The notes under the pieces were generated by a model, which saw only the letters and a program-made list of their open reading frames with translations, was not told where the DNA came from and made no database searches. Position numbers and translations under genes: made by a program. DNA of 64,000 bases from Amycolatopsis viridis (lineage in GTDB: Bacteria; Actinomycetota; Actinomycetes; Mycobacteriales; Pseudonocardiaceae): assembly GCF_011758765.1 (NCBI RefSeq), contig NZ_JAANOU010000001.1:2418001-2482000 (forward strand), read 5' to 3'. Positions 1-64,000 of the stretch are shown here, one piece after another (position 1 is the first letter of the stretch; each line of letters starts with the position of its first letter).

Positions 1-1
1 G

Positions 2-3000
2 CTGGAACGGTTCGACGACCACACCGGCCAGATCCACCTCAACGGCCGCCGCTTCCGCCTGGTCACCGGCACCCACGGCCCGATCCACCTGGTCGAGGTC
101 GACGGGGTGACCCACCGGATCAGCCGCGACGAGGGCGGCGTGGTCCGCTCGCCGGCCCCGGCGCTGGTGGTCGCGACCCCGCTCGCCGTGGGCGACGAGG
201 TCGAGGCCGGCGCCCCGGTGCTGGTGCTGGAGAGCATGAAGATGGAGACCGTCCTGCGCGCGCCGTTCCGGGCGTTACTCAAGGAGTCGATGGTCTCCGT
301 GGGCAGCCAGGTGGAGACCGGGGCGGCGCTGCTGCGCCTGGAACCGCTCGCCGACGACGCCGCCGAGGCCGCCCCCGAGACGGCCGGGGCCGACCTGGAC
401 CTGCCGTCCGAACCGGACGGTCTCTCGGCCGCGCAGCGCGCCGAACGCGGGCTGGCCGATCTGCGCAGCATGCTGCTCGGGTTCGACGTCGACCCGCGCG
501 ACGGCGGCCGCACCCTCGCCCGCTACCTGGCCGCGCGGGCCGAGCTGCCGCAGCGTCCGCTGGAGGCCGAAACCGGCCTGCTGGAGGTCTTCGCCGACCT
601 GTCCGAGCTGTCCCGCAACAAGCCGGAGGGCGAGGAGACCAAGGCCGAGACGCGGGTGCACAGCCCGCGCGAGCACTTCCACACCTACCTGCAGAGCCTC
701 GACGCCGAGCGCGCCGGGCTGTCGGAAACCTTCCAGGGCCGGCTGACCCGCGTGCTCGGTCACTACGGGGTGGACAGCCTGGACCGCACGCCGGAGCTGG
801 AGGAGGCGGTCTTCCGGATCTTCCTCGCCCAGCAGCGCGCGGCGTCCGACGTCGCCGTGATCACCGCCCTGTTGCAGCAGTGGCTCACCGAGGCGCCGCC
901 GCACAACGGTCTGCGCCAGACCGTGGGCCAGGCGCTGGAGCACCTGATCCGCGCCACGCAGCTGCGCTTCCCGGTGGTCGGCGACCTCGCCCGGAGCCTG
1001 GTGTTCCGCTGGTTCGCCCAGCCGCTGCTGCGCCGTACCCGCGCCGAGGTCTACACCCGGGTCCGCCGCCACCTGAGCTACCTGGACGCCAACCCGGACG
1101 CGCCGGACCGCGACGAGCGCATCGCCGAGATGGTCGCCAGCCCCGAGCCGCTGGTGCGGCTGCTCGGCCAGCGCATCGGCCGCCCGGGTGCCGATCCCGG
1201 CCCGCTGCTGGAGGTGCTGAGCCGTCGCTACTACCGCGAGCACGGCGTGACGCGCGTGGAGACCGGCACCGCCGGCGGGCGCGCGTTCGTCACCGCCGGC
1301 TACGACCTGGACGGTCAGCGGCAGCTGCTGATCGCCACCGTTGCGGACTTCACCGAGCTGGCCGACGCGGTCCGCACGATCGTCGAGATCGCCGGCAAGA
1401 CCGAGCCGGGCGCCCTGGTCGCCGACATCTACCTGACCTGGACCGGTCAGCCCGCCGAGGCCGACCTGATGGCGGCCGAGCTGCGCGAGGTGCTGTCCGC
1501 GGTGGCGCTGCCGGGCAACCTGCGCCGCGTCACCACCACGGTCGCCGGGCGCAGCGGATCGGCGATGCACCACCACTTCACGTTCCGGCCGTCGTCGGCG
1601 GGCCTGACCGAGGACCGGCTGATCCGCGGTCTGCACCCGCTCATCGGGCAGCGGCTCCAGCTGCGCCGCCTGCGCAACTTCGACCTCACCCGGCTGCCCT
1701 CCGCCGACGAGGACGTCTACCTGCTGCGCTGCGTCGCGCCGAAGAACCCGTCCGACGAACGGCTGGTCGCGATGGCCCAGGTGCGCGACCTGACCCCGCT
1801 GCGCGACGACGAGGGCCGCATCCTCGCACTGCCCGCGGTGGAGGGCGCGCTCGGCGCGTGCCTGGACGCGATCCGCAAGGTGCAGGCCCAGCGGCCGGCG
1901 AAGAAGCGGCTCGACACCAACCGGATCTTCCTCTACGTGTGGCCGCCGAGCGACCTCTCGCCGGAGGACCTGAACACGGTCGCGCAGCGCGTGGTGCCGA
2001 CCACCGCGGGCGCCGGTGTGGAGGAGGTGCTGTTCCTCGGCCGCCAGCGCGACCAGGAGACCGGCGAGCTGCAGCCCGTCGCGGTGCGCGTGTCCTACGA
2101 CGCCACCGGGGTGCGGCTGGCCGTCACCGACCCGCCCACGGAGCTGATCCAGCCGCTGGACGACTACGGCCAGAAGGTGCTGCGCGCGCGGCGCCGCGGC
2201 ACGGTCTACCCGTACGAGCTGACCGCGATGCTCGCCGGTGAGGGTGGCTCGTTCACCGAGTACGACCTCGACGACGCGGGCGCGCTGGTCCCGGTGGAGC
2301 GCGAGAAGGGGCTCAACAAGGCCGGGATCGTGGCGGGCGTGGCCACCACACCGACCGAGCGGTACCCGGAGGGCGTCAAACGCGTGGTGCTGCTGGGCGA
2401 TCCGACGAAGGCGCTCGGGGCACTGTCCGAACCGGAATGTTCGCGGATCATCGCTGCGCTGGACCTGGCCGACCGGCTGCAGGTGCCCGTCGAGTGGTAC
2501 GCGTTGTCCGCGGGCGCCCGGATCGCGATGGACTCCGGCACGGAGAACATGGACTGGATCGCCGCGGCCCTGCGCCGCATCGTCGGGTTCACCCAGGACG
2601 GTGGCGAGATCAACATCGTGGTCGCCGGCATCAACGTCGGTGCCCAGCCGTACTGGAACGCCGAGGCGACGATGCTCATGCACACCAAGGGCATCCTCGT
2701 GATGACGCCGGACTCGGCGATGGTGCTCACCGGCAAGCAGTCGCTGGACTTCTCCGGCGGAGTGTCGGCCGAGGACAACTTCGGCATCGGCGGCTACGAC
2801 CGGGTGATGGGGCCGAACGGGCAGGCGCAGTACTGGGCGCCCGACCTCGGCGCCGCGCACGCGGTGCTGATGAGCCACTACGACCACACCTACGTGCTGC
2901 CGGGTGAGACCGCTCCACGGCGGGCCGTCACCACCGACCCGGTCGACCGGGACATCTCGGACTACCCGCACGCGATCGTCGGGTCCGACTTCACCACGGT

Positions 3001-3862
3001 GGGGCAGATCTTCTCGCGGGAGACCAACCCGGACCGCAAGAAGCCGTTCGACATCCGGACCGTGATGCGCGCGCTGGCCGATCAGGACCACGTGATCCTG
3101 GAACGCTGGGCGGGCATGGCGGACGCGGAGACCGCGGTGGTGCAGGACGTGCACCTGGGTGGCTACCCGGTGTGCCTGCTGGGCATCGAGTCGCGGTCGG
3201 TGCCGCGGCGCGGCTTCCCGCCCACCGACGGCCCGGACACCTACACCGCGGGCACGCTCTTCCCGCGCTCGTCGAAGAAGGCGGCCCGCGCGATCAACGC
3301 GGCCAGCGGCAACCGGCCGCTGGTGGTGCTGGCGAACCTGTCCGGGTTCGACGGGTCCCCGGAGTCGATGCGCAAGCTCCAGCTGGAGTACGGCGCGGAG
3401 ATCGGCCGGGCGATCGTGAACTTCCGCGGGCCGATCGTGTTCTGCGTCATCTCGCGCTACCACGGCGGGGCGTTCGTGGTGTTCTCCAAGACGTTGAACC
3501 CGAACATGACGGTGCTGGCCGTGGACGGCTCGTTCGCGTCGGTCCTCGGCGGTGCGCCCGCGGCGGCGGTGGTGTTCGCCCAGGACGTCAACTCCCGCAC
3601 GGCGAACGACCCGCGGGTGACGGAGCTGGAGGCGCGGATCTCCGCCGCCGACAGCGCTTCCCGCGCCGAGCTGGTCACCCAGCTGGCCGACGTCCGTGCT
3701 TCGGTGCGGGCGGAGAAGCTGGGCGAGGTCGCGGCCGAGTTCGACAGCGTGCACTCCATCCAGCGGGCGCAGCGCGTCGGCTCGGTCGACGCGATCATCC
3801 GCCCGGAGGAGCTGCGGCCGCAGATCATCGCCGCCATCGAGCGCGGCCTGGCGCGGGCCTAG
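2..3862 (+). CDS. Fused biotin-dependent acyl-CoA carboxylase, 3' part (biotin carrier plus carboxyltransferase)
   Basis: The frame is open from nucleotide 2, so the 5' end lies outside the window; 1286 residues are visible. A biotinyl domain with the ESMKMET motif puts the biotinylated lysine at codon 239-241 (visible residue 80). A long alpha-helical and mixed region follows, then a carboxyltransferase domain from about residue 785 to the end, with Gly-rich stretches such as GGVSAEDNFGIGG. The architecture fits actinobacterial single-chain carboxylases of about 1,800 residues, in which biotin carboxylase precedes the biotin carrier and a fused carboxyltransferase. The inferred reaction is ATP- and bicarbonate-dependent carboxylation of an acyl-CoA, probably acetyl-, propionyl- or longer-chain. 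The substrate cannot be read from the sequence. The gene ends 39 bp before a convergent gene, with a hairpin between. Confidence 0.85.
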   Translation: MERFDDHTGQIHLNGRRFRLVTGTHGPIHLVEVDGVTHRISRDEGGVVRSPAPALVVATPLAVGDEVEAGAPVLVLESMKMETVLRAPFRALLKESMVSVGSQVETGAALLRLEPLADDAAEAAPETAGADLDLPSEPDGLSAAQRAERGLADLRSMLLGFDVDPRDGGRTLARYLAARAELPQRPLEAETGLLEVFADLSELSRNKPEGEETKAETRVHSPREHFHTYLQSLDAERAGLSETFQGRLTRVLGHYGVDSLDRTPELEEAVFRIFLAQQRAASDVAVITALLQQWLTEAPPHNGLRQTVGQALEHLIRATQLRFPVVGDLARSLVFRWFAQPLLRRTRAEVYTRVRRHLSYLDANPDAPDRDERIAEMVASPEPLVRLLGQRIGRPGADPGPLLEVLSRRYYREHGVTRVETGTAGGRAFVTAGYDLDGQRQLLIATVADFTELADAVRTIVEIAGKTEPGALVADIYLTWTGQPAEADLMAAELREVLSAVALPGNLRRVTTTVAGRSGSAMHHHFTFRPSSAGLTEDRLIRGLHPLIGQRLQLRRLRNFDLTRLPSADEDVYLLRCVAPKNPSDERLVAMAQVRDLTPLRDDEGRILALPAVEGALGACLDAIRKVQAQRPAKKRLDTNRIFLYVWPPSDLSPEDLNTVAQRVVPTTAGAGVEEVLFLGRQRDQETGELQPVAVRVSYDATGVRLAVTDPPTELIQPLDDYGQKVLRARRRGTVYPYELTAMLAGEGGSFTEYDLDDAGALVPVEREKGLNKAGIVAGVATTPTERYPEGVKRVVLLGDPTKALGALSEPECSRIIAALDLADRLQVPVEWYALSAGARIAMDSGTENMDWIAAALRRIVGFTQDGGEINIVVAGINVGAQPYWNAEATMLMHTKGILVMTPDSAMVLTGKQSLDFSGGVSAEDNFGIGGYDRVMGPNGQAQYWAPDLGAAHAVLMSHYDHTYVLPGETAPRRAVTTDPVDRDISDYPHAIVGSDFTTVGQIFSRETNPDRKKPFDIRTVMRALADQDHVILERWAGMADAETAVVQDVHLGGYPVCLLGIESRSVPRRGFPPTDGPDTYTAGTLFPRSSKKAARAINAASGNRPLVVLANLSGFDGSPESMRKLQLEYGAEIGRAIVNFRGPIVFCVISRYHGGAFVVFSKTLNPNMTVLAVDGSFASVLGGAPAAAVVFAQDVNSRTANDPRVTELEARISAADSASRAELVTQLADVRASVRAEKLGEVAAEFDSVHSIQRAQRVGSVDAIIRPEELRPQIIAAIERGLARA

Positions 3863-3869
3863 GTGTGGT

Positions 3870-3900
3870 GGCGTCCGGGCGGTCCGCCCGGCCGGACGCC
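3870..3900. terminator. Hairpin between convergent genes
   Basis: Arms GGCGTCCGG (3870-3878) and CCGGACGCC (3892-3900) are perfect complements and enclose a second possible stem (CCGGGC/GCCCGG). It lies between the carboxylase stop and the stop of the convergent hydrolase, with no T-tract. A bidirectional terminator is the likely role. Confidence 0.5.
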
Positions 3901-3901
3901 G

Positions 3902-5125
3902 TCACACTCCGGCGTGGCGGGTGCGGGCGACCGCCCGGAGCACCCGCCGCGCGGCCCGGTCGACCGGGCCGTCCCCGGCGACCACCACGCCGAGCGCGGG
4001 GAACAGCGTGCGCAGGCGGGCGGCCTCGGCCGGGTCGTGCAACACCAGGTGCCCGCCCTCGCCCCGCTCGGCCATCCGCGCGGCGAACTCCCGCGCCCGG
4101 CCCTGGTCGTCCACCACGACGTCGGGAACCTCGTGCCCGTCGGCGCGCACCTCGGCGCCGGCCGCCTCGAACGCGGACGCCACCGCCCGCGCGAAGCGGC
4201 TCGCGCCGGTGACGACCACCAGGTGGCCGTCGAAATCCGCGGCCCGGGCACGCCGGAGGCTCCGGCTCTCCGGCGCGCCCTCGATGTGCTCGACCAGCTC
4301 GGCCGCGCACCGCGCGATCACGTCCGGCCGCTCCCGGGGAATCCAGTGCCCGCCGGGCAGCCGCCGCACCCACAGCCGTGGCACCCACCGCGTCACCTCG
4401 GTCTGCAGGGCGGGCGTCACGTAGGGATCGCCGAGCGGGGCGAGCACCTGCACCGGGATCTCCACCGTTCGCGGCCGCGGCCGGGACAGGTGGGCCCCGA
4501 TGTTGGCCCGGTACAGCTCCAGCCCGTGCACCGCATCCGCCACCGCGGGGCGGCCGGCGGCGCTGCCGGACACCTTCCTGAGCAGCTGCCGGCCCAGGCC
4601 GGAGCGCCAGCCCAGCTCGGGCACGAGCGGGATCTGGAAGAACAGGATGTAGGTCGAGTGGAGCAGCTGCCGCAGCGCGGGCGCCCAGCGCGCGGGATTG
4701 CGCAGCCGGCTGCGGAACCAGTCGGCGGCGTGGTCCAGGGACGGGCCGGAGATCGAGGTGAACGACGCGATCCGGCCGCGCAGCGCGTCCGAGGTGACGG
4801 CGTGCCAGCTCTGGACCGAGCCCCAGTCGTGGGCGATCAGGTGCGCCGGCCGGTCCGGGCTGACTGCCGCGAGCACCGCGGTGAGGTCCTCGGTGAGCCG
4901 GTCGAGCCGGTAGTCCGCACGGCGCGCCGGGCGGTCGGACTCGCCGGCGCCGCGCACGTCGTAGGTGACGACGTGGAACCGGGACGCCAGCTCGGCCACC
5001 ACGCCGTCCCACACCGTGCGGTCGTCGGGGTAGCCGTGCACGCACACCACGACCGGGGCGGCCGGGTCCCCGGTTTCCGCGACCGCGATCCGCGTGCCGT
5101 CGCGGGACACCACTCGCCGGACCAC
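3902..5125 (-). CDS. EphD-like alpha/beta hydrolase with degenerate short-chain-dehydrogenase tail
   Basis: This 407-residue protein has an N-terminal alpha/beta hydrolase fold of the epoxide hydrolase/haloalkane dehalogenase type. It shows an HGYPDD oxyanion segment (about residue 30), nucleophile Asp100 in HDWGS and a late histidine in GGHW. From about residue 295 the chain begins like an SDR (VVVTGASRFARAVASAF), but the domain is only about 110 residues long and has no SDR Tyr-x3-Lys. Mycobacterial EphD has the same order with a complete SDR domain, so I infer a shrunken EphD homologue. The start is GTG at 5125, preceded by a GAGGAGG ribosome site. Substrate unknown; hydrolysis of an epoxide or ester in the cytoplasm is the inference. 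Confidence 0.75.
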   Translation of the reverse strand: MVRRVVSRDGTRIAVAETGDPAAPVVVCVHGYPDDRTVWDGVVAELASRFHVVTYDVRGAGESDRPARRADYRLDRLTEDLTAVLAAVSPDRPAHLIAHDWGSVQSWHAVTSDALRGRIASFTSISGPSLDHAADWFRSRLRNPARWAPALRQLLHSTYILFFQIPLVPELGWRSGLGRQLLRKVSGSAAGRPAVADAVHGLELYRANIGAHLSRPRPRTVEIPVQVLAPLGDPYVTPALQTEVTRWVPRLWVRRLPGGHWIPRERPDVIARCAAELVEHIEGAPESRSLRRARAADFDGHLVVVTGASRFARAVASAFEAAGAEVRADGHEVPDVVVDDQGRAREFAARMAERGEGGHLVLHDPAEAARLRTLFPALGVVVAGDGPVDRAARRVLRAVARTRHAGV

Positions 5126-5473
5126 GCCGCCTCCTCGCTCAAGCTATTACCCGAAGTAACACCCAGCGCGGTCGAGCATCGACGGCGGCCGGGGCGTTGT
5201 CAAGGGCGGCCACGGTGATCATTCCACCCGCGCGAGTGACGCACCAAGGGCGGATGTCCTGTGCTGCAACGGACATCCCTGCGCCGCGGGCGGTTGATCG
5301 GTTTTCCGGTGCCGACCAGCGGCAGCGGCTCCGGTGGCGCTGGCGGGTGGTGATCACAAGGTGGTCTGCGTCACAACTGCGGCCCAGATCTGCCGCCGGG
5401 CTCCCGGGCATCCGGTCCGCGGGCCGATCACGGTGCGGCCCGGAATCCGTTGACACGAACAGAACCCGGCATC
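5126..5473. other. 348-bp intergenic region with divergent promoters and an inverted repeat
   Basis: No credible gene is seen here. Near 5126-5160 the minus strand carries an AT-richer patch (GGTAATAG) suited to a promoter for the hydrolase. A TTGACA box at 5450-5455 could be the -35 element for the secreted-protein gene at 5474, which would then have a very short leader. A perfect inverted repeat at 5252-5278 is listed separately. Confidence 0.5.
5252..5278. promoter_or_regulatory. Perfect 8-bp inverted repeat, possible operator
   Basis: GGATGTCC (5252-5259) and GGACATCC (5271-5278) are exact reverse complements separated by 11 bp. The 19-bp centre-to-centre spacing would put both half-sites nearly on the same DNA face, as expected of a dimeric regulator site. 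The regulator is unknown. Confidence 0.4.
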
Positions 5474-5847
5474 ATGAACGTTCGTCGCTTCGCGATCGCC
5501 GGGCTGCTGGCCTTCCGTTGTCGTTCGGCGCCGCGGGCATCGCCTCGGCCGACAGCTACGGCTCGTCCAGCGCGTCCGCCGGCCCCTGCGGCGCCGTGAT
5601 CACCAGCACCGGCGCGGTCGCGGGCCACGACAACGACGGCCGGGATCACCATTGCGCCGCCTACTACGACTCGGTCCTGTCGGCCGGCCCGTACGGGGCC
5701 GGTGGCGGGTACACCGTGTCCGGCACCGACGGTCACAGCGCCTTCTCCGCCGGCAAGTGGGCGTGGGCCGGGCCGGGCGGCGCGCACTCCGGGGAGACGC
5801 ACGCGACCGCCGGTCACCACCACACCCACGACTGGGACGGCAACTGA
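5474..5847 (+). pseudogene. Small secreted Gly/His-rich protein interrupted by a frameshift in its signal peptide
   Basis: ATG at 5474 opens a typical export signal (MNVRRFAIAGLLAF). The frame is lost at about 5513-5517, and the hydrophobic core and cleavage region (LSFGAAGIASA) continue in the +1-offset frame to the stop at 5847. One missing base, probably in the C-run of TTCCG, explains the break. The rejoined product would be about 124 residues: a signal peptide, then a Gly-, Ser- and His-rich mature part with two cysteines and a histidine cluster near the end (HATAGHHHTH). It could be a real null allele or a sequencing error. Function is unknown; the histidines suggest metal binding only weakly. 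Confidence 0.55.
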
Positions 5848-5965
5848 GGCGGTCCGCAGCGCATCTCGTCCGGCGGTGGCTCCCGCCCGGATGGGGGGCC
5901 ACCGCTTCCGCGTCCCGCCGATGGCCGTCCGGTGTGGACGGATCGGACCGTCCTCAGTGGACGGC

Positions 5966-6262
5966 TCAGCCGCCGGCCATGGCGCCCATCACGAGGAACG
6001 GTTCGGCGCCCGAGGCCACCGGTGCGGGCAGCGGGGCGTCCGGCTCCTGGTGCGAGAGGTCCTGCTCGCAGGCGAAGAACCGCACGAACGTCCGTCGCTT
6101 CCCGGTGCCGTGCTCGCGGATCGTGCCGCACAGCACCGGGTACCGGGCTTCCAGCGCGTCCAGCACGGCGCGCTGCGTCACCGGGCCGTCGAGATCCAGC
6201 TCGACCTCACCGTCGATGTGCGCGATGGTGCGCAGGTGCGCTGGCAGGTGAACGCGGATCAT
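5966..6262 (-). CDS. MoaD/ThiS-family ubiquitin-fold protein with C-terminal Gly-Gly
   Basis: This 98-residue protein starts with a beta-strand pattern ([11 protein letters not shown]) and ends MGAMAGG. The family has a beta-grasp fold whose terminal Gly-Gly is adenylated and converted to a thiocarboxylate for sulfur transfer, or conjugated to proteins. Length and the diglycine end fit a functional carrier. The start codon overlaps the stop of the upstream beta-propeller gene (6259-6262), so the two are co-transcribed and probably translationally coupled. No MoeB/ThiF-type activating enzyme lies next to it. A role in molybdopterin or thiamin synthesis is not indicated by neighbours; the partner is the propeller protein. 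Confidence 0.8.
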
Positions 6263-7374
6263 GGCAGCGTCTGGACCTCCACCGAAAGGACGGCAGGCAG
6301 ATCCCGCACGATCGGCGCCCAGGTGTCCCCGGAATCGGCCGAGGCGTACACCTGTCCGCCGGTGGTGCCGAAGTAGATTCCGCACGACTCCAGCGAGTCC
6401 ACCGCCATCGCGTCCCGAAGCACGTTGACGTAGCAGTTCTCCTGCGGCAGCCCGGCGGTGAGCGGTTCCCACTCGGAGCCGCCGGTGCGGCTGCGGTACA
6501 CCCGCAGCCGGCCTTCCGGCGGGAAGTGGTGCTCGTCGCTCTTGATCGGCACCACGTACACCGTGTCCGGCTCGTGCGCGTGCACGTCGATGACGAACCC
6601 GAAGTCGGTGGGCAGGTCGCCGCTGATCTCGTACCAGTTGCCGCCACCGTCGTCGCTGCGCATGACGTCCCAGTGCTTCTGCATGAACAGCACGTCCGGG
6701 CGCTGCGGGTGCCGCGCGATGTGGTGCACGCAGTGGCCCACCTCGGCGTCCGGATCCGGGATCTGGCCCGACCGCAGGCCGTGGTTGATCGGCTGCCACG
6801 TCTTGCCGCCGTCCTCGGTGCGGAACGCGCCGGCCGCGGAGATGGCGATGATCAGCCGGTTCGGGTCACGCGGGTCCTGGATGACGGTGTGCAGGCACAT
6901 GCCGCCCGCGCCCGGCTGCCACTGCGGGCCCGAACCGTGCCCGCGCAGGCCGGGCAGCTCCTGCCAGCTCGCGCCCGCGTCGTTCGAGCGGAACAGCGCT
7001 GCGTCCTCGACCCCGGCGTAGACCAGGTCGGGATCGGTCAGCGACGGCTCCAGGTGCCACACCCGGGCGAACTCCCACGGGTGCGGTGTGCCGTCGTACC
7101 ACTGGTGGGTGCCCGGCACGCCGTCGTAGGCGAACTCGTTGCCCACCGGCTGCCAGGTCTTCCCGCCGTCGTCGGACCGCTGGATCAGCTGGCCGAACCA
7201 GCTGGTCGACTGGGAGGCGAAGATCCGGTCCGGATCGGCGGGCGAGCCCTTGACGTGGTAGATCTCCCAGCCCGGGAAGTGCGGCCCGCTCACCGCCCAG
7301 TCGGTGCGCCGCTCGTCGGAGGTCAGGACGAACGCACCCTTGCGGGTGCCGACCAGCACGCGAACCCCGCTCAT
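6259..7374 (-). CDS. Sialidase-like BNR/Asp-box beta-propeller protein
   Basis: This 371-residue protein has at least five recognisable Asp-box-like motifs ([44 protein letters not shown]) spaced as in a six-bladed propeller of the sialidase or photosystem-assembly type. No signal peptide or membrane segment is seen, so it is probably cytoplasmic. The sialidase catalytic arginine triad cannot be assigned, so the family name should not be read as an activity. ATG at 7374 is preceded by GGAAGGAG. It overlaps the following MoaD/ThiS-like gene by 4 bp, which suggests a shared function. Confidence 0.75.
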
Positions 7375-7481
7375 CGCCGCTCCTTCCCACAGCCGGTCAC
7401 CAGACCCTAGGGAGCGCGGCCGGGGCGCGTCTTCTCCAATCTTGCGGTGTGCCGCCGTCCCCGGTGACCGGTCCGGGTGCG

Positions 7482-8309
7482 TCAGACCTTGCGCCAGTCG
7501 TCGTGGCCGAGGGCGGACGCGCCCTGCGGGCCCATCAGCAGCATGCCGCCGTCCACCACGTAGGACGAGCCGGTCACGTAGCTCGCCGCGGGCGTGGTCA
7601 GGAACGCGACCACCGCGGCGACCTCCTGCGCGTGCCCGGTCCGGCCGAGCGGCACCCCCGGGCGCACCTGGTCGTGCGGGTTCACGTCCGTCTGGCCGGT
7701 CATCGGCGTGGAGATCTCGCCCGGCGCGACCGAATTGACCGTGATGCCGTACTCGGCCAGCTCCAGCGCGAGCACCTTCGTCAACATGCCCAGCCCGGCC
7801 TTCGCCGCGCAGTAGGGCGCCGCGCCGACCTTCGGGGCGTGCTCGTGCACGCTGGTGATGTTCACGATCCGCCCGCCCTGGCCGGCTTCGATCATGTGCC
7901 GCGCCGCCCGCTGCGCGCACAGGAACGCGCCGTCGAGGTCCACGCTCAGCACGTGCCGCCAGGTGTCGAAGTCCATGTCCATCGCCCGCTGGCCGGTGCC
8001 CGTGCCGGCGCAGTTCACCAGCACGTCCACGCCGCCGAGCGCCTCGGCCAGCTCGTCGATGGCCGCCGCGGCCGTGGGCAGGTCACCCAGGTCCAGGCGG
8101 CGCACCTCGGCGCGGGCCCCGGCCTCGCGGACCTGCTCGGCGGTCGCCTCCGCACCCGCGGAGTCGCGGTGCCAGGTGATGCCGACGTCCACCCCGCCAC
8201 CACCGAGCGCGACCGCGATCGCGCGCCCGATGCCGGAATCGGAGCCCGTGACGATCGCCGTGCGCGGCCGTCCGCCCTGTTCTGCCGGGAGGGGAGCTGT
8301 CTGCGTCAT
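7482..8309 (-). CDS. SDR-family NAD(P)-dependent oxidoreductase
   Basis: A 275-residue classical short-chain dehydrogenase. The cofactor motif TGSDSGIG lies at about residue 21, followed by NCAG, the catalytic serine in NITSVHE and the YCAAK (Tyr-x3-Lys) pair. The C-terminal VDGG element is typical of glucose-1-dehydrogenase and 3-oxoacyl reductase relatives. It reduces or oxidises an unidentified alcohol/ketone substrate. It stands alone on the minus strand, 30 bp after the end of no related gene and 107 bp from the propeller gene start, so it gives no pathway context. Confidence 0.8.
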
Positions 8310-8339
8310 GCCCCGCCACCTACCCGCCGCCCGGGCGGC

Positions 8340-9515
8340 CTAACCCACCGGACCCTCGACCAGGGTGGTGCTCGCGCTGTGCTGCTGACCCGCCTGGTCC
8401 AGCCAGGTGAGGGTGACGTTGTTGCCCGGGTGCAGCGTGTCCATCACCGCGGTCAGATCCGTCGCCGACCCGACCGCGCGGCCGTCCAGCTGGGTGATGA
8501 CGTCGCCGACGACGAGCCCCGCGTCGTCGGCCGGGCCGCCCGGGACCACCTGCTGCACCAGCGCGCCCGGGCCGCCGGCGTCGCTCACCGACACCCCGAG
8601 GAACGCCGACGCTCCGATGTGGACGGTGTCCGAGGCGTGGCCCGCCTCGATCTGCCGGGTCAGGGTCAGCGCATCGTCGATCGGGATGGCGAACCCGCTC
8701 ACCCCGGCGGGCTCACGTCCGGGGCGGCCGAACTGGTAGCCGGTCGAGGCGGCGGTGTTCATCCCGATCACCCGGCCCTGCGCATCGGCCAGCGCACCAC
8801 CCGAATCGCCCGACTGGATGTTCGCGTCCACCTGGATCAGCCCGGTCAGCTGTTCCGAGCTGCCCGACGACTCGTCCGTCGCGGTGATCGACTGGTTCAA
8901 CGCCGTCACCTTGCCGGGGGAGACGCTCGGTGCGCCGCCGTCGCCGCCGGCGTTGCCCAGTCCCACCACCGGGTCACCGGCCGCCACCGGCGACGAGTCA
9001 CCGGTGGTGACCGTGCCCAGGCCGGAGGCGTCCTGCAGCTGCAGCACCGCCACGTCCCGCGTCCGGCTGTAGCCGAGCACCTCGGCCCGGTAGGTGCGGC
9101 CGGTGTCCACGTCGGTCGCCTTGATGCTGGTGGCCCCGGCCACGACGTGGTTGTTGGTCAGCACCTTGCCGTCGGCGCTGAGCACCATCCCGGTTCCCGC
9201 GGCCTGCTGCCCGGAGTAGCCGAGCGTGGAATAGACGTCGACCAGCCCGGGCGCGACCTTGTCCGTGACCGCCTGCACGTCGAGCGTGCTGCTGCTGGTC
9301 TGGCGGTTGTGCAGGGTGCGGTCCAGCGGGGCGGAGGTGCCCCCGGTCGGCAGCGAGTCGCGCCCCAGGTCCCACGCCACGAAACCGAGCGCGACCAGCA
9401 CCACCAGGCCGAGCGCGCTCAGCAGCGCGCGCGGTCCGCGCCGGCGCCGCCGGGGCGGCTGCGGCGGTGGTGGCGGCGGAGCCCAGGGATCGTGGTGCGG
9501 TGGGTAGTAGGTCAT
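8340..9515 (-). CDS. Membrane-anchored trypsin-like serine protease with PDZ domain (HtrA type)
   Basis: A 391-residue protein. A cytoplasmic proline/arginine-rich head (PPPPPPQPP, RRRRR) precedes one hydrophobic anchor at about residues 31-50. The protease domain follows with the triad His in TNNHVV, Asp in RDVAVL and Ser in GDSGG, then a C-terminal PDZ domain. The topology puts protease and PDZ outside the membrane, as in actinobacterial HtrA/PepD proteins that handle misfolded envelope proteins. ATG at 9515 has a GGAGGAG ribosome site. No sensor kinase or sigma factor lies beside it. Confidence 0.85.
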   Translation of the reverse strand: MTYYPPHHDPWAPPPPPPQPPRRRRRGPRALLSALGLVVLVALGFVAWDLGRDSLPTGGTSAPLDRTLHNRQTSSSTLDVQAVTDKVAPGLVDVYSTLGYSGQQAAGTGMVLSADGKVLTNNHVVAGATSIKATDVDTGRTYRAEVLGYSRTRDVAVLQLQDASGLGTVTTGDSSPVAAGDPVVGLGNAGGDGGAPSVSPGKVTALNQSITATDESSGSSEQLTGLIQVDANIQSGDSGGALADAQGRVIGMNTAASTGYQFGRPGREPAGVSGFAIPIDDALTLTRQIEAGHASDTVHIGASAFLGVSVSDAGGPGALVQQVVPGGPADDAGLVVGDVITQLDGRAVGSATDLTAVMDTLHPGNNVTLTWLDQAGQQHSASTTLVEGPVG

Positions 9516-9636
9516 GGGTGCCTCTCCTCCGCCGTCCAGTGAACCCCTCCTCCCTGAGATTCGCCTGCGGCGCGACCGTGAAACACCTGAGAGGACCCCG
9601 CGTTTGTGAAGTTGACCAAGGGGTACACCGGAGCCG

Positions 9637-10074
9637 ATGCGCAAGGGGACGGCCTTCGCGGGCCTCGCGCTCGCGGTCATGCTCACCGCCTGTTCTGCCG
9701 GCTCGGCGTCGAGCTACACGGACAGCGCGGTCGTCTCCGCGCAGGAGGGGCTGGCCGCGGTCGGTACCCTGCACCGCATCATCCAGGCCCACCAGCAGGG
9801 CCACCTGTTCCCGACCTTCACCACCGCCGCGGTGGACGACGTGATGGCAACGGCCACCAAAGCACTGGACGATGTGGACAACCAGCAACCGTCCGCGCCC
9901 GGCGCCCGGCGGATCTACGACGAGTTGCACCCCCGCCTGCAGGACGCGGTCGCGCAGGCCACCGGGGCGCAGGAAGCCCTCGAGTCGGGCGATGCCGGCC
10001 GGATCACCGCGGCCGACACCCAGCTGGTGCGGGTGACCGGCGAGCTGACCGACTTCGTGGAGAGCCACCGATGA
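9637..10074 (+). CDS. Small lipoprotein, unknown function
   Basis: 145 residues with a lipoprotein signal (MRKGTAFAGLALAVML) and lipobox LTAC, so the mature protein starts at about Cys19 and is membrane-tethered outside the cell. The rest looks alpha-helical and resembles no enzyme I recognise. Its stop overlaps the start of the Nramp-like transporter by 4 bp, which suggests it serves that transporter, for example as an accessory or substrate-handling subunit. That role is an inference. Confidence 0.7.
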   Translation: MRKGTAFAGLALAVMLTACSAGSASSYTDSAVVSAQEGLAAVGTLHRIIQAHQQGHLFPTFTTAAVDDVMATATKALDDVDNQQPSAPGARRIYDELHPRLQDAVAQATGAQEALESGDAGRITAADTQLVRVTGELTDFVESHR

Positions 10075-11303
10075 AGAAGGCGCTCGCCGTCACCCTGGGC
10101 ATCCTCACCGCGATCGGCGGGTTCGTCGACATCGGCGACCTCGTCGCCAACGCCCAGTCCGGCGCCCGGTTCGGGATGCGGCAGGCGTGGGTCGTCGTCA
10201 TCGGCGTGGTCGGGATCTGCGTGTTCGCCGAGATGTCCGGCCGGGTCGCCGCGGTCAGCCAGCGCCCGGTGTTCGACCTGGTGCGCGAGCGGCTCGGCCC
10301 GCGCACCGCGATGGCCAACCTCATCGGGTCCTACCTGGTCACCCTGCTGACCCTGACCGCCGAGGTCGGGGGTGTCGCGCTCACCATCCAGCTCGTCAGC
10401 GGCCTGCCGCACCTGCTGTGGGTGCCGCTGGCCGCGATCGCCGTGTGGCTCGTGCTGTGGCGGGTGAAGTTCCAGCTGATGGAGCAGGTGTTCGGCGCGC
10501 TCGGGCTGGCGCTCGTGGTGTTCGTCGTCGCGCTGGTCGCGCTCGACCCGCCATGGGGCGATTTCGCCCATCACGTCACGCACATCGGCCCGCCGCAGGG
10601 CGAGAACTGGGCCACGTGGGGCTACCTGGCGGTGTCGCTGTTCGCCTCGGCCCTGACGCCGTACGAGGTGTTCTTCTTCTCCTCCGGTGGCGTCGAGGAG
10701 AAGTGGACGGTGCAGGACCTGATGACCGAGCGCAGCAACACCCTCGTCGGCTTCCCGCTGGGCGGGGTGCTCGGCCTGGCGATCATGGGCTGCGCCGCCA
10801 CCGTGTTCGAACCGGCCGGGATCCAGGTCAGCCAGCTCAGCCAGACGGCGCTGCCGGTGGCGGTCGCGCTGGGCAAGTTCGGCCTCGCCGCGGTCATGCT
10901 CGGGTTCTTCGCCGCCACCTTCGGCGCGGCGCTGGAGACCGGTCTGTCCACCGGGTACTCGATCGCGCAGTACTTCGGATGGCAGTGGGGCAAGATGGTC
11001 CGCCCGCGTGAGGCGGCCCGCTTCCACACGGTGATGCTGGTCAGCATCCTGCTCGGCACCGCGGTGCTGCTGACCACCGTCGATCCGGTGCAGGTCACCG
11101 AGCTGTCGCTGTTGTTCAGCGCGGTGGTGCTGCCGCTGACCTACCTGCCGATCCTGGTGGTCGCCAACGACCGGGACTACCTCGGCGACCACGCCAACGG
11201 GCGAGTGCAGAACTTCCTCGGCGTCATCTTCCTGGTGATCATCGTGGTCGCCGCGATCGCCGCGGTCCCGCTCATGATCATCACGGGAATGGGGCAGTCA
11301 TGA
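10071..11303 (+). CDS. Nramp-family transporter with altered metal-site motifs
   Basis: A 410-residue multi-pass membrane protein with about 11 hydrophobic segments and the Nramp pattern around segment 1 (VDIGDLVANAQSGARFG). Canonical Nramp proteins carry DPGN in segment 1 and a MPH motif in segment 6. Here the corresponding stretches read DIGD and LTPYE, so the residues that hold Mn2+ or Fe2+ are not conserved. A different cation, such as Mg2+, or a different substrate is plausible. The gene sits between a lipoprotein gene and two PRC-barrel genes, all with overlapping ends, so they form one operon. The start ATG at 10071 is set by the ATGA overlap. Confidence 0.8.
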   Translation: MKKALAVTLGILTAIGGFVDIGDLVANAQSGARFGMRQAWVVVIGVVGICVFAEMSGRVAAVSQRPVFDLVRERLGPRTAMANLIGSYLVTLLTLTAEVGGVALTIQLVSGLPHLLWVPLAAIAVWLVLWRVKFQLMEQVFGALGLALVVFVVALVALDPPWGDFAHHVTHIGPPQGENWATWGYLAVSLFASALTPYEVFFFSSGGVEEKWTVQDLMTERSNTLVGFPLGGVLGLAIMGCAATVFEPAGIQVSQLSQTALPVAVALGKFGLAAVMLGFFAATFGAALETGLSTGYSIAQYFGWQWGKMVRPREAARFHTVMLVSILLGTAVLLTTVDPVQVTELSLLFSAVVLPLTYLPILVVANDRDYLGDHANGRVQNFLGVIFLVIIVVAAIAAVPLMIITGMGQS

Positions 11304-11695
11304 TCCTCGGACAGCCGGACCCGCTGCGGGTCGAGTTCCACCTCCTGGACCGCCAGATCGTCGACGTCGACGGGCACCCGGTGGGCAAGGTCGACGACGT
11401 CGAGCTCACCCGCGACGACGACGGCACCTACCGGGTGACCGCGCTGCTGACCGGCCAGTACGTGCTGGGCCGGCGGGTCGGCGGACTGCTCGGCACGGTG
11501 CTGTGCTGGCTCGGCGCCCGGCTCGGCGGCGGCCGGGTCGAGCCGTTGCGGATCGGTTTCGACCACGTGCAACGGGTGAGCAGCGACGTGACCCTGTCGC
11601 TGCGCGCGGAGGTGCTGGAGGAGCAGCCGTTGGAACGCTGGTTGCGCGACAAGTTCATCGCGCGGATCCCGGGGTCCGGCCATGCCGGAGGATGA
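11300..11695 (+). CDS. PRC-barrel-like protein
   Basis: 131 residues. The segment DRQIVDVDGHPVGKVDDVEL has the PRC-barrel pattern (ligand-binding small beta-barrel). A central LLGTVLCWLGARL stretch could sit at a membrane surface. ATG at 11300 overlaps the Nramp-like stop. PRC-barrel modules also precede CBS/MgtE-type magnesium transport proteins in actinobacteria, which suggests a regulatory or gating role for the adjacent transporter. That is inferred from context only. Confidence 0.6.
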   Translation: MILGQPDPLRVEFHLLDRQIVDVDGHPVGKVDDVELTRDDDGTYRVTALLTGQYVLGRRVGGLLGTVLCWLGARLGGGRVEPLRIGFDHVQRVSSDVTLSLRAEVLEEQPLERWLRDKFIARIPGSGHAGG

Positions 11696-11963
11696 GGTCG
11701 TGCGGGCCGGCCAGCTGCTCGGCCGCCGGGTCTACGACGCGCGGGGGCGGAAGCTGGGGAAGGTGACGGACCTGATCACCCGCCTCGACGCGGACGGGCA
11801 GGAACGGACCGTCGCGGTGCTGGTGAGCCGCGGCCGACGCGGGCGGCTGCTCGGGTACGAGCGGAGCGGCCAGCGCGGGCCGTGGCTGCTCGCGTGGCTG
11901 GCGAAGGTCGTGCACCGGGGCACGCGGGAAATACCCTGGTCGGAGGTGCACTGGTCGCGGTGA
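11682..11963 (+). CDS. Second PRC-barrel domain protein
   Basis: 93 residues with a clear PRC-barrel signature at the N-terminus (LLGRRVYDARGRKLGKVTDL). It overlaps the preceding PRC-like gene by 14 bp. Together the pair resembles two halves of a double PRC-barrel unit. It ends the four-gene operon that starts at 9637; the next genes lie on the other strand. Confidence 0.65.
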   Translation: MPEDEVVRAGQLLGRRVYDARGRKLGKVTDLITRLDADGQERTVAVLVSRGRRGRLLGYERSGQRGPWLLAWLAKVVHRGTREIPWSEVHWSR

Positions 11964-11970
11964 TCGCCGG

Positions 11971-12750
11971 TCAGCCGAGCCGGACGTCGTTGTGGGTGCT
12001 GCCAGGCCCGACCCGGACCGCCTGCCGCACCGGTGCGTGGCTGGCGGCGACCACGGTGTACGTGCCCGGTTCGAGGTCGTGGAAGGCGTAGCGGCCGTCG
12101 TCGTCCGCATGCGCCCTGCGGACCACGGTGCCCGCGTCGTCCAGCAGGCTCACCGTGATCCGCGGCCACGGCTGCGGCAGATCGCGCACGGTCACCGTGC
12201 CCTGCACGGTCGCCGCGTCGGACAGCTCGACGTCCTGCCGCACGGTCGCGTCGCTCACGGTGACCGCCACCGCCGCGGGCCGGTAGGCGGGTGCGTTGAC
12301 GGCGAGCGTGTAGACCCCGGCCGGCAGCGCGCCGAAGGAGTAGTCGCCGCCCTGCCCGGACAGGGACGAGCCGACCACCTCGCCGCGGAAGTCGGCCAGC
12401 AGCACCGTCGCCCCCATGACCGGGACGCCGGTCGACGCCGAACGGACCACGCCACCGAGCCCGGTCGCGCCCTCCAGCACCAGGTCGACACCGGCGGGGG
12501 AGTCGCCGACCGCCACCGTCGCGGCCGCCGGCCGGTACGCCGGGGCCGCGGCGATCACCACGTACCGGCCGCGGCCCGGCACGGGCAGCCGGTAGCCGCC
12601 GTCGCCGCCGGTGGTGCCCCGCGCGATCTGCTGCCCGCCGGAGTCCACCAGGGTGACGGCTGCGCCGGTCACCGGATCCCCTCCGGCCGACCGCACCCAC
12701 CCGGCCACCTCGGCGCCGCGGCCCCGCGGCGGGATCGGCGTGCCGGTCAT
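11971..12750 (-). CDS. Protein made of three carboxypeptidase-regulatory-like repeats
   Basis: 259 residues organised as three beta-sandwich repeats of about 80 residues. Each has the pattern V-G-x(n)-GAxV-L-D-x(n)-G-Y-x-L/F-G-LPAGxYTL-A-Y-P (for example DGGYRLPVPGRGRYVV and DGRYAFHDLEPGTYTV). No signal peptide or membrane segment is seen. Such transthyretin-like domains usually act outside the cell as binding or spacer modules. ATG at 12750 overlaps the stop of the upstream MFS fusion gene, whose C-terminus has the same repeats, so the two products probably bind the same ligand or each other. Confidence 0.7.
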   Translation of the reverse strand: MTGTPIPPRGRGAEVAGWVRSAGGDPVTGAAVTLVDSGGQQIARGTTGGDGGYRLPVPGRGRYVVIAAAPAYRPAAATVAVGDSPAGVDLVLEGATGLGGVVRSASTGVPVMGATVLLADFRGEVVGSSLSGQGGDYSFGALPAGVYTLAVNAPAYRPAAVAVTVSDATVRQDVELSDAATVQGTVTVRDLPQPWPRITVSLLDDAGTVVRRAHADDDGRYAFHDLEPGTYTVVAASHAPVRQAVRVGPGSTHNDVRLG

Positions 12751-15335
12751 GACCGCGCCTGCTCGGGCCGGCCCGCGTGCAGGGCGTGCAGGTCGATGTC
12801 GACGGTCGCCGACTCGCCACCGGTGAGGTCCACCTGCCGCACCGCGGGTTCGAACAGGCTGGTCACCACGCTGTAGTCGCCGGGCGGGAGGCCGGTCACC
12901 TCGTAGCCGCCCAGCTCGTCGCTCACCGCGGTCGCGGCGAGCTCGCCCGCGGCCGTGCTGACCTCGACCCGCGCGCCGGGAACCGGACGGCCGTCCGGGC
13001 CGGTGACCGTGCCGTGCAGCGTGCCGGCGGCCTGGACGAGCAGGTCGGCCACGGCGGGCTCGGTGCCGGACACCACGACCGTGGCGGCCGCCGGCCGGTG
13101 CCCGTCCAGGTGCGCGGTCACCGTGACCTCCCCGGCGGGCAGGCCGGTGAGCTGGAACGTGCCGTCGGCGAGGGTGAGCGTCCGGCCGAGCACCTGACCG
13201 TCGCCGCCGGTGGCGACCACGGCGGTGTCCCCGGCGCCGGCGCCGCCGGGGGAGAGCCGGACGATGCCGGTCACCGTGCCGCCACCGGCCACCACGAAGT
13301 CACGCACCGCGCCCGACCCGGTCACGGTCACCGCGGCCGCCTCCGGCCGGAACCCGGGTGCGGTCACGATCACGGTGTAGGTGCCCGGCGGCAGCCCGGA
13401 CACGACGTAGCCGCCGTCGGCGCCGGCCCGGGTGCGCCCGGCCTGCGTGCCGTCCGGGCCCGTCACGGTCACCACCCCGCCGGGCGGCGCGCTGCCGCCG
13501 GCGGTGCGCAGACGGCCGGAGATCCGGCCCGGCCCGGCCGCCCCGGTTTCGTCGCCGGTCACGTCGACGACCTCGCCCGCGGCGGCGGCCAGCTCGGAAC
13601 CGGCCGTTTCGTGCGGCTGCCCCGGCGCGGTCTTGGGCGACCGCCCGGTGAACCAGGACGCGGCCGCGGCCACCACCGACGCGATGATCGCGAACCAGAA
13701 CGCCGCGGTCAGGCCGTCGGCGAACGGGCCGGAGATCAGCTGCGGGAAGAAGCTGCGCCCGGTGAGGTACGCGGCCTGGTCGGGCGGCAGGGTGGGCAGC
13801 ACACCGCCGAGGAGCTGTTCGATCGGGTTGTAGCCGAGGAAGGCGGCGAACAGCACGCCGACCGGTGGCAGCACGGCGATCTGGTTCGCGTCCGCGGTGG
13901 GCACGCCGTGCGCGGTCAGGCCCTGCGCCATCGCCGAGGGCAGGTGGTCGGCGAGCCCGGCGATCATCAGGCTGAAGAAGAAACCGATCGACAGCACCAT
14001 CGCCGAGTTCTGGAACGTGGCGGTCATGCCGGCGCCGGCGCCGCGCGCGTTGTTCGGCAGGCTGTTCATCACCTCGGCCCGGTTGGGCGAGGTGAACAGG
14101 CCCATACCGAGCCCGTTGAGCAGCAGGATCGCGGCGAAACCCCAGTAGTTGAAGTTCACCGGCAGGACCTCGAGCAGGATGAAGCTGACCGCGGTGAGGA
14201 GCATCCCGCCGGTGGACAGCAGCCGGCCGCCGATGCGGTCGGAGATGATGCCGGACACCGGCGCGGCGATCAGGAAGCCGACCGTCAGCGGCAGCATGTA
14301 GATGCCCGCCCACAACGGGGTCTGCTCGAAGCTGTACCCGTGTTGCGGCAGCCAGATGCCCTGCAGCCAGATGATCAGCACGAACTGCAGGCCACCGCGG
14401 CCGAGCGAGGCGAGCAGGTTCGCCAGGTTGCCGAAGGTGAACGCGCGGATCTTGAACAGCCCGAGGTTGAACAGCGGGTTCGCCACCCGCGTCTCGATGA
14501 GGCAGAAGATCAGCAGCACCACAACGCCGCCGATGAGGCAGGACAGTACGAACGGGCTCGTCCAGCCCATGGTGTGCCCGCCGTAGGGCTGGATGCCGTA
14601 GGTGATGCCGACGAGCACGGCGATGAGACCGACCGCGAAGGTCAGGTTCCCCCACCAGTCCATCCGGGCGCGGTGCCGTTCGCTGGTGTCCTTCAGCTTC
14701 AGGTAGGCCCAGATGGTGCCGAACACGCCGAACGGCACGGACACGAGGAAGACCAGCCGCCACTCGACCGGGCCGAGCAGCCCGCCGATCACCAGGCCGA
14801 GGAACGAGCCTGCGATGGCGGCGACACCGTTGATGCCCAGCGCCATGCCGCGCTGGTGCTTGGGGAAGGCGTCGGTGAGGATCGCGCTGGAGTTCGCCAT
14901 CAGGAACGCGCCCCCGATGCCCTGCACGATCCGCCAGGCGATCATCCAGATCGCCGCGGCGCCCCCGCTCATCCAGGTGACCGCCAGGAAGATCGACGAC
15001 ACCGCGAACACGGCGAAGCCCAGGTTGTACATCCGGACCCGGCCGTACATGTCGCCCAGGCGCCCGAACCCGACCACCAGCACCGCGGTGACGACGAGGA
15101 AGCCCATCATCATCCACAGCAGGTAGCTGGTGTTCGACGGTTCGAGCGGGTTGATGTCGATGCCGCGGAAGATGTCGGGCAGGGCGATCAGCACGATCGA
15201 GGAGTTGATCGTGGCCATCAGCATGCCCAGCGTGGTGTTGGACAGCGCGATCCACTTGTAGTGCGGACCGAGCGCCGGGGGCCGGTGCCGGGGGGTACCC
15301 GCTTGCGTCTGCGGGGCAGACTGCACTTCCATCAC
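12747..15335 (-). CDS. DHA2-type MFS exporter fused to C-terminal carboxypeptidase-regulatory-like repeats
   Basis: 862 residues. Residues 1 to about 555 form a 14-segment MFS drug-exporter domain with the loop motif GRLGDMYGR after segment 2. A linker follows (about 560-600), then three transthyretin-like repeats to the end, matching those of the neighbouring gene. DHA2 proteins have cytoplasmic termini, so the repeats should face the cytoplasm, which is unusual for this fold. ATG at 15335 or the next ATG at 15332 can start the protein. The substrate is unknown. No adjacent regulator is present. Confidence 0.8.
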   Translation of the reverse strand: MMEVQSAPQTQAGTPRHRPPALGPHYKWIALSNTTLGMLMATINSSIVLIALPDIFRGIDINPLEPSNTSYLLWMMMGFLVVTAVLVVGFGRLGDMYGRVRMYNLGFAVFAVSSIFLAVTWMSGGAAAIWMIAWRIVQGIGGAFLMANSSAILTDAFPKHQRGMALGINGVAAIAGSFLGLVIGGLLGPVEWRLVFLVSVPFGVFGTIWAYLKLKDTSERHRARMDWWGNLTFAVGLIAVLVGITYGIQPYGGHTMGWTSPFVLSCLIGGVVVLLIFCLIETRVANPLFNLGLFKIRAFTFGNLANLLASLGRGGLQFVLIIWLQGIWLPQHGYSFEQTPLWAGIYMLPLTVGFLIAAPVSGIISDRIGGRLLSTGGMLLTAVSFILLEVLPVNFNYWGFAAILLLNGLGMGLFTSPNRAEVMNSLPNNARGAGAGMTATFQNSAMVLSIGFFFSLMIAGLADHLPSAMAQGLTAHGVPTADANQIAVLPPVGVLFAAFLGYNPIEQLLGGVLPTLPPDQAAYLTGRSFFPQLISGPFADGLTAAFWFAIIASVVAAAASWFTGRSPKTAPGQPHETAGSELAAAAGEVVDVTGDETGAAGPGRISGRLRTAGGSAPPGGVVTVTGPDGTQAGRTRAGADGGYVVSGLPPGTYTVIVTAPGFRPEAAAVTVTGSGAVRDFVVAGGGTVTGIVRLSPGGAGAGDTAVVATGGDGQVLGRTLTLADGTFQLTGLPAGEVTVTAHLDGHRPAAATVVVSGTEPAVADLLVQAAGTLHGTVTGPDGRPVPGARVEVSTAAGELAATAVSDELGGYEVTGLPPGDYSVVTSLFEPAVRQVDLTGGESATVDIDLHALHAGRPEQARS

Positions 15336-15378
15336 TCCAACCAGGGGAAGTCCGTCGCCAGTGACCGATCCGGAAAAA

Positions 15379-15400
15379 TTAGTTGACCTATGCTAACTGA
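15379..15400. promoter_or_regulatory. AT-rich promoter/operator patch upstream of the MFS fusion gene
   Basis: An AT-rich stretch with half-sites AGTT (15381-15384) and AACT (15395-15398) in inverted orientation, 10 bp apart, lies 44-65 bp upstream of the MFS start. It is a plausible promoter with a repressor site. No -10/-35 pair can be set with confidence. Confidence 0.35.
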
Positions 15401-15513
15401 TTTTCCGCGGATCGAGTGAGAGCGCTCGCGGGTTTCGGCCCCGTGATCCCGGTCGCATCAGCCTGGCGCAATCCGGAAAAATCTGATGACACCGCCACTA
15501 AACGGACCCGCCC

Positions 15514-15720
15514 AGCAAACCCGCCGCCCGGACCGGCAAACACGCCGCCCGCTCCGGCGAACACGCCGCCGGGAGCGGCGAACACGCCGCCCGGACCGGC
15601 AAACACGCCGCCCGGACCGGCAAACACGGCGCGGGGAGCGGCAAACACGGCGCAACCGGCGTGTTTGCCCGTGGGCGCGGCGTGTTTGCCCTTGCGGGCG
15701 GCGTGTTTGCGTGTGCGGGC
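15514..15720. repeat. Mirrored array of 21-bp units (seven in one orientation, three inverted)
   Basis: Units of 21 bp begin at 15514, 15535, 15556, 15577, 15598, 15619 and 15640, most reading GGCAAACACGCCGCCCGGACC with small changes. From 15658, three units read in the opposite orientation (GGCGTGTTTGCC at the head of each: 15658, 15679, 15700). At the junction a 10-bp stem (GGCAAACACG/CGTGTTTGCC) can form, and outer units can pair too. The unit is seven codons long, so frames across it read like VFAGPGG repeats, but no start or protein context supports translation. The array lies just after the 3' end of the DinB gene, so it may end transcripts. Confidence 0.9.
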
Positions 15721-15741
15721 GGGGGCGCCGCGGGCGGGGGC

Positions 15742-16218
15742 TCAGGAGCGGGTGCGGGCGAGCAGGATGTCCCGGGTCAGTTCGAGCTGCCCGTGGTGCT
15801 GGGCGAGTTCCTCGAGGACGTGCACCAGGGCGGCGCCCTGCCGCTGCCCGATCGGGGTGCCGGCGTACCGGGCCGGGACGTCGCCGCGCGGCGGGGCGGC
15901 GAAGTCGGCGGCCGCGATGTCCCGCCGCAGCTGGTCCTTGGCCTGCGCGACCCGGTCGAGCAGGGGCGCGACCGGTCCCGAGGAGGTGAACTCGGCCTCG
16001 CGATCCCGGTCCACGGTGCGTCCCGCGACGACGTGACCGGCCCAGGCGGCCATCACCCCGAGGCAGTGGGTGACGATCGCGTACGGCGAGTTGGCGCCGG
16101 GCAGGTCCGGCCGGGTGTTGGCGAGCTCGTCGCCGAGCGCGGCGAGGATCGCCGTCATGCCGTCGAGCGCGCGGTCGGTGAAGTACAGGAAGGTCTCCTC
16201 GTCCAGCATGATCGTCAT
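15742..16218 (-). CDS. DinB/DUF664-like four-helix protein
   Basis: 158 residues from the ATG at 16218 (a later ATG at 16209 is also possible). A histidine in VTHCLG and an HVLEELAQHHGQLE segment supply the metal-binding histidines of the DinB/mycothiol-dependent enzyme fold. In actinobacteria such proteins include mycothiol S-transferases and many uncharacterised enzymes. It is divergent from the PEP mutase-like gene, 83 bp apart, and is followed by the 21-bp array. Confidence 0.7.
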   Translation of the reverse strand: MTIMLDEETFLYFTDRALDGMTAILAALGDELANTRPDLPGANSPYAIVTHCLGVMAAWAGHVVAGRTVDRDREAEFTSSGPVAPLLDRVAQAKDQLRRDIAAADFAAPPRGDVPARYAGTPIGQRQGAALVHVLEELAQHHGQLELTRDILLARTRS

Positions 16219-16301
16219 TGTCCGGGAAGCGCCGCGCGCACGGCGACCGGAGCCGGATCGCATCGGCCGCCGCCGACGGGTTCCGGCGCTACCGTCCGGA
16301 C

Positions 16302-17108
16302 ATGAGCTTCGCCGACCTGCACCGCACCGGAAACCCCCTGCTGCTGCCCAATGCCTGGGACCACGCCTCCGCCGCCGTCCTGGCCGCCGACGGGTACCCG
16401 GCCATCGGCACGACCAGTCTGGGCGTGGCCGCCGCGGCCGGTCTTCCCGACGGAACCGGTGCGGCCCGGGACGAGACGATCACGCTGGCCCGCCGCCTGA
16501 CGCGACTGCCGTGCCACGTCAGCGTCGACATCGAGGGCGGGTTCTCGGCGGATCCCGGTGAGGTCGCGGCGCTCGGCGCCGAACTGGCGGCGCTCGGCGT
16601 CGCCGGGGTGAACATCGAGGACGGCCGGGACAACGGCCGCCTCGCCGATCCCGTCCACCAGCAGGAGCTGATCGCCGCGCTGAAGGCGGCGGCGCCCGGC
16701 CTGTTCGTCAACGCGCGCACCGACACGCACTGGCTCGGCACCGGCGAGGACCCTCTTCTGCGTGTCCGGGCCTACCAGGAGGCAGGCGCGGACGGGGTGT
16801 TCGTGCCCGGCCTGACGACGGAGGCCGAGATCGCCGCCGTGGTCGCCGCGGTCGAGGTCCCGGTGAACATCCTCTACGCCGCCGGCGGCCCGGGCATCGA
16901 GCGGCTCGGGCACCTCGGTGTGCGCCGGGTCAGCCTCGGTTCCCTGCTGTTCCGGGCGGCCTTGGCCGCGGTGCGCCGGACCGCCCACGCGGTGGCGCAC
17001 GGCGCCGGGGTCCCGCCCGTGCCGTCCTACGCCGAGGTGCAGGCCCTCAGCTCGCCCGGAACAGCCGCCGCACCACCACGGCCAGGATCAGCAGCAGGGC
17101 CGCGGTGA
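16302..17108 (+). CDS. Isocitrate lyase/PEP mutase family enzyme
   Basis: 268 residues of the small single-domain PEP mutase branch: N-terminal LLPNAWDHASA, then SVDIEGGF and VNIEDG metal-binding acidic segments, and NARTDTHWLG. These proteins bind Mg2+ and make or break C-C or C-P bonds next to a carboxylate, as oxaloacetate hydrolase, methylisocitrate lyase or phosphonate enzymes do. No phosphonate genes lie nearby. ATG at 16302 fits the family start better than the upstream in-frame ATG. Its last 62 bp overlap the end of the convergent MFS gene. Confidence 0.75.
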   Translation: MSFADLHRTGNPLLLPNAWDHASAAVLAADGYPAIGTTSLGVAAAAGLPDGTGAARDETITLARRLTRLPCHVSVDIEGGFSADPGEVAALGAELAALGVAGVNIEDGRDNGRLADPVHQQELIAALKAAAPGLFVNARTDTHWLGTGEDPLLRVRAYQEAGADGVFVPGLTTEAEIAAVVAAVEVPVNILYAAGGPGIERLGHLGVRRVSLGSLLFRAALAAVRRTAHAVAHGAGVPPVPSYAEVQALSSPGTAAAPPRPGSAAGPR

Positions 17109-18249
17109 ACCCCAGCAGCGCCACCCGCAGGTCGAGGATCTGCGTGGCCACGCCGAGCGCGAGGACCGGCACCGCGAGCCCGGTGTAGGCGGCGAGGAAC
17201 AGCCCGGCCAGGGCCTCGCCGCGGCTCTCCCGGGAGGCCAGGCCGAGCACGACTCCGACACTGCCCTTGAAGCCCGCGCCCGCCCCGGCACCGGCGAGCA
17301 CCGCGCCGACCAGGAACAGCGCGAGGCTCGGCAGCCAGACCGCCACCGTCACCAGCACCAGCCCCACCGTCAGCAGGATGAGCCCGATGGCGAGCAGCCG
17401 GTGCAGCTCCGTGCGCGCCAGCACGATCTGCGCCACTGCGGCGGCGCCGAACACGGCGAACACGCTCACCCCGGCCAGGGCGTGCGAGTGCTGGTGCAGC
17501 GTGTTCGCCAGGAACCCGGGCGCGAGCGAGGTGAACAGCCCGAACACCGCGAACTCCGCGAGCGCGGCCGCCCCCGCCGCCAGGTAGCGCGCCCGCGCGT
17601 GTGGCGGCACGGACACGCGCTGCGGGCGGTAACGCACCCGGGTCGCGGTGACCGTTTCCGGGGACAGCGCCACGGCGAGCGCGCCGAGCAGCATCAGCAC
17701 CTGGAACACCAGGTAGGGCACGTGCAGCGGGTCCGGAACGTATTCGGCCAGCAGCCCGGCCACGAGCGGGCCGAGTCCGATGCCGCCGAGGTTGGCGGCC
17801 GTCGCGACCACGTCGGCCCGGGTGCGGGAGGCACCCGGCCGCGCGGCGAGGTGCAGCTCGGTCAGGTGCGCGGTGGCGGTGGCGGTGAGCATGCCGATGC
17901 TGATGCCGGACAGCACCCGCGCCACGAGCAGCGCGGGCACCGACGTCCAGATCAGGAACACCACCCCCGCTGCCACGTTGATCAGCACCGCGGGCACCAG
18001 CACCCGGCGGCGGCCCAGCCAGTCGGACACGTGGCCGGCCAGGAAGAGGCTCGCGATCACGCCGAACGCGTAGGCGGCGAACACGAGGGTGACGGTGAAC
18101 GGGCCGAAGCGGTCCTTCGCCTGGTAGAGCACGTAAAGCGGGGTGGGGGCGGCGGAGAACCCCATGGTCACGGCGAAGGTGCAGGCGACGAACCAGAATC
18201 CGGCGCCGTGCCGGCGGGCCGCGGCGGACCGGGCGGACTGAGTGGTCAC
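17047..18249 (-). CDS. MFS transporter
   Basis: 400 residues from GTG at 18249, with about 12 membrane segments and the loop motif GHVSDWLGRRR after segment 2. It belongs to the drug/sugar exporter-like MFS branch; the substrate is not predictable. The start at 18249 leaves an 80-bp divergent promoter region shared with the LysR gene at 18330, so the LysR protein probably controls it. An in-frame ATG at 18309 would place the start within that promoter region. The gene overlaps the PEP mutase-like gene tail to tail by 62 bp. Confidence 0.8.
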   Translation of the reverse strand: MTTQSARSAAARRHGAGFWFVACTFAVTMGFSAAPTPLYVLYQAKDRFGPFTVTLVFAAYAFGVIASLFLAGHVSDWLGRRRVLVPAVLINVAAGVVFLIWTSVPALLVARVLSGISIGMLTATATAHLTELHLAARPGASRTRADVVATAANLGGIGLGPLVAGLLAEYVPDPLHVPYLVFQVLMLLGALAVALSPETVTATRVRYRPQRVSVPPHARARYLAAGAAALAEFAVFGLFTSLAPGFLANTLHQHSHALAGVSVFAVFGAAAVAQIVLARTELHRLLAIGLILLTVGLVLVTVAVWLPSLALFLVGAVLAGAGAGAGFKGSVGVVLGLASRESRGEALAGLFLAAYTGLAVPVLALGVATQILDLRVALLGFTAALLLILAVVVRRLFRAS

Positions 18250-18329
18250 GATCCGAGGATGCGCCCGCCCAGGCCATCGCGTCCAACGAATGTTTTCGCT
18301 CGTAGCCATCTCGGAGTTAGATAGGTGGG
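18250..18329. promoter_or_regulatory. Divergent promoter region between MFS and LysR genes
   Basis: 80 bp separating two divergent starts, with a locally AT-richer stretch (GGAGTTAGATAGGTGG). LysR-type regulators usually bind such regions to control themselves and the divergent target. A clear T-N11-A site is not resolved. Confidence 0.45.
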
Positions 18330-19214
18330 GTGGAACTGCGACAGCTGGCGTACTTCGTCGCGGTGGCCGAGGAGCTGAGCTTCACGCGCGCGTCGCGGCG
18401 ACTGCGGGTGGTGCAGTCGGCGGTGTCGACCGCCGTGCGCGCCCTCGAGCGGGAGATCGGTGCCGAGTTGTTCGACCGGGACAGCCGGCGCGTCGCCCTG
18501 ACGGCTGCGGGCGCGGCGATGCTGCCGGAGGCGCGCACCGCCCTCGCGGCAGCGCGCGCGGCGGCGCAGGCGGCCGCCGGGGCCGGTGGTGAGGTGCGGG
18601 GCGTGGTCACGATGGGCACGATCCTGTCGACCGGCCGGGTGGACGTGCCCCGCCTGCTCGGCCGGTTCTCGCGCCACCACCCGCAGGCCGCGGTGCGGTT
18701 GCAGTACTCGCCGTCCGGCTCCGCCGGGCACGTGCGCGCAGTGCTGGACGGCAGCATGGACCTGGCGCTGGCGTCGCTGCCGGGCCGGGTGCCCGCCGGT
18801 CTGGCGCAGGAGGTCGTCGCGCAGGAGAACCTCGTTCTGCTGGCTGCGCCGGGCCATCCGGTGGCGGGGCGGGCCGCGGTGCGGCTCGCCGATCTCGCCG
18901 ATGAGTCCTTCGTGGACTTTCCGGTGGGCTGGGGGAACCGGACGGTCGTGGACCGCGCCTTCGCGGAAGCCGGACTGTCCCGGCAGGTGGCGCTGGAGGT
19001 GTCCGACTACGACACCGCCCGCGCCCTCATCGCCCAGGGCCTGGGAGTGGGTTTCGTGCCGGAAGGTGCGGCGGGGCGGCTGGCGGAGGTGGTGGCGGTG
19101 GCGCTGGCCGAACCCCTGCGGTGGTCGGTGTCGGTGGTGCACTCGGCGGTGCGGCCGCTGTCTCCCGCGGCGGCGGCGCTGCTGCGGGAGGTCCGCGCCG
19201 AGCTGGAGCCCTGA
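18330..19214 (+). CDS. LysR-type transcriptional regulator
   Basis: 294 residues, the usual LTTR length. The N-terminal helix-turn-helix covers about residues 1-60 (MELRQLAYFVAVAEE, then TRASRRLRVVQSAVSTAVRALE). A periplasmic-binding-protein-like effector domain follows. The start is GTG at 18330. It is divergent from the MFS transporter, the likely target. Confidence 0.85.
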   Translation: MELRQLAYFVAVAEELSFTRASRRLRVVQSAVSTAVRALEREIGAELFDRDSRRVALTAAGAAMLPEARTALAAARAAAQAAAGAGGEVRGVVTMGTILSTGRVDVPRLLGRFSRHHPQAAVRLQYSPSGSAGHVRAVLDGSMDLALASLPGRVPAGLAQEVVAQENLVLLAAPGHPVAGRAAVRLADLADESFVDFPVGWGNRTVVDRAFAEAGLSRQVALEVSDYDTARALIAQGLGVGFVPEGAAGRLAEVVAVALAEPLRWSVSVVHSAVRPLSPAAAALLREVRAELEP

Positions 19215-19238
19215 GGCGTGTTCCGCGACAGGGCGGCC

Positions 19239-19249
19239 GGGGGGGGGGG
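19239..19249 (+). repeat. Run of eleven guanines
   Basis: A homopolymer of 11 G, immediately followed by CGG, lies in the 39-bp gap between the convergent LysR and MarR-like genes. It is unusually long even for this genome and is prone to slippage or sequencing error. Confidence 0.85.
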
Positions 19250-19253
19250 CGGT

Positions 19254-19640
19254 CTAGTGCGCGGCTTCCAGGTTGCCGGCCATCGCGGCCAGCGTGCGGA
19301 CGGTGTCGGCGTACTGCTGGTCCGTCAGCCCCTCGAGCGTGCGGGCACGGAAGCGCTGCACGTGCTCGGCGATCTCGGTGTGCGCGGCGCGGCCGGCTTC
19401 GGTCAGCGCGCCGTCCGGCGTGGTCCAGCCCCGGGCCACCAGGTCGGCGCGGGCTTGCCCGGCGCCTTCGAACACCTCCAGCACGTCCGCGCCGTAGCGC
19501 GGGGCGTTCAGCGCCTGCCAGTGCCGCCGGGTCAGGCCGTGGCCGGCGAGCAGCTCGTCGAGGCCGGTCTCCAGCAGGGTGTGCAGGTGCCGGAGCCAGA
19601 ATCCGATCGGACGGTCGAGAGGGTCCACCACGACTCCCAT
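19254..19640 (-). CDS. MarR-like winged-helix protein
   Basis: 128 residues with a degenerate MarR pattern: helices (LHTLLETGLDELLAGHGLTRRHW), a wing-like GWTTPDGALTEAGRAAH segment where MarR proteins have L-T-x-x-G, and a C-terminal dimer helix. The DNA-recognition helix is not well conserved. Its ATG (19640) lies inside a 16-bp palindrome, so the transcript probably has almost no leader. It is divergent from another MarR gene. Confidence 0.6.
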   Translation of the reverse strand: MGVVVDPLDRPIGFWLRHLHTLLETGLDELLAGHGLTRRHWQALNAPRYGADVLEVFEGAGQARADLVARGWTTPDGALTEAGRAAHTEIAEHVQRFRARTLEGLTDQQYADTVRTLAAMAGNLEAAH

Positions 19641-19653
19641 GTAAAGTTACATG
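19638..19653. promoter_or_regulatory. Palindromic operator CATGTAA-AG-TTACATG
   Basis: Perfect 7-bp arms around a 2-bp centre, located in the 44-bp gap between two divergent MarR-like genes and covering the start codon of one. The symmetry and position fit a MarR-type autoregulatory operator. Confidence 0.7.
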
Positions 19654-19684
19654 TACTTGTCGTTGACCATAGATGAGGGCGGAC

Positions 19685-20137
19685 ATGGACCGCAACAGCG
19701 AATCGATCGCCCGGGCACTCGCTGCCCTGCGCCGGGCCCAGTCGCGCCGCGCGCTGAGCCGGCTGGCACGCGAACGGGGCCGCCGCGGGCCGGTACCGGA
19801 CGCGGTGTACGAGCTGCTGGACGTGATCGCGGCGGCCGGACGGCCGCCGACCGTCACCGAGGTGGCCGCGGCGCTGGGTACCGACCAGCCGCGCGCGAGC
19901 CGCCTGACCGCGCAGGCCCTGGACGCGGGACTGGTGCAGCGGCGCGCCGATCAGATGGACGGACGCCGCTCACTGCTGGAACCCACCGCCGAGGGCAGGC
20001 GGGCTCTGGCGGAGATCCAGGGGTTCCGGGCCCGGGTGGTGGCCGAGGTGACGGCCGGGTGGGACCCCGCGGACCGCGCGGCACTGGCGGGGCTGCTCGC
20101 CCGGTTCACCGAGGACTTCACCGCGCTGGTGCGCTGA
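19685..20137 (+). CDS. MarR-family transcriptional regulator
   Basis: 150 residues from ATG 19685, which has a GAGGG site upstream (an in-frame ATG lies at 19673). The winged helix reads PTVTEVAAALGTDQPRASRLTAQALDAGLV, then the wing with QMDGRRSLLEPTAEGR, the standard MarR pattern. It probably represses itself and the divergent MarR-like gene through the palindrome at 19638-19653. No effector is indicated. Confidence 0.8.
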   Translation: MDRNSESIARALAALRRAQSRRALSRLARERGRRGPVPDAVYELLDVIAAAGRPPTVTEVAAALGTDQPRASRLTAQALDAGLVQRRADQMDGRRSLLEPTAEGRRALAEIQGFRARVVAEVTAGWDPADRAALAGLLARFTEDFTALVR

Positions 20138-20146
20138 CCGCGCCGG

Positions 20147-20422
20147 TCAGGCGGCGTGCGCGTGCCGCGCCCGGAGTGCGCCGAGCCCGGCCTCGGTGGC
20201 CACCACGGGAACGTCCCCGGCGCCGGAGCCGTGCGTCGCCTCGATCAGGCCGCGCCAGCTGAGCCGGTCGAGCGCCTCGCACTCCCACGGCGGCACGCGG
20301 CCCGCGGCGGCGCCGTCCGCGTCCGCCCACATGTAGCAGGCGGGGGCACCCCACAGTCCGTTGTGGAACAGGATGAGCCCGGCGGCGACGTCCGCCAGGG
20401 CCTGGAGTTCTTGCGCGGTCAT
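20147..20422 (-). CDS. Small hypothetical protein
   Basis: 91 residues from ATG 20422 (MTAQELQALADVAAG). It contains an aromatic-rich segment (FHNGLWGAPACYMWAD) and ends RARHAHAA. No motif, signal peptide or membrane segment is recognisable. Coding is supported by regular codon composition and by its fit between neighbouring genes. It converges with the MarR gene 9 bp away. Confidence 0.5.
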   Translation of the reverse strand: MTAQELQALADVAAGLILFHNGLWGAPACYMWADADGAAAGRVPPWECEALDRLSWRGLIEATHGSGAGDVPVVATEAGLGALRARHAHAA

Positions 20423-20535
20423 ACCACACAGGGTGCCCGAGGGCCGGGCGGGCACACCTCCGCCGAATCACCGAGGCGGGTACGTAAGTCCGCCCTGCCG
20501 CACGACGCGGACACCTCGGGCGCCCGGAGCGCGGC

Positions 20536-21840
20536 CTACCGCCGGCTGGCCCGCACGAACTGCTCCCGCGGGTGCTGTTGCTCCCCGGTCGCCACGACCT
20601 GGCGCCGGAACGGCAGCGAGATCAGCCAGTCCGCCGCGATCCGCGTCTTGCGGTGCGCCGTCGGCATGGTCATCAGGTGGTAGGCGCGGTGCAGCGCCCA
20701 CGCGGGCCAGCCACGCAGCTTCACGCCGTAGATCTGCGCAACTCCCTGGTACAGCCCCAGGCTGGCGACCGAGCCGGCGTAGGAGTGCCGGTAGCCCTCC
20801 AGCGTTCCGCCGCGCAGCGTCGCCACGATGTTGCGCGCCAGCACCACCGCCTGGCGTGACGCGTGCTGCGCCGACGGCGCGCACACCGCGCCCGGTTCCT
20901 TGCTGGTCACGTCCGGCACCGCGGCGGCGTCCCCGGCCGAGAACACGCCCGGGGCGCCGTCCACCTCCAGCGTGGTGGCGCAGCAGACCCGGCCCTGCGG
21001 GTTCAGCGGCAGGTCCGTGTCCGCCAGCATCGGGCTCGGCTTGACGCCCGCGGTCCACACGATCGTGTCCGCGTCGAACTCGGTGTCGTCGCCCAGCACC
21101 ACGTGGCAGTCCACACAGGACTTGAGCGTGGTGCCCAGGTGGATCTCGAACCCGCGCCCGCTCAGCACGTCCAGGGTGTAGCCCGCCAGCGACGAGCTCA
21201 CCTCGGGCATGATCCGGTCGGCGGCCTCGACCAGCACCCACCGCAGCTCCGAGCGGTCGATGGCGTAGTCCTTGAGCGCGTGGCGGGCCATGTCCTCCAG
21301 TTCCGCCATCGCCTCGATACCCGCGTAACCCCCGCCGACGAACACGAACGTGAGCAGCTTGCGCCGCAGCTGTTGATCCACCGTGCTGGCGGCGACGTCG
21401 AGCCGGGACAGCACGTGGTTGCGCAGGTAGACCGCTTCCTCCAGGGTCTTGAACCCGATGCCGTGCTCGGCCAGCCCGGGAATGGGCAGCGTCTTGGACA
21501 CCGAACCGGGCGCGACCACCAGGATGTCGTAGCCGATCCGCTCGACGTGCCCGTCGGCGACGCGCAGCGTGACCGACTTCGCCGTCGTGTCGACGCCGGT
21601 CGCCTCCGCGGCCATCACCGTGCAGCCGGGCAGCACCTCCCGCAGCGGTACGACGACGTGCCGCGGTTCGACGGAACCAGCCGCCGCTTCGGCCAGGAAC
21701 GGCTGATACGTCATGTACGAGCGCGGGTCGAGCACGGTCAGCTCGGCTTCGGCCGGGGCGAGCCGCTTGCGCAGCTGCCGGGCCGTCGTGGCGCCGACGT
21801 AACCGCCCCCGATGATCACGATCCGGGCCGGGTCACCCAC
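20536..21840 (-). CDS. NAD(P)/FAD-dependent oxidoreductase, type II NADH dehydrogenase-like
   Basis: 434 residues with an FAD-binding motif at the start (IVIIGGGYVGATTARQL) and a second nucleotide-binding motif (FVFVGGGYAGIEAMAEL) at about residue 165, as in NDH-2 enzymes. Segments VVWTAGVKP and VFSAGDAAA are also typical. Such enzymes pass electrons from NADH to quinone at the inner membrane face without proton pumping. The gene is the last of three overlapping genes transcribed leftward from 22638. Confidence 0.8.
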   Translation of the reverse strand: MGDPARIVIIGGGYVGATTARQLRKRLAPAEAELTVLDPRSYMTYQPFLAEAAAGSVEPRHVVVPLREVLPGCTVMAAEATGVDTTAKSVTLRVADGHVERIGYDILVVAPGSVSKTLPIPGLAEHGIGFKTLEEAVYLRNHVLSRLDVAASTVDQQLRRKLLTFVFVGGGYAGIEAMAELEDMARHALKDYAIDRSELRWVLVEAADRIMPEVSSSLAGYTLDVLSGRGFEIHLGTTLKSCVDCHVVLGDDTEFDADTIVWTAGVKPSPMLADTDLPLNPQGRVCCATTLEVDGAPGVFSAGDAAAVPDVTSKEPGAVCAPSAQHASRQAVVLARNIVATLRGGTLEGYRHSYAGSVASLGLYQGVAQIYGVKLRGWPAWALHRAYHLMTMPTAHRKTRIAADWLISLPFRRQVVATGEQQHPREQFVRASRR

Positions 21841-22063
21841 GCAGCACCTCCTCGTCGGTCTCGTAGTCCACTTCCAGGCGCTGCTCGGCCACGTCCCCCA
21901 GATCGGCTTCGGACGGCAGCTCCGGCGCCGGCCGCGTGCGTTTCCGCGGGTCCGCGGTCTGCCGCTGCTCCAGTGCGTCGGCGACAGGCGCTTCGGGGTC
22001 GGGCGGCAGCGGCGCGTCGTGCTCCAGCGCCTCGCGCACGGACTCCTCGTCGGGCTCGGTCAC
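21833..22063 (-). CDS. Small acidic protein, unknown function
   Basis: 76 residues, rich in Glu, Asp and Pro (MTEPDEESVREALEHDAPLP...ADPRKR...YETDEEVLRG). No domain is recognised and much of it is probably disordered. It overlaps the hydrolase-like gene upstream by 4 bp and the oxidoreductase downstream by 8 bp, so it is part of the operon. Confidence 0.6.
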   Translation of the reverse strand: MTEPDEESVREALEHDAPLPPDPEAPVADALEQRQTADPRKRTRPAPELPSEADLGDVAEQRLEVDYETDEEVLRG

Positions 22064-22638
22064 CTTCGATCACCCTCCTCGTTGTTCGCGGGCAGTTCGG
22101 CGAGGGCCTGGGCGACGCCGGCGACCACGTCCGGGTGACCCAGCGGCAGCGGTGCCGGGACCCGGTCGTCCGCGCCGCCGGTGCTGTGCGCGACCACGCG
22201 CACCGGTACCCCGGCCTCGGCCAGGCCGCTGATCCGCTCGCGGTTGTCCGTCTCCCAGCTCCGGTCCGCGGTCTCGCCGTCGCCCGGCGGCACGAACTGG
22301 TCGGCGGCCGGGTCGACGAGCAGCAGCGAGCGCACCCGGTCGCGGTGCTGCTCGGCCAGCCGCAGGGCGCCGTCGGCGAACGGGCCGCTGGCGACCACGT
22401 GCACCGATTCGCCGGGCGGGTCGGACAGGATGTCGTCCGCCTGCGTCAGCCCGCCCTCGGCCGGCAGCCGGCACCACACCACCTGCCACTCGTCCGTCTT
22501 GTCCCGCCAGGTCGCCGGGAGCCCCTCGTGCTTGGCCAGCCCGGTCGGGTCGAGTACCAGCACGGTCGGGCCGTCCGGGGTACCTTCGGTTACGGCGGCC
22601 GGGCCCTCGGCACGCACCGGGTCCGGGGAGTAGTTCAT
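22060..22638 (-). CDS. Alpha/beta-hydrolase-like protein
   Basis: 192 residues with an alpha/beta-hydrolase-like order of strands (VLVLDPTGLAKHEGLPATW, VHVVASGPFADGALRLAE, RSLLLVDPAAD). The elbow position has ASGPFADGA, so the usual G-x-S-x-G nucleophile is not intact. It may be a non-catalytic member. It leads the three-gene operon with the acidic protein and the NDH-2-like enzyme. Confidence 0.5.
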   Translation of the reverse strand: MNYSPDPVRAEGPAAVTEGTPDGPTVLVLDPTGLAKHEGLPATWRDKTDEWQVVWCRLPAEGGLTQADDILSDPPGESVHVVASGPFADGALRLAEQHRDRVRSLLLVDPAADQFVPPGDGETADRSWETDNRERISGLAEAGVPVRVVAHSTGGADDRVPAPLPLGHPDVVAGVAQALAELPANNEEGDRR

Positions 22639-22709
22639 GACCGCTCCTTTCTCCGGTCCCCGGCTACCCCGGGTACTGCCGCCCTACACGGATCACGTGC
22701 GGACAGGGG

Positions 22710-22925
22710 ATGGACATGCGGGAGCACTTGCAGGAGGTAGCCGGCTTCAACGTCCCGGTCACGTCGGCCGAGGACACCGAACTGGTCGCCGCGCAGCGCC
22801 GGCGCGCGGTGCGCGCGGTCGCGTCCGCGGCGGAGAACGCCGAGGACTGCGCGCTGCTGCTGGATGCGCTGGGCCTCAAGCCGGCCGAGGGGATGGCGCC
22901 GGTCCCGGCGCAGCGGCACGGCTGA
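22710..22925 (+). CDS. Small conserved-looking hypothetical protein
   Basis: 71 residues, mostly helical (MDMREHLQEVAGF, then AAQRRRAVRAVASAAENAEDCALLLDALGL). The stretch of alternating basic and small residues followed by a leucine-rich helix resembles small regulatory or partner proteins, but I recognise no family. It is transcribed away from the 22638 operon and lies upstream of the glutathione peroxidase gene. Confidence 0.5.
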   Translation: MDMREHLQEVAGFNVPVTSAEDTELVAAQRRRAVRAVASAAENAEDCALLLDALGLKPAEGMAPVPAQRHG

Positions 22926-23023
22926 TCGGGTGTAACGCTGGTCACGGTCGGCGCCGGCTGGGGAACGGTGCGGCCGTGATCGCGTTGGCCAGGGCAGGAC
23001 CCGATCACCTGCGGAGGACTGGC

Positions 23024-23512
23024 ATGGCCCTGGCTGACATCGAGCTGCGCACGCTCGGCGGCGAACCGACGACCCTGGGCGGCCTCGGCCGCACGGCCCT
23101 GCTCGTGGTGAACGTCGCCTCCCGGTGCGGTCTGACCCCGCAGTACGCCGCGCTGGAGCGGCTCCAGGAACGCTACGGCGACCGCGGGTTCTCCGTCGTG
23201 GGCTTCCCCTGCAACCAGTTCGCCGGTCAGGAACCGGGCACGGCCGAGGAGATCGCCACGTTCTGCTCGGCGACCTACGGGGTCACGTTCCCGCTGTTCG
23301 AGAAGATCGAGGTGAACGGACCCGGCCGGCACCCGCTCTACGCCGAGCTCGTGCAGGCCCGGGACGCCGCGGGGGAGAGCGGCGACGTGCAGTGGAACTT
23401 CGAGAAGTTCCTGGTCGGCCCGGACGGCACGGTGGTGGCGCGGTTCCGGCCGCGCACCGATCCGGAGGCCCCGGAGGTGGTCGAGGCGATCGAAGCGGTC
23501 CTGGCCGCCTGA
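23024..23512 (+). CDS. Glutathione peroxidase-family thiol peroxidase
   Basis: 162 residues. The peroxidatic cysteine is in VASRCGLT, the catalytic glutamine in FAGQEPG and the tryptophan/asparagine pair in QWNFEKFL. The non-selenium form uses cysteine. The family reduces hydrogen peroxide and lipid peroxides, in actinobacteria usually with thioredoxin rather than glutathione. ATG at 23024 follows a GCGGAGG site. Confidence 0.9.
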   Translation: MALADIELRTLGGEPTTLGGLGRTALLVVNVASRCGLTPQYAALERLQERYGDRGFSVVGFPCNQFAGQEPGTAEEIATFCSATYGVTFPLFEKIEVNGPGRHPLYAELVQARDAAGESGDVQWNFEKFLVGPDGTVVARFRPRTDPEAPEVVEAIEAVLAA

Positions 23513-23517
23513 GTCCA

Positions 23518-23529
23518 TCAAACCTTTGA
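23518..23529. promoter_or_regulatory. TCAAA-CC-TTTGA inverted repeat
   Basis: A 12-bp inverted repeat, nearly the same as the operator at 24211-24228, lies just after the peroxidase stop and before the 3' end of the MarR gene. It could be a secondary MarR site or chance. Confidence 0.35.
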
Positions 23530-23564
23530 CGGCCCGGGGCGCGTGAGCGGCGCCACGATGAGCG

Positions 23565-24104
23565 CTAGAACCGGCGCTTCGCGTCCAGGGCGGCCGAGCT
23601 CGTGGTGAGCTTTTCCAGCAATCCGATGAGGATGGTCTGCTCCGGCTTGGTGAGCGCGTTCGCCCACGCCTGTTCGCGCTGGTTGTGGGCCTCGTAGGCG
23701 CTGGTGATCGCCTCGTGCCCGGCCTCGGTGAGGGCCAGCAGCACCGCGCGCCGGTCGTGTTCGGCCTGCCGGCGGGACACCAGTCCGTCCCGCTCCAGCG
23801 TGTTGACCAGGGCGGACACCGCCGCGCGGCTCATCCCGGACAGCTGCGCGACGCGCTTGGCCTCCATCGGCCCGGCCAGCCACAGCGCGAACAGCACCCG
23901 GAACCCGCCCCAGCTCCAGCCGCGCGGCCGGTGCACCGTGGACTCCCAGTCGTAGACGAGTGCGCTGGTCAGCCGGTGCAGGGTGAGGCCGAGCCGCATC
24001 GCCGTGGCATCGACCGCGGGCAGCTCGGCGGTCGTCTTCGCGATCGCGTAGTCCACGAACGTCAGGTAGTCCAGCTCGTCGGGGGCAGCCGGTTCCGCGG
24101 TCAT
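23565..24104 (-). CDS. MarR-family regulator of the adjacent catabolic operon
   Basis: 179 residues with a canonical MarR winged helix: AKRVAQLSGMSRAAVSALVNTLERDGLV, the wing DRRAVLLALTEAGHEA, and helical ends for dimerisation. It is divergent from the MBL/monooxygenase operon at 24239. The overlapping TCAAAG palindromes at 24211-24228 are its likely operator. It probably represses that operon until an aromatic ligand binds; the ligand is an inference from the neighbouring enzymes. Confidence 0.85.
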   Translation of the reverse strand: MTAEPAAPDELDYLTFVDYAIAKTTAELPAVDATAMRLGLTLHRLTSALVYDWESTVHRPRGWSWGGFRVLFALWLAGPMEAKRVAQLSGMSRAAVSALVNTLERDGLVSRRQAEHDRRAVLLALTEAGHEAITSAYEAHNQREQAWANALTKPEQTILIGLLEKLTTSSAALDAKRRF

Positions 24105-24210
24105 GCGCCCAGGCTAGGCGGTCGCAGCCGCGACCTCGACCGGCGGCCGCGGTTCGGACGTACCCTTCCCTTGCGGGGTGACCCGCGTTACGCTGTCGTC
24201 CACCAGATAG

Positions 24211-24228
24211 TCAAAGCTTTGATCAAAG
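24211..24228. promoter_or_regulatory. Overlapping palindromes TCAAAGCTTTGATCAAAG (MarR operator)
   Basis: Two perfect 12-bp palindromes share six bases: TCAAAGCTTTGA (24211-24222) and CTTTGATCAAAG (24217-24228), giving three consecutive half-sites. They end at the ribosome site (AAAGGAGG) of the MBL gene, so bound repressor would block transcription and the start region. Confidence 0.75.
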
Positions 24229-24238
24229 GAGGTGCGGG

Positions 24239-25201
24239 GTGGCCCAGAAGGCGTTCGCCTCGTCCGGCGACGTGGCGGAGAAGCAGCAGACCCTGGAGGT
24301 CCTCGACGACGGCGTCTACGCGCTCACCGCCGAGGGCGACCCGAACGTCGGCGCCATCGAGGGTGAGGACTTCCTGGTCTGTTTCGAGGCACTCGCCACC
24401 CCGGTCGCCGCCCGGGAGTGGCTCGCGAAGCTGCGGGAGCACACCGACAAGCCGGTCCGGTACCTCGTGCTGTCGCACTACCACGCGGTGCGCGTGCTGG
24501 GCGCGTCCGCGTTCGACGCCGAGGTGATCGTCGCGCACGAGAACACCCGCGCACTGGTCGCCGAGCGCGGCAAGGAGGACTGGGAGAGCGAATTCGGCCG
24601 CATGCCGCGGCTGGCCAAGGGCGCGGAGTCGGTGCCCGGCCTGACCTGGCCCACGCTGACCTTCTCCGACCGGCTCACGATCGACCTCGGCGGCGACCGC
24701 GGTGACCTGGTCCTGCAGTACTGCGGCCGCGGCCACACCGAGGGCGACATCGTGGCGTGGCTGCCGCGGCAGCGCATCCTGTTCGCCGGTGACCTCGTCG
24801 AGGCCGAGGCCGCGCTCTACACCGGGGACGCCTTCCACCGCGACTGGGCCTCGTCCACTTTGGACCGGGTCAAGGCGTTCGGTGCCGAGGCGCTGATCGG
24901 CGGGCGCGGCGCGGTCAGCCGGGGCCGGGACGCCGTCGACGCCGCGGTCGAGCAGACCCGCAACTTCCTCGACGTGATGATCCGCGAGGTCGGCGCCGTG
25001 CAGCGGGCCGGTGGCACGCTCAAGGAGGCGTTCGAGCGCACCCACGCCGCGCTGGCGCCGCAGTACGGGCACTGGCCGATCTTCGAGCACTGCCTGCCCT
25101 TCGACGTCTCCCGCCTGTGGGACGAGCTGTCCGGCATCGAGCGCCCGGTCATCTGGACGGCGCAGCGGGACCGCGAGGTCTGGGACCAGCTGCAGGGCTG
25201 A
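24239..25201 (+). CDS. MBL-fold hydrolase-like protein with incomplete metal motif
   Basis: 320 residues from GTG 24239, with a strong AAAGGAGGTG site. The metallo-beta-lactamase fold is shown by LSHYHAVRV, GRGHTEGDIVAW and LFAGDLVEAE. The normal H-x-H-x-D-H motif is reduced to HYHAVR, losing the Asp and His of the second metal site, while the later His and Asp remain. It may hold one metal or none. It is the first gene of a probable aromatic-degradation operon (next gene 4 bp later) and may hydrolyse a ring-cleavage or ester intermediate. Confidence 0.75.
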   Translation: MAQKAFASSGDVAEKQQTLEVLDDGVYALTAEGDPNVGAIEGEDFLVCFEALATPVAAREWLAKLREHTDKPVRYLVLSHYHAVRVLGASAFDAEVIVAHENTRALVAERGKEDWESEFGRMPRLAKGAESVPGLTWPTLTFSDRLTIDLGGDRGDLVLQYCGRGHTEGDIVAWLPRQRILFAGDLVEAEAALYTGDAFHRDWASSTLDRVKAFGAEALIGGRGAVSRGRDAVDAAVEQTRNFLDVMIREVGAVQRAGGTLKEAFERTHAALAPQYGHWPIFEHCLPFDVSRLWDELSGIERPVIWTAQRDREVWDQLQG

Positions 25202-25204
25202 GCG

Positions 25205-26821
25205 ATGACCACGACGACGGACCCCTCGACCGGGCATCACAGGGTGGCGGTCATCGGCAACGGCCCGGTCGGCCAGACCACCGCGCTGCTGCTCGCCCGG
25301 TGGGGCGTGCCGGTGGTGCTGCTCGACGCCCGGGCCGAGCGCGACCTGGTCGGCTCGAAGGCGATCTGCCAGCAGCGCGACGTGCTCGACGTGTGGGAGG
25401 CGGTCGGCGCCGGGCGCCGGATCGCCGACGAGGGCGTCACCTGGACCACCGCGCGGACCTTCCACCGCGACCACGAACTGTTCGCCTACAGCATGGCCGA
25501 CCCGGGCCGCTCGGCGTTCCCGCCGTTCGTCAACATCTCCCAGGCCCGCACCGAGGAGATCCTGGACGAGCGGATCGCCGCCGAGCCCCTGGTCGACGTG
25601 CGCTGGGGCCACCGGGTCACCGGCATCGACCAGGACGAGCACGGCGTGACCCTGGCCGTCGCGGGGCGGCCGGCCGTGCGCGCCGACTACGTCGTGGCCT
25701 GCGCCGGGGCGCGGGGCGAGGAGATCCGCCGGATGCTCGGCATCGGCTTCGGCGGGCACTCCTTCGACGACCGGTTCCTCATCTGCGACATCCGCGCCGA
25801 CCTGCCCGGCTGGGCGCGGGAACGGCGGTTCTACTTCGACCCGGAGTGGAACCCGGGCCGCCAGGTGCTGATCCACCCGTGCCCCGGCTCGACGTTCCGG
25901 ATCGACTGGCAGGTGCCCGGCGACTACGACCTCGCCGCGGAGGAGGCCAGTGGCGCGCTGGACGCGCGCATCCGCGCGATCATCGGCGATCAGCCGTACG
26001 AGATCGTGTGGAAGTCGGTGTACCGGTTCCACTCCCGGGTGGCCGACCGGATGCGGGCGGGCCGCGTGCTGCTCGCCGGGGACTGCGCGCACCTGGTGTC
26101 GCCGTTCGGCGCCCGCGGACTCAACTCCGGGGTCGGCGACGCCGAGAACGCCGCCTGGAAACTCGCGTTTGTGCTGCACGGCTGGGCCGGCGCGGAGCTG
26201 CTGGAGTCCTACCACGACGAACGCCACGCGGCGGCGTGCGAGAACATCGCGGTCACCACGGCCACGATGGACTTCCTGGTGCCGCAGACCGAGGAGCAGC
26301 ACCGGCGGCGGCGCGAGGTGCTCCGCGCCGCGGCCACCGACCCGGCGGTGCGGGCGCAGGTGGACTCCGGGCGGCTGGCCGAGCCGTTCTGGTACGTCGA
26401 CTCCCCGCTGACCACCCCCGATGCGTCGCGGCCGTTCCGCGGGCGCCCGCCCCGCGGCGAGGTGCCGCCGGCCGGCCCGGGGATCCTGGTGCCGGACGTC
26501 CCGGTGTCGGTGACCGGCTCGTCCTGCGGCCGCTTCCGGGAGCTGGCCCGCGACGGCGTGCTGCTGCTGGCCACCGACGGTGCGGAGGCCGAGCCGCCGC
26601 CGGACGTCGCCGCGCCGGTGCGCGTGCTGCGGCTGCGTGACATCGACGTGACCGGGGTGCTCGCCGAAGCGCTCGCCGCGCGGCCCGGGGAGGTGTGGGT
26701 GATCCGGCCGGACGCCCACGTCGCGGCGGTCGTCACCGACGCGGCGGCCGTGGCGGCGGCGGTGCACCGCGCCCTCGGGCAGCCGGCCGGTGACCGTGTC
26801 CTGCCGGCCGCCGGCGCGTGA
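25205..26821 (+). CDS. FAD-dependent aromatic monooxygenase (phenol hydroxylase/MhpA-like)
   Basis: 538 residues. The N-terminal FAD site is VAVIGNGPVGQTTALLLARWG; the second FAD motif is RVLLAGDCAHLVSPFGARGLNSG at about residue 285; a thioredoxin-like C-terminal region follows from about residue 425, as in the MhpA/phenol hydroxylase group. It would hydroxylate an aromatic ring using NAD(P)H and O2 in the cytoplasm. It lies 3 bp after the MBL gene and 11 bp before an NmrA-like reductase. The exact aromatic substrate cannot be deduced. Confidence 0.85.
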   Translation: MTTTTDPSTGHHRVAVIGNGPVGQTTALLLARWGVPVVLLDARAERDLVGSKAICQQRDVLDVWEAVGAGRRIADEGVTWTTARTFHRDHELFAYSMADPGRSAFPPFVNISQARTEEILDERIAAEPLVDVRWGHRVTGIDQDEHGVTLAVAGRPAVRADYVVACAGARGEEIRRMLGIGFGGHSFDDRFLICDIRADLPGWARERRFYFDPEWNPGRQVLIHPCPGSTFRIDWQVPGDYDLAAEEASGALDARIRAIIGDQPYEIVWKSVYRFHSRVADRMRAGRVLLAGDCAHLVSPFGARGLNSGVGDAENAAWKLAFVLHGWAGAELLESYHDERHAAACENIAVTTATMDFLVPQTEEQHRRRREVLRAAATDPAVRAQVDSGRLAEPFWYVDSPLTTPDASRPFRGRPPRGEVPPAGPGILVPDVPVSVTGSSCGRFRELARDGVLLLATDGAEAEPPPDVAAPVRVLRLRDIDVTGVLAEALAARPGEVWVIRPDAHVAAVVTDAAAVAAAVHRALGQPAGDRVLPAAGA

Positions 26822-26832
26822 GGGGGAGGGCC

Positions 26833-27684
26833 ATGGACAGGATCGCGGTCACCGGGGCCACCGGGCAGCTCGGCTCCCGGGTCGCCACGCTGCTGGCCGA
26901 GCGGGGCGTCCCGCACCGGCTGTGCGTGCGCGACCCGGCCCGGGCGCCACGGGCCGCGGGAGCCGAGGTGGTGGCCGCGGACTACGCCGACCCGGCCGGG
27001 TTCCGCGCGGCGCTCACCGGCATCTCGACGCTGCTGCTGGTGTCCGGGCACGAAGGCCCCGAACGGATGGACCTGCACCGCAACGCCGTCCGGGCCGCCG
27101 CCGAGGCCGGGGTCGACCGCGTCGTCTACACCTCGTTCCTCGGCGCGGCCCCGCACGCGACGTTCACCTTCGCCCGGGAGCACGCCGAGACCGAGCGGCT
27201 GATCCGGGAGCACGGGCTCCGGCTGACGGCGCTGCGCAACACGCTCTACGCCGATGTCGCGCCGCACTTCGCCGGCCCCGATGGGGTGCTGCGCGGCCCG
27301 GCCGCCGACGGGCGGCTCGCGTGGGTCGCCCGCCAGGACGTCGCGCGCCTGGCCGTGGCGTGCCTGCTCGACGACGGGCACGCGAACCAGGTCTACGACG
27401 TGACCGGCCCGGAGGCGATCGACCTGCACGAGACCGCGGCGCTGCTGAGCGAGGTCACCGGCCGGGACATCACCTACCACCCGGAGACCGAGCAGGAGGC
27501 GCGTGCGTCGCGAGCGGGCGCGCAGCCCTGGCAGATCGACGGCTGGGTCGGCTCCTACCTCGCGGTGGCAACCGGTGAGGTGGCCGTCACCAGCCACACC
27601 GTCGAGCACGTGACGGGCCGCCGCCCGTGGACGTTCGCGGAGTTCCTGGCCGCGGAACCGCACGCCTGGGCGCACCTGGTGTGA
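26833..27684 (+). CDS. NmrA/NAD(P)H-binding quinone-reductase-like protein
   Basis: 283 residues from ATG 26833 (GGGGGAGGG ribosome site), an atypical SDR of the NmrA/QOR2 group. The cofactor motif is VTGATGQLGSRVATLLAERG, and VVYTSFLGAAPHATF and VYDVTGPEAI are typical of this branch. There is no Tyr-x3-Lys. Members bind NADPH and reduce quinones or act as redox sensors. As the third gene of the MarR-controlled operon it could remove quinones made by the monooxygenase; that link is inferred. Confidence 0.8.
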   Translation: MDRIAVTGATGQLGSRVATLLAERGVPHRLCVRDPARAPRAAGAEVVAADYADPAGFRAALTGISTLLLVSGHEGPERMDLHRNAVRAAAEAGVDRVVYTSFLGAAPHATFTFAREHAETERLIREHGLRLTALRNTLYADVAPHFAGPDGVLRGPAADGRLAWVARQDVARLAVACLLDDGHANQVYDVTGPEAIDLHETAALLSEVTGRDITYHPETEQEARASRAGAQPWQIDGWVGSYLAVATGEVAVTSHTVEHVTGRRPWTFAEFLAAEPHAWAHLV

Positions 27685-27761
27685 CCCCGGCGGCTGCACG
27701 CCCGCCGAGCGGGGCAACTATCATCGAGACCCGAGAAGATCACCCCCGAGAGGCACCGCGC

Positions 27762-28037
27762 ATGGCGTCGGACAGACCGGCATCACCCTCGGTCGACCGC
27801 ACGCTGACCGTGCTGGAGACCCTGGTCACCGCCGGTGAGGGCGTCACCCTCACCGCGCTGGCACGCGCGAGCGGGATCCCGCTGGCCACCTGCGCCTCCA
27901 TCGTCTACACGCTGGAGAGCCGGGGCTACGCCCGCCGTCGCGTCGTCGGGCGCAGCCACTTCTGGCGCGCCACCACCCGTGTGTGCGAGCTCGCCGCCCC
28001 GCTGGCCGGCGAGGCGCGGCCGGCGCGGTCCCGATGA
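27762..28037 (+). CDS. Short IclR-type protein: DNA-binding domain only
   Basis: 91 residues. VDRTLTVLETLVTAGEGVTLTALARASGIPLATCASIVYTLESRGYARR is a complete IclR winged helix, but the chain ends after about 20 more residues (CELAAPLAGEARPARSR) where the effector domain of about 170 residues should begin. It overlaps the antiporter start by 4 bp (ATGA at 28034-28037), as if the effector domain had been replaced by that gene. It could still bind DNA as a small regulator of the antiporter. Confidence 0.65.
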   Translation: MASDRPASPSVDRTLTVLETLVTAGEGVTLTALARASGIPLATCASIVYTLESRGYARRRVVGRSHFWRATTRVCELAAPLAGEARPARSR

Positions 28038-29884
28038 TCGTCGCGGTCGAGCTGGCGGCGCTGGTCGCCGCCGTTCTGGTTGTCACCGGCATCGCCCAGC
28101 GGCTGGGCTGGTCACCACCGTTGTGCCTGGTCGCGACCGGGGTCGCCGCCTCGTTCGTCCCGGGGGTGCCCGACTACCACCTCGATCCGGAGGTCGTGCT
28201 GGTCGGGTTGCTGCCGCCGCTGCTGTACGCGACCGCGATCCGCACCCCCCTCTTCGACTTCCGGGCCAACCGGGTGCCGATCGCGGCGCTGTCGGTCGGT
28301 CTGGTCGTGTTCACCACGCTCGTCGTCGGCTGGGTCGTGTGGCTCATCGTGCCCGGCATCCCGCTGGCCGCCGGGTTCGCGCTCGGCGCGGTGGTCGCGC
28401 CGCCGGACGCGGTGGCCGCCACCGCGGTCGCGCGCCGCGTCGGCATGCCGCGGCGGGTCGTGCGCATCCTGGAGGGCGAAAGCCTGCTCAACGACGCGGC
28501 GGCGCTGGTCGCGCTGCGCACCGCCATCGCGGCGATCGCCGGTGCGGTGAGCATCGCCGAGGTCGGTGGCGACTTCCTGCTCGCCGCCGGCGGGGGAGTC
28601 GCGGTCGGTGCGGTGATCGGCTGGGGCGCGAGCCTGCTGCGCCGCCGCCTGACCGACCCGGTGCTGGACACCGCCTGGTCGTTCGTCATCCCGTTCCTGG
28701 CCTACCTGCCGGCCGAGGCCGTCCACGGTTCCGGTGTGCTGGCGGTCGTGGTGGCCGGGCTCATCGTCGGGCACCAGATGCCGAAGCTGCTGTCCGGCCC
28801 GTCCCGGCTGGCCAGCAGGCTGAACTGGCGCACCATCCAGTTCCTGCTGGAGAACGTGGTCTTCCTGCTGATCGGGCTGCAGGTGCGGCGGATCGTGGAG
28901 GAGGTCGGCGCCGCGCGGCTGTCGGCGTGGACGCTCTCGCTGATCTGCGCCGGGGTGCTCGCCGCGACGATCCTCGCGCGGATCGTGTGGGTCCTCGGGT
29001 ACGGGCTGGTCACCCGGATGCGGCCGGGCGGCCGCACGCCGTGGTCCTACTTCGCGGTGATCTCGTGGGCGGGCATGCGTGGCGTGGTCACGCTCGCGGC
29101 CGCGTTCGTCCTCCCGGACGACACGCCGCAGCGCGCGGTGCTGGTGCTTGCGGCGTTCGTCGTGGTGGCCGGCACGCTGCTGCTGCACGGCACCACCCTG
29201 CCCGGCCTGGTGCGCCGGCTGCGCCTGCCGCCGCCCAACCCGGCCGAGGACGCGTTGCAGGAGGCGGCGCTGCTGCACGACATGACGTCGGCGGGCCTGG
29301 CGCGGCTGGAGGAGATCCGCCGCCCCCAGGACCCGATCGAGGTCATCGACCGGTTGCGGGACAAGCAGGCCTACCGGTCGGACTCGGCGTGGGAGAGCCT
29401 CGGCCGGCTCAGCGACGTGGAGGAGACCCCCAGCGACGCGTACCGTCGGTTGCGCGCCGAGATGCTGGACGCGGAGCGGCAGGTCCTGCTCACCGCACGC
29501 GCCCGGGGCACCGCCGACGACGAGGTGCTGCGGCGGGTGATGGACGGGCTGGACATCGAGGAGTCGCTGCTGGAGCGACCCGAGGAGGAGCCGGGCATGG
29601 AACGTGAGCTGGAGACCCCCGCGGCCACCGCGGGCAGTTGCGACCACCTGGAGCGGGCGGGCTCGCCGGACGCCGACGCCGAGGGCTGCATCGACTGCCT
29701 GCGCGAGGGCACGACGTGGGTGCACCTGCGGTTGTGCTTGGAGTGCGGGCACGTGGGCTGTTGCGACTCCTCGCCGCGCAAGCACGCCACCCAGCACTTC
29801 CACGACACCCGCCACCCGGTGATCCGCAGCTACGAGCCCGGCGAGAACTGGCGCTGGTGCTTCGTCGACGGCATCGTCGGCTGA
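28034..29884 (+). CDS. CPA1-type Na+/H+ antiporter with C-terminal UBP zinc finger
   Basis: 616 residues. Residues 1-400 form about 12 membrane segments of the NhaP/CPA1 family, including the PPDAVAATAV ion-site segment and the LEGESLLNDAAALVA motif. A cytoplasmic helical region follows (about 415-530). The last 80 residues are a ubiquitin-hydrolase-type zinc finger (CIDC, CLECGHVGCC, HATQHFHDTRHPVI, WRWC). In eukaryotes this finger binds a free C-terminal Gly-Gly tail; in actinobacteria its ligand is unknown. The transporter should exchange Na+ or K+ for protons at the inner membrane, with the finger as a cytoplasmic sensor. Confidence 0.85.
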   Translation: MIVAVELAALVAAVLVVTGIAQRLGWSPPLCLVATGVAASFVPGVPDYHLDPEVVLVGLLPPLLYATAIRTPLFDFRANRVPIAALSVGLVVFTTLVVGWVVWLIVPGIPLAAGFALGAVVAPPDAVAATAVARRVGMPRRVVRILEGESLLNDAAALVALRTAIAAIAGAVSIAEVGGDFLLAAGGGVAVGAVIGWGASLLRRRLTDPVLDTAWSFVIPFLAYLPAEAVHGSGVLAVVVAGLIVGHQMPKLLSGPSRLASRLNWRTIQFLLENVVFLLIGLQVRRIVEEVGAARLSAWTLSLICAGVLAATILARIVWVLGYGLVTRMRPGGRTPWSYFAVISWAGMRGVVTLAAAFVLPDDTPQRAVLVLAAFVVVAGTLLLHGTTLPGLVRRLRLPPPNPAEDALQEAALLHDMTSAGLARLEEIRRPQDPIEVIDRLRDKQAYRSDSAWESLGRLSDVEETPSDAYRRLRAEMLDAERQVLLTARARGTADDEVLRRVMDGLDIEESLLERPEEEPGMERELETPAATAGSCDHLERAGSPDADAEGCIDCLREGTTWVHLRLCLECGHVGCCDSSPRKHATQHFHDTRHPVIRSYEPGENWRWCFVDGIVG

Positions 29885-29911
29885 GCCGCACCGCCCGGTG
29901 ACCGCTCCGGG

Positions 29912-30277
29912 TCAGAACATCCCGTTCGGGATCTGACCGGCCTCCGGCACGCGCTGGACGACGTCCCAGTGCTCGGCGATCTGCCCGTCCTCGAGGCGCC
30001 AGATGTCCACGACGGCGGCAGCGCGCTCGCCGCCCTCCGGGGTCATGCTGTAGTGCAGCACCACGAGGTCGTCCTCGGCGACGACCCGTTTGAGATCGAG
30101 GTGCGCGCCGGCGACCGGGGCGGCGGCGATGAACTCGATGAACGCGTCCCGCCCGCTGGGGTTGCCGGGGCTGTGCTCGATGAAGTCCTCGTGCAGAAGG
30201 GTGCGCAGCACCTCGGTGTTACCCGAGGCGAATTCGCGGAATCCGTCGACAACCAGTTGCTTGTTGGTCTTGTCCAT
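29912..30277 (-). CDS. SnoaL-like (NTF2-fold) protein
   Basis: 121 residues from ATG 30277. The pattern (LVVDGFREFASGNTEVLRTLLHEDFIEHSP, then DIWRLEDGQIAEHWDVVQ) is that of SnoaL-like polyketide cyclase/ester-hydrolase relatives. These are small cone-shaped enzymes or binding proteins acting in the cytoplasm. No polyketide genes are near, so the substrate is open. Confidence 0.75.
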   Translation of the reverse strand: MDKTNKQLVVDGFREFASGNTEVLRTLLHEDFIEHSPGNPSGRDAFIEFIAAAPVAGAHLDLKRVVAEDDLVVLHYSMTPEGGERAAAVVDIWRLEDGQIAEHWDVVQRVPEAGQIPNGMF

Positions 30278-30352
30278 CTGCCGACTGTGGCGCACGGCGG
30301 CCGGGCGCGTCGATTACCCGCCGGGTAATGGATGCGCGCGGCCGGCATGCCG

Positions 30353-31813
30353 TCAGAACGGGTAAGCCGCGACGTCGCCGCGCATCGTGACCCAGCGGGT
30401 CTCGGTGAACGCCTCGATGTTCGCCGCCGGGCCGCCGAAGCGCGAGCCGGTGCCGGAGTCGAACACGCCGCCGAACGGGGCCAGCGCCTCGTCGTTGACC
30501 GTCTGGTCGTTGATGTGCGCGATCCCGGTCGGAATCCGGTCGGCCAGCGCCAGGCCCTTCGCCACGTCCGCGGTGATGATGCCCAGCGACAGCCCGTACT
30601 CGCTCTCCGACGCGAGCTTCGCCGCCTCGTCCAGCGTGGCGAACTTCGCCACCGGGGCGACCGGGCCGAACACCTCCTGGTCGTAGGCGGGCACCGAGGG
30701 GCCCGCCCCGGCCAGCACGGTGGCGCGGTAGAAGAGGTTTTCGTAGGTGCCGCCCGCCGCGACCTTCGCCCCGGCGTCCACACTGGACGTCACCAGGCCG
30801 TGGATCTTGTCACGCTGGCGCTCGTCGATGATCGGGCCGAGCGCGACCTGGTCGGTGAACGGGTTGCCGACCGGCAGGTGGTTCGCCTTCTCCGCGAGCC
30901 GGTCCACGTACTCGTCGTAGAGCGAGGCGTGCACCAGGTGCCGCCCGGTGGTCATGCAGATCTGGCCCTGGTGGAAGAACGAGCCCCACGCGGCGGCGCT
31001 CATCGCCTGCTCCAGGTCGGCGTCGTCGAGCACGATCAGCGCCGAGTTGCCGCCGAGCTCCAGGTGCGCGCGCTTGAGGTGACGCCCGGCCGATTCGCCG
31101 ACGGCCCGGCCCGCGGCCGTGGACCCGGTGAACGAGATGACCCGGACGTGCGGGTCCTCGACCAGGGCCGCGCCGACGTCCGGCCCGCCCGGCAGCACGT
31201 GCAGCACCCCGGCCGGCAGCCCCGCCTCCTCGAAGACGCGCGCCAGCGCCACGCCACCGCAGACCGCGGTGCGGGGGTCCGGCTTGAGCACGACGCTGTT
31301 GCCCAGCGCCAGTGCCGGCGCGACCGACCGGATCGACAGGATCAGCGGCGCGTTGAACGGCGCGATCACGCCGACGACGCCGGCCGGGACGCGGCGGGCC
31401 ATGCTCAGCCGCGGCGCCTCGCTCGGCAGGACCTCGCCGGTGGGGTGGCTCGGCAGGGCGGCGGCCTCATAGCACTCCTGCGCGGCGACGTGCAGTTCGA
31501 AGTCGGCCTTGCCGGGGATGCTGCCCGACTCGCGGATCAGCCAGTCCTTGAGCTCGGCGGCGTGCTGCTGCCACAGGTCACCGGCGCGGCGCAGGACCGC
31601 GGCGCGGTCCTGGAAGGAGGTCGCCGCCCACGCGCGCTGCGCCTCGGCCGCCTTCGCCGCCGAGGCCGCGAGGTCCTGGGGCGAGGCGATGCCGACGCGT
31701 CCCAGCTCGTCCCCGGTCGCGGGCTCGACGACCGCCGCGTCGCCGCCCGCCGCGCGCTCCCAGCTGCCGGTGAAGACGCGTCCGGTCCACTTCTCGTCGT
31801 CGAGAAAGCTCAC
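30353..31813 (-). CDS. Aldehyde dehydrogenase (benzaldehyde/vanillin type)
   Basis: 486 residues from GTG 31813, which is 5 bp after an AGGAG site; another GTG lies at 31819. The NAD motif is FTGSTAAGRAVG, the catalytic Glu lies in LELGGNSAL and the catalytic Cys in GQICMTTGR. It oxidises an aldehyde to the acid with NAD(P)+. The sequence resembles the aromatic aldehyde branch, which suits the nearby monooxygenase operon, though the two are not in one operon. It is divergent from the threonine aldolase-like gene. Confidence 0.85.
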   Translation of the reverse strand: MSFLDDEKWTGRVFTGSWERAAGGDAAVVEPATGDELGRVGIASPQDLAASAAKAAEAQRAWAATSFQDRAAVLRRAGDLWQQHAAELKDWLIRESGSIPGKADFELHVAAQECYEAAALPSHPTGEVLPSEAPRLSMARRVPAGVVGVIAPFNAPLILSIRSVAPALALGNSVVLKPDPRTAVCGGVALARVFEEAGLPAGVLHVLPGGPDVGAALVEDPHVRVISFTGSTAAGRAVGESAGRHLKRAHLELGGNSALIVLDDADLEQAMSAAAWGSFFHQGQICMTTGRHLVHASLYDEYVDRLAEKANHLPVGNPFTDQVALGPIIDERQRDKIHGLVTSSVDAGAKVAAGGTYENLFYRATVLAGAGPSVPAYDQEVFGPVAPVAKFATLDEAAKLASESEYGLSLGIITADVAKGLALADRIPTGIAHINDQTVNDEALAPFGGVFDSGTGSRFGGPAANIEAFTETRWVTMRGDVAAYPF

Positions 31814-31921
31814 TGTCACTCCTGATGCGCGAGGTTTTCCGCCATCCTCCTGGGCTCTTCTGGGTTCGCCAGTGGGTCTTTCACTGAGTGGAAGGCCGGA
31901 AAACTGTCGGTGGTGGCTGCG

Positions 31922-32992
31922 ATGATCGCGCTCGTGGACGAATCGAAGATCAAGCGGACGCTCGCCTCGCACGGCCCGGTGCGGCGGCGGCCACGGGCGG
32001 TGCTCGAACGGATGCTGGCGCGGGCGGGGGAGGACCTGTCGCCCGCGGAGCCGGTGGCGGCTCTGGAGGCGCGGATCGCGTCGCTGCTGGGCAAGCCGGC
32101 GGCGTTGTTCTTCCCGAGCGGGACGATGGCGCAGCAGGCCGCGCTGCGGGTGCACGCGGACCGGTCCGGGCGGCGGACGTTCGCCGCGCACCCGCACACG
32201 CACCTGGACAACTGGGAGGACAAGGGTTACGCGGCGGTGCACGGCCTGCGGTTCCGGCCGGTGGGGGACCGCAACGAGCTGATGACGCTGGCGGACCTGG
32301 AGGCGGTGGGGGAGCCGCTCGCGGCCGTGGTGTGGGAGCTGCCGCAGCGGGACCTCGGCGGGTTGCTACCGTCGTGGGACGATCTGGTTGCGCAGACCGG
32401 GCTCGCGCGCTCCCGTGGCGCGGCGGCGCACCTGGACGGCGCGCGGCTGTGGGAGTCGCAACCGTTCTACGGCAAGGATTTCGCCGAGATCGCCGGCCTG
32501 TTCGACAGCGTGTACGTGTCGCTCTACAAAGGACTGCAAGGCGTGCGGGGAGCGGTGCTCGCCGGCGACGAGGCGCTGGTCTCGGAGGTGGCGGTCTGGC
32601 GCCGCCGGCTCGGCGGCGCGATAGCCGACGCGTGGCCGCTGGCGCTCGCGGCGCTGGACGGGCTGGACTCGGTGCTGCCGCGGATGCCGGAGTTCCACAC
32701 CCACGCGCGGTCCCTGGCGACGGCGATCAACCAGGACGGGGTGGCGTACGCGCACCCGGACCCGCCGCAGGCCGGGATGTTCCACGTCCACCTGCCCGCA
32801 CCGAAGGCCGCGGTGGAGCGCGCGGCGGAGGAGCTGATCGCCGAGAAGGGCGTGCAGTTGTTCCTGCGGGTGCGATCGGCGCCAGACCCCCGGCGGTGCT
32901 CCTTCGAGGTCAGCGTCGGGGAGACCACAATGGACTTCACGCCGCCGGAGGTGGTCGCCCTGCTGCACGAGCTGCTCGACCGCGCGCGCTGA
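31922..32992 (+). CDS. Threonine aldolase-like PLP enzyme (beta-eliminating lyase family)
   Basis: 356 residues from ATG 31922 (an upstream in-frame GTG lies at 31910). FFPSGTMAQQAALR is the fold-type I cofactor loop, AAHLDGARLWES contains the PLP-pairing Asp, and YVSLYKGLQG carries the PLP lysine. Low-specificity L-threonine aldolases have this pattern and split threonine into glycine and acetaldehyde. The divergent aldehyde dehydrogenase could oxidise that aldehyde, which makes the pair sensible. The last bases of the gene are part of the unit that is tandemly repeated downstream. Confidence 0.8.
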   Translation: MIALVDESKIKRTLASHGPVRRRPRAVLERMLARAGEDLSPAEPVAALEARIASLLGKPAALFFPSGTMAQQAALRVHADRSGRRTFAAHPHTHLDNWEDKGYAAVHGLRFRPVGDRNELMTLADLEAVGEPLAAVVWELPQRDLGGLLPSWDDLVAQTGLARSRGAAAHLDGARLWESQPFYGKDFAEIAGLFDSVYVSLYKGLQGVRGAVLAGDEALVSEVAVWRRRLGGAIADAWPLALAALDGLDSVLPRMPEFHTHARSLATAINQDGVAYAHPDPPQAGMFHVHLPAPKAAVERAAEELIAEKGVQLFLRVRSAPDPRRCSFEVSVGETTMDFTPPEVVALLHELLDRAR

Positions 32993-33440
32993 GCCGCGCC
33001 ACCGGCGGTCGTCAGGTGCTCGGGCGCGCGAAGCGCCCGCTTGCCGGTCACCGCGGTGACGTTCAGGCGGGGCGCTGGGGACACCAGCGATCGCAACGGG
33101 CCTGCGTAGGCCGGCGGCTGCTCGGCCGCGCGCGCTGAGCCGCGCCACCGGCGGTGGTCGGGTGCTCGGGCGCGCGAAGCGCCCGCTTGCCGGTCACCGC
33201 GGTGACGTTCAGGCGGGGCGCTGGGGACGCCAGCGATCGCAACGGGCCTGCGTCGGCCGGCGGCTGGTCGGCCGCGCGCGCTGAGCCGCGCCACCGGCGG
33301 TGGTCGGGTGCTCGGGCGCGGGCGCCGGCGAGGAAGTGCTCGGCCACCGCCCGGTCGCCGGTCACCGCGGCCTCGTCCAGGCGGGCGCCGGGGAACGCCA
33401 GCGAGCGCAGCGTCTCCAGTGTCGCATCGGCCCTGCGCGC
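32990..33440. repeat. Tandem decayed copies of the end of the HxlR-type gene
   Basis: Two nearly identical 146-bp units (32990-33135 and 33136-33281) and one more divergent 159-bp unit (33282-33440) lie between the threonine aldolase-like gene and the HxlR-type gene. Read on the minus strand, the third unit still encodes a variant of that gene's C-terminal ~45 residues (LRSLAFPGARLDEAAVTGDRAVAEHFL). Each unit starts with the GCTGAGCCGCGCC segment found at the aldolase stop codon. This is a stepwise tandem duplication followed by decay and fills the 467-bp gap. No other gene is seen in it. Confidence 0.85.
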
Positions 33441-33459
33441 TGAACCGCGCCGACGGTCG

Positions 33460-34080
33460 TCAGCTGCTCGGGCGCGGGAAGCAGCCGAGGAACCGCTCGG
33501 CCACCGCTCGATCGCCAGTCACCGCGGCGTCGTCCAGACAAGCGCCGAGGAACACCAGCGAACGCAACCCGCCCGCGTCGGTCTCCAGCGTCGCATCGGC
33601 CTCGCCCGAGCCCCGCTCGATCGAGAACTCGCCGGAATCGACCCTGGCCAGGAACGCGTCGTCGCCGAGCTGCAGCGCCACCCGGGCCGACAGGTCGCCC
33701 GCCCGGTCCGGCGAGAACGTCGTCCGCAGCGCCAGGACCAGTGCGTCCACGCTCAGCTCCCCGGCCGGCGGCACCGCGCGGCGGCTGCCCCACCGCGCCA
33801 GCGCCAGCACGACCGCCTCCAGCTCGGCGCCGTGCTCGGTGAGCTCGTACACGCTGGTGCTGGCAGGCGGCCCGAGCCGTCGCCGCCGCACCACGCCGGC
33901 CGCCTCCAGTTCCCGCAGCCGCTGCGACAGCACGTTCTGGCTCATCCCCGGCAACGACCGGCTCAGATCCCGGAACCGCTTCGGCCCCAGCAGCAGCTCG
34001 CGCACCACGAGCAGCGCCCAGCGCTCGCCGACGGCGTCCAGTGCCCGCGCCACTCCGCAGGGATCGTCGTAACTCCGCAC
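33460..34080 (-). CDS. HxlR-type winged-helix regulator with C-terminal SCP2-like domain
   Basis: 206 residues from GTG 34080. The HxlR domain spans about residues 1-105 (WALLVVRELLLGPKRFRDL, SQNVLSQRLRELEAAGVV). The rest resembles an SCP2/sterol-carrier-like fold (FSIERGSGEADATLET). The combination is common in actinobacteria, where the second domain may bind a hydrophobic ligand. It is divergent from a PPOX gene with 46 bp between, which it may control together with itself. Its 3' end has been duplicated downstream. Confidence 0.8.
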   Translation of the reverse strand: MRSYDDPCGVARALDAVGERWALLVVRELLLGPKRFRDLSRSLPGMSQNVLSQRLRELEAAGVVRRRRLGPPASTSVYELTEHGAELEAVVLALARWGSRRAVPPAGELSVDALVLALRTTFSPDRAGDLSARVALQLGDDAFLARVDSGEFSIERGSGEADATLETDAGGLRSLVFLGACLDDAAVTGDRAVAERFLGCFPRPSS

Positions 34081-34110
34081 GAAGAAATACTAGCTTAATG
34101 ACACCGATCA

Positions 34111-34125
34111 CTCCTAAAGTAGGAG
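34111..34125. promoter_or_regulatory. Inverted repeat CTCCTA-AAG-TAGGAG over the PPOX ribosome site
   Basis: Perfect 6-bp arms with a 3-bp centre end 1 bp before the ATG at 34127; the right arm contains the AGGAG ribosome site. It may be an HxlR operator or, as RNA, a small hairpin hiding the ribosome site. The region also holds the AT-rich promoter TACTAGCTTAAT. Confidence 0.45.
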
Positions 34126-34126
34126 C

Positions 34127-34621
34127 ATGGCTACCACGCTCCCACAGGGAGACCTCAGACTTCTCGGCACCGACCTGGCCCAGCGGATGCTCGCCTCGAC
34201 CGAGCTGGCCCGTCTCGCCTACGTGGCCCCGGACGGCACCCCGCGGGTGCTGCCCATGTTGTTCCACTGGACCGGTGAGGAAGTGGTCATGTCGACGTTC
34301 GCCGGCACGGCGAAGGTCGCTGCGCTGCGCGCGAACCCGGCCGTCGCGATCACCATCGACCGCGCCGGCCCGCCACCGGAAGTGCTGCTGGTGCGCGGCA
34401 CCGCGGTGGTGACCGAGGTCGACGGCGTGGTGCCCGAGTACGCCGCGGCGCAGCACCGCTACTACGGCGAGCAGGGTGACGCCGGGGTCGCCGAACTGGA
34501 CCGCCCTGGCCTGAAGATGGCACGCATCGCGGTGCGGCCGGCCTGGGCCGGCACCTTCGACTTCCAGGAACGCTTCCCCGGCGGCGCCACGCGCGCGGAG
34601 TTCGCGCGGCGGGGGCGCTGA
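34127..34621 (+). CDS. Pyridoxamine 5'-phosphate oxidase-fold protein
   Basis: 164 residues with a split-barrel flavin/F420-binding pattern: LARLAYVAPDGTPRVLPMLFHW, then VAALRANPAVAITID and VLLVRGTAVV. Actinobacterial relatives bind F420 or FMN and reduce varied substrates or act in stress. The next gene starts 1 bp after its stop, so they are one operon. Confidence 0.75.
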   Translation: MATTLPQGDLRLLGTDLAQRMLASTELARLAYVAPDGTPRVLPMLFHWTGEEVVMSTFAGTAKVAALRANPAVAITIDRAGPPPEVLLVRGTAVVTEVDGVVPEYAAAQHRYYGEQGDAGVAELDRPGLKMARIAVRPAWAGTFDFQERFPGGATRAEFARRGR

Positions 34622-34622
34622 C

Positions 34623-35294
34623 ATGGCCACGTTCGTGCTCATCCCCGGTGCGGGCGGGCAGGCGTCGTACTGGAACCGGCTGGTGCCCGAGCTGACCGCG
34701 CGCGGCCACGAGGCGATCGCCGTCGAGCTGCCCGCCGGCGACGAGTCGGCGGGGTTGTCCGAGTACGCCGACGTGGTCGTCGACGCGATCGGGGGCCGCG
34801 ACGGCGGCGACGGCGACGGCGGCGACGACATCGTCCTCGTTGCCCAGTCGATGGGCGGCTTCACTGCTCCGCTGGTGTGCGAGCGCGTCCCCGTGCGGCT
34901 CCTGGTGCTGCTCAACGCGATGATCCCGCGTCCCGGCGAGCCCGGCGGGCAGTGGTGGGCGGAGACCGGCTACCGGCAGGCGCATCCGGAGGAGATGGAC
35001 GTCGAGCGCGACTTCTTCCACGACGTCCCGCCGGAGGTGCGGGCCGAGGTCATCGGACAGGGCGAACCGCAGCAGTCGGGCACCCCGTTCGAGCAGCCCT
35101 GGCCGCTGGCGAAGTGGCCGGACGTGCCGACCCGGTTCGTCCAGGGCCGCGACGACCGGTTCTTCCCGCTGGAGTTCCAGCGGCGGGTCGTGCGGGAGCG
35201 GCTCGGGCTGGAGCTGGACGAGATTCCCGGCGGTCACCTGGCCGCGCTGAGCAGGCCCCGCGAACTGGCTGAATACCTCGTTTCGCTCGTCTAG
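34623..35294 (+). CDS. Alpha/beta hydrolase
   Basis: 223 residues of the small esterase type: FVLIPGAGGQASYW oxyanion segment, nucleophile in AQSMGG, late Asp in GRDDRFF and His in PGGHLAALS. A glycine/aspartate run (GGRDGGDGDGGDD, about residues 58-70) from tandem GGCGAC triplets enlarges one loop and is variable by nature. It probably hydrolyses an ester or related bond in the cytoplasm; the substrate is unknown. Confidence 0.8.
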   Translation: MATFVLIPGAGGQASYWNRLVPELTARGHEAIAVELPAGDESAGLSEYADVVVDAIGGRDGGDGDGGDDIVLVAQSMGGFTAPLVCERVPVRLLVLLNAMIPRPGEPGGQWWAETGYRQAHPEEMDVERDFFHDVPPEVRAEVIGQGEPQQSGTPFEQPWPLAKWPDVPTRFVQGRDDRFFPLEFQRRVVRERLGLELDEIPGGHLAALSRPRELAEYLVSLV

Positions 35295-35343
35295 GTGGCC
35301 TGCGGTCGAAGGTGGCTCGACGGGGCGTGCGCGGTAGTTAGGG

Positions 35344-35928
35344 CTACCGATGGTCGGCGGGCATCTCGTAGATGATCTCGAGCCCGTCCTCGTCGTCCCA
35401 CTGTTCGCCGACCTCGGCGAAGCCGTACTGCGATGCCAATCTGCGGGAGGCCGTGTTGCCGGGGCTGATGGTGACCCGGACGGTGTGTACCTCCGGCTCC
35501 CGGGCGGCCCGCGCCAGCAATGACTCCAGCGCCGCGCGCGCGTAACCGCGTCGCCGGTGTGCGGGGTCGACGGCGTAGCCGATTTCCACCATCCCCGACG
35601 TGTCGGGAGGCCCGTGGTAGCCGGCCGTTCCGACGGCCAGTAGTTGTTGCTGGTCCCAGATGATGCCGGTGACCCAGGCGGCGCTGTCGGGGTCCGCTGC
35701 GACCTGCCTGCTGCGCCTCTGCCAGAGCCGGCGCCGGTCCGGGCCGGCCAGGTAGGCAGTCAGGGGCACGGGGCTGGTCGCGTTCGCCCCTGCCAGGTCC
35801 CCGCGGGCGAGCGCGTCGAACGCGGGGCCGGTCAGATGCACGATACGAACATCCGGCTTCGGCGTGGTTGGTGTTGCCGCGTGGTGGTGGTCCGGCACGG
35901 AGAGGCAACCTGCCACAGATCTGATCAC
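35344..35928 (-). CDS. GNAT-family N-acetyltransferase
   Basis: Up to 194 residues from GTG 35928; internal GTGs at 35916 and 35898 could also start it, as the first 25 residues are not conserved-looking. The acetyl-CoA loop is VDPAHRRRGYARAALESLL, followed by VTISPGNTASRRLASQYGFAEVG, the standard RimJ/RimL-like pattern. It would transfer an acetyl group to an amine of a protein or small molecule. It stands alone. Confidence 0.75.
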   Translation of the reverse strand: MIRSVAGCLSVPDHHHAATPTTPKPDVRIVHLTGPAFDALARGDLAGANATSPVPLTAYLAGPDRRRLWQRRSRQVAADPDSAAWVTGIIWDQQQLLAVGTAGYHGPPDTSGMVEIGYAVDPAHRRRGYARAALESLLARAAREPEVHTVRVTISPGNTASRRLASQYGFAEVGEQWDDEDGLEIIYEMPADHR

Positions 35929-36008
35929 GACGCACCCGCAATATCCCGCCGCTCATCGGCCCGTCACAATGCGGCGTCCGGGCCGGGGCCGCCGCGCTTG
36001 ACAGTTGT

Positions 36009-36024
36009 TCGAACGCGTGTTCGA
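36009..36024 (+). promoter_or_regulatory. LexA (SOS) box TCGAAC-N4-GTTCGA
   Basis: Exact match to the actinobacterial/mycobacterial SOS box. It lies inside a promoter: TTGACA at 35998-36003 is a consensus -35, so LexA would cover the spacer. The radical SAM gene begins 9 bp after the box. Confidence 0.9.
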
Positions 36025-36032
36025 CTAGCTGG

Positions 36033-37049
36033 GTGAGGTGGGAGAACCAGCGCGCCGGGCGCGACGCGCAACCGGCCCTCCTGGGCCTGGACGGCCTGGT
36101 CCGGTCGGTCGCGTCACCGGAGTTCCAGGGCGTCACGTTCCACGAGGTCCGCGCACGTTCGGTGCTGAACAAGGTCCCGGGCGGGTCGATGGTCCCGTTC
36201 GGCTGGACGGTCAACCCCTACCGGGGCTGCAGCCACGCCTGCACCTACTGCTTCGCCCGCAACACCCACACCTACCTCGACTTCGACGCCGGCCGCGATT
36301 TCGACACCCAGGTCGTGGTCAAGGTCAACGCCCCGGAGGTGCTGGCCGCCCAGCTGCGCCGCCCGGGCTGGGCCCGCGAGCACGTCGCCATGGGCACCAA
36401 CACCGACCCCTACCAGCGCGCCGAGGGCCGCTACCGGCTGATGCCCGGCATCATCCGCGCGCTCACCGGATCCGGCACGCCGTTCTCGATCCTCACGAAG
36501 GGCACCGTCCTCACCCGGGACCTGCCGCTGCTCACCGCCGCGTCGCGCGAGGTGGACGTGGGCATGGCGGTGTCGATCGCGCTGCTGGACCGCGACCTGC
36601 AGCGCAGCCTCGAACCCGGCACGCCCAGCCCGCGCGCCCGGCTGGACCTGGTCCGCCGCATCACCGACGCCGGCCTGCCCTGCCACGTGATGGTCGCCCC
36701 GGTGCTGCCCGGCCTCACCGACAACGAGGAGGCACTGGACCCGCTGCTCGCCGGGATCGCGGCCGCCGGCGCCACCCGCGCCACCGTGCTCGCCCTGCAC
36801 CTGCGGCCCGGCGCGCGGGAGTGGTTCGCCCGGTGGCTCGGCGCCCACCGGCCGGACCTGGTCGAGCGCTACCGCGAGATCTACGGCCGCGGCAGCTACG
36901 CGATACCCGCCTACCGGCGGGCGCTGTCCGCCCGGGTCACACCGTTGCTGCGCCGGCACGGCCTGCACCGGCAAGAGGAGCCGCACCGCGCGCCCGCGCC
37001 GCGGGAACCGGTGCGCCCGGCACCGGGGGAGCAGCTGAGCCTGTTGTAA
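36033..37049 (+). CDS. Radical SAM protein of the Rv2578c type, SOS-controlled
   Basis: 338 residues from GTG 36033. The radical SAM motif is CSHACTYC (CxxxCxxC) at about residue 66, preceded by NPYRGC, with a TNTDPYQRAEGRYRL segment as in the SplB-like branch. It should bind a 4Fe-4S cluster and cleave S-adenosylmethionine. SplB repairs spore photoproduct in DNA, and the LexA box just upstream supports a DNA-repair role here. Mycobacterium tuberculosis Rv2578c belongs to this family and, as I recall, also has a LexA box. The actual substrate is unknown. Confidence 0.85.
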   Translation: MRWENQRAGRDAQPALLGLDGLVRSVASPEFQGVTFHEVRARSVLNKVPGGSMVPFGWTVNPYRGCSHACTYCFARNTHTYLDFDAGRDFDTQVVVKVNAPEVLAAQLRRPGWAREHVAMGTNTDPYQRAEGRYRLMPGIIRALTGSGTPFSILTKGTVLTRDLPLLTAASREVDVGMAVSIALLDRDLQRSLEPGTPSPRARLDLVRRITDAGLPCHVMVAPVLPGLTDNEEALDPLLAGIAAAGATRATVLALHLRPGAREWFARWLGAHRPDLVERYREIYGRGSYAIPAYRRALSARVTPLLRRHGLHRQEEPHRAPAPREPVRPAPGEQLSLL

Positions 37050-37055
37050 GGAAAA

Positions 37056-37069
37056 CCTGGTGAACCAGG
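37056..37069 (+). terminator. Short hairpin CCTGG-TGAA-CCAGG
   Basis: A 5-bp perfect stem with a TGAA tetraloop starts 6 bp after the radical SAM stop. A weak terminator before aspS is possible; no T-tract follows. Confidence 0.3.
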
Positions 37070-37156
37070 CCGCGGGCGCGTTCGTTAGCCTCTTACCGGC
37101 AGGAAAATCCCTGCTGACGCCACGAGCTGCCACGCCTCGCAAGGAGAACAACCGCA

Positions 37157-38926
37157 GTGCTTCGCACCCACGACGCCGGCACCCTGCGTGCCGAGCACGC
37201 CGGCCAGATCGTCACGCTCACCGGGTGGGTCGCCCGGCGGCGCGATCACGGCGGGGTGATCTTCATCGACCTGCGGGACGCGAGCGGGGTCGCGCAGGTG
37301 GTGTTCCGCGAGGGCGAGATGGCCGAGCGTGCCCACCAGCTGCGCTCCGAGTACTGCATCAAGGTCACCGGCGAGGTCGCGCAGCGCCCGGCCGGCAACG
37401 AGAACCCGGACATCCCCACCGGCGCGATCGAGGTGCTGGCCACGGAGCTGGACGTGCTGTCCGAGGCCGCCGTGCTGCCCTTCCCGATCGACGACCGCGT
37501 GGACGTCGGCGAGGAGGTGCGGCTCAAGTACCGCTACCTCGACCTGCGCCGCAGCGGCCCGGCCCGCGCCATCCGGCTGCGCAGCGAGGTCAGCCGCGCC
37601 GCCCGCGAGGTGCTGCACGCCCAGGGCTTCGTCGAGGTCGAGACCCCGACCATGACCCGCTCCACCCCGGAGGGTGCCCGCGACTTCGTGGTCCCGGCGC
37701 GCCTGCGCCCGGGTTCGTGGTACGCGCTGCCCCAGTCGCCGCAGCTGTTCAAGCAGCTGCTCATGGTGGGCGGCCTGGAGCGGTATTACCAGATCGCGCG
37801 CTGCTACCGGGACGAGGACTTCCGCGCGGACCGGCAGCCGGAGTTCACCCAGCTCGACATCGAGATGAGCTTCGTCGACCAGGACGACGTCATCGCGGTC
37901 GGCGAGGCGGTCGTGTCCGCGCTGTGGAAGCTGATCGGTCACGACATCCCGCGCCCGATCACCCGCATCACCTACGCCGACGCGATGGCCAAGTACGGCA
38001 CCGACAAGCCGGACCTGCGCTTCGGGCTCGAACTGACGGACCTGACCGAGTACTTCGCCGACACCCCGTTCCGCGTGTTCCAGGCGCCCTACGTCGGCGC
38101 GGTGGTCATGCCCGGCGGCGGCGGCCAGCCCCGCCGCCAGCTCGACGCCTGGCAGGAGTGGGCCAAGCAGCGCGGCGCGAAGGGCCTGGCCTACGTGCTG
38201 ATCGGGGAGGACGGCACGCTGTCCGGCCCGGTCGCCAAGAACATCTCGGAGTCCGAGCGCGCGGGTCTCGCGGAGGCCGTCGGCGCCCAGCCCGGCGACT
38301 GCGTGTTCTTCGCCGCGAACAAGCCGAAGGAAGCCCGCGCGCTGCTCGGCGCGGCGCGCGTGGAGATCGGCCACCGGCTGGGCCTGATCGACGAGGACGA
38401 GTGGTCGTTCGTCTGGGTGGTCGACGCGCCGCTGTTCGAAGCCGCCGACGAGACCGACGACGTCGCGGTGGGCTCCGGCAAGTGGACCGCCGTGCACCAC
38501 GCCTTCACCTCGCCCACCCCGGAGTGGATCGACAAGTTCGAGACCGACCCGGGCAACGCCCTGGCCTACGCCTACGACCTGGTCTGCAACGGCAACGAGA
38601 TCGGCGGCGGCTCGATCCGTATCCACCGCGCCGACGTGCAGAAGCGCGTCTTCGAGGTGATGGGCCTGTCCGAGGCCGAGGCGCAGGAGAAGTTCGGCTT
38701 CCTGCTCGACGCGTTCGCCTTCGGTGCCCCGCCGCACGGCGGGATCGCGTTCGGCTGGGACCGCGTCGTGATGCTGCTGGCCAAGGCCGATTCGCTGCGC
38801 GATGTCATCGCGTTCCCGAAGACCGGTGGCGGTTACGACCCGCTGACCGGCGCCCCGGCCCCGATCACCGCGCAGCAGCGGCGCGAGGCCGGCGTCGACG
38901 CGAAGCCGCCTGCCCCGCAGGGCTGA
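37157..38926 (+). CDS. aspS: Aspartyl-tRNA synthetase
   Basis: 589 residues, the bacterial length with the GAD insertion. An N-terminal OB fold (anticodon binding) comes first, motif 2 is in [18 protein letters not shown], and motif 3 is [14 protein letters not shown]. It charges tRNA-Asp, and in organisms using the GatCAB route also tRNA-Asn. Which applies cannot be told from the sequence alone. The GTG start at 37157 has an AAGGAGAA site 7 bp upstream. Confidence 0.95.
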
Positions 38927-38930
38927 CGCG

Positions 38931-39884
38931 GTGCTGCACCTGCGGGTCGTCAGCCCCGCCGAGGAGACCGAGCGGGCGCTGGCAGCGCTGCGGGACCAGC
39001 CGGGCACGGCGCACCTGATCGTGCACCGCGGTGCCGCCGTGTCCCCGGCCGGTGACCTCATCGAGGCCGACGTGGCCCGCGAGGCGGCCGACGAGGTGAT
39101 CGAGGCGCTGTGCGGCCTGGGCCTGGACCACAGCGGCGCGATCACGCTCGAGGCGCTGGACACCGCGTTGTCCGACGCGGCGGACCGGGCCGAGGAGAGC
39201 GCGCCGGGCGAGGCGGCGGACGCCGTGGTCTGGCAGGAACTGCTGAACCGCACCGGCGAGGAGTCCCGGCTCAACGTCACCTTCCTGACGTTCCTGACCA
39301 TCGCGTGCCTGCTGGCCTCGGTCGGCATCGTGACCGACTCGCCGGTGACGATCGTCGGCGCGATGGTGGTGGGGCCGGAGTTCGGGCCGCTCGCCGCGAT
39401 CGCCGTCGGGCTGGTGCTGCGCCGCGGTGACCTGATCCGCCGCGCGGTCCTGGCGCTGGCGCTCGGGTTCCCGATCGCGATGCTGGTGACCGCCGGGGTC
39501 ACGGTGCTCACCTGGATCGTGGGCCTGCTCGACGTGGGCGGCTTCCGTGAGGCGCACGAGGTGGATTTCGTCTACCAGGTCGGCTGGTACTCGCTGATCG
39601 TCGCGCTGCTCGCCGGCGCGGCCGGGATGCTGTCGATGACATCGGCGAAATCGGCCGCGCTGGTGGGCGTGTTCATCTCCGTCACCACCGTGCCGGCCGC
39701 CGGATACGCGGTGGTCGCGGCCGTACTGGGGGAGTGGTCGAAGGCGGCGCAGTCGTTCGGTCAGCTCGCGGTGAACCTCGTCGGGATCGTGGCGGCGGCG
39801 GTCGTCGTGCTGCTGCTGCGGCGGCGCCGGCACGTTCCGGTCACCGTGCGGCCGCTGCCGGAAGTGGAAAAATCGTTGTGGTGA
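38931..39884 (+). CDS. DUF389 membrane protein
   Basis: 317 residues from GTG 38931. A soluble N-terminal part (about 1-115) precedes six or so membrane segments, with VGAMVVGPEFGPLAAIAVGL as the family signature. The function of DUF389 proteins is unknown. The gene begins 4 bp after aspS, so it is probably co-transcribed with it. Confidence 0.8.
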   Translation: MLHLRVVSPAEETERALAALRDQPGTAHLIVHRGAAVSPAGDLIEADVAREAADEVIEALCGLGLDHSGAITLEALDTALSDAADRAEESAPGEAADAVVWQELLNRTGEESRLNVTFLTFLTIACLLASVGIVTDSPVTIVGAMVVGPEFGPLAAIAVGLVLRRGDLIRRAVLALALGFPIAMLVTAGVTVLTWIVGLLDVGGFREAHEVDFVYQVGWYSLIVALLAGAAGMLSMTSAKSAALVGVFISVTTVPAAGYAVVAAVLGEWSKAAQSFGQLAVNLVGIVAAAVVVLLLRRRRHVPVTVRPLPEVEKSLW

Positions 39885-39916
39885 GCGAGGTTCGCGCGCT
39901 AGTAGGGTCGAGGGCG

Positions 39917-41113
39917 ATGACGGTGGACACTTCCCCAGGCACGGAGGACGACCAGGATCCGCCCGCCACAGCCGTTCCGGTCAGCGAAACGGCCGCTGTG
40001 GACGCGGCCGTCCAGGCGGCCGAGACCGTGCTGACCCGGCGCTTCGGCAGCCCGATCGGGCTGGTGGAGCCGGAAGCGCTGCCCGGCAGCGGACCGGCGA
40101 CGGTCGTCCGCGCCCGTATCGCCGCGTCCCCGTTCGGGCTGCCCCGCACGCTCGTCATCAAGCACTACCCGGACGCGCCGCCGCGGGGCGTGGCCGACCC
40201 GTTCGCGCAGGAGGCGGTCAGCTACCAGCTGTTCACGGCGCTGCCCGCCGAGGACCGGATGTGCCCGGAACTGCTGGCCCACGACGGGCCGCTGCGGGTC
40301 CTCGTGATCGACGACCTCGGGCGCGCGCCCACGTTGTGGGACAAGCTCCGCGGCCCGGACGCGCGGCCGGCCGAGCGGGCGCTGCTGTCGTGGGCGCGGT
40401 CGCTGGGCCGCCTGCACGCGACCACCGCCGGCCGGGAGGCCGATTTCGAGGCCCTGCTGCGCCGGCTGGGCGGGTTCGCGCCCGACGAGGACACCACGCC
40501 GGCCGTGGCGTGCGCACGCCTGCCGACGCTGCTCGAGGAGGCGCTGGGCGTCGGCACCCCCGACGACGTGCGCGCCTACGCCGAGCAGGTGCGGGAATCC
40601 TCGGCGTCCTCGCCCTTCCGCGCGTTCAGCCCGGTCGACCTGAGCCCGGACAACAACCTGGTGACCAGCGGCGGGCTGCATTTCCTCGACTTCGAGCGCG
40701 GGGTGGTGCGCAACGCCCTGGTGGACGCCGCCCACCTGCGGGTCCCGTTCGCCACCTGCGACGACGCGAGGGCGCTGCCGACCGGCATGAGCGAGGCGAT
40801 GATCGCCGCGTGGAAGGCCGAGGTGTCGGGCGTGTGGCCGGCGCTGGCCGACAACGAGGTGCTGTCGGCCCACCTGCTGGACCACCAGATGCTGCTGGTG
40901 TGGGTCGCGACCTGGGCCGCCCTGGGCGGGTCGTCCGCGGGGATCTCCCAGCACCGCGCGGCCGCCCTGGTGGCCTGGTGGCAGGATCTGGGCACCTACG
41001 CCGAGCGTGGCGGCAAGGACGCGGTCGCGGCGCACGCGCGAGCGGTGTCCGCCGCCCTCGACGACCGCTTCGGGCCGGGGCTGGAGCTGCCGCTGTACCC
41101 GGCGTTCCGCTGA
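39917..41113 (+). CDS. Aminoglycoside phosphotransferase/kinase-like protein
   Basis: 398 residues from ATG 39917. The kinase-like fold is shown by TLVIKHYPDAPP (ATP lysine), SPVDLSPDNNLV (HxDxxxxN-like catalytic loop with His replaced by Pro-Val) and FLDFERGVV (metal-binding Asp). The missing catalytic-loop His and the odd DLSPDNN make an activity uncertain. It could phosphorylate a small molecule or be inactive. Confidence 0.6.
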   Translation: MTVDTSPGTEDDQDPPATAVPVSETAAVDAAVQAAETVLTRRFGSPIGLVEPEALPGSGPATVVRARIAASPFGLPRTLVIKHYPDAPPRGVADPFAQEAVSYQLFTALPAEDRMCPELLAHDGPLRVLVIDDLGRAPTLWDKLRGPDARPAERALLSWARSLGRLHATTAGREADFEALLRRLGGFAPDEDTTPAVACARLPTLLEEALGVGTPDDVRAYAEQVRESSASSPFRAFSPVDLSPDNNLVTSGGLHFLDFERGVVRNALVDAAHLRVPFATCDDARALPTGMSEAMIAAWKAEVSGVWPALADNEVLSAHLLDHQMLLVWVATWAALGGSSAGISQHRAAALVAWWQDLGTYAERGGKDAVAAHARAVSAALDDRFGPGLELPLYPAFR

Positions 41114-41213
41114 CCGCGCCGGCCACCGGCACCCGGAACGTTCGCTGAGCCGTCCGGGCGGTGTTACCCGGTGATCACGTGGCGGGCGGGTGCGTGCCCG
41201 AGGGTCTGCAGAC

Positions 41214-42095
41214 GTGACCGCGGTGCACGCAGAACCCACCCAGGCCCCTGATCCCCGTCCCCGCCGGGCCGCCCGGCTGGCCGTGCTCGGCGACTCGACC
41301 GCCGTCGGGCTCGGCGATCCCGTTCCTGGTGGCTCCTGGCGCGGCGTCGGGCCCTTCGTGGCCGGGGCGCTGGGCATCGCGCCGCAGGGGTACCTCAACA
41401 CCTCCGTCACCGGCGCCCGGATGCGGGACGTGCGCACCGGCCAGCTGCCGGCGGCGCTGCGCCACCGGCCCGACGTCGCGGTCGTGATCGCCGGCATGAA
41501 CGACACGCTCCGCTCGGACTTCGACCCGGTGGCCCTGGCCTGCGACCTGAGTGACGTGGTGGCCGCGCTGCGCGCAACCGGCGCGGTCGTCGTCCCGATG
41601 CGCTTCCACGACCACAGCCGCGTCTTCCGGCTGCCCGGGCCGTTGCGGCGGGCCCTCACCGCGCGGATCGGCGAGGTCAACGACGTCGTGGATGCCGTCG
41701 CCCGGCGGCACGGTATCGCCTGCCTCGACCTCGGCGCGCTACCGGGCGCGTACGACCTCGCCTCGTGGAGTGTGGACCGGCTGCACCCGTCCGAGCTGGG
41801 GCACCGCCTGCTGGCGCGCGGCGTGACCGAACTCGTCGCCGAGGCCGGGATCGCCGTGCCGTCCCCGGTGAGCCTCGTCTGCTCCGGTGGGGTTGCGCCA
41901 CGCACGCTCGACCACGTGGGCTGGCTGGTGGTCAAGGGCATCCCGTGGCTGTGGCGCCGCGGCCGCGACCTGCTGCCGCACGCGGCGGCGATCGTGGCCC
42001 GCTCGGCGGCGGAGTCCTGGCGCGCCCGTCGCGGCACCCCGCGCGAACTGGCGGCAGGACCCGGGCCGGGCGCTGAGGCTCCCCGGTCCGCGTGA
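41214..42095 (+). CDS. SGNH/GDSL hydrolase
   Basis: 293 residues from GTG 41214 (another GTG at 41190). Block I is [14 protein letters not shown] with the catalytic serine, block [11 protein letters not shown], and block [15 protein letters not shown] with the Asp-x-x-His pair. These enzymes hydrolyse ester bonds of lipids or acetylated sugars. No export signal is seen. It lies 49 bp before rarA. Confidence 0.85.
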
Positions 42096-42144
42096 GCCGC
42101 CGGTGGCGGGCGGTTTCGTCGGGGGGCGGCATTACGGTGGAGGT

Positions 42145-43524
42145 GTGCAGGACGAACTCTTCACGGTGAACCCGGACCTGGAGCCGCCGCCGGAGCGCGT
42201 GACGCAGCCCCAGGCGGCGCCGGTCCCGCCGGGTTCGCCCCTCGCCGTCCGGATGCGGCCGCGCTCGCTCGACGAGGTCGTGGGCCAGCAGCACCTCCTC
42301 GGCGAGGGGGCTCCGCTGCGCCGCCTGGTGGAGGGCGCCGCCCCGGCCTCGGTGCTGCTCTACGGCCCGCCCGGCACCGGCAAGACCACCCTGGCCAACC
42401 TCGTCTCCACCGCCACCGGCCGCCGGTTCGTGGCGTTGTCGGCCCTGTCCGCCGGCGTCAAGGAGGTGCGCGGCGTCATCGAGGAAGCCCGGCGCCGCCG
42501 CCAGTACAACGCCGAGAACACGGTGCTGTTCATCGACGAGGTCCACCGGTTCTCCAAGACCCAGCAGGACGCGCTGCTCGGCGCGGTGGAGGACCGCACC
42601 GTCCTGCTCGTCGCCGCCACCACCGAGAACCCGTCGTTCTCGGTCGTGTCGCCGCTGCTGTCCCGCTCGCTCGTGCTGCAGCTCAAACCCCTCACCGACG
42701 AGGACGTGCGCCTGCTGATCCGCCGCGCCATGACCGACGAGCGCGGCCTGGGCGGTGCGCTCGAGCTCACCGCCGACGCGGAGGACCACCTGGTCCGCCT
42801 GGCCGCCGGGGACGCGCGCCGCGCCCTCACCGCGCTGGAGGCCGCCGCCGACGCCGCCGCGGCCACCGAGCACAAGACGATCGACCTGCCCACCGTGGAG
42901 TCCACGGTGGACAAGGCGGCGGTGCGCTACGACCGCGACGGCGACCAGCACTACGACGTCATCAGCGCGTTCATCAAGTCGATCCGCGGGTCCGACGTGG
43001 ACGCCGCGCTGCACTACCTGGCCCGCATGATCGAGGCGGGGGAGGACCCGCGGTTCCTCGCGCGCCGCCTGGTCGTGCACGCCAGCGAGGACATCGGCAT
43101 GGCCGACCCGACGGCGCTGCAGGCCGCGGTCGCGGCCGCGCACGCGGTGCAGTTCATCGGCATGCCCGAAGGGCGGCTCGCGCTGGCCCAGGCCACCATC
43201 CACCTCGCCACCGCGCCCAAGTCCAACGCCGTCGTGGCGGGAATCGACGCCGCGCTGGCCGACGTCCGCGCCGGGAAGCTGGGCACCGTGCCGCCCCACC
43301 TGCGCGACGGCCACTACGCCGGCGCCGCCAAGCTCGGCAACGCCCAGGGCTACCGCTACCCGCACGACGTGCCCGAAGGAGTGGTCGCGCAGCAGTACCC
43401 GCCGGACGAGGTCGTGGGCGTGGACTACTACCACCCGACGCAGCGCGGCGCCGAGCGCGCGCTGTCCGAACGGGTCCCCCGGTTGCGCCGGTCGGTGCGC
43501 GGCGGTCCGGCGTCCGCGGTGTGA
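42145..43524 (+). CDS. rarA: Replication-associated recombination ATPase RarA
   Basis: 459 residues. Walker A is GPPGTGKTT and Walker B FIDEVHRF, with sensor 1 in [10 protein letters not shown], followed by the C-terminal tetramerisation region ([32 protein letters not shown]) typical of RarA/MgsA. It acts at stalled replication forks with RecA and SSB. GTG at 42145 (VQDELFTV) is the start usual for this family. Confidence 0.9.
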
Positions 43525-44420
43525 TGATCGGAGGCATGCCCGAGAACCCGCAGATCACCGTCGCCGTGCTCGGCACCGGCATCATGGGCCTGCCGATGGC
43601 CGCCAACATCGCCGCGGCCGGCCTTGCGGTGCGGGCCTGGAACCGCACCCGCGACAAGGCCGAGCCCCTCGCCGAGCGGGGCTGCACCGTCGTGGACACC
43701 CCGGCCGAGGCTGTCGCCGGCGCGGACTTCGTCGTCACGATGCTCAGCGACGGCGCCGCGGTGCAGGACGTCGTCGAGCAGGCCGGCCCGTTCCAGGCGG
43801 TCTGGCTGCAGATGAGCACCGTCGGCGTGGACTGGACCGGCCGGCTGGCCGCGCTCGCGCGCCGGTCCGGCGTCGCGTTCGTCGACGCACCCGTGCTGGG
43901 CACCCGCAAACCGGCCGAGGACGGCGCGCTCGTCGTCCTCGCCGCCGGCCCGGAGGACCTGCGCGAGCGGTGCGCTCCCGTGTTCGACGCGGTCGGCAGC
44001 CGCACGCTGTGGGCCGGTGCGGCCGGCGCGGCCAGCAGGCTCAAGCTCGCCGCCAACGCCTGGGTGCTCGCCCTCACCAACGGCACCGCCGAGAGCATCC
44101 GGCTGGCGCAGGTGCTCGGCGTCGACCCGCGGCTGTTCCTGGAAGCCATCACCGGTGGTGCGCTCGACGTGCCCTACGCCCACCTCAAGGGCGGCGCCAT
44201 GATCGACGGCGAGTTCCCGCTCGCGTTCGCCGCCCGGCACGCGGCCAAGGACGCCCGCCTCGCGCTCGAGGCGGCCGGGGACGCGGTGGATCTCGCCGGA
44301 ACGCGCGCCGCGCTGGCGCATCTGGACGCCGCGATCGACGCCGGCCACGGCGACGAGGACATGGCAACCCTCTACTACGGCCTGGAGGGCCGTCCGGCCG
44401 GTGACGGCGACGCACGGTAA
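43524..44420 (+). CDS. 3-hydroxyisobutyrate dehydrogenase-like NAD(P) oxidoreductase
   Basis: 298 residues. A Rossmann motif VLGTGIMGLPMAANIAAAGL opens the protein; the substrate-binding serine and catalytic lysine appear in MSTVGVDW and SRLKLAANAW. The family oxidises beta-hydroxyacids. ATG at 43524 overlaps the rarA stop; ATG at 43536 with a GGAGG directly before it is an alternative. No valine-degradation genes are nearby, so the exact substrate is open. Confidence 0.8.
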   Translation: MIGGMPENPQITVAVLGTGIMGLPMAANIAAAGLAVRAWNRTRDKAEPLAERGCTVVDTPAEAVAGADFVVTMLSDGAAVQDVVEQAGPFQAVWLQMSTVGVDWTGRLAALARRSGVAFVDAPVLGTRKPAEDGALVVLAAGPEDLRERCAPVFDAVGSRTLWAGAAGAASRLKLAANAWVLALTNGTAESIRLAQVLGVDPRLFLEAITGGALDVPYAHLKGGAMIDGEFPLAFAARHAAKDARLALEAAGDAVDLAGTRAALAHLDAAIDAGHGDEDMATLYYGLEGRPAGDGDAR

Positions 44421-44459
44421 CCTGACCGGCATTCACGCCGCTTGAACCGAGGAGGGCCC

Positions 44460-44858
44460 GTGTCGGCAGGGCAGATCGCCGCGTTGATCGCCGCAGGAGC
44501 GTTCGTCCTGCTGGTGCTGCTGCTCGCGATCCCGTTGCTCAAGCTCGGTCGCACGCTGGACGAGGCGACGATCGCCATCCGCAAGGCGCACGAGAACTCG
44601 GACCCGATCCTGCTCGGTGCCAACGAGACGATCACGCACGTGAACAACCAGCTGGAACGGGTCGACGGGATCACCGCGAACGCGCAGGCCGTGACCGGCA
44701 ACGTCTCCGCCCTCTCGTCGGTGTTCACCGCCACCCTCGGCGGCCCCCTGGTCAAGACCGCGGCGTTGTCCTACGGCCTGAGCAAGGCCATCCGGTCCCG
44801 CCGCAAGGCCAGGGAACTGGGCGAGGGCAAGCACTCCCGGAAGCGGGGCCGCAAGTGA
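44460..44858 (+). CDS. DUF948 membrane-anchored protein
   Basis: 132 residues from GTG 44460 (GAGGAGGG site). One hydrophobic anchor (residues 7-28) is followed by a coiled-coil-like helical region and a basic tail (KHSRKRGRK). The function is unknown. This gene, DUF6167 and alaS form a conserved order in actinobacteria. Confidence 0.8.
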   Translation: MSAGQIAALIAAGAFVLLVLLLAIPLLKLGRTLDEATIAIRKAHENSDPILLGANETITHVNNQLERVDGITANAQAVTGNVSALSSVFTATLGGPLVKTAALSYGLSKAIRSRRKARELGEGKHSRKRGRK

Positions 44859-45154
44859 AGCGCCTGCTGTGGCTCGGCGTCGGTGTCGCGACCGGTGTCG
44901 CGCTGTCCCGCAAGGCCACCCGGACCGCTCGTCAAGCGTCGCCGGCGGGGTTAGCCTCGAACCTGGGTGACGCCGTGTCGGAGCTGGCCGGCGCCATCGG
45001 ATCGTTCGGCGCGGACGTGCGCGCCGGGATGAGCGAGCGGGAGCAGGAGCTGCGCGAGATGGTGGTGGACCGGTCCGGGGTGGCGACCCCGCGCGCCTCC
45101 GAGGGCCGGCACGCCGCCCGGCGCCCGGCGCGAGCTCGCCGGGCGGAGAGCTGA
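44855..45154 (+). CDS. DUF6167-like small protein
   Basis: 99 residues from GTG 44855, overlapping the DUF948 gene. A short hydrophobic N-terminus (LLWLGVGVATGVALS) could anchor it; the remainder is helical with a basic end. It precedes alaS and is conserved there in related genomes as far as I recall. Function unknown. Confidence 0.7.
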   Translation: MKRLLWLGVGVATGVALSRKATRTARQASPAGLASNLGDAVSELAGAIGSFGADVRAGMSEREQELREMVVDRSGVATPRASEGRHAARRPARARRAES

Positions 45155-45248
45155 CCACGCGGCACCGCCGCCGCGCCGTGTTCTCCGCCGACGCCGCTGC
45201 CCCTGACCCCGCGGCGCCCGCCGCCTGCCTTCGCACGAGGACTGACCA

Positions 45249-47909
45249 GTGGAAACACACGAGATCAACAAGCGGTTCCTGGCGCACTTCCAGGCCAAGG
45301 ACCACACCCCGGTGCCCAGCGCGTCGCTGATCCTGGACGACCCGACGCTGCTGTTCGTCAACGCCGGCATGGTCCAGTTCAAGCCGTACTTCCTGGGCGA
45401 GGTGCCGCCGCCGTACCCGCGGGCGACCAGCATCCAGAAGTGCGTGCGCACCGGCGACATCGACGAGGTCGGCAAGACCACCCGGCACAACACGTTCTTC
45501 CAGATGGCCGGGAACTTCTCCTTCGGCGACTACTTCAAGGAAGGCGCGATCGCGAACGCCTGGGAACTGATCACCAAGTCCCAGGACGACGGTGGTTTCG
45601 GCTTCGACCCGGACCGCATCTGGGTCACCGTCTACGAGAACGACTCGGAGGCGGCCGGGCTGTGGCAGAAGATCGCGGGCATCCCCAGCGAGCGCATCCA
45701 GGCCCGCGACGGGCGGGACAACTACTGGGACATGGGGGTGCCCGGCCCCGGTGGCCCGTGCTCGGAGATCTACTACGACCGCGGCCCCGGGTTCGGCCGC
45801 GACGGCGGCCCGGTGGTCGACGAGGACCGGTACCTGGAGATCTGGAACCTGGTCTTCATGCAGGACGTGCGGGGCGAGCAGAGCCCGAAGTACGGCCACC
45901 CGCCGGTCGGTGAGCTGCCGAAGAAGAACATCGACACCGGCATGGGCGTCGAGCGCGTCGCCTACCTGCTGCAGGGCGTGGAGAACGTCTACGAGACCGA
46001 CCTGGTGCGGCCGGTCATCGCGCGTGCCGAGGAGTTCTCCGGCCGCCGCTACGGCGCGAACCACGCCGACGACGTGCGCTTCCGCGTCATCGCCGACCAC
46101 GCCCGCTCCGGCGTGATGCTGATCGGCGACGGCGTGACCCCGGGCAACGAGGCGCGCGGCTACGTGCTGCGCCGTCTGCTGCGCCGCATCGTGCGGTCGG
46201 TGCGCCTGCTGGGCGTGCAGGAGCCGGTGCTGCCCGAGTTCGCCGCGGTGGTGCGCGACGCGATGGCGCCGTCCTACCCGGAGATCGCGCGCGACTTCGA
46301 CCGCATCAGCGAGGTCATGCGGGTCGAGGAGGAAGCGTTCCTGCAGACCCTGACCAGCGGGTCGCGGATCTTCGACCTCGCCGCGGAGGAGACGAAGAAG
46401 GCCGGCGGCAACGTGCTGGCCGGCGACCGCGCCTTCCAGCTGCACGACACCTACGGCTTCCCGATCGACCTTACCCTGGAGATGGCCGCCGAGCAGGGCC
46501 TGTCGGTCGACGAGGACGGGTTCCGCACGCTGATGGACGAGCAGCGCCGGCGCGCGAAGGCCGACGCGGCGGCCCGCAAGAAGGGCCACGGTGACCTGTC
46601 GGTCTACCGTGAGATGCTGGAGCGGCACGGGGAGACCGACTTCCTCGGCTACACCGACCTGCAGGCCACCGCGAAGGTCGTCGGCCTGCTCAAGGACGGC
46701 CAGGGCGTGCCGGTCGTGCGCGAGGGCGACAAGGCCGAACTGATCCTCGACCGCACCCCGTTCTACGCCGAGAGCGGTGGTCAGGTCGCCGACACCGGCG
46801 TGCTGCTCGGGTCGGCCGGCGAGGCCAGGGTCGTCGACGTGCAGAAGATCGTGCCGGGCCTTTGGGTGCACCGCGTCGAGGTGGTCGCGGGCGAGATCGG
46901 CCTGGACACCGAGGTGACCGGTTCGGTCGACCAGACCCGCCGCGGCTCGATCGCGCGCTCGCACTCGGCCACCCACCTCGTGCACGCCGCGGTCCGCGGC
47001 GCCTACGGCCGCCGCGCCGCGCAGGCCGGGTCGCTGAACTCGCCCGGCCGCATGCGGTTCGACTTCACCACTCCGGGGCCGGTCTCCACCGATGTGCTGA
47101 CCGAGGTCGAGGAGGAGGTCAACGACTACCTGCAGAACGACGTCGAGGTGCAGGCCTACACCACGACCAAGGACCAGGCGCTCGAGCTCGGCGCGGTGGC
47201 GCTGTTCGGCGAGAAGTACGGCGACCGGGTCCGGGTCGTGGACATGGGCGAGTACTCGCGCGAGCTGTGCGGTGGTACCCACGTCGGCCGCATCGGCGAG
47301 CTGGGCCTGGTCAAGCTCGTGTCCGACTCCTCGATCGGGTCCGGGGTGCACCGCGTCGAGGCGCTGGTCGGCACGGACGCGCTCAAGCACGTGCGCAAGG
47401 AGCAGCTGCTGGTCTCGCAGCTGGCGAACACCTTCAAGGTGCCCAGCGACCAGCTGCCCTCCCGCATCGAGGACGTGCTGAGCCGCCTGCGCAACGCGGA
47501 GAAGGAGATCGCCCAGCTGCGCACCCGGCAGGTGCTCGGTTCGGCCGGGACGCTCGCGGACAAGGCGACCGACGTGCACGGCGTCGCGGTCGTGGCCGAG
47601 AAGCTCGACGGCGACATCGACGCGGGCGCGCTGCGCTCGCTGGCGCAGGAGGTCCGCAACCGGCTCGGCTCGCGGCCAGGTGTGGTCGCACTGTTCGCGC
47701 CGCAGGGCGACAAGCTCAGCTTCGTGGTCGCGACCACCGCCTCCGCCCGCGACAAGGGCTTCGCGGCGGGCAAGCTGGTGCCCTCCTTCGCCGGCGCGGT
47801 CGGCGGTCGCGGCGGCGGCAAGCCGGACCTCGCGCAGGGCGGCGGCAGCAACCCGGCGGGCATCGAGCAGGCCATCACGGCGCTGCGTGGCGCGGTCGCG
47901 GCAGGGTGA
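45249..47909 (+). CDS. alaS: Alanyl-tRNA synthetase
   Basis: 886 residues, full bacterial length. The N-terminal catalytic domain contains [18 protein letters not shown]; the editing domain has [12 protein letters not shown] and CGGTHV, the zinc-binding Cys and His set; the C-Ala domain ends the chain. It charges tRNA-Ala and removes mischarged Ser and Gly. GTG at 45249. The stop overlaps ruvX by 4 bp. Confidence 0.95.
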
Positions 47910-48397
47910 CGCCGCGCACACCGGACCGTCCCGGGGAGCACGATCCCGGGGCCGGTCGGCGGCTGGGCGTCGATGTCGGATCCGTCCGGGTCGGCGTGGC
48001 GCTCAGCGATCCGTCGCCGGTTCTCGCCAGCCCGCTGGTTACCCTGTCGCGTGATGCGAACAGCGACAGCGATCTCGAGCAGCTGGCCGCGCTGGTGGCC
48101 GAACACGAGGTGGTGGAGGTGATCGTGGGACTGCCGCGCACCCTGGCCGACCGCCACGGTCCGGCCGCGGAGATCGCCGCCGGTTACGCCGACGCCCTCG
48201 CCGGGCGGATCGCGCCGGTCCCGGTGCGGCTCGCCGACGAGCGCTTCACCACAGTCACCGCGTCACGGATGCTGTCGCAGCGTGGTGTCAAGGGCCGCAA
48301 GCAGCGCGCGGTGGTCGACCAGGCCGCCGCCGTGGAAATCCTGCAGGGCTGGCTCGACGCGCGGGCCGCCTACCGCGCACGGGCGGGTGAGGCGTGA
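47906..48397 (+). CDS. ruvX: Holliday junction resolvase-like protein RuvX/YqgF
   Basis: 163 residues with an RNase H-like fold: [26 protein letters not shown] and the DERFTT segment holding a catalytic acid. It is linked to pre-16S rRNA 5' end processing or junction resolution. It starts within the alaS stop (GTGA) and overlaps mltG, so all three are one operon. Confidence 0.9.
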
Positions 48398-49980
48398 ACC
48401 CCGAACAGCCGCCGCGCCCGCCGCGGCGCCGTCCGTCGGTGCCACCGCCCCCACCGCCCCCACCGGTTCCGCCGCGCGGTGTGCCCGCGCGGCCGGCCGG
48501 CGGGCCGCGCCACGCGCGCCCGGAGCCACCGCAGGCACCGCAGGCCCCGCCTCCGCCGCCGGCGGTGCCCCGCCGTCCGCCGTCGCGCCGTCCGGCGCCG
48601 CCCGACTACGGCCTCGACCTGTTCGACGAGCGGCCGCCGTCCCCACCGCGCCGGCCCAGCCGTCCCACCCGGCCGGTTCGTCCCCCTCGTCCGCCGCAGC
48701 CGCCGCCGGACGAGTCGCCGACGGAGATCATCCGGCTGGACGACGACTACGACTACGACGATTTCGACGACTACCCGGAGAACGCGGAGGAAGTCCGGGC
48801 CGAACCGGAGTACATCGACCCGGACGATCCGGACGACCCGGACGACGACGAACCCGTCGGCACCGGGCGCAGGCGCAGACCGCTGCGCTGGCTGGTCGCG
48901 CTGGTGGTGCTGGCACTCATCGGCGGCGGCGCGTGGTACGGCATCGACGCGGTCTTCGGCTACGACGACTACCAGGGCACCGGTGAGTCCGACGTCCTGA
49001 TCCAGATCAACGCCGGCGACTCCACCGGTGCCATCGGCCAGGAGCTGGCCGCGTCCGGTGTGGTCGCCAGCGCGAAGGCGTTCGTCAAGGCCAGCGAGGA
49101 CAACTCGAAGGTGCTGAGCCTGCAACCCGGCTACTACGTCCTGAAGACGAAGATGTCCGGGGCCGCCGCGGCGGCGAAGCTCACGCAGGACGGCTCGCGC
49201 GTCGGCGTGCTGCAGGTGCGGGCCGGCACCCAGCTGGACGACATCACCCAGCCCGACGGCACGGTGACGCCCGGCGTGTTCTCGCTGCTGGCGAAGGCTT
49301 CCTGCGCCGACCTCAACGGCAGGAGCACCTGCATCACCGCGCAGCAGCTGCGGGACATCGCGGCGCGAGCCGACCTGGTCGCGCTCGGCGTGCCGGACTG
49401 GGCCGCGTCCGTCGTGTCGGCGTCCACCGACGCCCGGCGTATCGAGGGGCTGGTCGCGCCGGGCGTCTACGACGTCAAGCCCGGCTGGACCGCGACCGAG
49501 CTGCTGTCGAACGTGCTCCGGACGTCGGCGAGCCGCATCCAGGCTGCCGGGCTGACCGGCACGGCCAAGTTCCAGGGCCGCACTCCGTACGAGACGCTCG
49601 TCGTCGCCTCGCTGATCGAGCGTGAGGCCATCAAACCGGACTTCGCCAACGTCGCTCAGGTCATCTACAACCGGCTCGGCAAGGCCATGCGGCTGCAGCT
49701 GGATTCGACGGTGAACTACCTGCTGGACAAGCCGGTCGTGACCACGACCGACGAGGACCGCAACCGCCCCGGCCCGTACAACACGTACCGGATCGCCGGG
49801 CTGCCGCCGACGCCGATCTCCTCACCGAGCGTGGAAGCCATCCACGCCGCCGAACAACCCACCCAGGGCGGCTACATCTACTTCGTCAAGTGCGAGAAGA
49901 ACGGCCAGTCCTGCTTCGCCACCACGGACCTGGAACACCTGCAGAACATCACCCTTGCGAGGCAGCGCGGTGCCTACTGA
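48394..49980 (+). CDS. mltG: Endolytic murein transglycosylase MltG
   Basis: 528 residues with a long proline-rich and then acidic N-terminal cytoplasmic head (about 1-165, including PPPPPP and [11 protein letters not shown]), one membrane anchor ([16 protein letters not shown]) and the YceG-type outer domain. The catalytic glutamate lies in VASLIEREA. It cuts nascent glycan strands and sets their length. The head is longer than in E. coli MltG and resembles the disordered heads of actinobacterial members. Confidence 0.9.
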
Positions 49981-50818
49981 ACGCAAGGCCGCCGTGCTCG
50001 GCAAGCCGGTGGCGCATTCGCTGTCGCCGGTGCTGCACCGAGCGGCGTACGCGGCGCTGGGCCTGGACGGCTGGAGCTACGAGCGGATCGAGGTCGACGC
50101 CGAGGGGCTGCCCGGGTTCGTGCGCGGGCTCGGCCCGGAGTGGGCGGGGCTGTCGGTGACCATGCCGGGCAAGCGGGCCGCGCTGGACTTCGCCGTCCGG
50201 GCGACCGGCCGGGCCGTGGCCGCCGGTGCGGCGAACACCCTGGTCCGCACCGCGGAGGGGTGGCTGGCCGACTGCACCGACGTGGACGGGGTCGCCGGCG
50301 CGCTGCGGTGCGCGGGCGGGTTCAGCGGCGGCGGCACCGGCCTGGTCCTGGGCGCCGGTGGCACGGCGGCCGCGACGGTCGTCGCGTTCGCCGAGCTCGG
50401 GGTCCGGCGCGTGGTGCTGGTGGTCCGCGACCCCGCCCGTGCGGCGGAGACCGTGGCGGCGGCGGGCCGGGCCGGGATCGAGGCGGACGTGCGCGGATGG
50501 GCCGAGGCGGACTTCGGCAAGCTCGCCGCGGACGCGGCGGTGCTGGTGAACACGGTGCCGCCGGCGGCGGTCGCGGAGCACGCGGCGGAACTGGCGGCGG
50601 CGCCGTGCGTGCTCGACGTGATCTACCACCCGTGGCCGACCCCGCTGGCCGAGGCCGCCGCCGCCCGCGGGGGCCGGGTCGCCACCGGACTGGACATGCT
50701 GCTGCACCAGGCGTTCGGGCAGGTCGAGCACTTCACCGGCCGCCCGGCCCCCCGCGAAGCGATGCGCACCGCCCTGCGCGAGGCCACCGGCAGCGTCTTG
50801 CCGCTGCCCATCGGATGA
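49970..50818 (+). CDS. aroE: Shikimate dehydrogenase
   Basis: 282 residues. Substrate-binding motif KPVAHSLSPVLH and catalytic Lys in SVTMPGK (canonical NVTxPxK has Asn first). The NADP site is GLVLGAGGTAAATVVA. It reduces 3-dehydroshikimate to shikimate. GTG at 49970 lies inside mltG (11-bp overlap), so it is last in the alaS operon. The other aro genes are 9 kb downstream. Confidence 0.9.
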   Translation: MPTERKAAVLGKPVAHSLSPVLHRAAYAALGLDGWSYERIEVDAEGLPGFVRGLGPEWAGLSVTMPGKRAALDFAVRATGRAVAAGAANTLVRTAEGWLADCTDVDGVAGALRCAGGFSGGGTGLVLGAGGTAAATVVAFAELGVRRVVLVVRDPARAAETVAAAGRAGIEADVRGWAEADFGKLAADAAVLVNTVPPAAVAEHAAELAAAPCVLDVIYHPWPTPLAEAAAARGGRVATGLDMLLHQAFGQVEHFTGRPAPREAMRTALREATGSVLPLPIG

Positions 50819-50912
50819 GCTCGTCGACGTGCGGCTGGTCGTACCCCCACGCCGAGGGGACAGGCGGGGTGGGTCCGCCATTCCCGAGCGCGGTTGAACT
50901 AGCGTGGTGGCC

Positions 50913-51854
50913 ATGAAGATCGTGGTGCTGGACGACTACCAGGATGTCGCGCGGAGCCTCGCGGACTGGGACTCGCTGGGGGCCGAGGTCGAGGTGATCA
51001 CCTCCTTCATCGGCGACCACGACGAGCTGGTCCGGCGGCTCGCCGGTGCCGAGGTCGTGGTCGCGATGCGGGAGCGCACCCGGTTCACCGCGCAGCTGCT
51101 GGACCGGCTGCCGGACCTGAAGCTGCTGGTCAGCACCGGCCGCCGGAACGCCGCCATCGATCTGAAGGCCACCGAGCGGCTGGGCATCACCGTCTGCGGC
51201 ACCGGCTACCTGCCGCACCCGACGGCCGAGCACACCTGGGCGCTCGTCCTCGCCGCGCAGCGCCACCTGGAGACCGAGCTGGCCGCGATGCGTGACGGTG
51301 CGTGGCAGTCCACGGTGGGTACCGGCCTGCACGGCAAGACACTCGGCCTGCTCGGTCTGGGCAACCTGGGCCAGCGGGTGGCGCAGGTCGGTCAGGCGTT
51401 CGGGATGGAGACCATCGCGTGGAGCCAGAACCTCACCTCGGAACGGGCGGCCGAGCACGGTGTCACAGCAGTGTCCAAAGAGGACTTGTTCGCCCGGTCC
51501 GACGTGTTGTCCATCCACCTGGTGCTGTCCAAGCGCACCCGCGGTCTGGTCGGTGCCGCGGAACTCGCCGCGATGAAGCCGGGGGCGCTGCTCGTCAACA
51601 CCTCCCGCGGACCGATCGTCGACGAGCAGGCACTGCTGGACGCCCTGCGGGCCCGGCGGATCCGCGCCGCGCTGGACGTCTACGACATCGAACCCTTGCC
51701 GGCGGACCACCCGCTGCGCGCGATGCGCAACGCGACGCTGACCCCGCACCTGGGTTACGTCACGCGCGAGGTGTACGAGATCTTCTACCGCGACGCGGTG
51801 GCGGATATCGCCGCCTGGCGGGAGGGCAACCCGGTGCGCGTCATGACGCTGTGA
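50913..51854 (+). CDS. D-2-hydroxyacid dehydrogenase
   Basis: 313 residues from ATG 50913. The NAD motif is LGLLGLGNLGQRVAQ; catalytic Arg in NTSRGPIVDE, Glu in DVYDIEP and His in TPHLGYV are all present. The closest group is the phosphoglycerate/formate dehydrogenase-like D-hydroxyacid branch. No pathway is evident. The mirrored 21-bp array follows 96 bp after its end. Confidence 0.85.
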   Translation: MKIVVLDDYQDVARSLADWDSLGAEVEVITSFIGDHDELVRRLAGAEVVVAMRERTRFTAQLLDRLPDLKLLVSTGRRNAAIDLKATERLGITVCGTGYLPHPTAEHTWALVLAAQRHLETELAAMRDGAWQSTVGTGLHGKTLGLLGLGNLGQRVAQVGQAFGMETIAWSQNLTSERAAEHGVTAVSKEDLFARSDVLSIHLVLSKRTRGLVGAAELAAMKPGALLVNTSRGPIVDEQALLDALRARRIRAALDVYDIEPLPADHPLRAMRNATLTPHLGYVTREVYEIFYRDAVADIAAWREGNPVRVMTL

Positions 51855-51949
51855 CCGCTCGCCCCGCACCGGAAGGGAACACCGCGCCGCACGACGCGCA
51901 CCGGTAAGCGGACCGGATCGCCCGATCGCGCCTACGCACCCGCGCGACC

Positions 51950-52135
51950 GGCCAACTCGCCGCCACAACCAGCAAACACGCCGCCGCCAGCGGCGAACAC
52001 GCGGCCGGGAGCGGCGAACACGCCGCCGGTGTCGTGTTTGCCCTTGCGGGCGCCGTGTTTGCTGTCCGGGGCCTCGTGTTTGCTGGTCCGGTCGGTGTGT
52101 TGGCGCTGGCGGGCGCTGGGTTGGCCGTGGCGGGC
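51950..52135. repeat. Second mirrored array of 21-bp units
   Basis: Units begin at 51950, 51971, 51992 and 52013 in one orientation (for example AGCAAACACGCCGCCGCCAGC), then at about 52031, 52052, 52073, 52094 and 52115 in the inverse (for example GTCGTGTTTGCCCTTGCGGGC). The units match the array at 15514-15720 in length, core (CAAACACG) and mirrored layout. The array lies between two convergent genes (stops at 51854 and 52144) and may work as a bidirectional terminator. Confidence 0.85.
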
Positions 52136-52143
52136 CGGCGGCG

Positions 52144-52959
52144 TCAGCCGCGCAGTTCGGCGAGCACCGCGTCGGTGAACGGGGGCCACGCCTCGATGGC
52201 CCACGGACCGAAGTCCAGGTCGGTCAGCACCACGCACGCGGCTCCGGCGTCCGGGTCCACCCACAGGAACGTGCCGGACTGGCCGAAGTGCCCGAAGGTG
52301 CGCGGCGAGCTGGCCGCGCCGGTCCAGTGTGGACTCTTGGAGTCGCGGATCTCGAACCCCAGCCCCCAGTCGTTGGGCTTCTGGTGCCCCAGGCCGGGCA
52401 GGACCCCGGTCAGGCCGGGGAACGCGACGGAGGTCGCCTCCCGCAGCGTCGCCTCGGCGATCAGCTTGGGCGCCTGCAGTTCCGCCGCGAACCGCACCAG
52501 ATCGTCCACACAGGACACGCCGCCCGCGCCGGGCGAGCCGTCCAGGCGGGTCGAGGTCATGCCGAGCGGGGCGAGCACCGCCTCGGACAGGTAGCCGGCG
52601 AACGGGATGCCCGAGTGCTGCGCCAGTGCCTCGCCGAGGACGGCGAACCCGGCGTTGGAGTACATGCGGCGGGTGCCGGGCGCGGCCAGCACGCGATCGG
52701 AGTCGAAGCCGAGGCCGGCGGTGTGCGCGAGCAGGTGCCGGACGGTCGAGCCCTCGGGACCGGCGGGCGTGTCCAGCTCGACCACGCCCTCCTCCACCGC
52801 GATCAGCGTCGCGTAGGCGGTGAGCAGCTTGGTCACCGAGGCCAGCCGGAACGTCCGCGCCGTGTCGCCGTGGCTGCCGGCCACCGTTCCGTCCGCCCGC
52901 ACGACGGCCGCCGCCGCGTGCGGGGCCGGCCACTGATCGATCCGCTCCAGGCTGCGCAT
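52144..52959 (-). CDS. Serine hydrolase of the class C beta-lactamase/penicillin-binding family
   Basis: 271 residues. The nucleophile is in LASVTKLLT (SxxK), the second motif is MYSNAGF (YxN), and a GHFGQSG segment supplies the third motif. No signal peptide is seen, so it is probably a cytoplasmic esterase or peptidase rather than a resistance enzyme. It is short for the family (usual about 380). Confidence 0.85.
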   Translation of the reverse strand: MRSLERIDQWPAPHAAAAVVRADGTVAGSHGDTARTFRLASVTKLLTAYATLIAVEEGVVELDTPAGPEGSTVRHLLAHTAGLGFDSDRVLAAPGTRRMYSNAGFAVLGEALAQHSGIPFAGYLSEAVLAPLGMTSTRLDGSPGAGGVSCVDDLVRFAAELQAPKLIAEATLREATSVAFPGLTGVLPGLGHQKPNDWGLGFEIRDSKSPHWTGAASSPRTFGHFGQSGTFLWVDPDAGAACVVLTDLDFGPWAIEAWPPFTDAVLAELRG

Positions 52960-53010
52960 GCCGCAAGCCTAACGGCGGCCGTCCCGCGCCGGCGACGGCC
53001 GCCGCCGGGG

Positions 53011-53277
53011 TCAGGCGTCGAGGTCGCTGGCGACCAGGTCGGCGACCGCGTCCACGGCGGCCTGGGCGCCGTCACCCTCGGCGGCGACGACCACCTCGTC
53101 CCCGTGCGCCGCCGCGAGTGTCATCAGGCTGAGCAGGCTGCCGGCCGGCACCGGTTCGCCGCCGTCCTTGGCGATCGTCACCGGCACCGCCTGCGCGGCC
53201 GCGGTCTTCGCCACCAGCGCGGCGGGCCGGGCGTGCAGGCCCACCTTGCTGGCCACCGTCACACGTCGGTGCGGCAT
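53011..53277 (-). CDS. ptsH: PTS phosphocarrier protein HPr
   Basis: 88 residues with the active histidine in VGLHARPAAL and the serine region LLSLMTLA. HPr takes phosphate from enzyme I and passes it to EIIA. It lies 13 bp after the EIIC stop with a GAGGAAGA site, so it ends the GntR-EIIC-HPr operon. Enzyme I is not in the window. Confidence 0.95.
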   Translation of the reverse strand: MPHRRVTVASKVGLHARPAALVAKTAAAQAVPVTIAKDGGEPVPAGSLLSLMTLAAAHGDEVVVAAEGDGAQAAVDAVADLVASDLDA

Positions 53278-53290
53278 GGTCTTCCTCTCC

Positions 53291-54541
53291 TCACTGGGCC
53301 TGGCCGGACGAGCGCGGCTGCTCGTCGGCCGGGGCCGCCTGCTCGGTGTCGTCCTCCCGGCCGGGCGTGCGCAGGTTCCACTTGGTGATCACCCACCGGA
53401 ACAGGAAGTAGTAGATCACCGCGTAGACGAGGCCGATCGGGATGATCAGCCACGCGCGGTGGGCCGCCGGCGCTGTCGAGTTCAGCGCGAAGTCGATGAC
53501 CCCGGCCGAGAACGAGAACCCGAGGTGGATGTCCAGCGCGTTGCAGAGGGCGTGCGACAAGCCGGTGAGCACCGCGTGGATGAGGTACAGCGGCCAGGCC
53601 ACGAACATGAACGCGAACTCGATCGGCTCGGTCACGCCGGTCAGGAACGAGGTGAGCGCGCCGGCGATCATGAGGCCGCCGGTCACCTTGCGCTGCCCGG
53701 GCCGCGCGGTCCGCCAGATCGCCAGCGCCGCGGCCGGCAGCGCGAACATGAAGACCGGGAAGAAGCCGGTGGTGAACACCCCCGCGTGCGGATCGCCGTT
53801 GAAGAAGTTGGTGATGTCGCCGCCGTTGAAGATGAACCACACCGGCACGTTGATCAGCTGGTGCAGGCCCACCGGCAGCAGCAGGCGGTTGAGCAGGCCG
53901 TACACGCCGCCACCGGCGACCGCGTTGCCGGTGACCGTGTCGCCGAGCCAGTGCATGGCGTGGTCCACGGCGGGGAAGACCAGGCCGAACACGACCCCGA
54001 TCAGCAGCAGCACCAGCGAGTTGATGATCGGCACGAACCGCCGGCCGCCGAAGAACGCCAGGTACGGCGGCAGCTTCACGCGGTGGAACCGTTGCCACAG
54101 CACCGCCGTGACCAGGCCGACGACGATGCCGCCCAGCACGCTGTAGGGCCACTTGATCGGCTGGAGGTACCAGCCCTGCTTGAACCCCGCCAGATCGCTG
54201 ATCGGTGCGAACACCTGCACGACCTTGTTGAACACCACGAACCCGACGACGGCGGCGACACCGGTCGAGCCGTCGCCCTTGCGCGTGAACCCGACGGCGA
54301 TGCCGACGGCGAACAGCAGGGGCAGCCAGTCGAACAGGCCCCCGCCCGCCGCGGCGAGCACGGCGGCGACCTTGTCCCAGCCCAGGCCGTCCTTGCCGAG
54401 CAGGTCGTCCTGCCCGAGCCGGCTGAGCAGGCCGGCGGCCGGCAGCGTGGCGATGGGCAGCATGAGGCTGCGGCCGAAGCGCTGCAGCCCCGCCATCCCC
54501 CTGCCTCTTCCCTTTTTTCCTTCTGCGACGGTGGCGTTCAC
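53291..54541 (-). CDS. PTS EIIC permease, glucose/N-acetylglucosamine family
   Basis: 416 residues with about ten membrane segments of the PTS EIIC glucose superfamily. Motifs include GGDITNFFNGDP and TGVTEPIEFAFMF, the conserved family loop with the substrate-binding glutamate. The EIIB and EIIA parts are encoded separately on the opposite strand. GTG at 54541 follows GGAGG and overlaps the GntR stop by 4 bp. DasR-type control and the family make N-acetylglucosamine the best guess for substrate. Confidence 0.9.
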   Translation of the reverse strand: MNATVAEGKKGRGRGMAGLQRFGRSLMLPIATLPAAGLLSRLGQDDLLGKDGLGWDKVAAVLAAAGGGLFDWLPLLFAVGIAVGFTRKGDGSTGVAAVVGFVVFNKVVQVFAPISDLAGFKQGWYLQPIKWPYSVLGGIVVGLVTAVLWQRFHRVKLPPYLAFFGGRRFVPIINSLVLLLIGVVFGLVFPAVDHAMHWLGDTVTGNAVAGGGVYGLLNRLLLPVGLHQLINVPVWFIFNGGDITNFFNGDPHAGVFTTGFFPVFMFALPAAALAIWRTARPGQRKVTGGLMIAGALTSFLTGVTEPIEFAFMFVAWPLYLIHAVLTGLSHALCNALDIHLGFSFSAGVIDFALNSTAPAAHRAWLIIPIGLVYAVIYYFLFRWVITKWNLRTPGREDDTEQAAPADEQPRSSGQAQ

Positions 54542-55323
54542 GGGTTACCTCCGTGTTCGGCGGGGACTGTGCGGTCGAGTTGCATGGTCACCTCGTACCG
54601 GTCGCCCCGGTACCACGAGGTCATGTCCTCCACCGGGACTCCGGACGCACTGGAGACCCGGCGGAAGACCAGGAGCGGGTCGCCGGCGCGGATGCCGAGC
54701 AGCCGCGCGGTCTCCCGGTCCGCCGCTTCCGACCGCACCGTCTGCCGGGCGTGGTCCAAGCGGAGGTCGTAGTGCTGTGCGAGCTGGTCGTACAGCGAGG
54801 AGGTCAGGTCCAGATCCGGCAATCCGGGCACCCGGCGCGGGTGGTACCAGCCGCGCTCCACCGCCAGCGGGACGCCGTCGGCGCGGCGGCGGCGTACCAG
54901 CCGGTACGCCGGTTGGCGCGGCGCCAGCCCGAGCGCGCCGGCGGTTTCCGGTGGCGGGGCCTCGCTGCCGCAGTGCAGCAGTTCGGTGGCCGGGGTCAGC
55001 CCGCGGCGGCGCATGTCGTCGGTGAAGGACATGAGGTAGAGCTGCAGCTCCATCCGCCGGGTCGCGGTGAAGGTGCCCTTGCCCCGGGCGCGGGTGAGCA
55101 GGCCCTCCTCGACGAGCTTGCCGATCGCCGAGCGCACGGTCAGCCGGGACACCTGGTACCGCTCGGCGAGATCCCGCTCCGACGGGATCGGCGAGCCGGG
55201 CGGCAGTTCGCGCTCGATCGCGCGGCGCAGGATTTCCCGCAGCTGCGCGTGTTTCGGTGTCGGCCCGTCCACCACGCGGTCGGTGGTGGACGCGGGGGTC
55301 GCCGGGGTCACGGTCTGCGGCAC
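54538..55323 (-). CDS. GntR-family regulator of the DasR/HutC type
   Basis: 261 residues from GTG 55323. The winged helix SERDLAERYQVSRLTVRSAIGKLVEEGLL is followed by a UTRA effector domain (about 90-255). DasR, the closest well-known relative by context, senses glucosamine phosphates and represses PTS genes through dre sites. A dre-like site lies 64 bp upstream of this start, so it probably regulates itself and the divergent EIIB-EIIA genes. Confidence 0.85.
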   Translation of the reverse strand: MPQTVTPATPASTTDRVVDGPTPKHAQLREILRRAIERELPPGSPIPSERDLAERYQVSRLTVRSAIGKLVEEGLLTRARGKGTFTATRRMELQLYLMSFTDDMRRRGLTPATELLHCGSEAPPPETAGALGLAPRQPAYRLVRRRRADGVPLAVERGWYHPRRVPGLPDLDLTSSLYDQLAQHYDLRLDHARQTVRSEAADRETARLLGIRAGDPLLVFRRVSSASGVPVEDMTSWYRGDRYEVTMQLDRTVPAEHGGNP

Positions 55324-55385
55324 GCCACCTCCAGGTTCCGGGTTGGTCTCGGGGCTCGCACCGGGTCCCGCGAATTGGTACGTTC

Positions 55386-55397
55386 CGGTCTAGACCA
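55386..55397. promoter_or_regulatory. dre-like DasR operator CGGTCTAGACCA
   Basis: The core GGTCTAGACC (55387-55396) is a perfect palindrome and matches the centre of the DasR responsive element (TGGTCTAGACCA) at 11 of 12 positions. It lies between the divergent GntR gene and the EIIB-EIIA genes, placed to control both. Confidence 0.8.
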
Positions 55398-55486
55398 TTT
55401 CTCGATGGGGCAGAATGCTCCGCTACCCGGGAGGGTGTCAACCACCGTTACGGGTTCGTGTTCGGCAAGCAGAGAAGGAGGCGGCC

Positions 55487-55723
55487 GTGGCGGACGACAG
55501 GCCGGAAAGGATTCTCGCGGCACTGGGTGGCGCGGACAACGTCGTCGAGATCGAAGGCTGCATCACGCGGCTGCGCTGCGAGCTCGAGGACGGCTCGCTG
55601 GTGGACGAGGCCGCGCTCAAGGCGGCCGGCGCGCACGGCGTGATGAAGGTGGGTTCGGTGGTGCAGGTCGTCGTCGGCCCCGAGGCGGACACCATCGCCG
55701 GCGACATCCAGGACCTGATGTGA
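55487..55723 (+). CDS. PTS EIIB component, glucose family
   Basis: 78 residues from GTG 55487 (AAGGAGG site). The phosphorylated cysteine is in EGCITRLR. It passes phosphate from EIIA to sugar bound at EIIC. Its stop overlaps the EIIA start (55720-55723). Confidence 0.9.
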   Translation: MADDRPERILAALGGADNVVEIEGCITRLRCELEDGSLVDEAALKAAGAHGVMKVGSVVQVVVGPEADTIAGDIQDLM

Positions 55724-56172
55724 GCGTGGTGGTGCTGAGCCCGGTCGCCGGGCGGGTCACACCCCTGTCCGGGGTGCCGGACCCGGTGTTCGCGCAGGCG
55801 ATGGTCGGGCCCGGCGTCGCGGTGCTGCCGGCCGGCGGACGGCAGGACGCGCTCAGCCCGGTCAGCGGCACCGTCGTCACGCTGCACCCGCACGCCTTCG
55901 TCGTCGCCACCGAGGGCGGCCAGGGCGTGCTGGTGCACCTGGGCATCGACACGGTGCAGCAGAAGGGTGAGGGCTTCACCCTGCACGTGGTCAAGGGCGA
56001 GTCGGTGCGCGCCGGACAGCTGCTGATCAGCTGGGACCCGGACGCGGTTGCCGCCGCGGGCTACTCACCGATCGTGCCGGTGGTGGCGCTGGACGCGGAC
56101 GCGCAGGCGCTGACCGGGCTGCCGGCCGGCGGCGGCATCACCGCGGGCGAGCAGCTGTTCAGCTGGGACTAG
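55720..56172 (+). CDS. crr: PTS EIIA component, glucose family
   Basis: 150 residues. The active histidine is in VLVHLGIDTV and the other site histidine in LHPHAFVVATEGG. It takes phosphate from HPr-His and gives it to EIIB. In Streptomyces this protein (Crr) also has regulatory roles. GTG start shared with the EIIB stop. Confidence 0.9.
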   Translation: MSVVVLSPVAGRVTPLSGVPDPVFAQAMVGPGVAVLPAGGRQDALSPVSGTVVTLHPHAFVVATEGGQGVLVHLGIDTVQQKGEGFTLHVVKGESVRAGQLLISWDPDAVAAAGYSPIVPVVALDADAQALTGLPAGGGITAGEQLFSWD

Positions 56173-56208
56173 CGCGGGGTGGCGGAACCCGCGGGTGCCG
56201 GCCGGCGG

Positions 56209-56234
56209 CCGCACGAGCGGCTCCGCCGCTGCGG
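56209..56234 (+). terminator. Hairpin after EIIA
   Basis: The stem AGCGGC-TCC-GCCGCT (56216-56230) with outer CCGC/GCGG pairing lies between EIIA and the convergent Rieske gene. It may end both transcripts. Confidence 0.4.
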
Positions 56235-56243
56235 AAACCGACC

Positions 56244-56687
56244 CTAGGCGGTCACGATGTTGCCGCCGTCGACCTTGACGGCGATCGGGGCCAGGGCCCG
56301 CTCGGCGGGGCCCTTCTCGACCGCGCCGGTGAGGGCGTCGTACGTCGACCCGTGACACGGGCAGTGCAGCTTCGACCCCTCCGGCGCGACGGTGCAGCCC
56401 TGGTGGGTGCAGATCGCGCTGAAGCACACCGCGGTGGTGCTGGTCGGGCGCGACACGATCGCCGGTTTGCCGTCGACCTCGACCGACTTGGCGCCCCCGA
56501 CCGGGACGTCGGCGAGCGCCGCGAGGGGGGCACCGGGCGGGGCGGCGGGGGCCGGTCCGGTGTTCTGGCTGCTTCCGGAGCTGCCGCCGCTGCCGCAGGC
56601 GGCGAGGGCCACGGAGCCGGCGGCCGCACCGGCCACGGCGACCCCGGTCGTCAGGACGGCACGGCGGGTGGGTGAATGCGCAGTCAT
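56244..56687 (-). CDS. Rieske-type [2Fe-2S] lipoprotein
   Basis: 147 residues with a twin-arginine signal (PTRRAVLTTG) and lipobox LAAC, so it is folded before export and tethered outside the membrane. The Rieske motifs are CTHQGC and CPCHGS, which bind the cluster with two Cys and two His. It likely carries electrons in an envelope redox system. The divergent DoxX-like gene and sigma factor may belong to the same function. Confidence 0.85.
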   Translation of the reverse strand: MTAHSPTRRAVLTTGVAVAGAAAGSVALAACGSGGSSGSSQNTGPAPAAPPGAPLAALADVPVGGAKSVEVDGKPAIVSRPTSTTAVCFSAICTHQGCTVAPEGSKLHCPCHGSTYDALTGAVEKGPAERALAPIAVKVDGGNIVTA

Positions 56688-56802
56688 GCCCGGTGAAACG
56701 ACCGCCGGCCCCGCCCGGTTCACTTCCCCGGCGGATTGAACCCGATCGCGGCCCGTCCCGTGGTCAAACGGTGCAAGGATCGCCGGTGGAGGAGGTCGGG
56801 TC

Positions 56803-57192
56803 ATGGTGGCGTGGCTGCTGCGGATCCTGGTGGTCCTCGGGCTGCTCGGATCGGCGTGGGTGCACTGGACCCTGTGGTCCGGCGAGGGGTTCCGCGACAT
56901 CGCCACGATCGGGCCGTTGTTCCTGGTCAACGTCGCGGCCGGGGTGGTGATCGCGGTCGCCGTGCTGTTCTGGCACCACTGGCTGCCGGTGCTCGCGGCG
57001 ATCGGGTTCGGCGCCGCCACCCTGGGCGCGTACCTGATCTCGCTGACGCCGGGAGGCCTGTTCGGGGTGCGGGAGCAGTTCGTGACGGCCGCGGAGAAGT
57101 GGGGCGTGATCACCGAGTCCGCGTGCATCGTGTTCGGGGTGCTGCTGCTGGTCGCGCAGCGGGTGCGGCGGAAGCAGAGCGTGCTGGCGTGA
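56803..57192 (+). CDS. Small four-segment membrane protein, DoxX-like
   Basis: 129 residues with four hydrophobic segments, the first starting LLRILVVLGLLGSAW, and an HW pair typical of small DoxX/DUF4267-like proteins. Its function is unknown. The sigma factor gene starts in its stop codon, so it is probably in the same operon. Confidence 0.65.
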   Translation: MVAWLLRILVVLGLLGSAWVHWTLWSGEGFRDIATIGPLFLVNVAAGVVIAVAVLFWHHWLPVLAAIGFGAATLGAYLISLTPGGLFGVREQFVTAAEKWGVITESACIVFGVLLLVAQRVRRKQSVLA

Positions 57193-57701
57193 CCGGGGGC
57201 GCGGAGGACCAGCTGATGCGGGCGCTGCACGCCGACCACGCGGCCGCGCTCTGGTCCTACGCGCTGCGGCTCACCGGGGGCGACCGGGCCCGGGCCGAGG
57301 ACGTCGTGCAGGAGACGCTGCTGCGGGCCTGGAAGCACCCGCGGGTGCTGGACCAGACGCAGGGGTCGGCGCGGGCGTGGCTGTTCACGGTGGCGCGCCG
57401 GATCGCCATCGACGACTGGCGGTCGGCGGCGCACCGGTCGGAGGTGACCACGGATTCACCCCCGGAACGCGCCGCACCGGACGACACGGACCGGGCGTTG
57501 CAGGGGTGGCTGGTCGCCGAGGCGCTGCGGGAGCTGTCCGTGGCCCACCGCGAGGTGCTGTTGCTGTGTTACTTCCAGGGCTTCTCGGTCGCCGACGCGG
57601 CCGAGCGGCTCGGGATCTCACCCGGGACGGTCAAGTCCCGGACGCACTACGGACTGCGGGCGTTGAAGCTCGCGCTGGAGGAGAAGGGGGTGACCCGGTG
57701 A
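57189..57701 (+). CDS. ECF RNA polymerase sigma factor
   Basis: 170 residues from GTG 57189. Region 2 contains AEDVVQETLLRAW and FTVARRIAIDDWR; region 4 ends SVADAAERLGISPGTVKSRTHYGLRALK. ECF factors direct transcription of stress or envelope genes. The downstream gene encodes its anti-sigma factor, overlapping by 4 bp. The layout (Rieske, DoxX-like, sigma, anti-sigma) resembles the SigL group. Confidence 0.9.
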   Translation: MTGGAEDQLMRALHADHAAALWSYALRLTGGDRARAEDVVQETLLRAWKHPRVLDQTQGSARAWLFTVARRIAIDDWRSAAHRSEVTTDSPPERAAPDDTDRALQGWLVAEALRELSVAHREVLLLCYFQGFSVADAAERLGISPGTVKSRTHYGLRALKLALEEKGVTR

Positions 57702-58825
57702 CCGAACCCGACGAGTTCGTGACCTATGACGCGGCCTACGTGCTGGGCGCCCTCTCACCGGAGGACCGCTCGGCGTTCGAGGAGCACCTGCGCACCTGCG
57801 ACCGGTGTTCCCGGGCGGTGGCCGAGCTGGCGGGTCTGCCCGGGCTGTTGTCCCAGGTGACCGCCGACATGCTGGGGCCGGCACCGGATGCGCCGACGGG
57901 GTTTTCGGATGCGGGGTCGCCGGGTGCGGTCCGGCCGGGGACGGGGAAGCCCGGGGTGAAGCCGTCCCGGGCCGTGGAGCCGCCGCCGGAGTGGCCCTGG
58001 CCGGTGGCGTCGCTGCCGGACGGGGTGCTGCCGGGACCCGGCAGGCGTCCCGCGGGGACGGCGGGTCGGGAGTCACCCCCGGGCGGTCGCACGGCGGAGC
58101 CACGCCCGGACCGGGAGCTTCCGCCCGGGACGCCGGGGACCGTGCTTGGTGAGCCGTCACCGGCCGGGTCGCCGCGGGGAATGGCGCCCGGGGAGCCCGT
58201 GCCGGAGGTGTGGCAGCCCGGGGTGGCCCCAGATGAGCCGTCCCTGGGCGGCGTATCGAGCGGGGCGCCGCAGCGGGTGACGGCGCCGGGCGAGCGCTCG
58301 CCCGGCGGGGAGCCGCGGTCCGCGACCGCGCCGCCGTCATCGCGCGGGGCACGGGGGCCGGGGATGGTGCCCGGCGAGCCGCCACCGGAGGAGATGCTGC
58401 CGGCGTTGCTGCGCACGGTGCACCGCGGCCGGCGGCGCCGGCTGGCGGCGACCATCGCGGCAGCGGTGGCGGCCGCGGCAGCGGTGCTGGCTGCGATCTT
58501 CGTGTCCCTGTCCGCCGGGGACGGTGGCGGGACCGCCATGACCCCGCTGGGCGCCTATCCGGTCCAGGCGACGGCCGCGGTGGCCTCGGTGTCCGGCGGC
58601 AGCCGGGTCGACATGTCGTGCACCTACCGGGGCGCCCGGCAAGGGGCGGGATACCGGCTGGTGGCCCTCCGCGCGGACGGCTCGGCGACCGAGCTGGCCA
58701 CGTGGACCGCCACCCCCGACCGCGACGCCCGCATTTCGGTGGGCACCGACGTGCCGCGCGAACAGATCACGGCACTGGAAGTCCGCACCACGAGCGGCGT
58801 GCCGCTGCTGCGCTGGTACCCCTGA
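57698..58825 (+). CDS. Anti-sigma factor with zinc-binding head and long Pro/Gly-rich linker
   Basis: 375 residues from GTG 57698. The N-terminal ZAS motif is HLRTCDRC with AELAGLP. A low-complexity linker of about 180 residues with repeated PGEP-type motifs follows, then one membrane segment (AATIAAAVAAAAAVLAAIFV), then an outer domain of about 95 residues. It should hold the sigma factor at the membrane and release it on an external signal. The linker is unusually long. Confidence 0.85.
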   Translation: MTEPDEFVTYDAAYVLGALSPEDRSAFEEHLRTCDRCSRAVAELAGLPGLLSQVTADMLGPAPDAPTGFSDAGSPGAVRPGTGKPGVKPSRAVEPPPEWPWPVASLPDGVLPGPGRRPAGTAGRESPPGGRTAEPRPDRELPPGTPGTVLGEPSPAGSPRGMAPGEPVPEVWQPGVAPDEPSLGGVSSGAPQRVTAPGERSPGGEPRSATAPPSSRGARGPGMVPGEPPPEEMLPALLRTVHRGRRRRLAATIAAAVAAAAAVLAAIFVSLSAGDGGGTAMTPLGAYPVQATAAVASVSGGSRVDMSCTYRGARQGAGYRLVALRADGSATELATWTATPDRDARISVGTDVPREQITALEVRTTSGVPLLRWYP

Positions 58826-59395
58826 CGACCGGCCGGTGTGGTGCGCTCACGAGTGGGACCCTCGTGACGTGCGGCCGGACCGTTCGTGGACGGGCGAGGC
58901 GCGGCTGTGCCTCCGCAGACCCGTCGACCGGACCGTGATCACGCTCGTGGCCGGATTCCGCGGGAACTGCATCCGGCCGGACCTTGCCCGGACCTTGCGC
59001 ACGCGGGACCACGGTTCCCGCCGGCAACTCCGCGTGCCGAATGGCCCGGCCGACGGGCACGTGCGCGAAGTTCGCTAGTTCCGGCGGAGCGGTACTCGGG
59101 TGCCCTGGCCAGATACCAGCGGATCGCCAGCCGCGGGAGACCGGCGTGATACCCGCAGATCGGCGCTCCTGTGCACCGGCGAGAGGTGCCTTCCCCGCGA
59201 ATCTGCGTCGCTCAGGCCTTCCCCGGCGCGGGGGCGACGGCGGGAGGTGTTCCGGTGCACGAGCGAGCGGGAGGGCATGACTGGTTCTCCCGTCGCGCCA
59301 CGAGAAGACCTTTCGCACGAGGTGCCTCGTGCGAAGGGGACTTTCGTGCGGGCCGGGATTTGGCGGTCCGGCCGAGCCAGTCCCAGCCTGGGATC
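58826..59395. other. 570-bp region without a convincing gene
   Basis: Frames here are arginine- and proline-rich shadow frames with no domain, start-site or neighbour support. The only clear structure is the hairpin at 59312-59335. The promoter of the prepilin peptidase gene must lie at the right end. Confidence 0.6.
59312..59335. terminator. Strong 10-bp hairpin TTCGCACGAG/CTCGTGCGAA
   Basis: Perfect 10-bp arms with a GTGC loop, 60 bp upstream of the prepilin peptidase start. It may terminate transcription from the left or be a copy of a dispersed palindrome. No T-tract. Confidence 0.5.
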
Positions 59396-59959
59396 GTGAA
59401 CTGGGGAATCGCCGCGGCGCTCGGTGCCGCGGGAACAAGTGCCGGCGCCGCATCGGCCCGCCTGCTCCGCCGGGCGGAGGCGCCGGTGCCGGTCATCGCC
59501 GTCACGGCCGGCACCGGCGCGGTGTGGCTGGTGTTCGCCGCGGCGGGGGTGAGCCGGTGGCTGCCGTTCGTCCTGGCGGCGCTCGCGGTGCCGTTGACCG
59601 CCGCCGACCTGCGCCATCGGCGGCTGCCGGATGTGCTCACCGTGCCGGCGTACCCGCTCGTCGTCGCGGTGGCGCCGAAGCCGCTCCAGGCGCTGGCCGG
59701 GGCCGCGGTCTTCGGCGGCGCGCACCTGGTGGCCCACGTGCTCGCCCCGCACGCGATGGGCGCCGGGGACGTGAAGCTGGCCGGAGCCCTCGGCGGCGCC
59801 CTCGCGTCGGTGGGTTGGCTCGCGCTGCCCGGGGCCGCCGTGCTGGCGGCGTTCGTCACGGCGGTCCTGGCCGCGAGCCGCCATTGGCGCGATGGCGTCC
59901 CGCACGGGCCCGGCCTCCTCGCCGCGGCCACCACGCTGGTGTTGTTGCGTCCGGGATGA
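59396..59959 (+). CDS. Prepilin peptidase, A24 aspartyl type, without methylase domain
   Basis: 187 residues from GTG 59396, multi-pass membrane. The two catalytic aspartates are in TAADLRHRRLPD and GAGDVKLAGALG (GxGD motif). The N-terminal zinc/methylase part of PilD is absent, as in many actinobacterial members. It would cut type IV pilin-like leader peptides. No pilin genes are in the window; this gene is commonly placed next to aroC in actinobacteria. Confidence 0.85.
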   Translation: MNWGIAAALGAAGTSAGAASARLLRRAEAPVPVIAVTAGTGAVWLVFAAAGVSRWLPFVLAALAVPLTAADLRHRRLPDVLTVPAYPLVVAVAPKPLQALAGAAVFGGAHLVAHVLAPHAMGAGDVKLAGALGGALASVGWLALPGAAVLAAFVTAVLAASRHWRDGVPHGPGLLAAATTLVLLRPG

Positions 59960-60072
59960 CCGGCGGTGGCAGGGCGGCTCCGTTCGTGCCGTGCAGGGCC
60001 GCCCCGCGGGCCCGCGCCACACCGGCCGGAGCCGCGTGCATCGCACCGGGAGGGCCATGACAGGATCGTCTG

Positions 60073-63311
<3,239 letters not shown>

Positions 63312-63315
<4 letters not shown>

Positions 63316-64000
63316 CCGTCCCGGACCTCCGAACCCCCCGGCTGCGGCTGCGGGGCCTCCACGCCGGTGACACCGAAGCGATCGTCCGGATCTTCGCCGA
63401 CCCGGAGATGAGCCGCTTCCTGGCGACCGACCTCAGCGACCCGGCGCGATGCCGGGCCTCGGTCGCGCGGCGCCTGTCCTACGCCGGGCCGGACGGCACC
63501 GGCCACTGGGTCGTCGAACGCGAGGGCGAGGTCATCGGCCTGGCGCACCTGCGGCCGTCCACCGAGCTGTCCGGGGACCTCGTGGAGATCGGCTACTTCC
63601 TCGACCCCGCCCACGGTGGCCAGGGCCTGGCCACCGAAGCGGCCGACGCGCTGCTGCGTCACGCCTTCGCGGCCCTCGGGCTGCCCGCCGTGTGGGCGCT
63701 CGTCCACGAGTCCAATGTGGCCAGCCGGAACCTGGTGCACCGCCTGGGTTTCACCGACGTCGGTGGCGGCGAGCACTACGGCGGCCCGCACCGCGTGTTC
63801 GTCGCGCTGCCGGCCGCGGCCGGGCAGTGGCACCACGTCGAGCTGTGGGTGCCCGACCTCGCGCGCGCCGAGGAGAGCTTCGGCTGGCTGCTCACCGAAC
63901 TCGGCTGGCGGGAGCACCAGCGCTGGCGGGACGGCGTGAGCTGGAAACTCGGCGCGGGGTACCTCGTGGTCGAACAGTCCCCGGCGCTCACCGGTGCCGT
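63312..64000 (+). CDS. GNAT acetyltransferase fused to a VOC/glyoxalase-like domain (cut by the window end)
   Basis: The frame is open to the window edge; 229 residues are visible. Residues 1 to about 165 form a RimJ/RimL-type GNAT domain with [20 protein letters not shown] and [16 protein letters not shown]. From about residue 173 a VOC-like domain begins ([29 protein letters not shown]). It overlaps aroQ by 4 bp, so it is transcribed with the aro genes. Substrate unknown. Confidence 0.8.

Follow-up and report, generated by a model that had tools for sequence, protein, structure and literature searches.

Tandem repeats of short units, partly intergenic and scattered through the genome, have been described in prokaryotes as satellites, and Amycolatopsis mediterranei is listed with 23 of them in the survey of Subirana and Messeguer (2019; PMC6749651). 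The abstract of that survey attributes transposed non-coding families made of repeats longer than 30 nt to just two organisms, Leptospira interrogans and Methanocella conradii. The 21-bp repeat arrays of Amycolatopsis viridis analyzed here are of the same general nature, being short-unit, dispersed and intergenic. In contrast, their mirrored layout and their division into a conserved box and a variable linker are not described in the portions available of the survey, where no 21-bp Amycolatopsis family is mentioned either (PMC6749651). Titles and abstract openings among the matches listed in the open-access literature on the motif and on Amycolatopsis repeats do not describe the family either. 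The BrickBuilt MITE of Porphyromonas gingivalis is likewise dispersed and contains a tandem repeat, of 23 nt, but is bounded by a leader and a tail with small inverted-repeat ends, whereas no fixed ends were detected in A. viridis and the array itself flips (PMC4596501, as far as its accessible text goes). REP, BIME and REPIN elements are likewise dispersed, intergenic, found in both orientations and reported to contain protein-binding sites; according to the portions available of PMC2817692 and PMC3116915, REP units are palindromic and alternating, whereas here same-direction blocks of non-palindromic units meet at an axis and the RAYT transposase is absent. Among the precedents found, BldC of Streptomyces comes nearest: this actinobacterial protein occupies a variable number of 9-bp direct repeats arranged head to tail (PMC5859096, in the text available). 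BldC sites are described there as AT-rich (AATTxxxxC), contiguous and located in promoters, unlike the present boxes, which read GCnAACACG, lie 12 bp apart and avoid promoters. Finally, U-less 'I-shaped' terminators of mycobacteria, hairpins within 50 bp of stop codons, resemble the arrays in being GC-rich inverted repeats that lie close to stop codons, in actinobacteria of likewise high GC content (excerpts of the review PMC12288462). Those terminators are described as hairpins just past the stop, whereas the arrays consist of multi-unit arms with chance-level nested complementarity and include one-armed members. Taken as a class, the arrays fit the broad kind of dispersed bacterial minisatellite and not REP/BIME, CRISPR or a canonical terminator.

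The window, that is the entire 64,000-nt stretch of DNA analyzed, belongs to the A. viridis genome (G000; 5.68 Mb, one contig), which was compared in particular to a sister genome (G001) and to a more distant one (G010). The array of interest extends from 15515 to 15710, so that the limits given in the preliminary description (15514-15720) were correct to within about 10 bp, and its succession of seven direct and three inverted 21-bp units was confirmed. The direct, or '>', arm (15515..15652, plus strand) consists of seven units starting at 15515, 15536, 15557, 15578, 15599, 15620 and 15641, in steps of exactly 21 bp, each made of a 9-bp box GCnAACACG followed by a 12-bp linker; the box of the first unit reads GCAAACCCG. 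At the mirror axis (15641..15668, unstranded), two boxes face each other across a 10-bp linker, GCAAACACG-N10-CGTGTTTGC. The inverted, or '<', arm (15657..15710, minus strand) holds three units whose cores begin at 15657, 15678 and 15699, and is stretched to 15722 by TRF. Nine exact boxes are found in 210 bp, whereas no such span has more than one in any of 50 copies of the window simulated with a first-order Markov model. A second mirrored array of the same family, with four '>' and four '<' units between convergent genes, is located at 51951..52104 (unstranded).

The first array sits between two leftward genes. Upstream lies a gene of the DinB_2 / mycothiol-S-transferase family according to Pfam (15742..16218, minus strand), which is read towards the array and whose stop codon is 31 bp away; on the other side is an MFS transporter gene with three C-terminal CarboxypepD_reg stretches (12747..15335, minus strand). 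The location at the 3' end of a DinB gene proposed initially was right as to the neighboring stop codon, but incomplete, as the array also precedes the MFS start by 179 bp, and the gene label has to be amended to DinB_2.

A search of the genome and its relatives revealed that the array is not unique. In A. viridis, at least 63 multi-unit array segments are distributed across 57 intergenic gaps of the window and the stretches examined, a lower bound drawn from the matches listed; three additional arrays, not counted among the 63, were found in other stretches. The scattering of copies inside genes that the preliminary description had named as evidence against itself was not observed, since none of the 63 segments falls within a gene called by a home-made codon-usage script (used in place of a standard gene finder). 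Single-unit matches were excluded from this count, and all 10 matches inside called genes are of that type. The 9-mer CGTGTTTGC occurs 252 times on both strands of the genome, against 10 for a reversed control, and pairs of boxes at a distance of 21 bp number 96, the control giving none.

With A. viridis included, 11 of 61 genomes contain the strict two-box pattern, the others being 9 of its 18 congeners and one member of another genus. Across the taxonomic family it was found in 11 of 297 genomes, which represent 2 of 46 genera. The carriers that bear a name all belong to Amycolatopsis (deserti, acidicola, sp. GM8, alkalitolerans, arida and tucumanensis). The repeat family is patchy and mostly confined to the genus. 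In one genome (G009), array matches lie at most about 90 bp from the starts of contigs C10, C15 and C145, so arrays probably break assemblies and are under-counted as a result. A three-unit pattern also gave six single matches in other phyla, in short one-directional 21-bp repeats with other linkers; the repeats at these loci of unrelated phyla (L080, L083, L084, L086, L091 and L100) hold GCAAACACG-like words and are treated as chance or convergent.

The unit consensus, GCAAACACGCCGCCCGGAGCG, combines the conserved 9-bp box with the 12-bp linker and is not palindromic in itself, palindromy arising only between opposite arms. Adjacent units were compared in A. viridis, with units supplied from the register taken into account; they differ in 254 of 4104 comparisons (6%) at box positions 1, 2 and 4-9 and in 1442 of 4617 (31%) at linker positions 13-21; the corresponding values for the more distant genome are 16 of 872 and 357 of 981. 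The contrast in divergence is therefore five-fold in the former and twenty-fold in the latter. It is not created by detection bias, since it persists among middle units identified through their neighbors, in which mismatches to the consensus amount to 4.1% in the box and 24.6% in the linker in A. viridis (n=379), and to 1.1% and 16.7% in the distant genome (n=66). Box position 3 varies as freely as the linker, as would be expected of a base without protein contact. Spacing is equally constrained: 411 of 442 same-strand intervals are exactly 21 bp, or two helical turns, 18 more are of 42 or 63 bp and only 13 are off register. The 119 array-free gaps, out of 317, that could be aligned end to end between the sister genomes display an indel/substitution ratio of 0.122 (94 to 770), which predicts about 0.55 indels per adjacent unit pair. 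Unequal exchange may lower this expectation and, through concerted evolution, could hold the 21-bp register by itself, so that the spacing is a strong argument without amounting to proof. Linkers within an arm are identical at 6.1 of 9 positions and orientation flips within arrays, which is unlike the unrelated spacers of CRISPR; being mirrored and intergenic, the layout does differ from simple direct repeats, REP pairs and CRISPR, as had been noted from the outset.

A conserved site, a free linker and helical-turn spacing, all three of them observed here, are the properties expected of a phased protein-binding array. The interpretation tentatively favored, with close to even confidence, is that each element is a phased row of DNA-binding sites for a putative protein, copied by tandem duplication. 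According to this model, a dispersed minisatellite family whose rows in A. viridis usually flip once, inward, would be recognized at its box, at the DNA level, by a putative sequence-specific protein that would bind box after box along the same face of the DNA. Each array could then serve as a cooperative binding platform, architectural or acting as a roadblock between genes; copies would be generated through tandem duplication or unequal exchange, and tolerated wherever they disturb no promoter. Among the three functions offered by the preliminary description, binding of a protein fits the conserved box, free linker and two-turn phasing best, while a transcript-ending or RNA-stabilizing role received no specific support. 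A DNA-level role is preferred over an RNA-level one because array orientation does not consistently follow transcription, some arrays have a single arm and pairing does not appear to be conserved. Two observations run against the binding rows: the flip is not phased everywhere, as outward arms in other species are separated by 10-103 bp, and the inward bias seen in A. viridis and in the distant genome is not explained by binding alone. The putative binder would not be essential to the genus, as half of the congeners (9 of 18) lack the strict two-box pattern. Amycolatopsis is a genus used for antibiotic production, and the boxes, if bound, would represent an undescribed chromosome-wide protein-DNA system.

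Placement of the arrays is strongly skewed. The 57 array gaps of A. viridis comprise 30 convergent, 23 codirectional and 4 divergent gaps, as compared to 113, 380 and 185 of 678 background gaps drawn from the window plus other stretches selected because they surround array sites (convergent enrichment, p 4e-9). In codirectional gaps, the median distance is 64 bp to the upstream stop and 164 bp to the downstream start, and some arrays begin 3-4 bp past a stop codon. The distant genome is similar, with 27 of 44 arrays between convergent genes and 2 between divergent ones (one 3-unit match inside a gene was left out). When the 150 bp upstream of starts are barred, the numbers expected in convergent, codirectional and divergent gaps become 28.3, 23.3 and 5.4, against 30, 23 and 4 observed. 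With less sequence barred, a convergent excess calculated by available bp is retained at 60 bp (p 0.0045) and 80 bp (p 0.028) and fades at 100 bp (p 0.11), where the excess by gap number still gives p 0.019. Promoter avoidance can account for array placement. The position after a gene, which had been regarded as a functional hint, loses that value since exclusion of promoter regions alone reproduces it; for the same reason, the preference for 3' ends and convergent gaps was discarded as evidence for a terminator.

Flanking sequences of the sister genome are mostly 93-98% identical to those of A. viridis, which allowed the same array sites to be compared in both. At 30 shared sites chosen in A. 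viridis, the array is longer in that genome at 29, with 338 units against 128, or about 2.6-fold. These sites exclude 32 of the 63 entries, which had no two-flank partner in the stretches of the sister genome, and one pair merged with a neighbor. As the sites had been picked in A. viridis, the comparison was repeated on sites chosen from the sister genome: 10 of 14 could be paired (4 being without partner), of which 9 are longer in A. viridis and one is a tie. The sister genome has units at 27 of the 30 sites and never in a direction missing from A. viridis (for example, 19 '<' units against 4); at the site of the window array it retains two '>' and one or two '<' units. Five of the 44 sites of the distant genome have both flanks within an A. 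viridis array locus examined, and in four cases these flanks border the array gap. On these alignments, the array positions are old and the number of units has shifted one way genome-wide, either by growth in A. viridis or by loss in its sister. A one-directional shift at fixed sites throughout the genome points to a cause acting in trans, and suggests that such a change took place in one lineage. Loss of NucS mismatch repair was considered and rejected, since this nuclease was identified in each of the 19 genomes examined. The fuller scenario, in which dozens of two-turn-phased, direction-switching arrays would be bound by a putative architectural or roadblock protein and one lineage would have recently enlarged nearly all of them in trans, is a possibility put forward speculatively. 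The pair of genomes constitutes a built-in experiment, with near-identical flanks and a marked difference in units, in which the consequences for expression, for nucleoid structure and for the stability of the repeats lend themselves to direct comparison. If the boxes are not bound, the family would still be a clear bacterial case of genome-wide one-directional minisatellite change.

That second outcome corresponds to the most serious alternative, doubtful as it is: a selfish or neutral minisatellite, which duplicates readily in tandem and would spread and be retained only at sites where it is harmless. Its tandem units, whose copy number varies at many loci between the sister genomes whichever of them the sites are chosen from, are those of a dispersed minisatellite; its patchy presence within the genus and a placement that fits passive avoidance of promoters are also in keeping with it, as are the many arrays of the distant genome that share similar outer flanks by eye, in the manner of a dispersed composite repeat. 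A neutral repeat should nevertheless diverge evenly along its unit, whereas box and linker do not, and register-breaking spacings are rare. A selfish repeat recognized by its own mobilizing enzyme would escape the box/linker objection. Without that provision, the selfish-repeat reading covers placement and turnover, not the contrast between box and linker.

A bidirectional transcription terminator or 3'-end RNA element, in which the mirrored arms would form a hairpin in transcripts arriving from either side and stop or stabilize them, is considered unlikely. Transcribed into RNA, the window array has a folding energy of -173.3 kcal/mol (z -6.2), as expected of any inverted repeat. The innermost hairpin is compact, with facing boxes 9-12 bp apart in 34 of the 39 inward axes of A. 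viridis and a linker of 10-13 bp in 18 of 18 axes of the distant genome, corresponding to axis distances of 15-18 and 16-19, respectively; this flip linker is close in length to the 12-bp linker of direct units. The overrepresentation of convergent gaps described above and the precedent of U-less terminators in mycobacteria (PMC12288462, in the part available) would agree with such a role, but the placement is matched by promoter avoidance. Convergent gaps that bear an array less often have a separate hairpin (6 of 31) than the gaps used for comparison (12 of 31 in A. viridis and 33 of 89 in the sister genome), a weak hint of a terminator role, while in codirectional gaps their density per free kb is alike (1.32 vs 1.29). 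At site 2023909 of A. viridis, a strong GC hairpin is found in both species and the array in A. viridis only. No terminator-like site (GC hairpin with U-tract) was detected in the 15300-16300 region, examined for the window array only, and the four Rfam matches are all below gathering scores.

Pairing between the arms, too, speaks rather against the RNA element. Nested linkers are complementary at 4.76 of 9 positions (n=68), which does not exceed chance, as same-array partners give 4.65 and partners from other arrays 5.24. Variable core positions of the innermost box pairs covary with p 0.25 in A. viridis and p 0.04 in the distant genome, the latter being the sole result in favor of a nested RNA hairpin under selection, a proposal that was dropped as unsupported by linker complementarity and core covariation. 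Array architecture is also variable. The number of units per cluster in A. viridis varies between 3 and more than 20, and one-armed arrays persist under a relaxed scan, for example with 13-19 units in one direction; two-armed arrays of the distant genome are fairly uniform, with 2-5 plus 1-4 units. At loci of other species, outward axes (16) outnumber inward ones (7). The palindrome with nested hairpins of the preliminary description is accordingly real as a mirrored layout, common in A. viridis, yet it is not a conserved property of the repeat family, because nested linkers are not complementary beyond chance, one-armed arrays exist and arms elsewhere point outward. The longer arm is not consistently tied to gene direction, being sense in 11 codirectional gaps and antisense in 9 in A. 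viridis, and sense in 2 and antisense in 9 in the distant genome.

Several features of the arms were recorded separately. Arms often facing outward around a non-repeat core are seen at L081, L087, L092, L104 (A. acidicola), L097 and L099, and at L017 and L019, and AACTCG replaces AACACG in some units of other-species loci. Among the A. viridis clusters, 36 have their longer arm co-oriented with the replication fork and 17 have it opposed, with 4 ties (p 0.013). Of the two-armed arrays on contig C1 of the distant genome, 21 have a longer '>' arm and 2 a longer '<' arm, with 11 ties. This holds on both sides of dnaA, so the replichore bias did not replicate and no claim is made of it.

Several transposase-binding sites per end are the layout of Tn7-like elements, and the arrays could conceivably derive from a transposon or MITE that has lost its cargo and kept its ends, an origin that is very improbable. 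The presence on each side of several same-direction sites of about 21 bp, inverted with respect to each other, and the uniformity of two-armed arrays in the distant genome, many with outer flanks in common, would be compatible with this origin. It is opposed by the lack of fixed ends in A. viridis, where unit numbers range widely and one-armed forms occur, by arrays that start almost immediately after a stop codon, and by the flanks themselves: once repeat units are masked, 126 flanks of A. viridis yield 16 matching pairs and no common flank, 14 of the 15 pairs listed being weak and one strong. An REP/BIME or REPIN-like element mobilized by a RAYT (Y1 transposase) can practically be dismissed despite the intergenic, dispersed, inverted arrangement and high copy number, as the unit is not palindromic and PF01797 (Y1_Tnp) has no match in A. 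viridis, its sister or the distant genome (one partial match among 19 genus genomes), the absence of RAYT from these three genomes contradicting such mobilization.

A flank of about 228 bp with 76% identity is common to the A. viridis arrays at 514398 and 1117769, and is perhaps a duplicated gene end. In the distant genome, the outer flanks of arrays L191, L192-L195 and L198-L203 are alike by eye (GTTGCCGGGCGGCG...GTCCCGGA plus the hairpin GTCAAGGCGGGAAAGAGTACCTTGAC); on this visual comparison, these arrays are a composite interspersed repeat.

The window contains other repeats and features in addition to the arrays. The MFS transporter gene (12747-15335) is adjoined by a gene made of CarboxypepD_reg domains (11971-12750). 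It is preceded by a 20-nt direct repeat (ATCCGGAAAAAT...) at 15368-15387 and 15471-15490, the two copies being 85% alike and 103 bp apart; this repeat is mostly retained in the sister genome and is a possible operator. Between 32971 and 33566, a 146-bp tandem repeat (2.4 copies, 97% matches) runs into a 157-bp repeat (81% matches).
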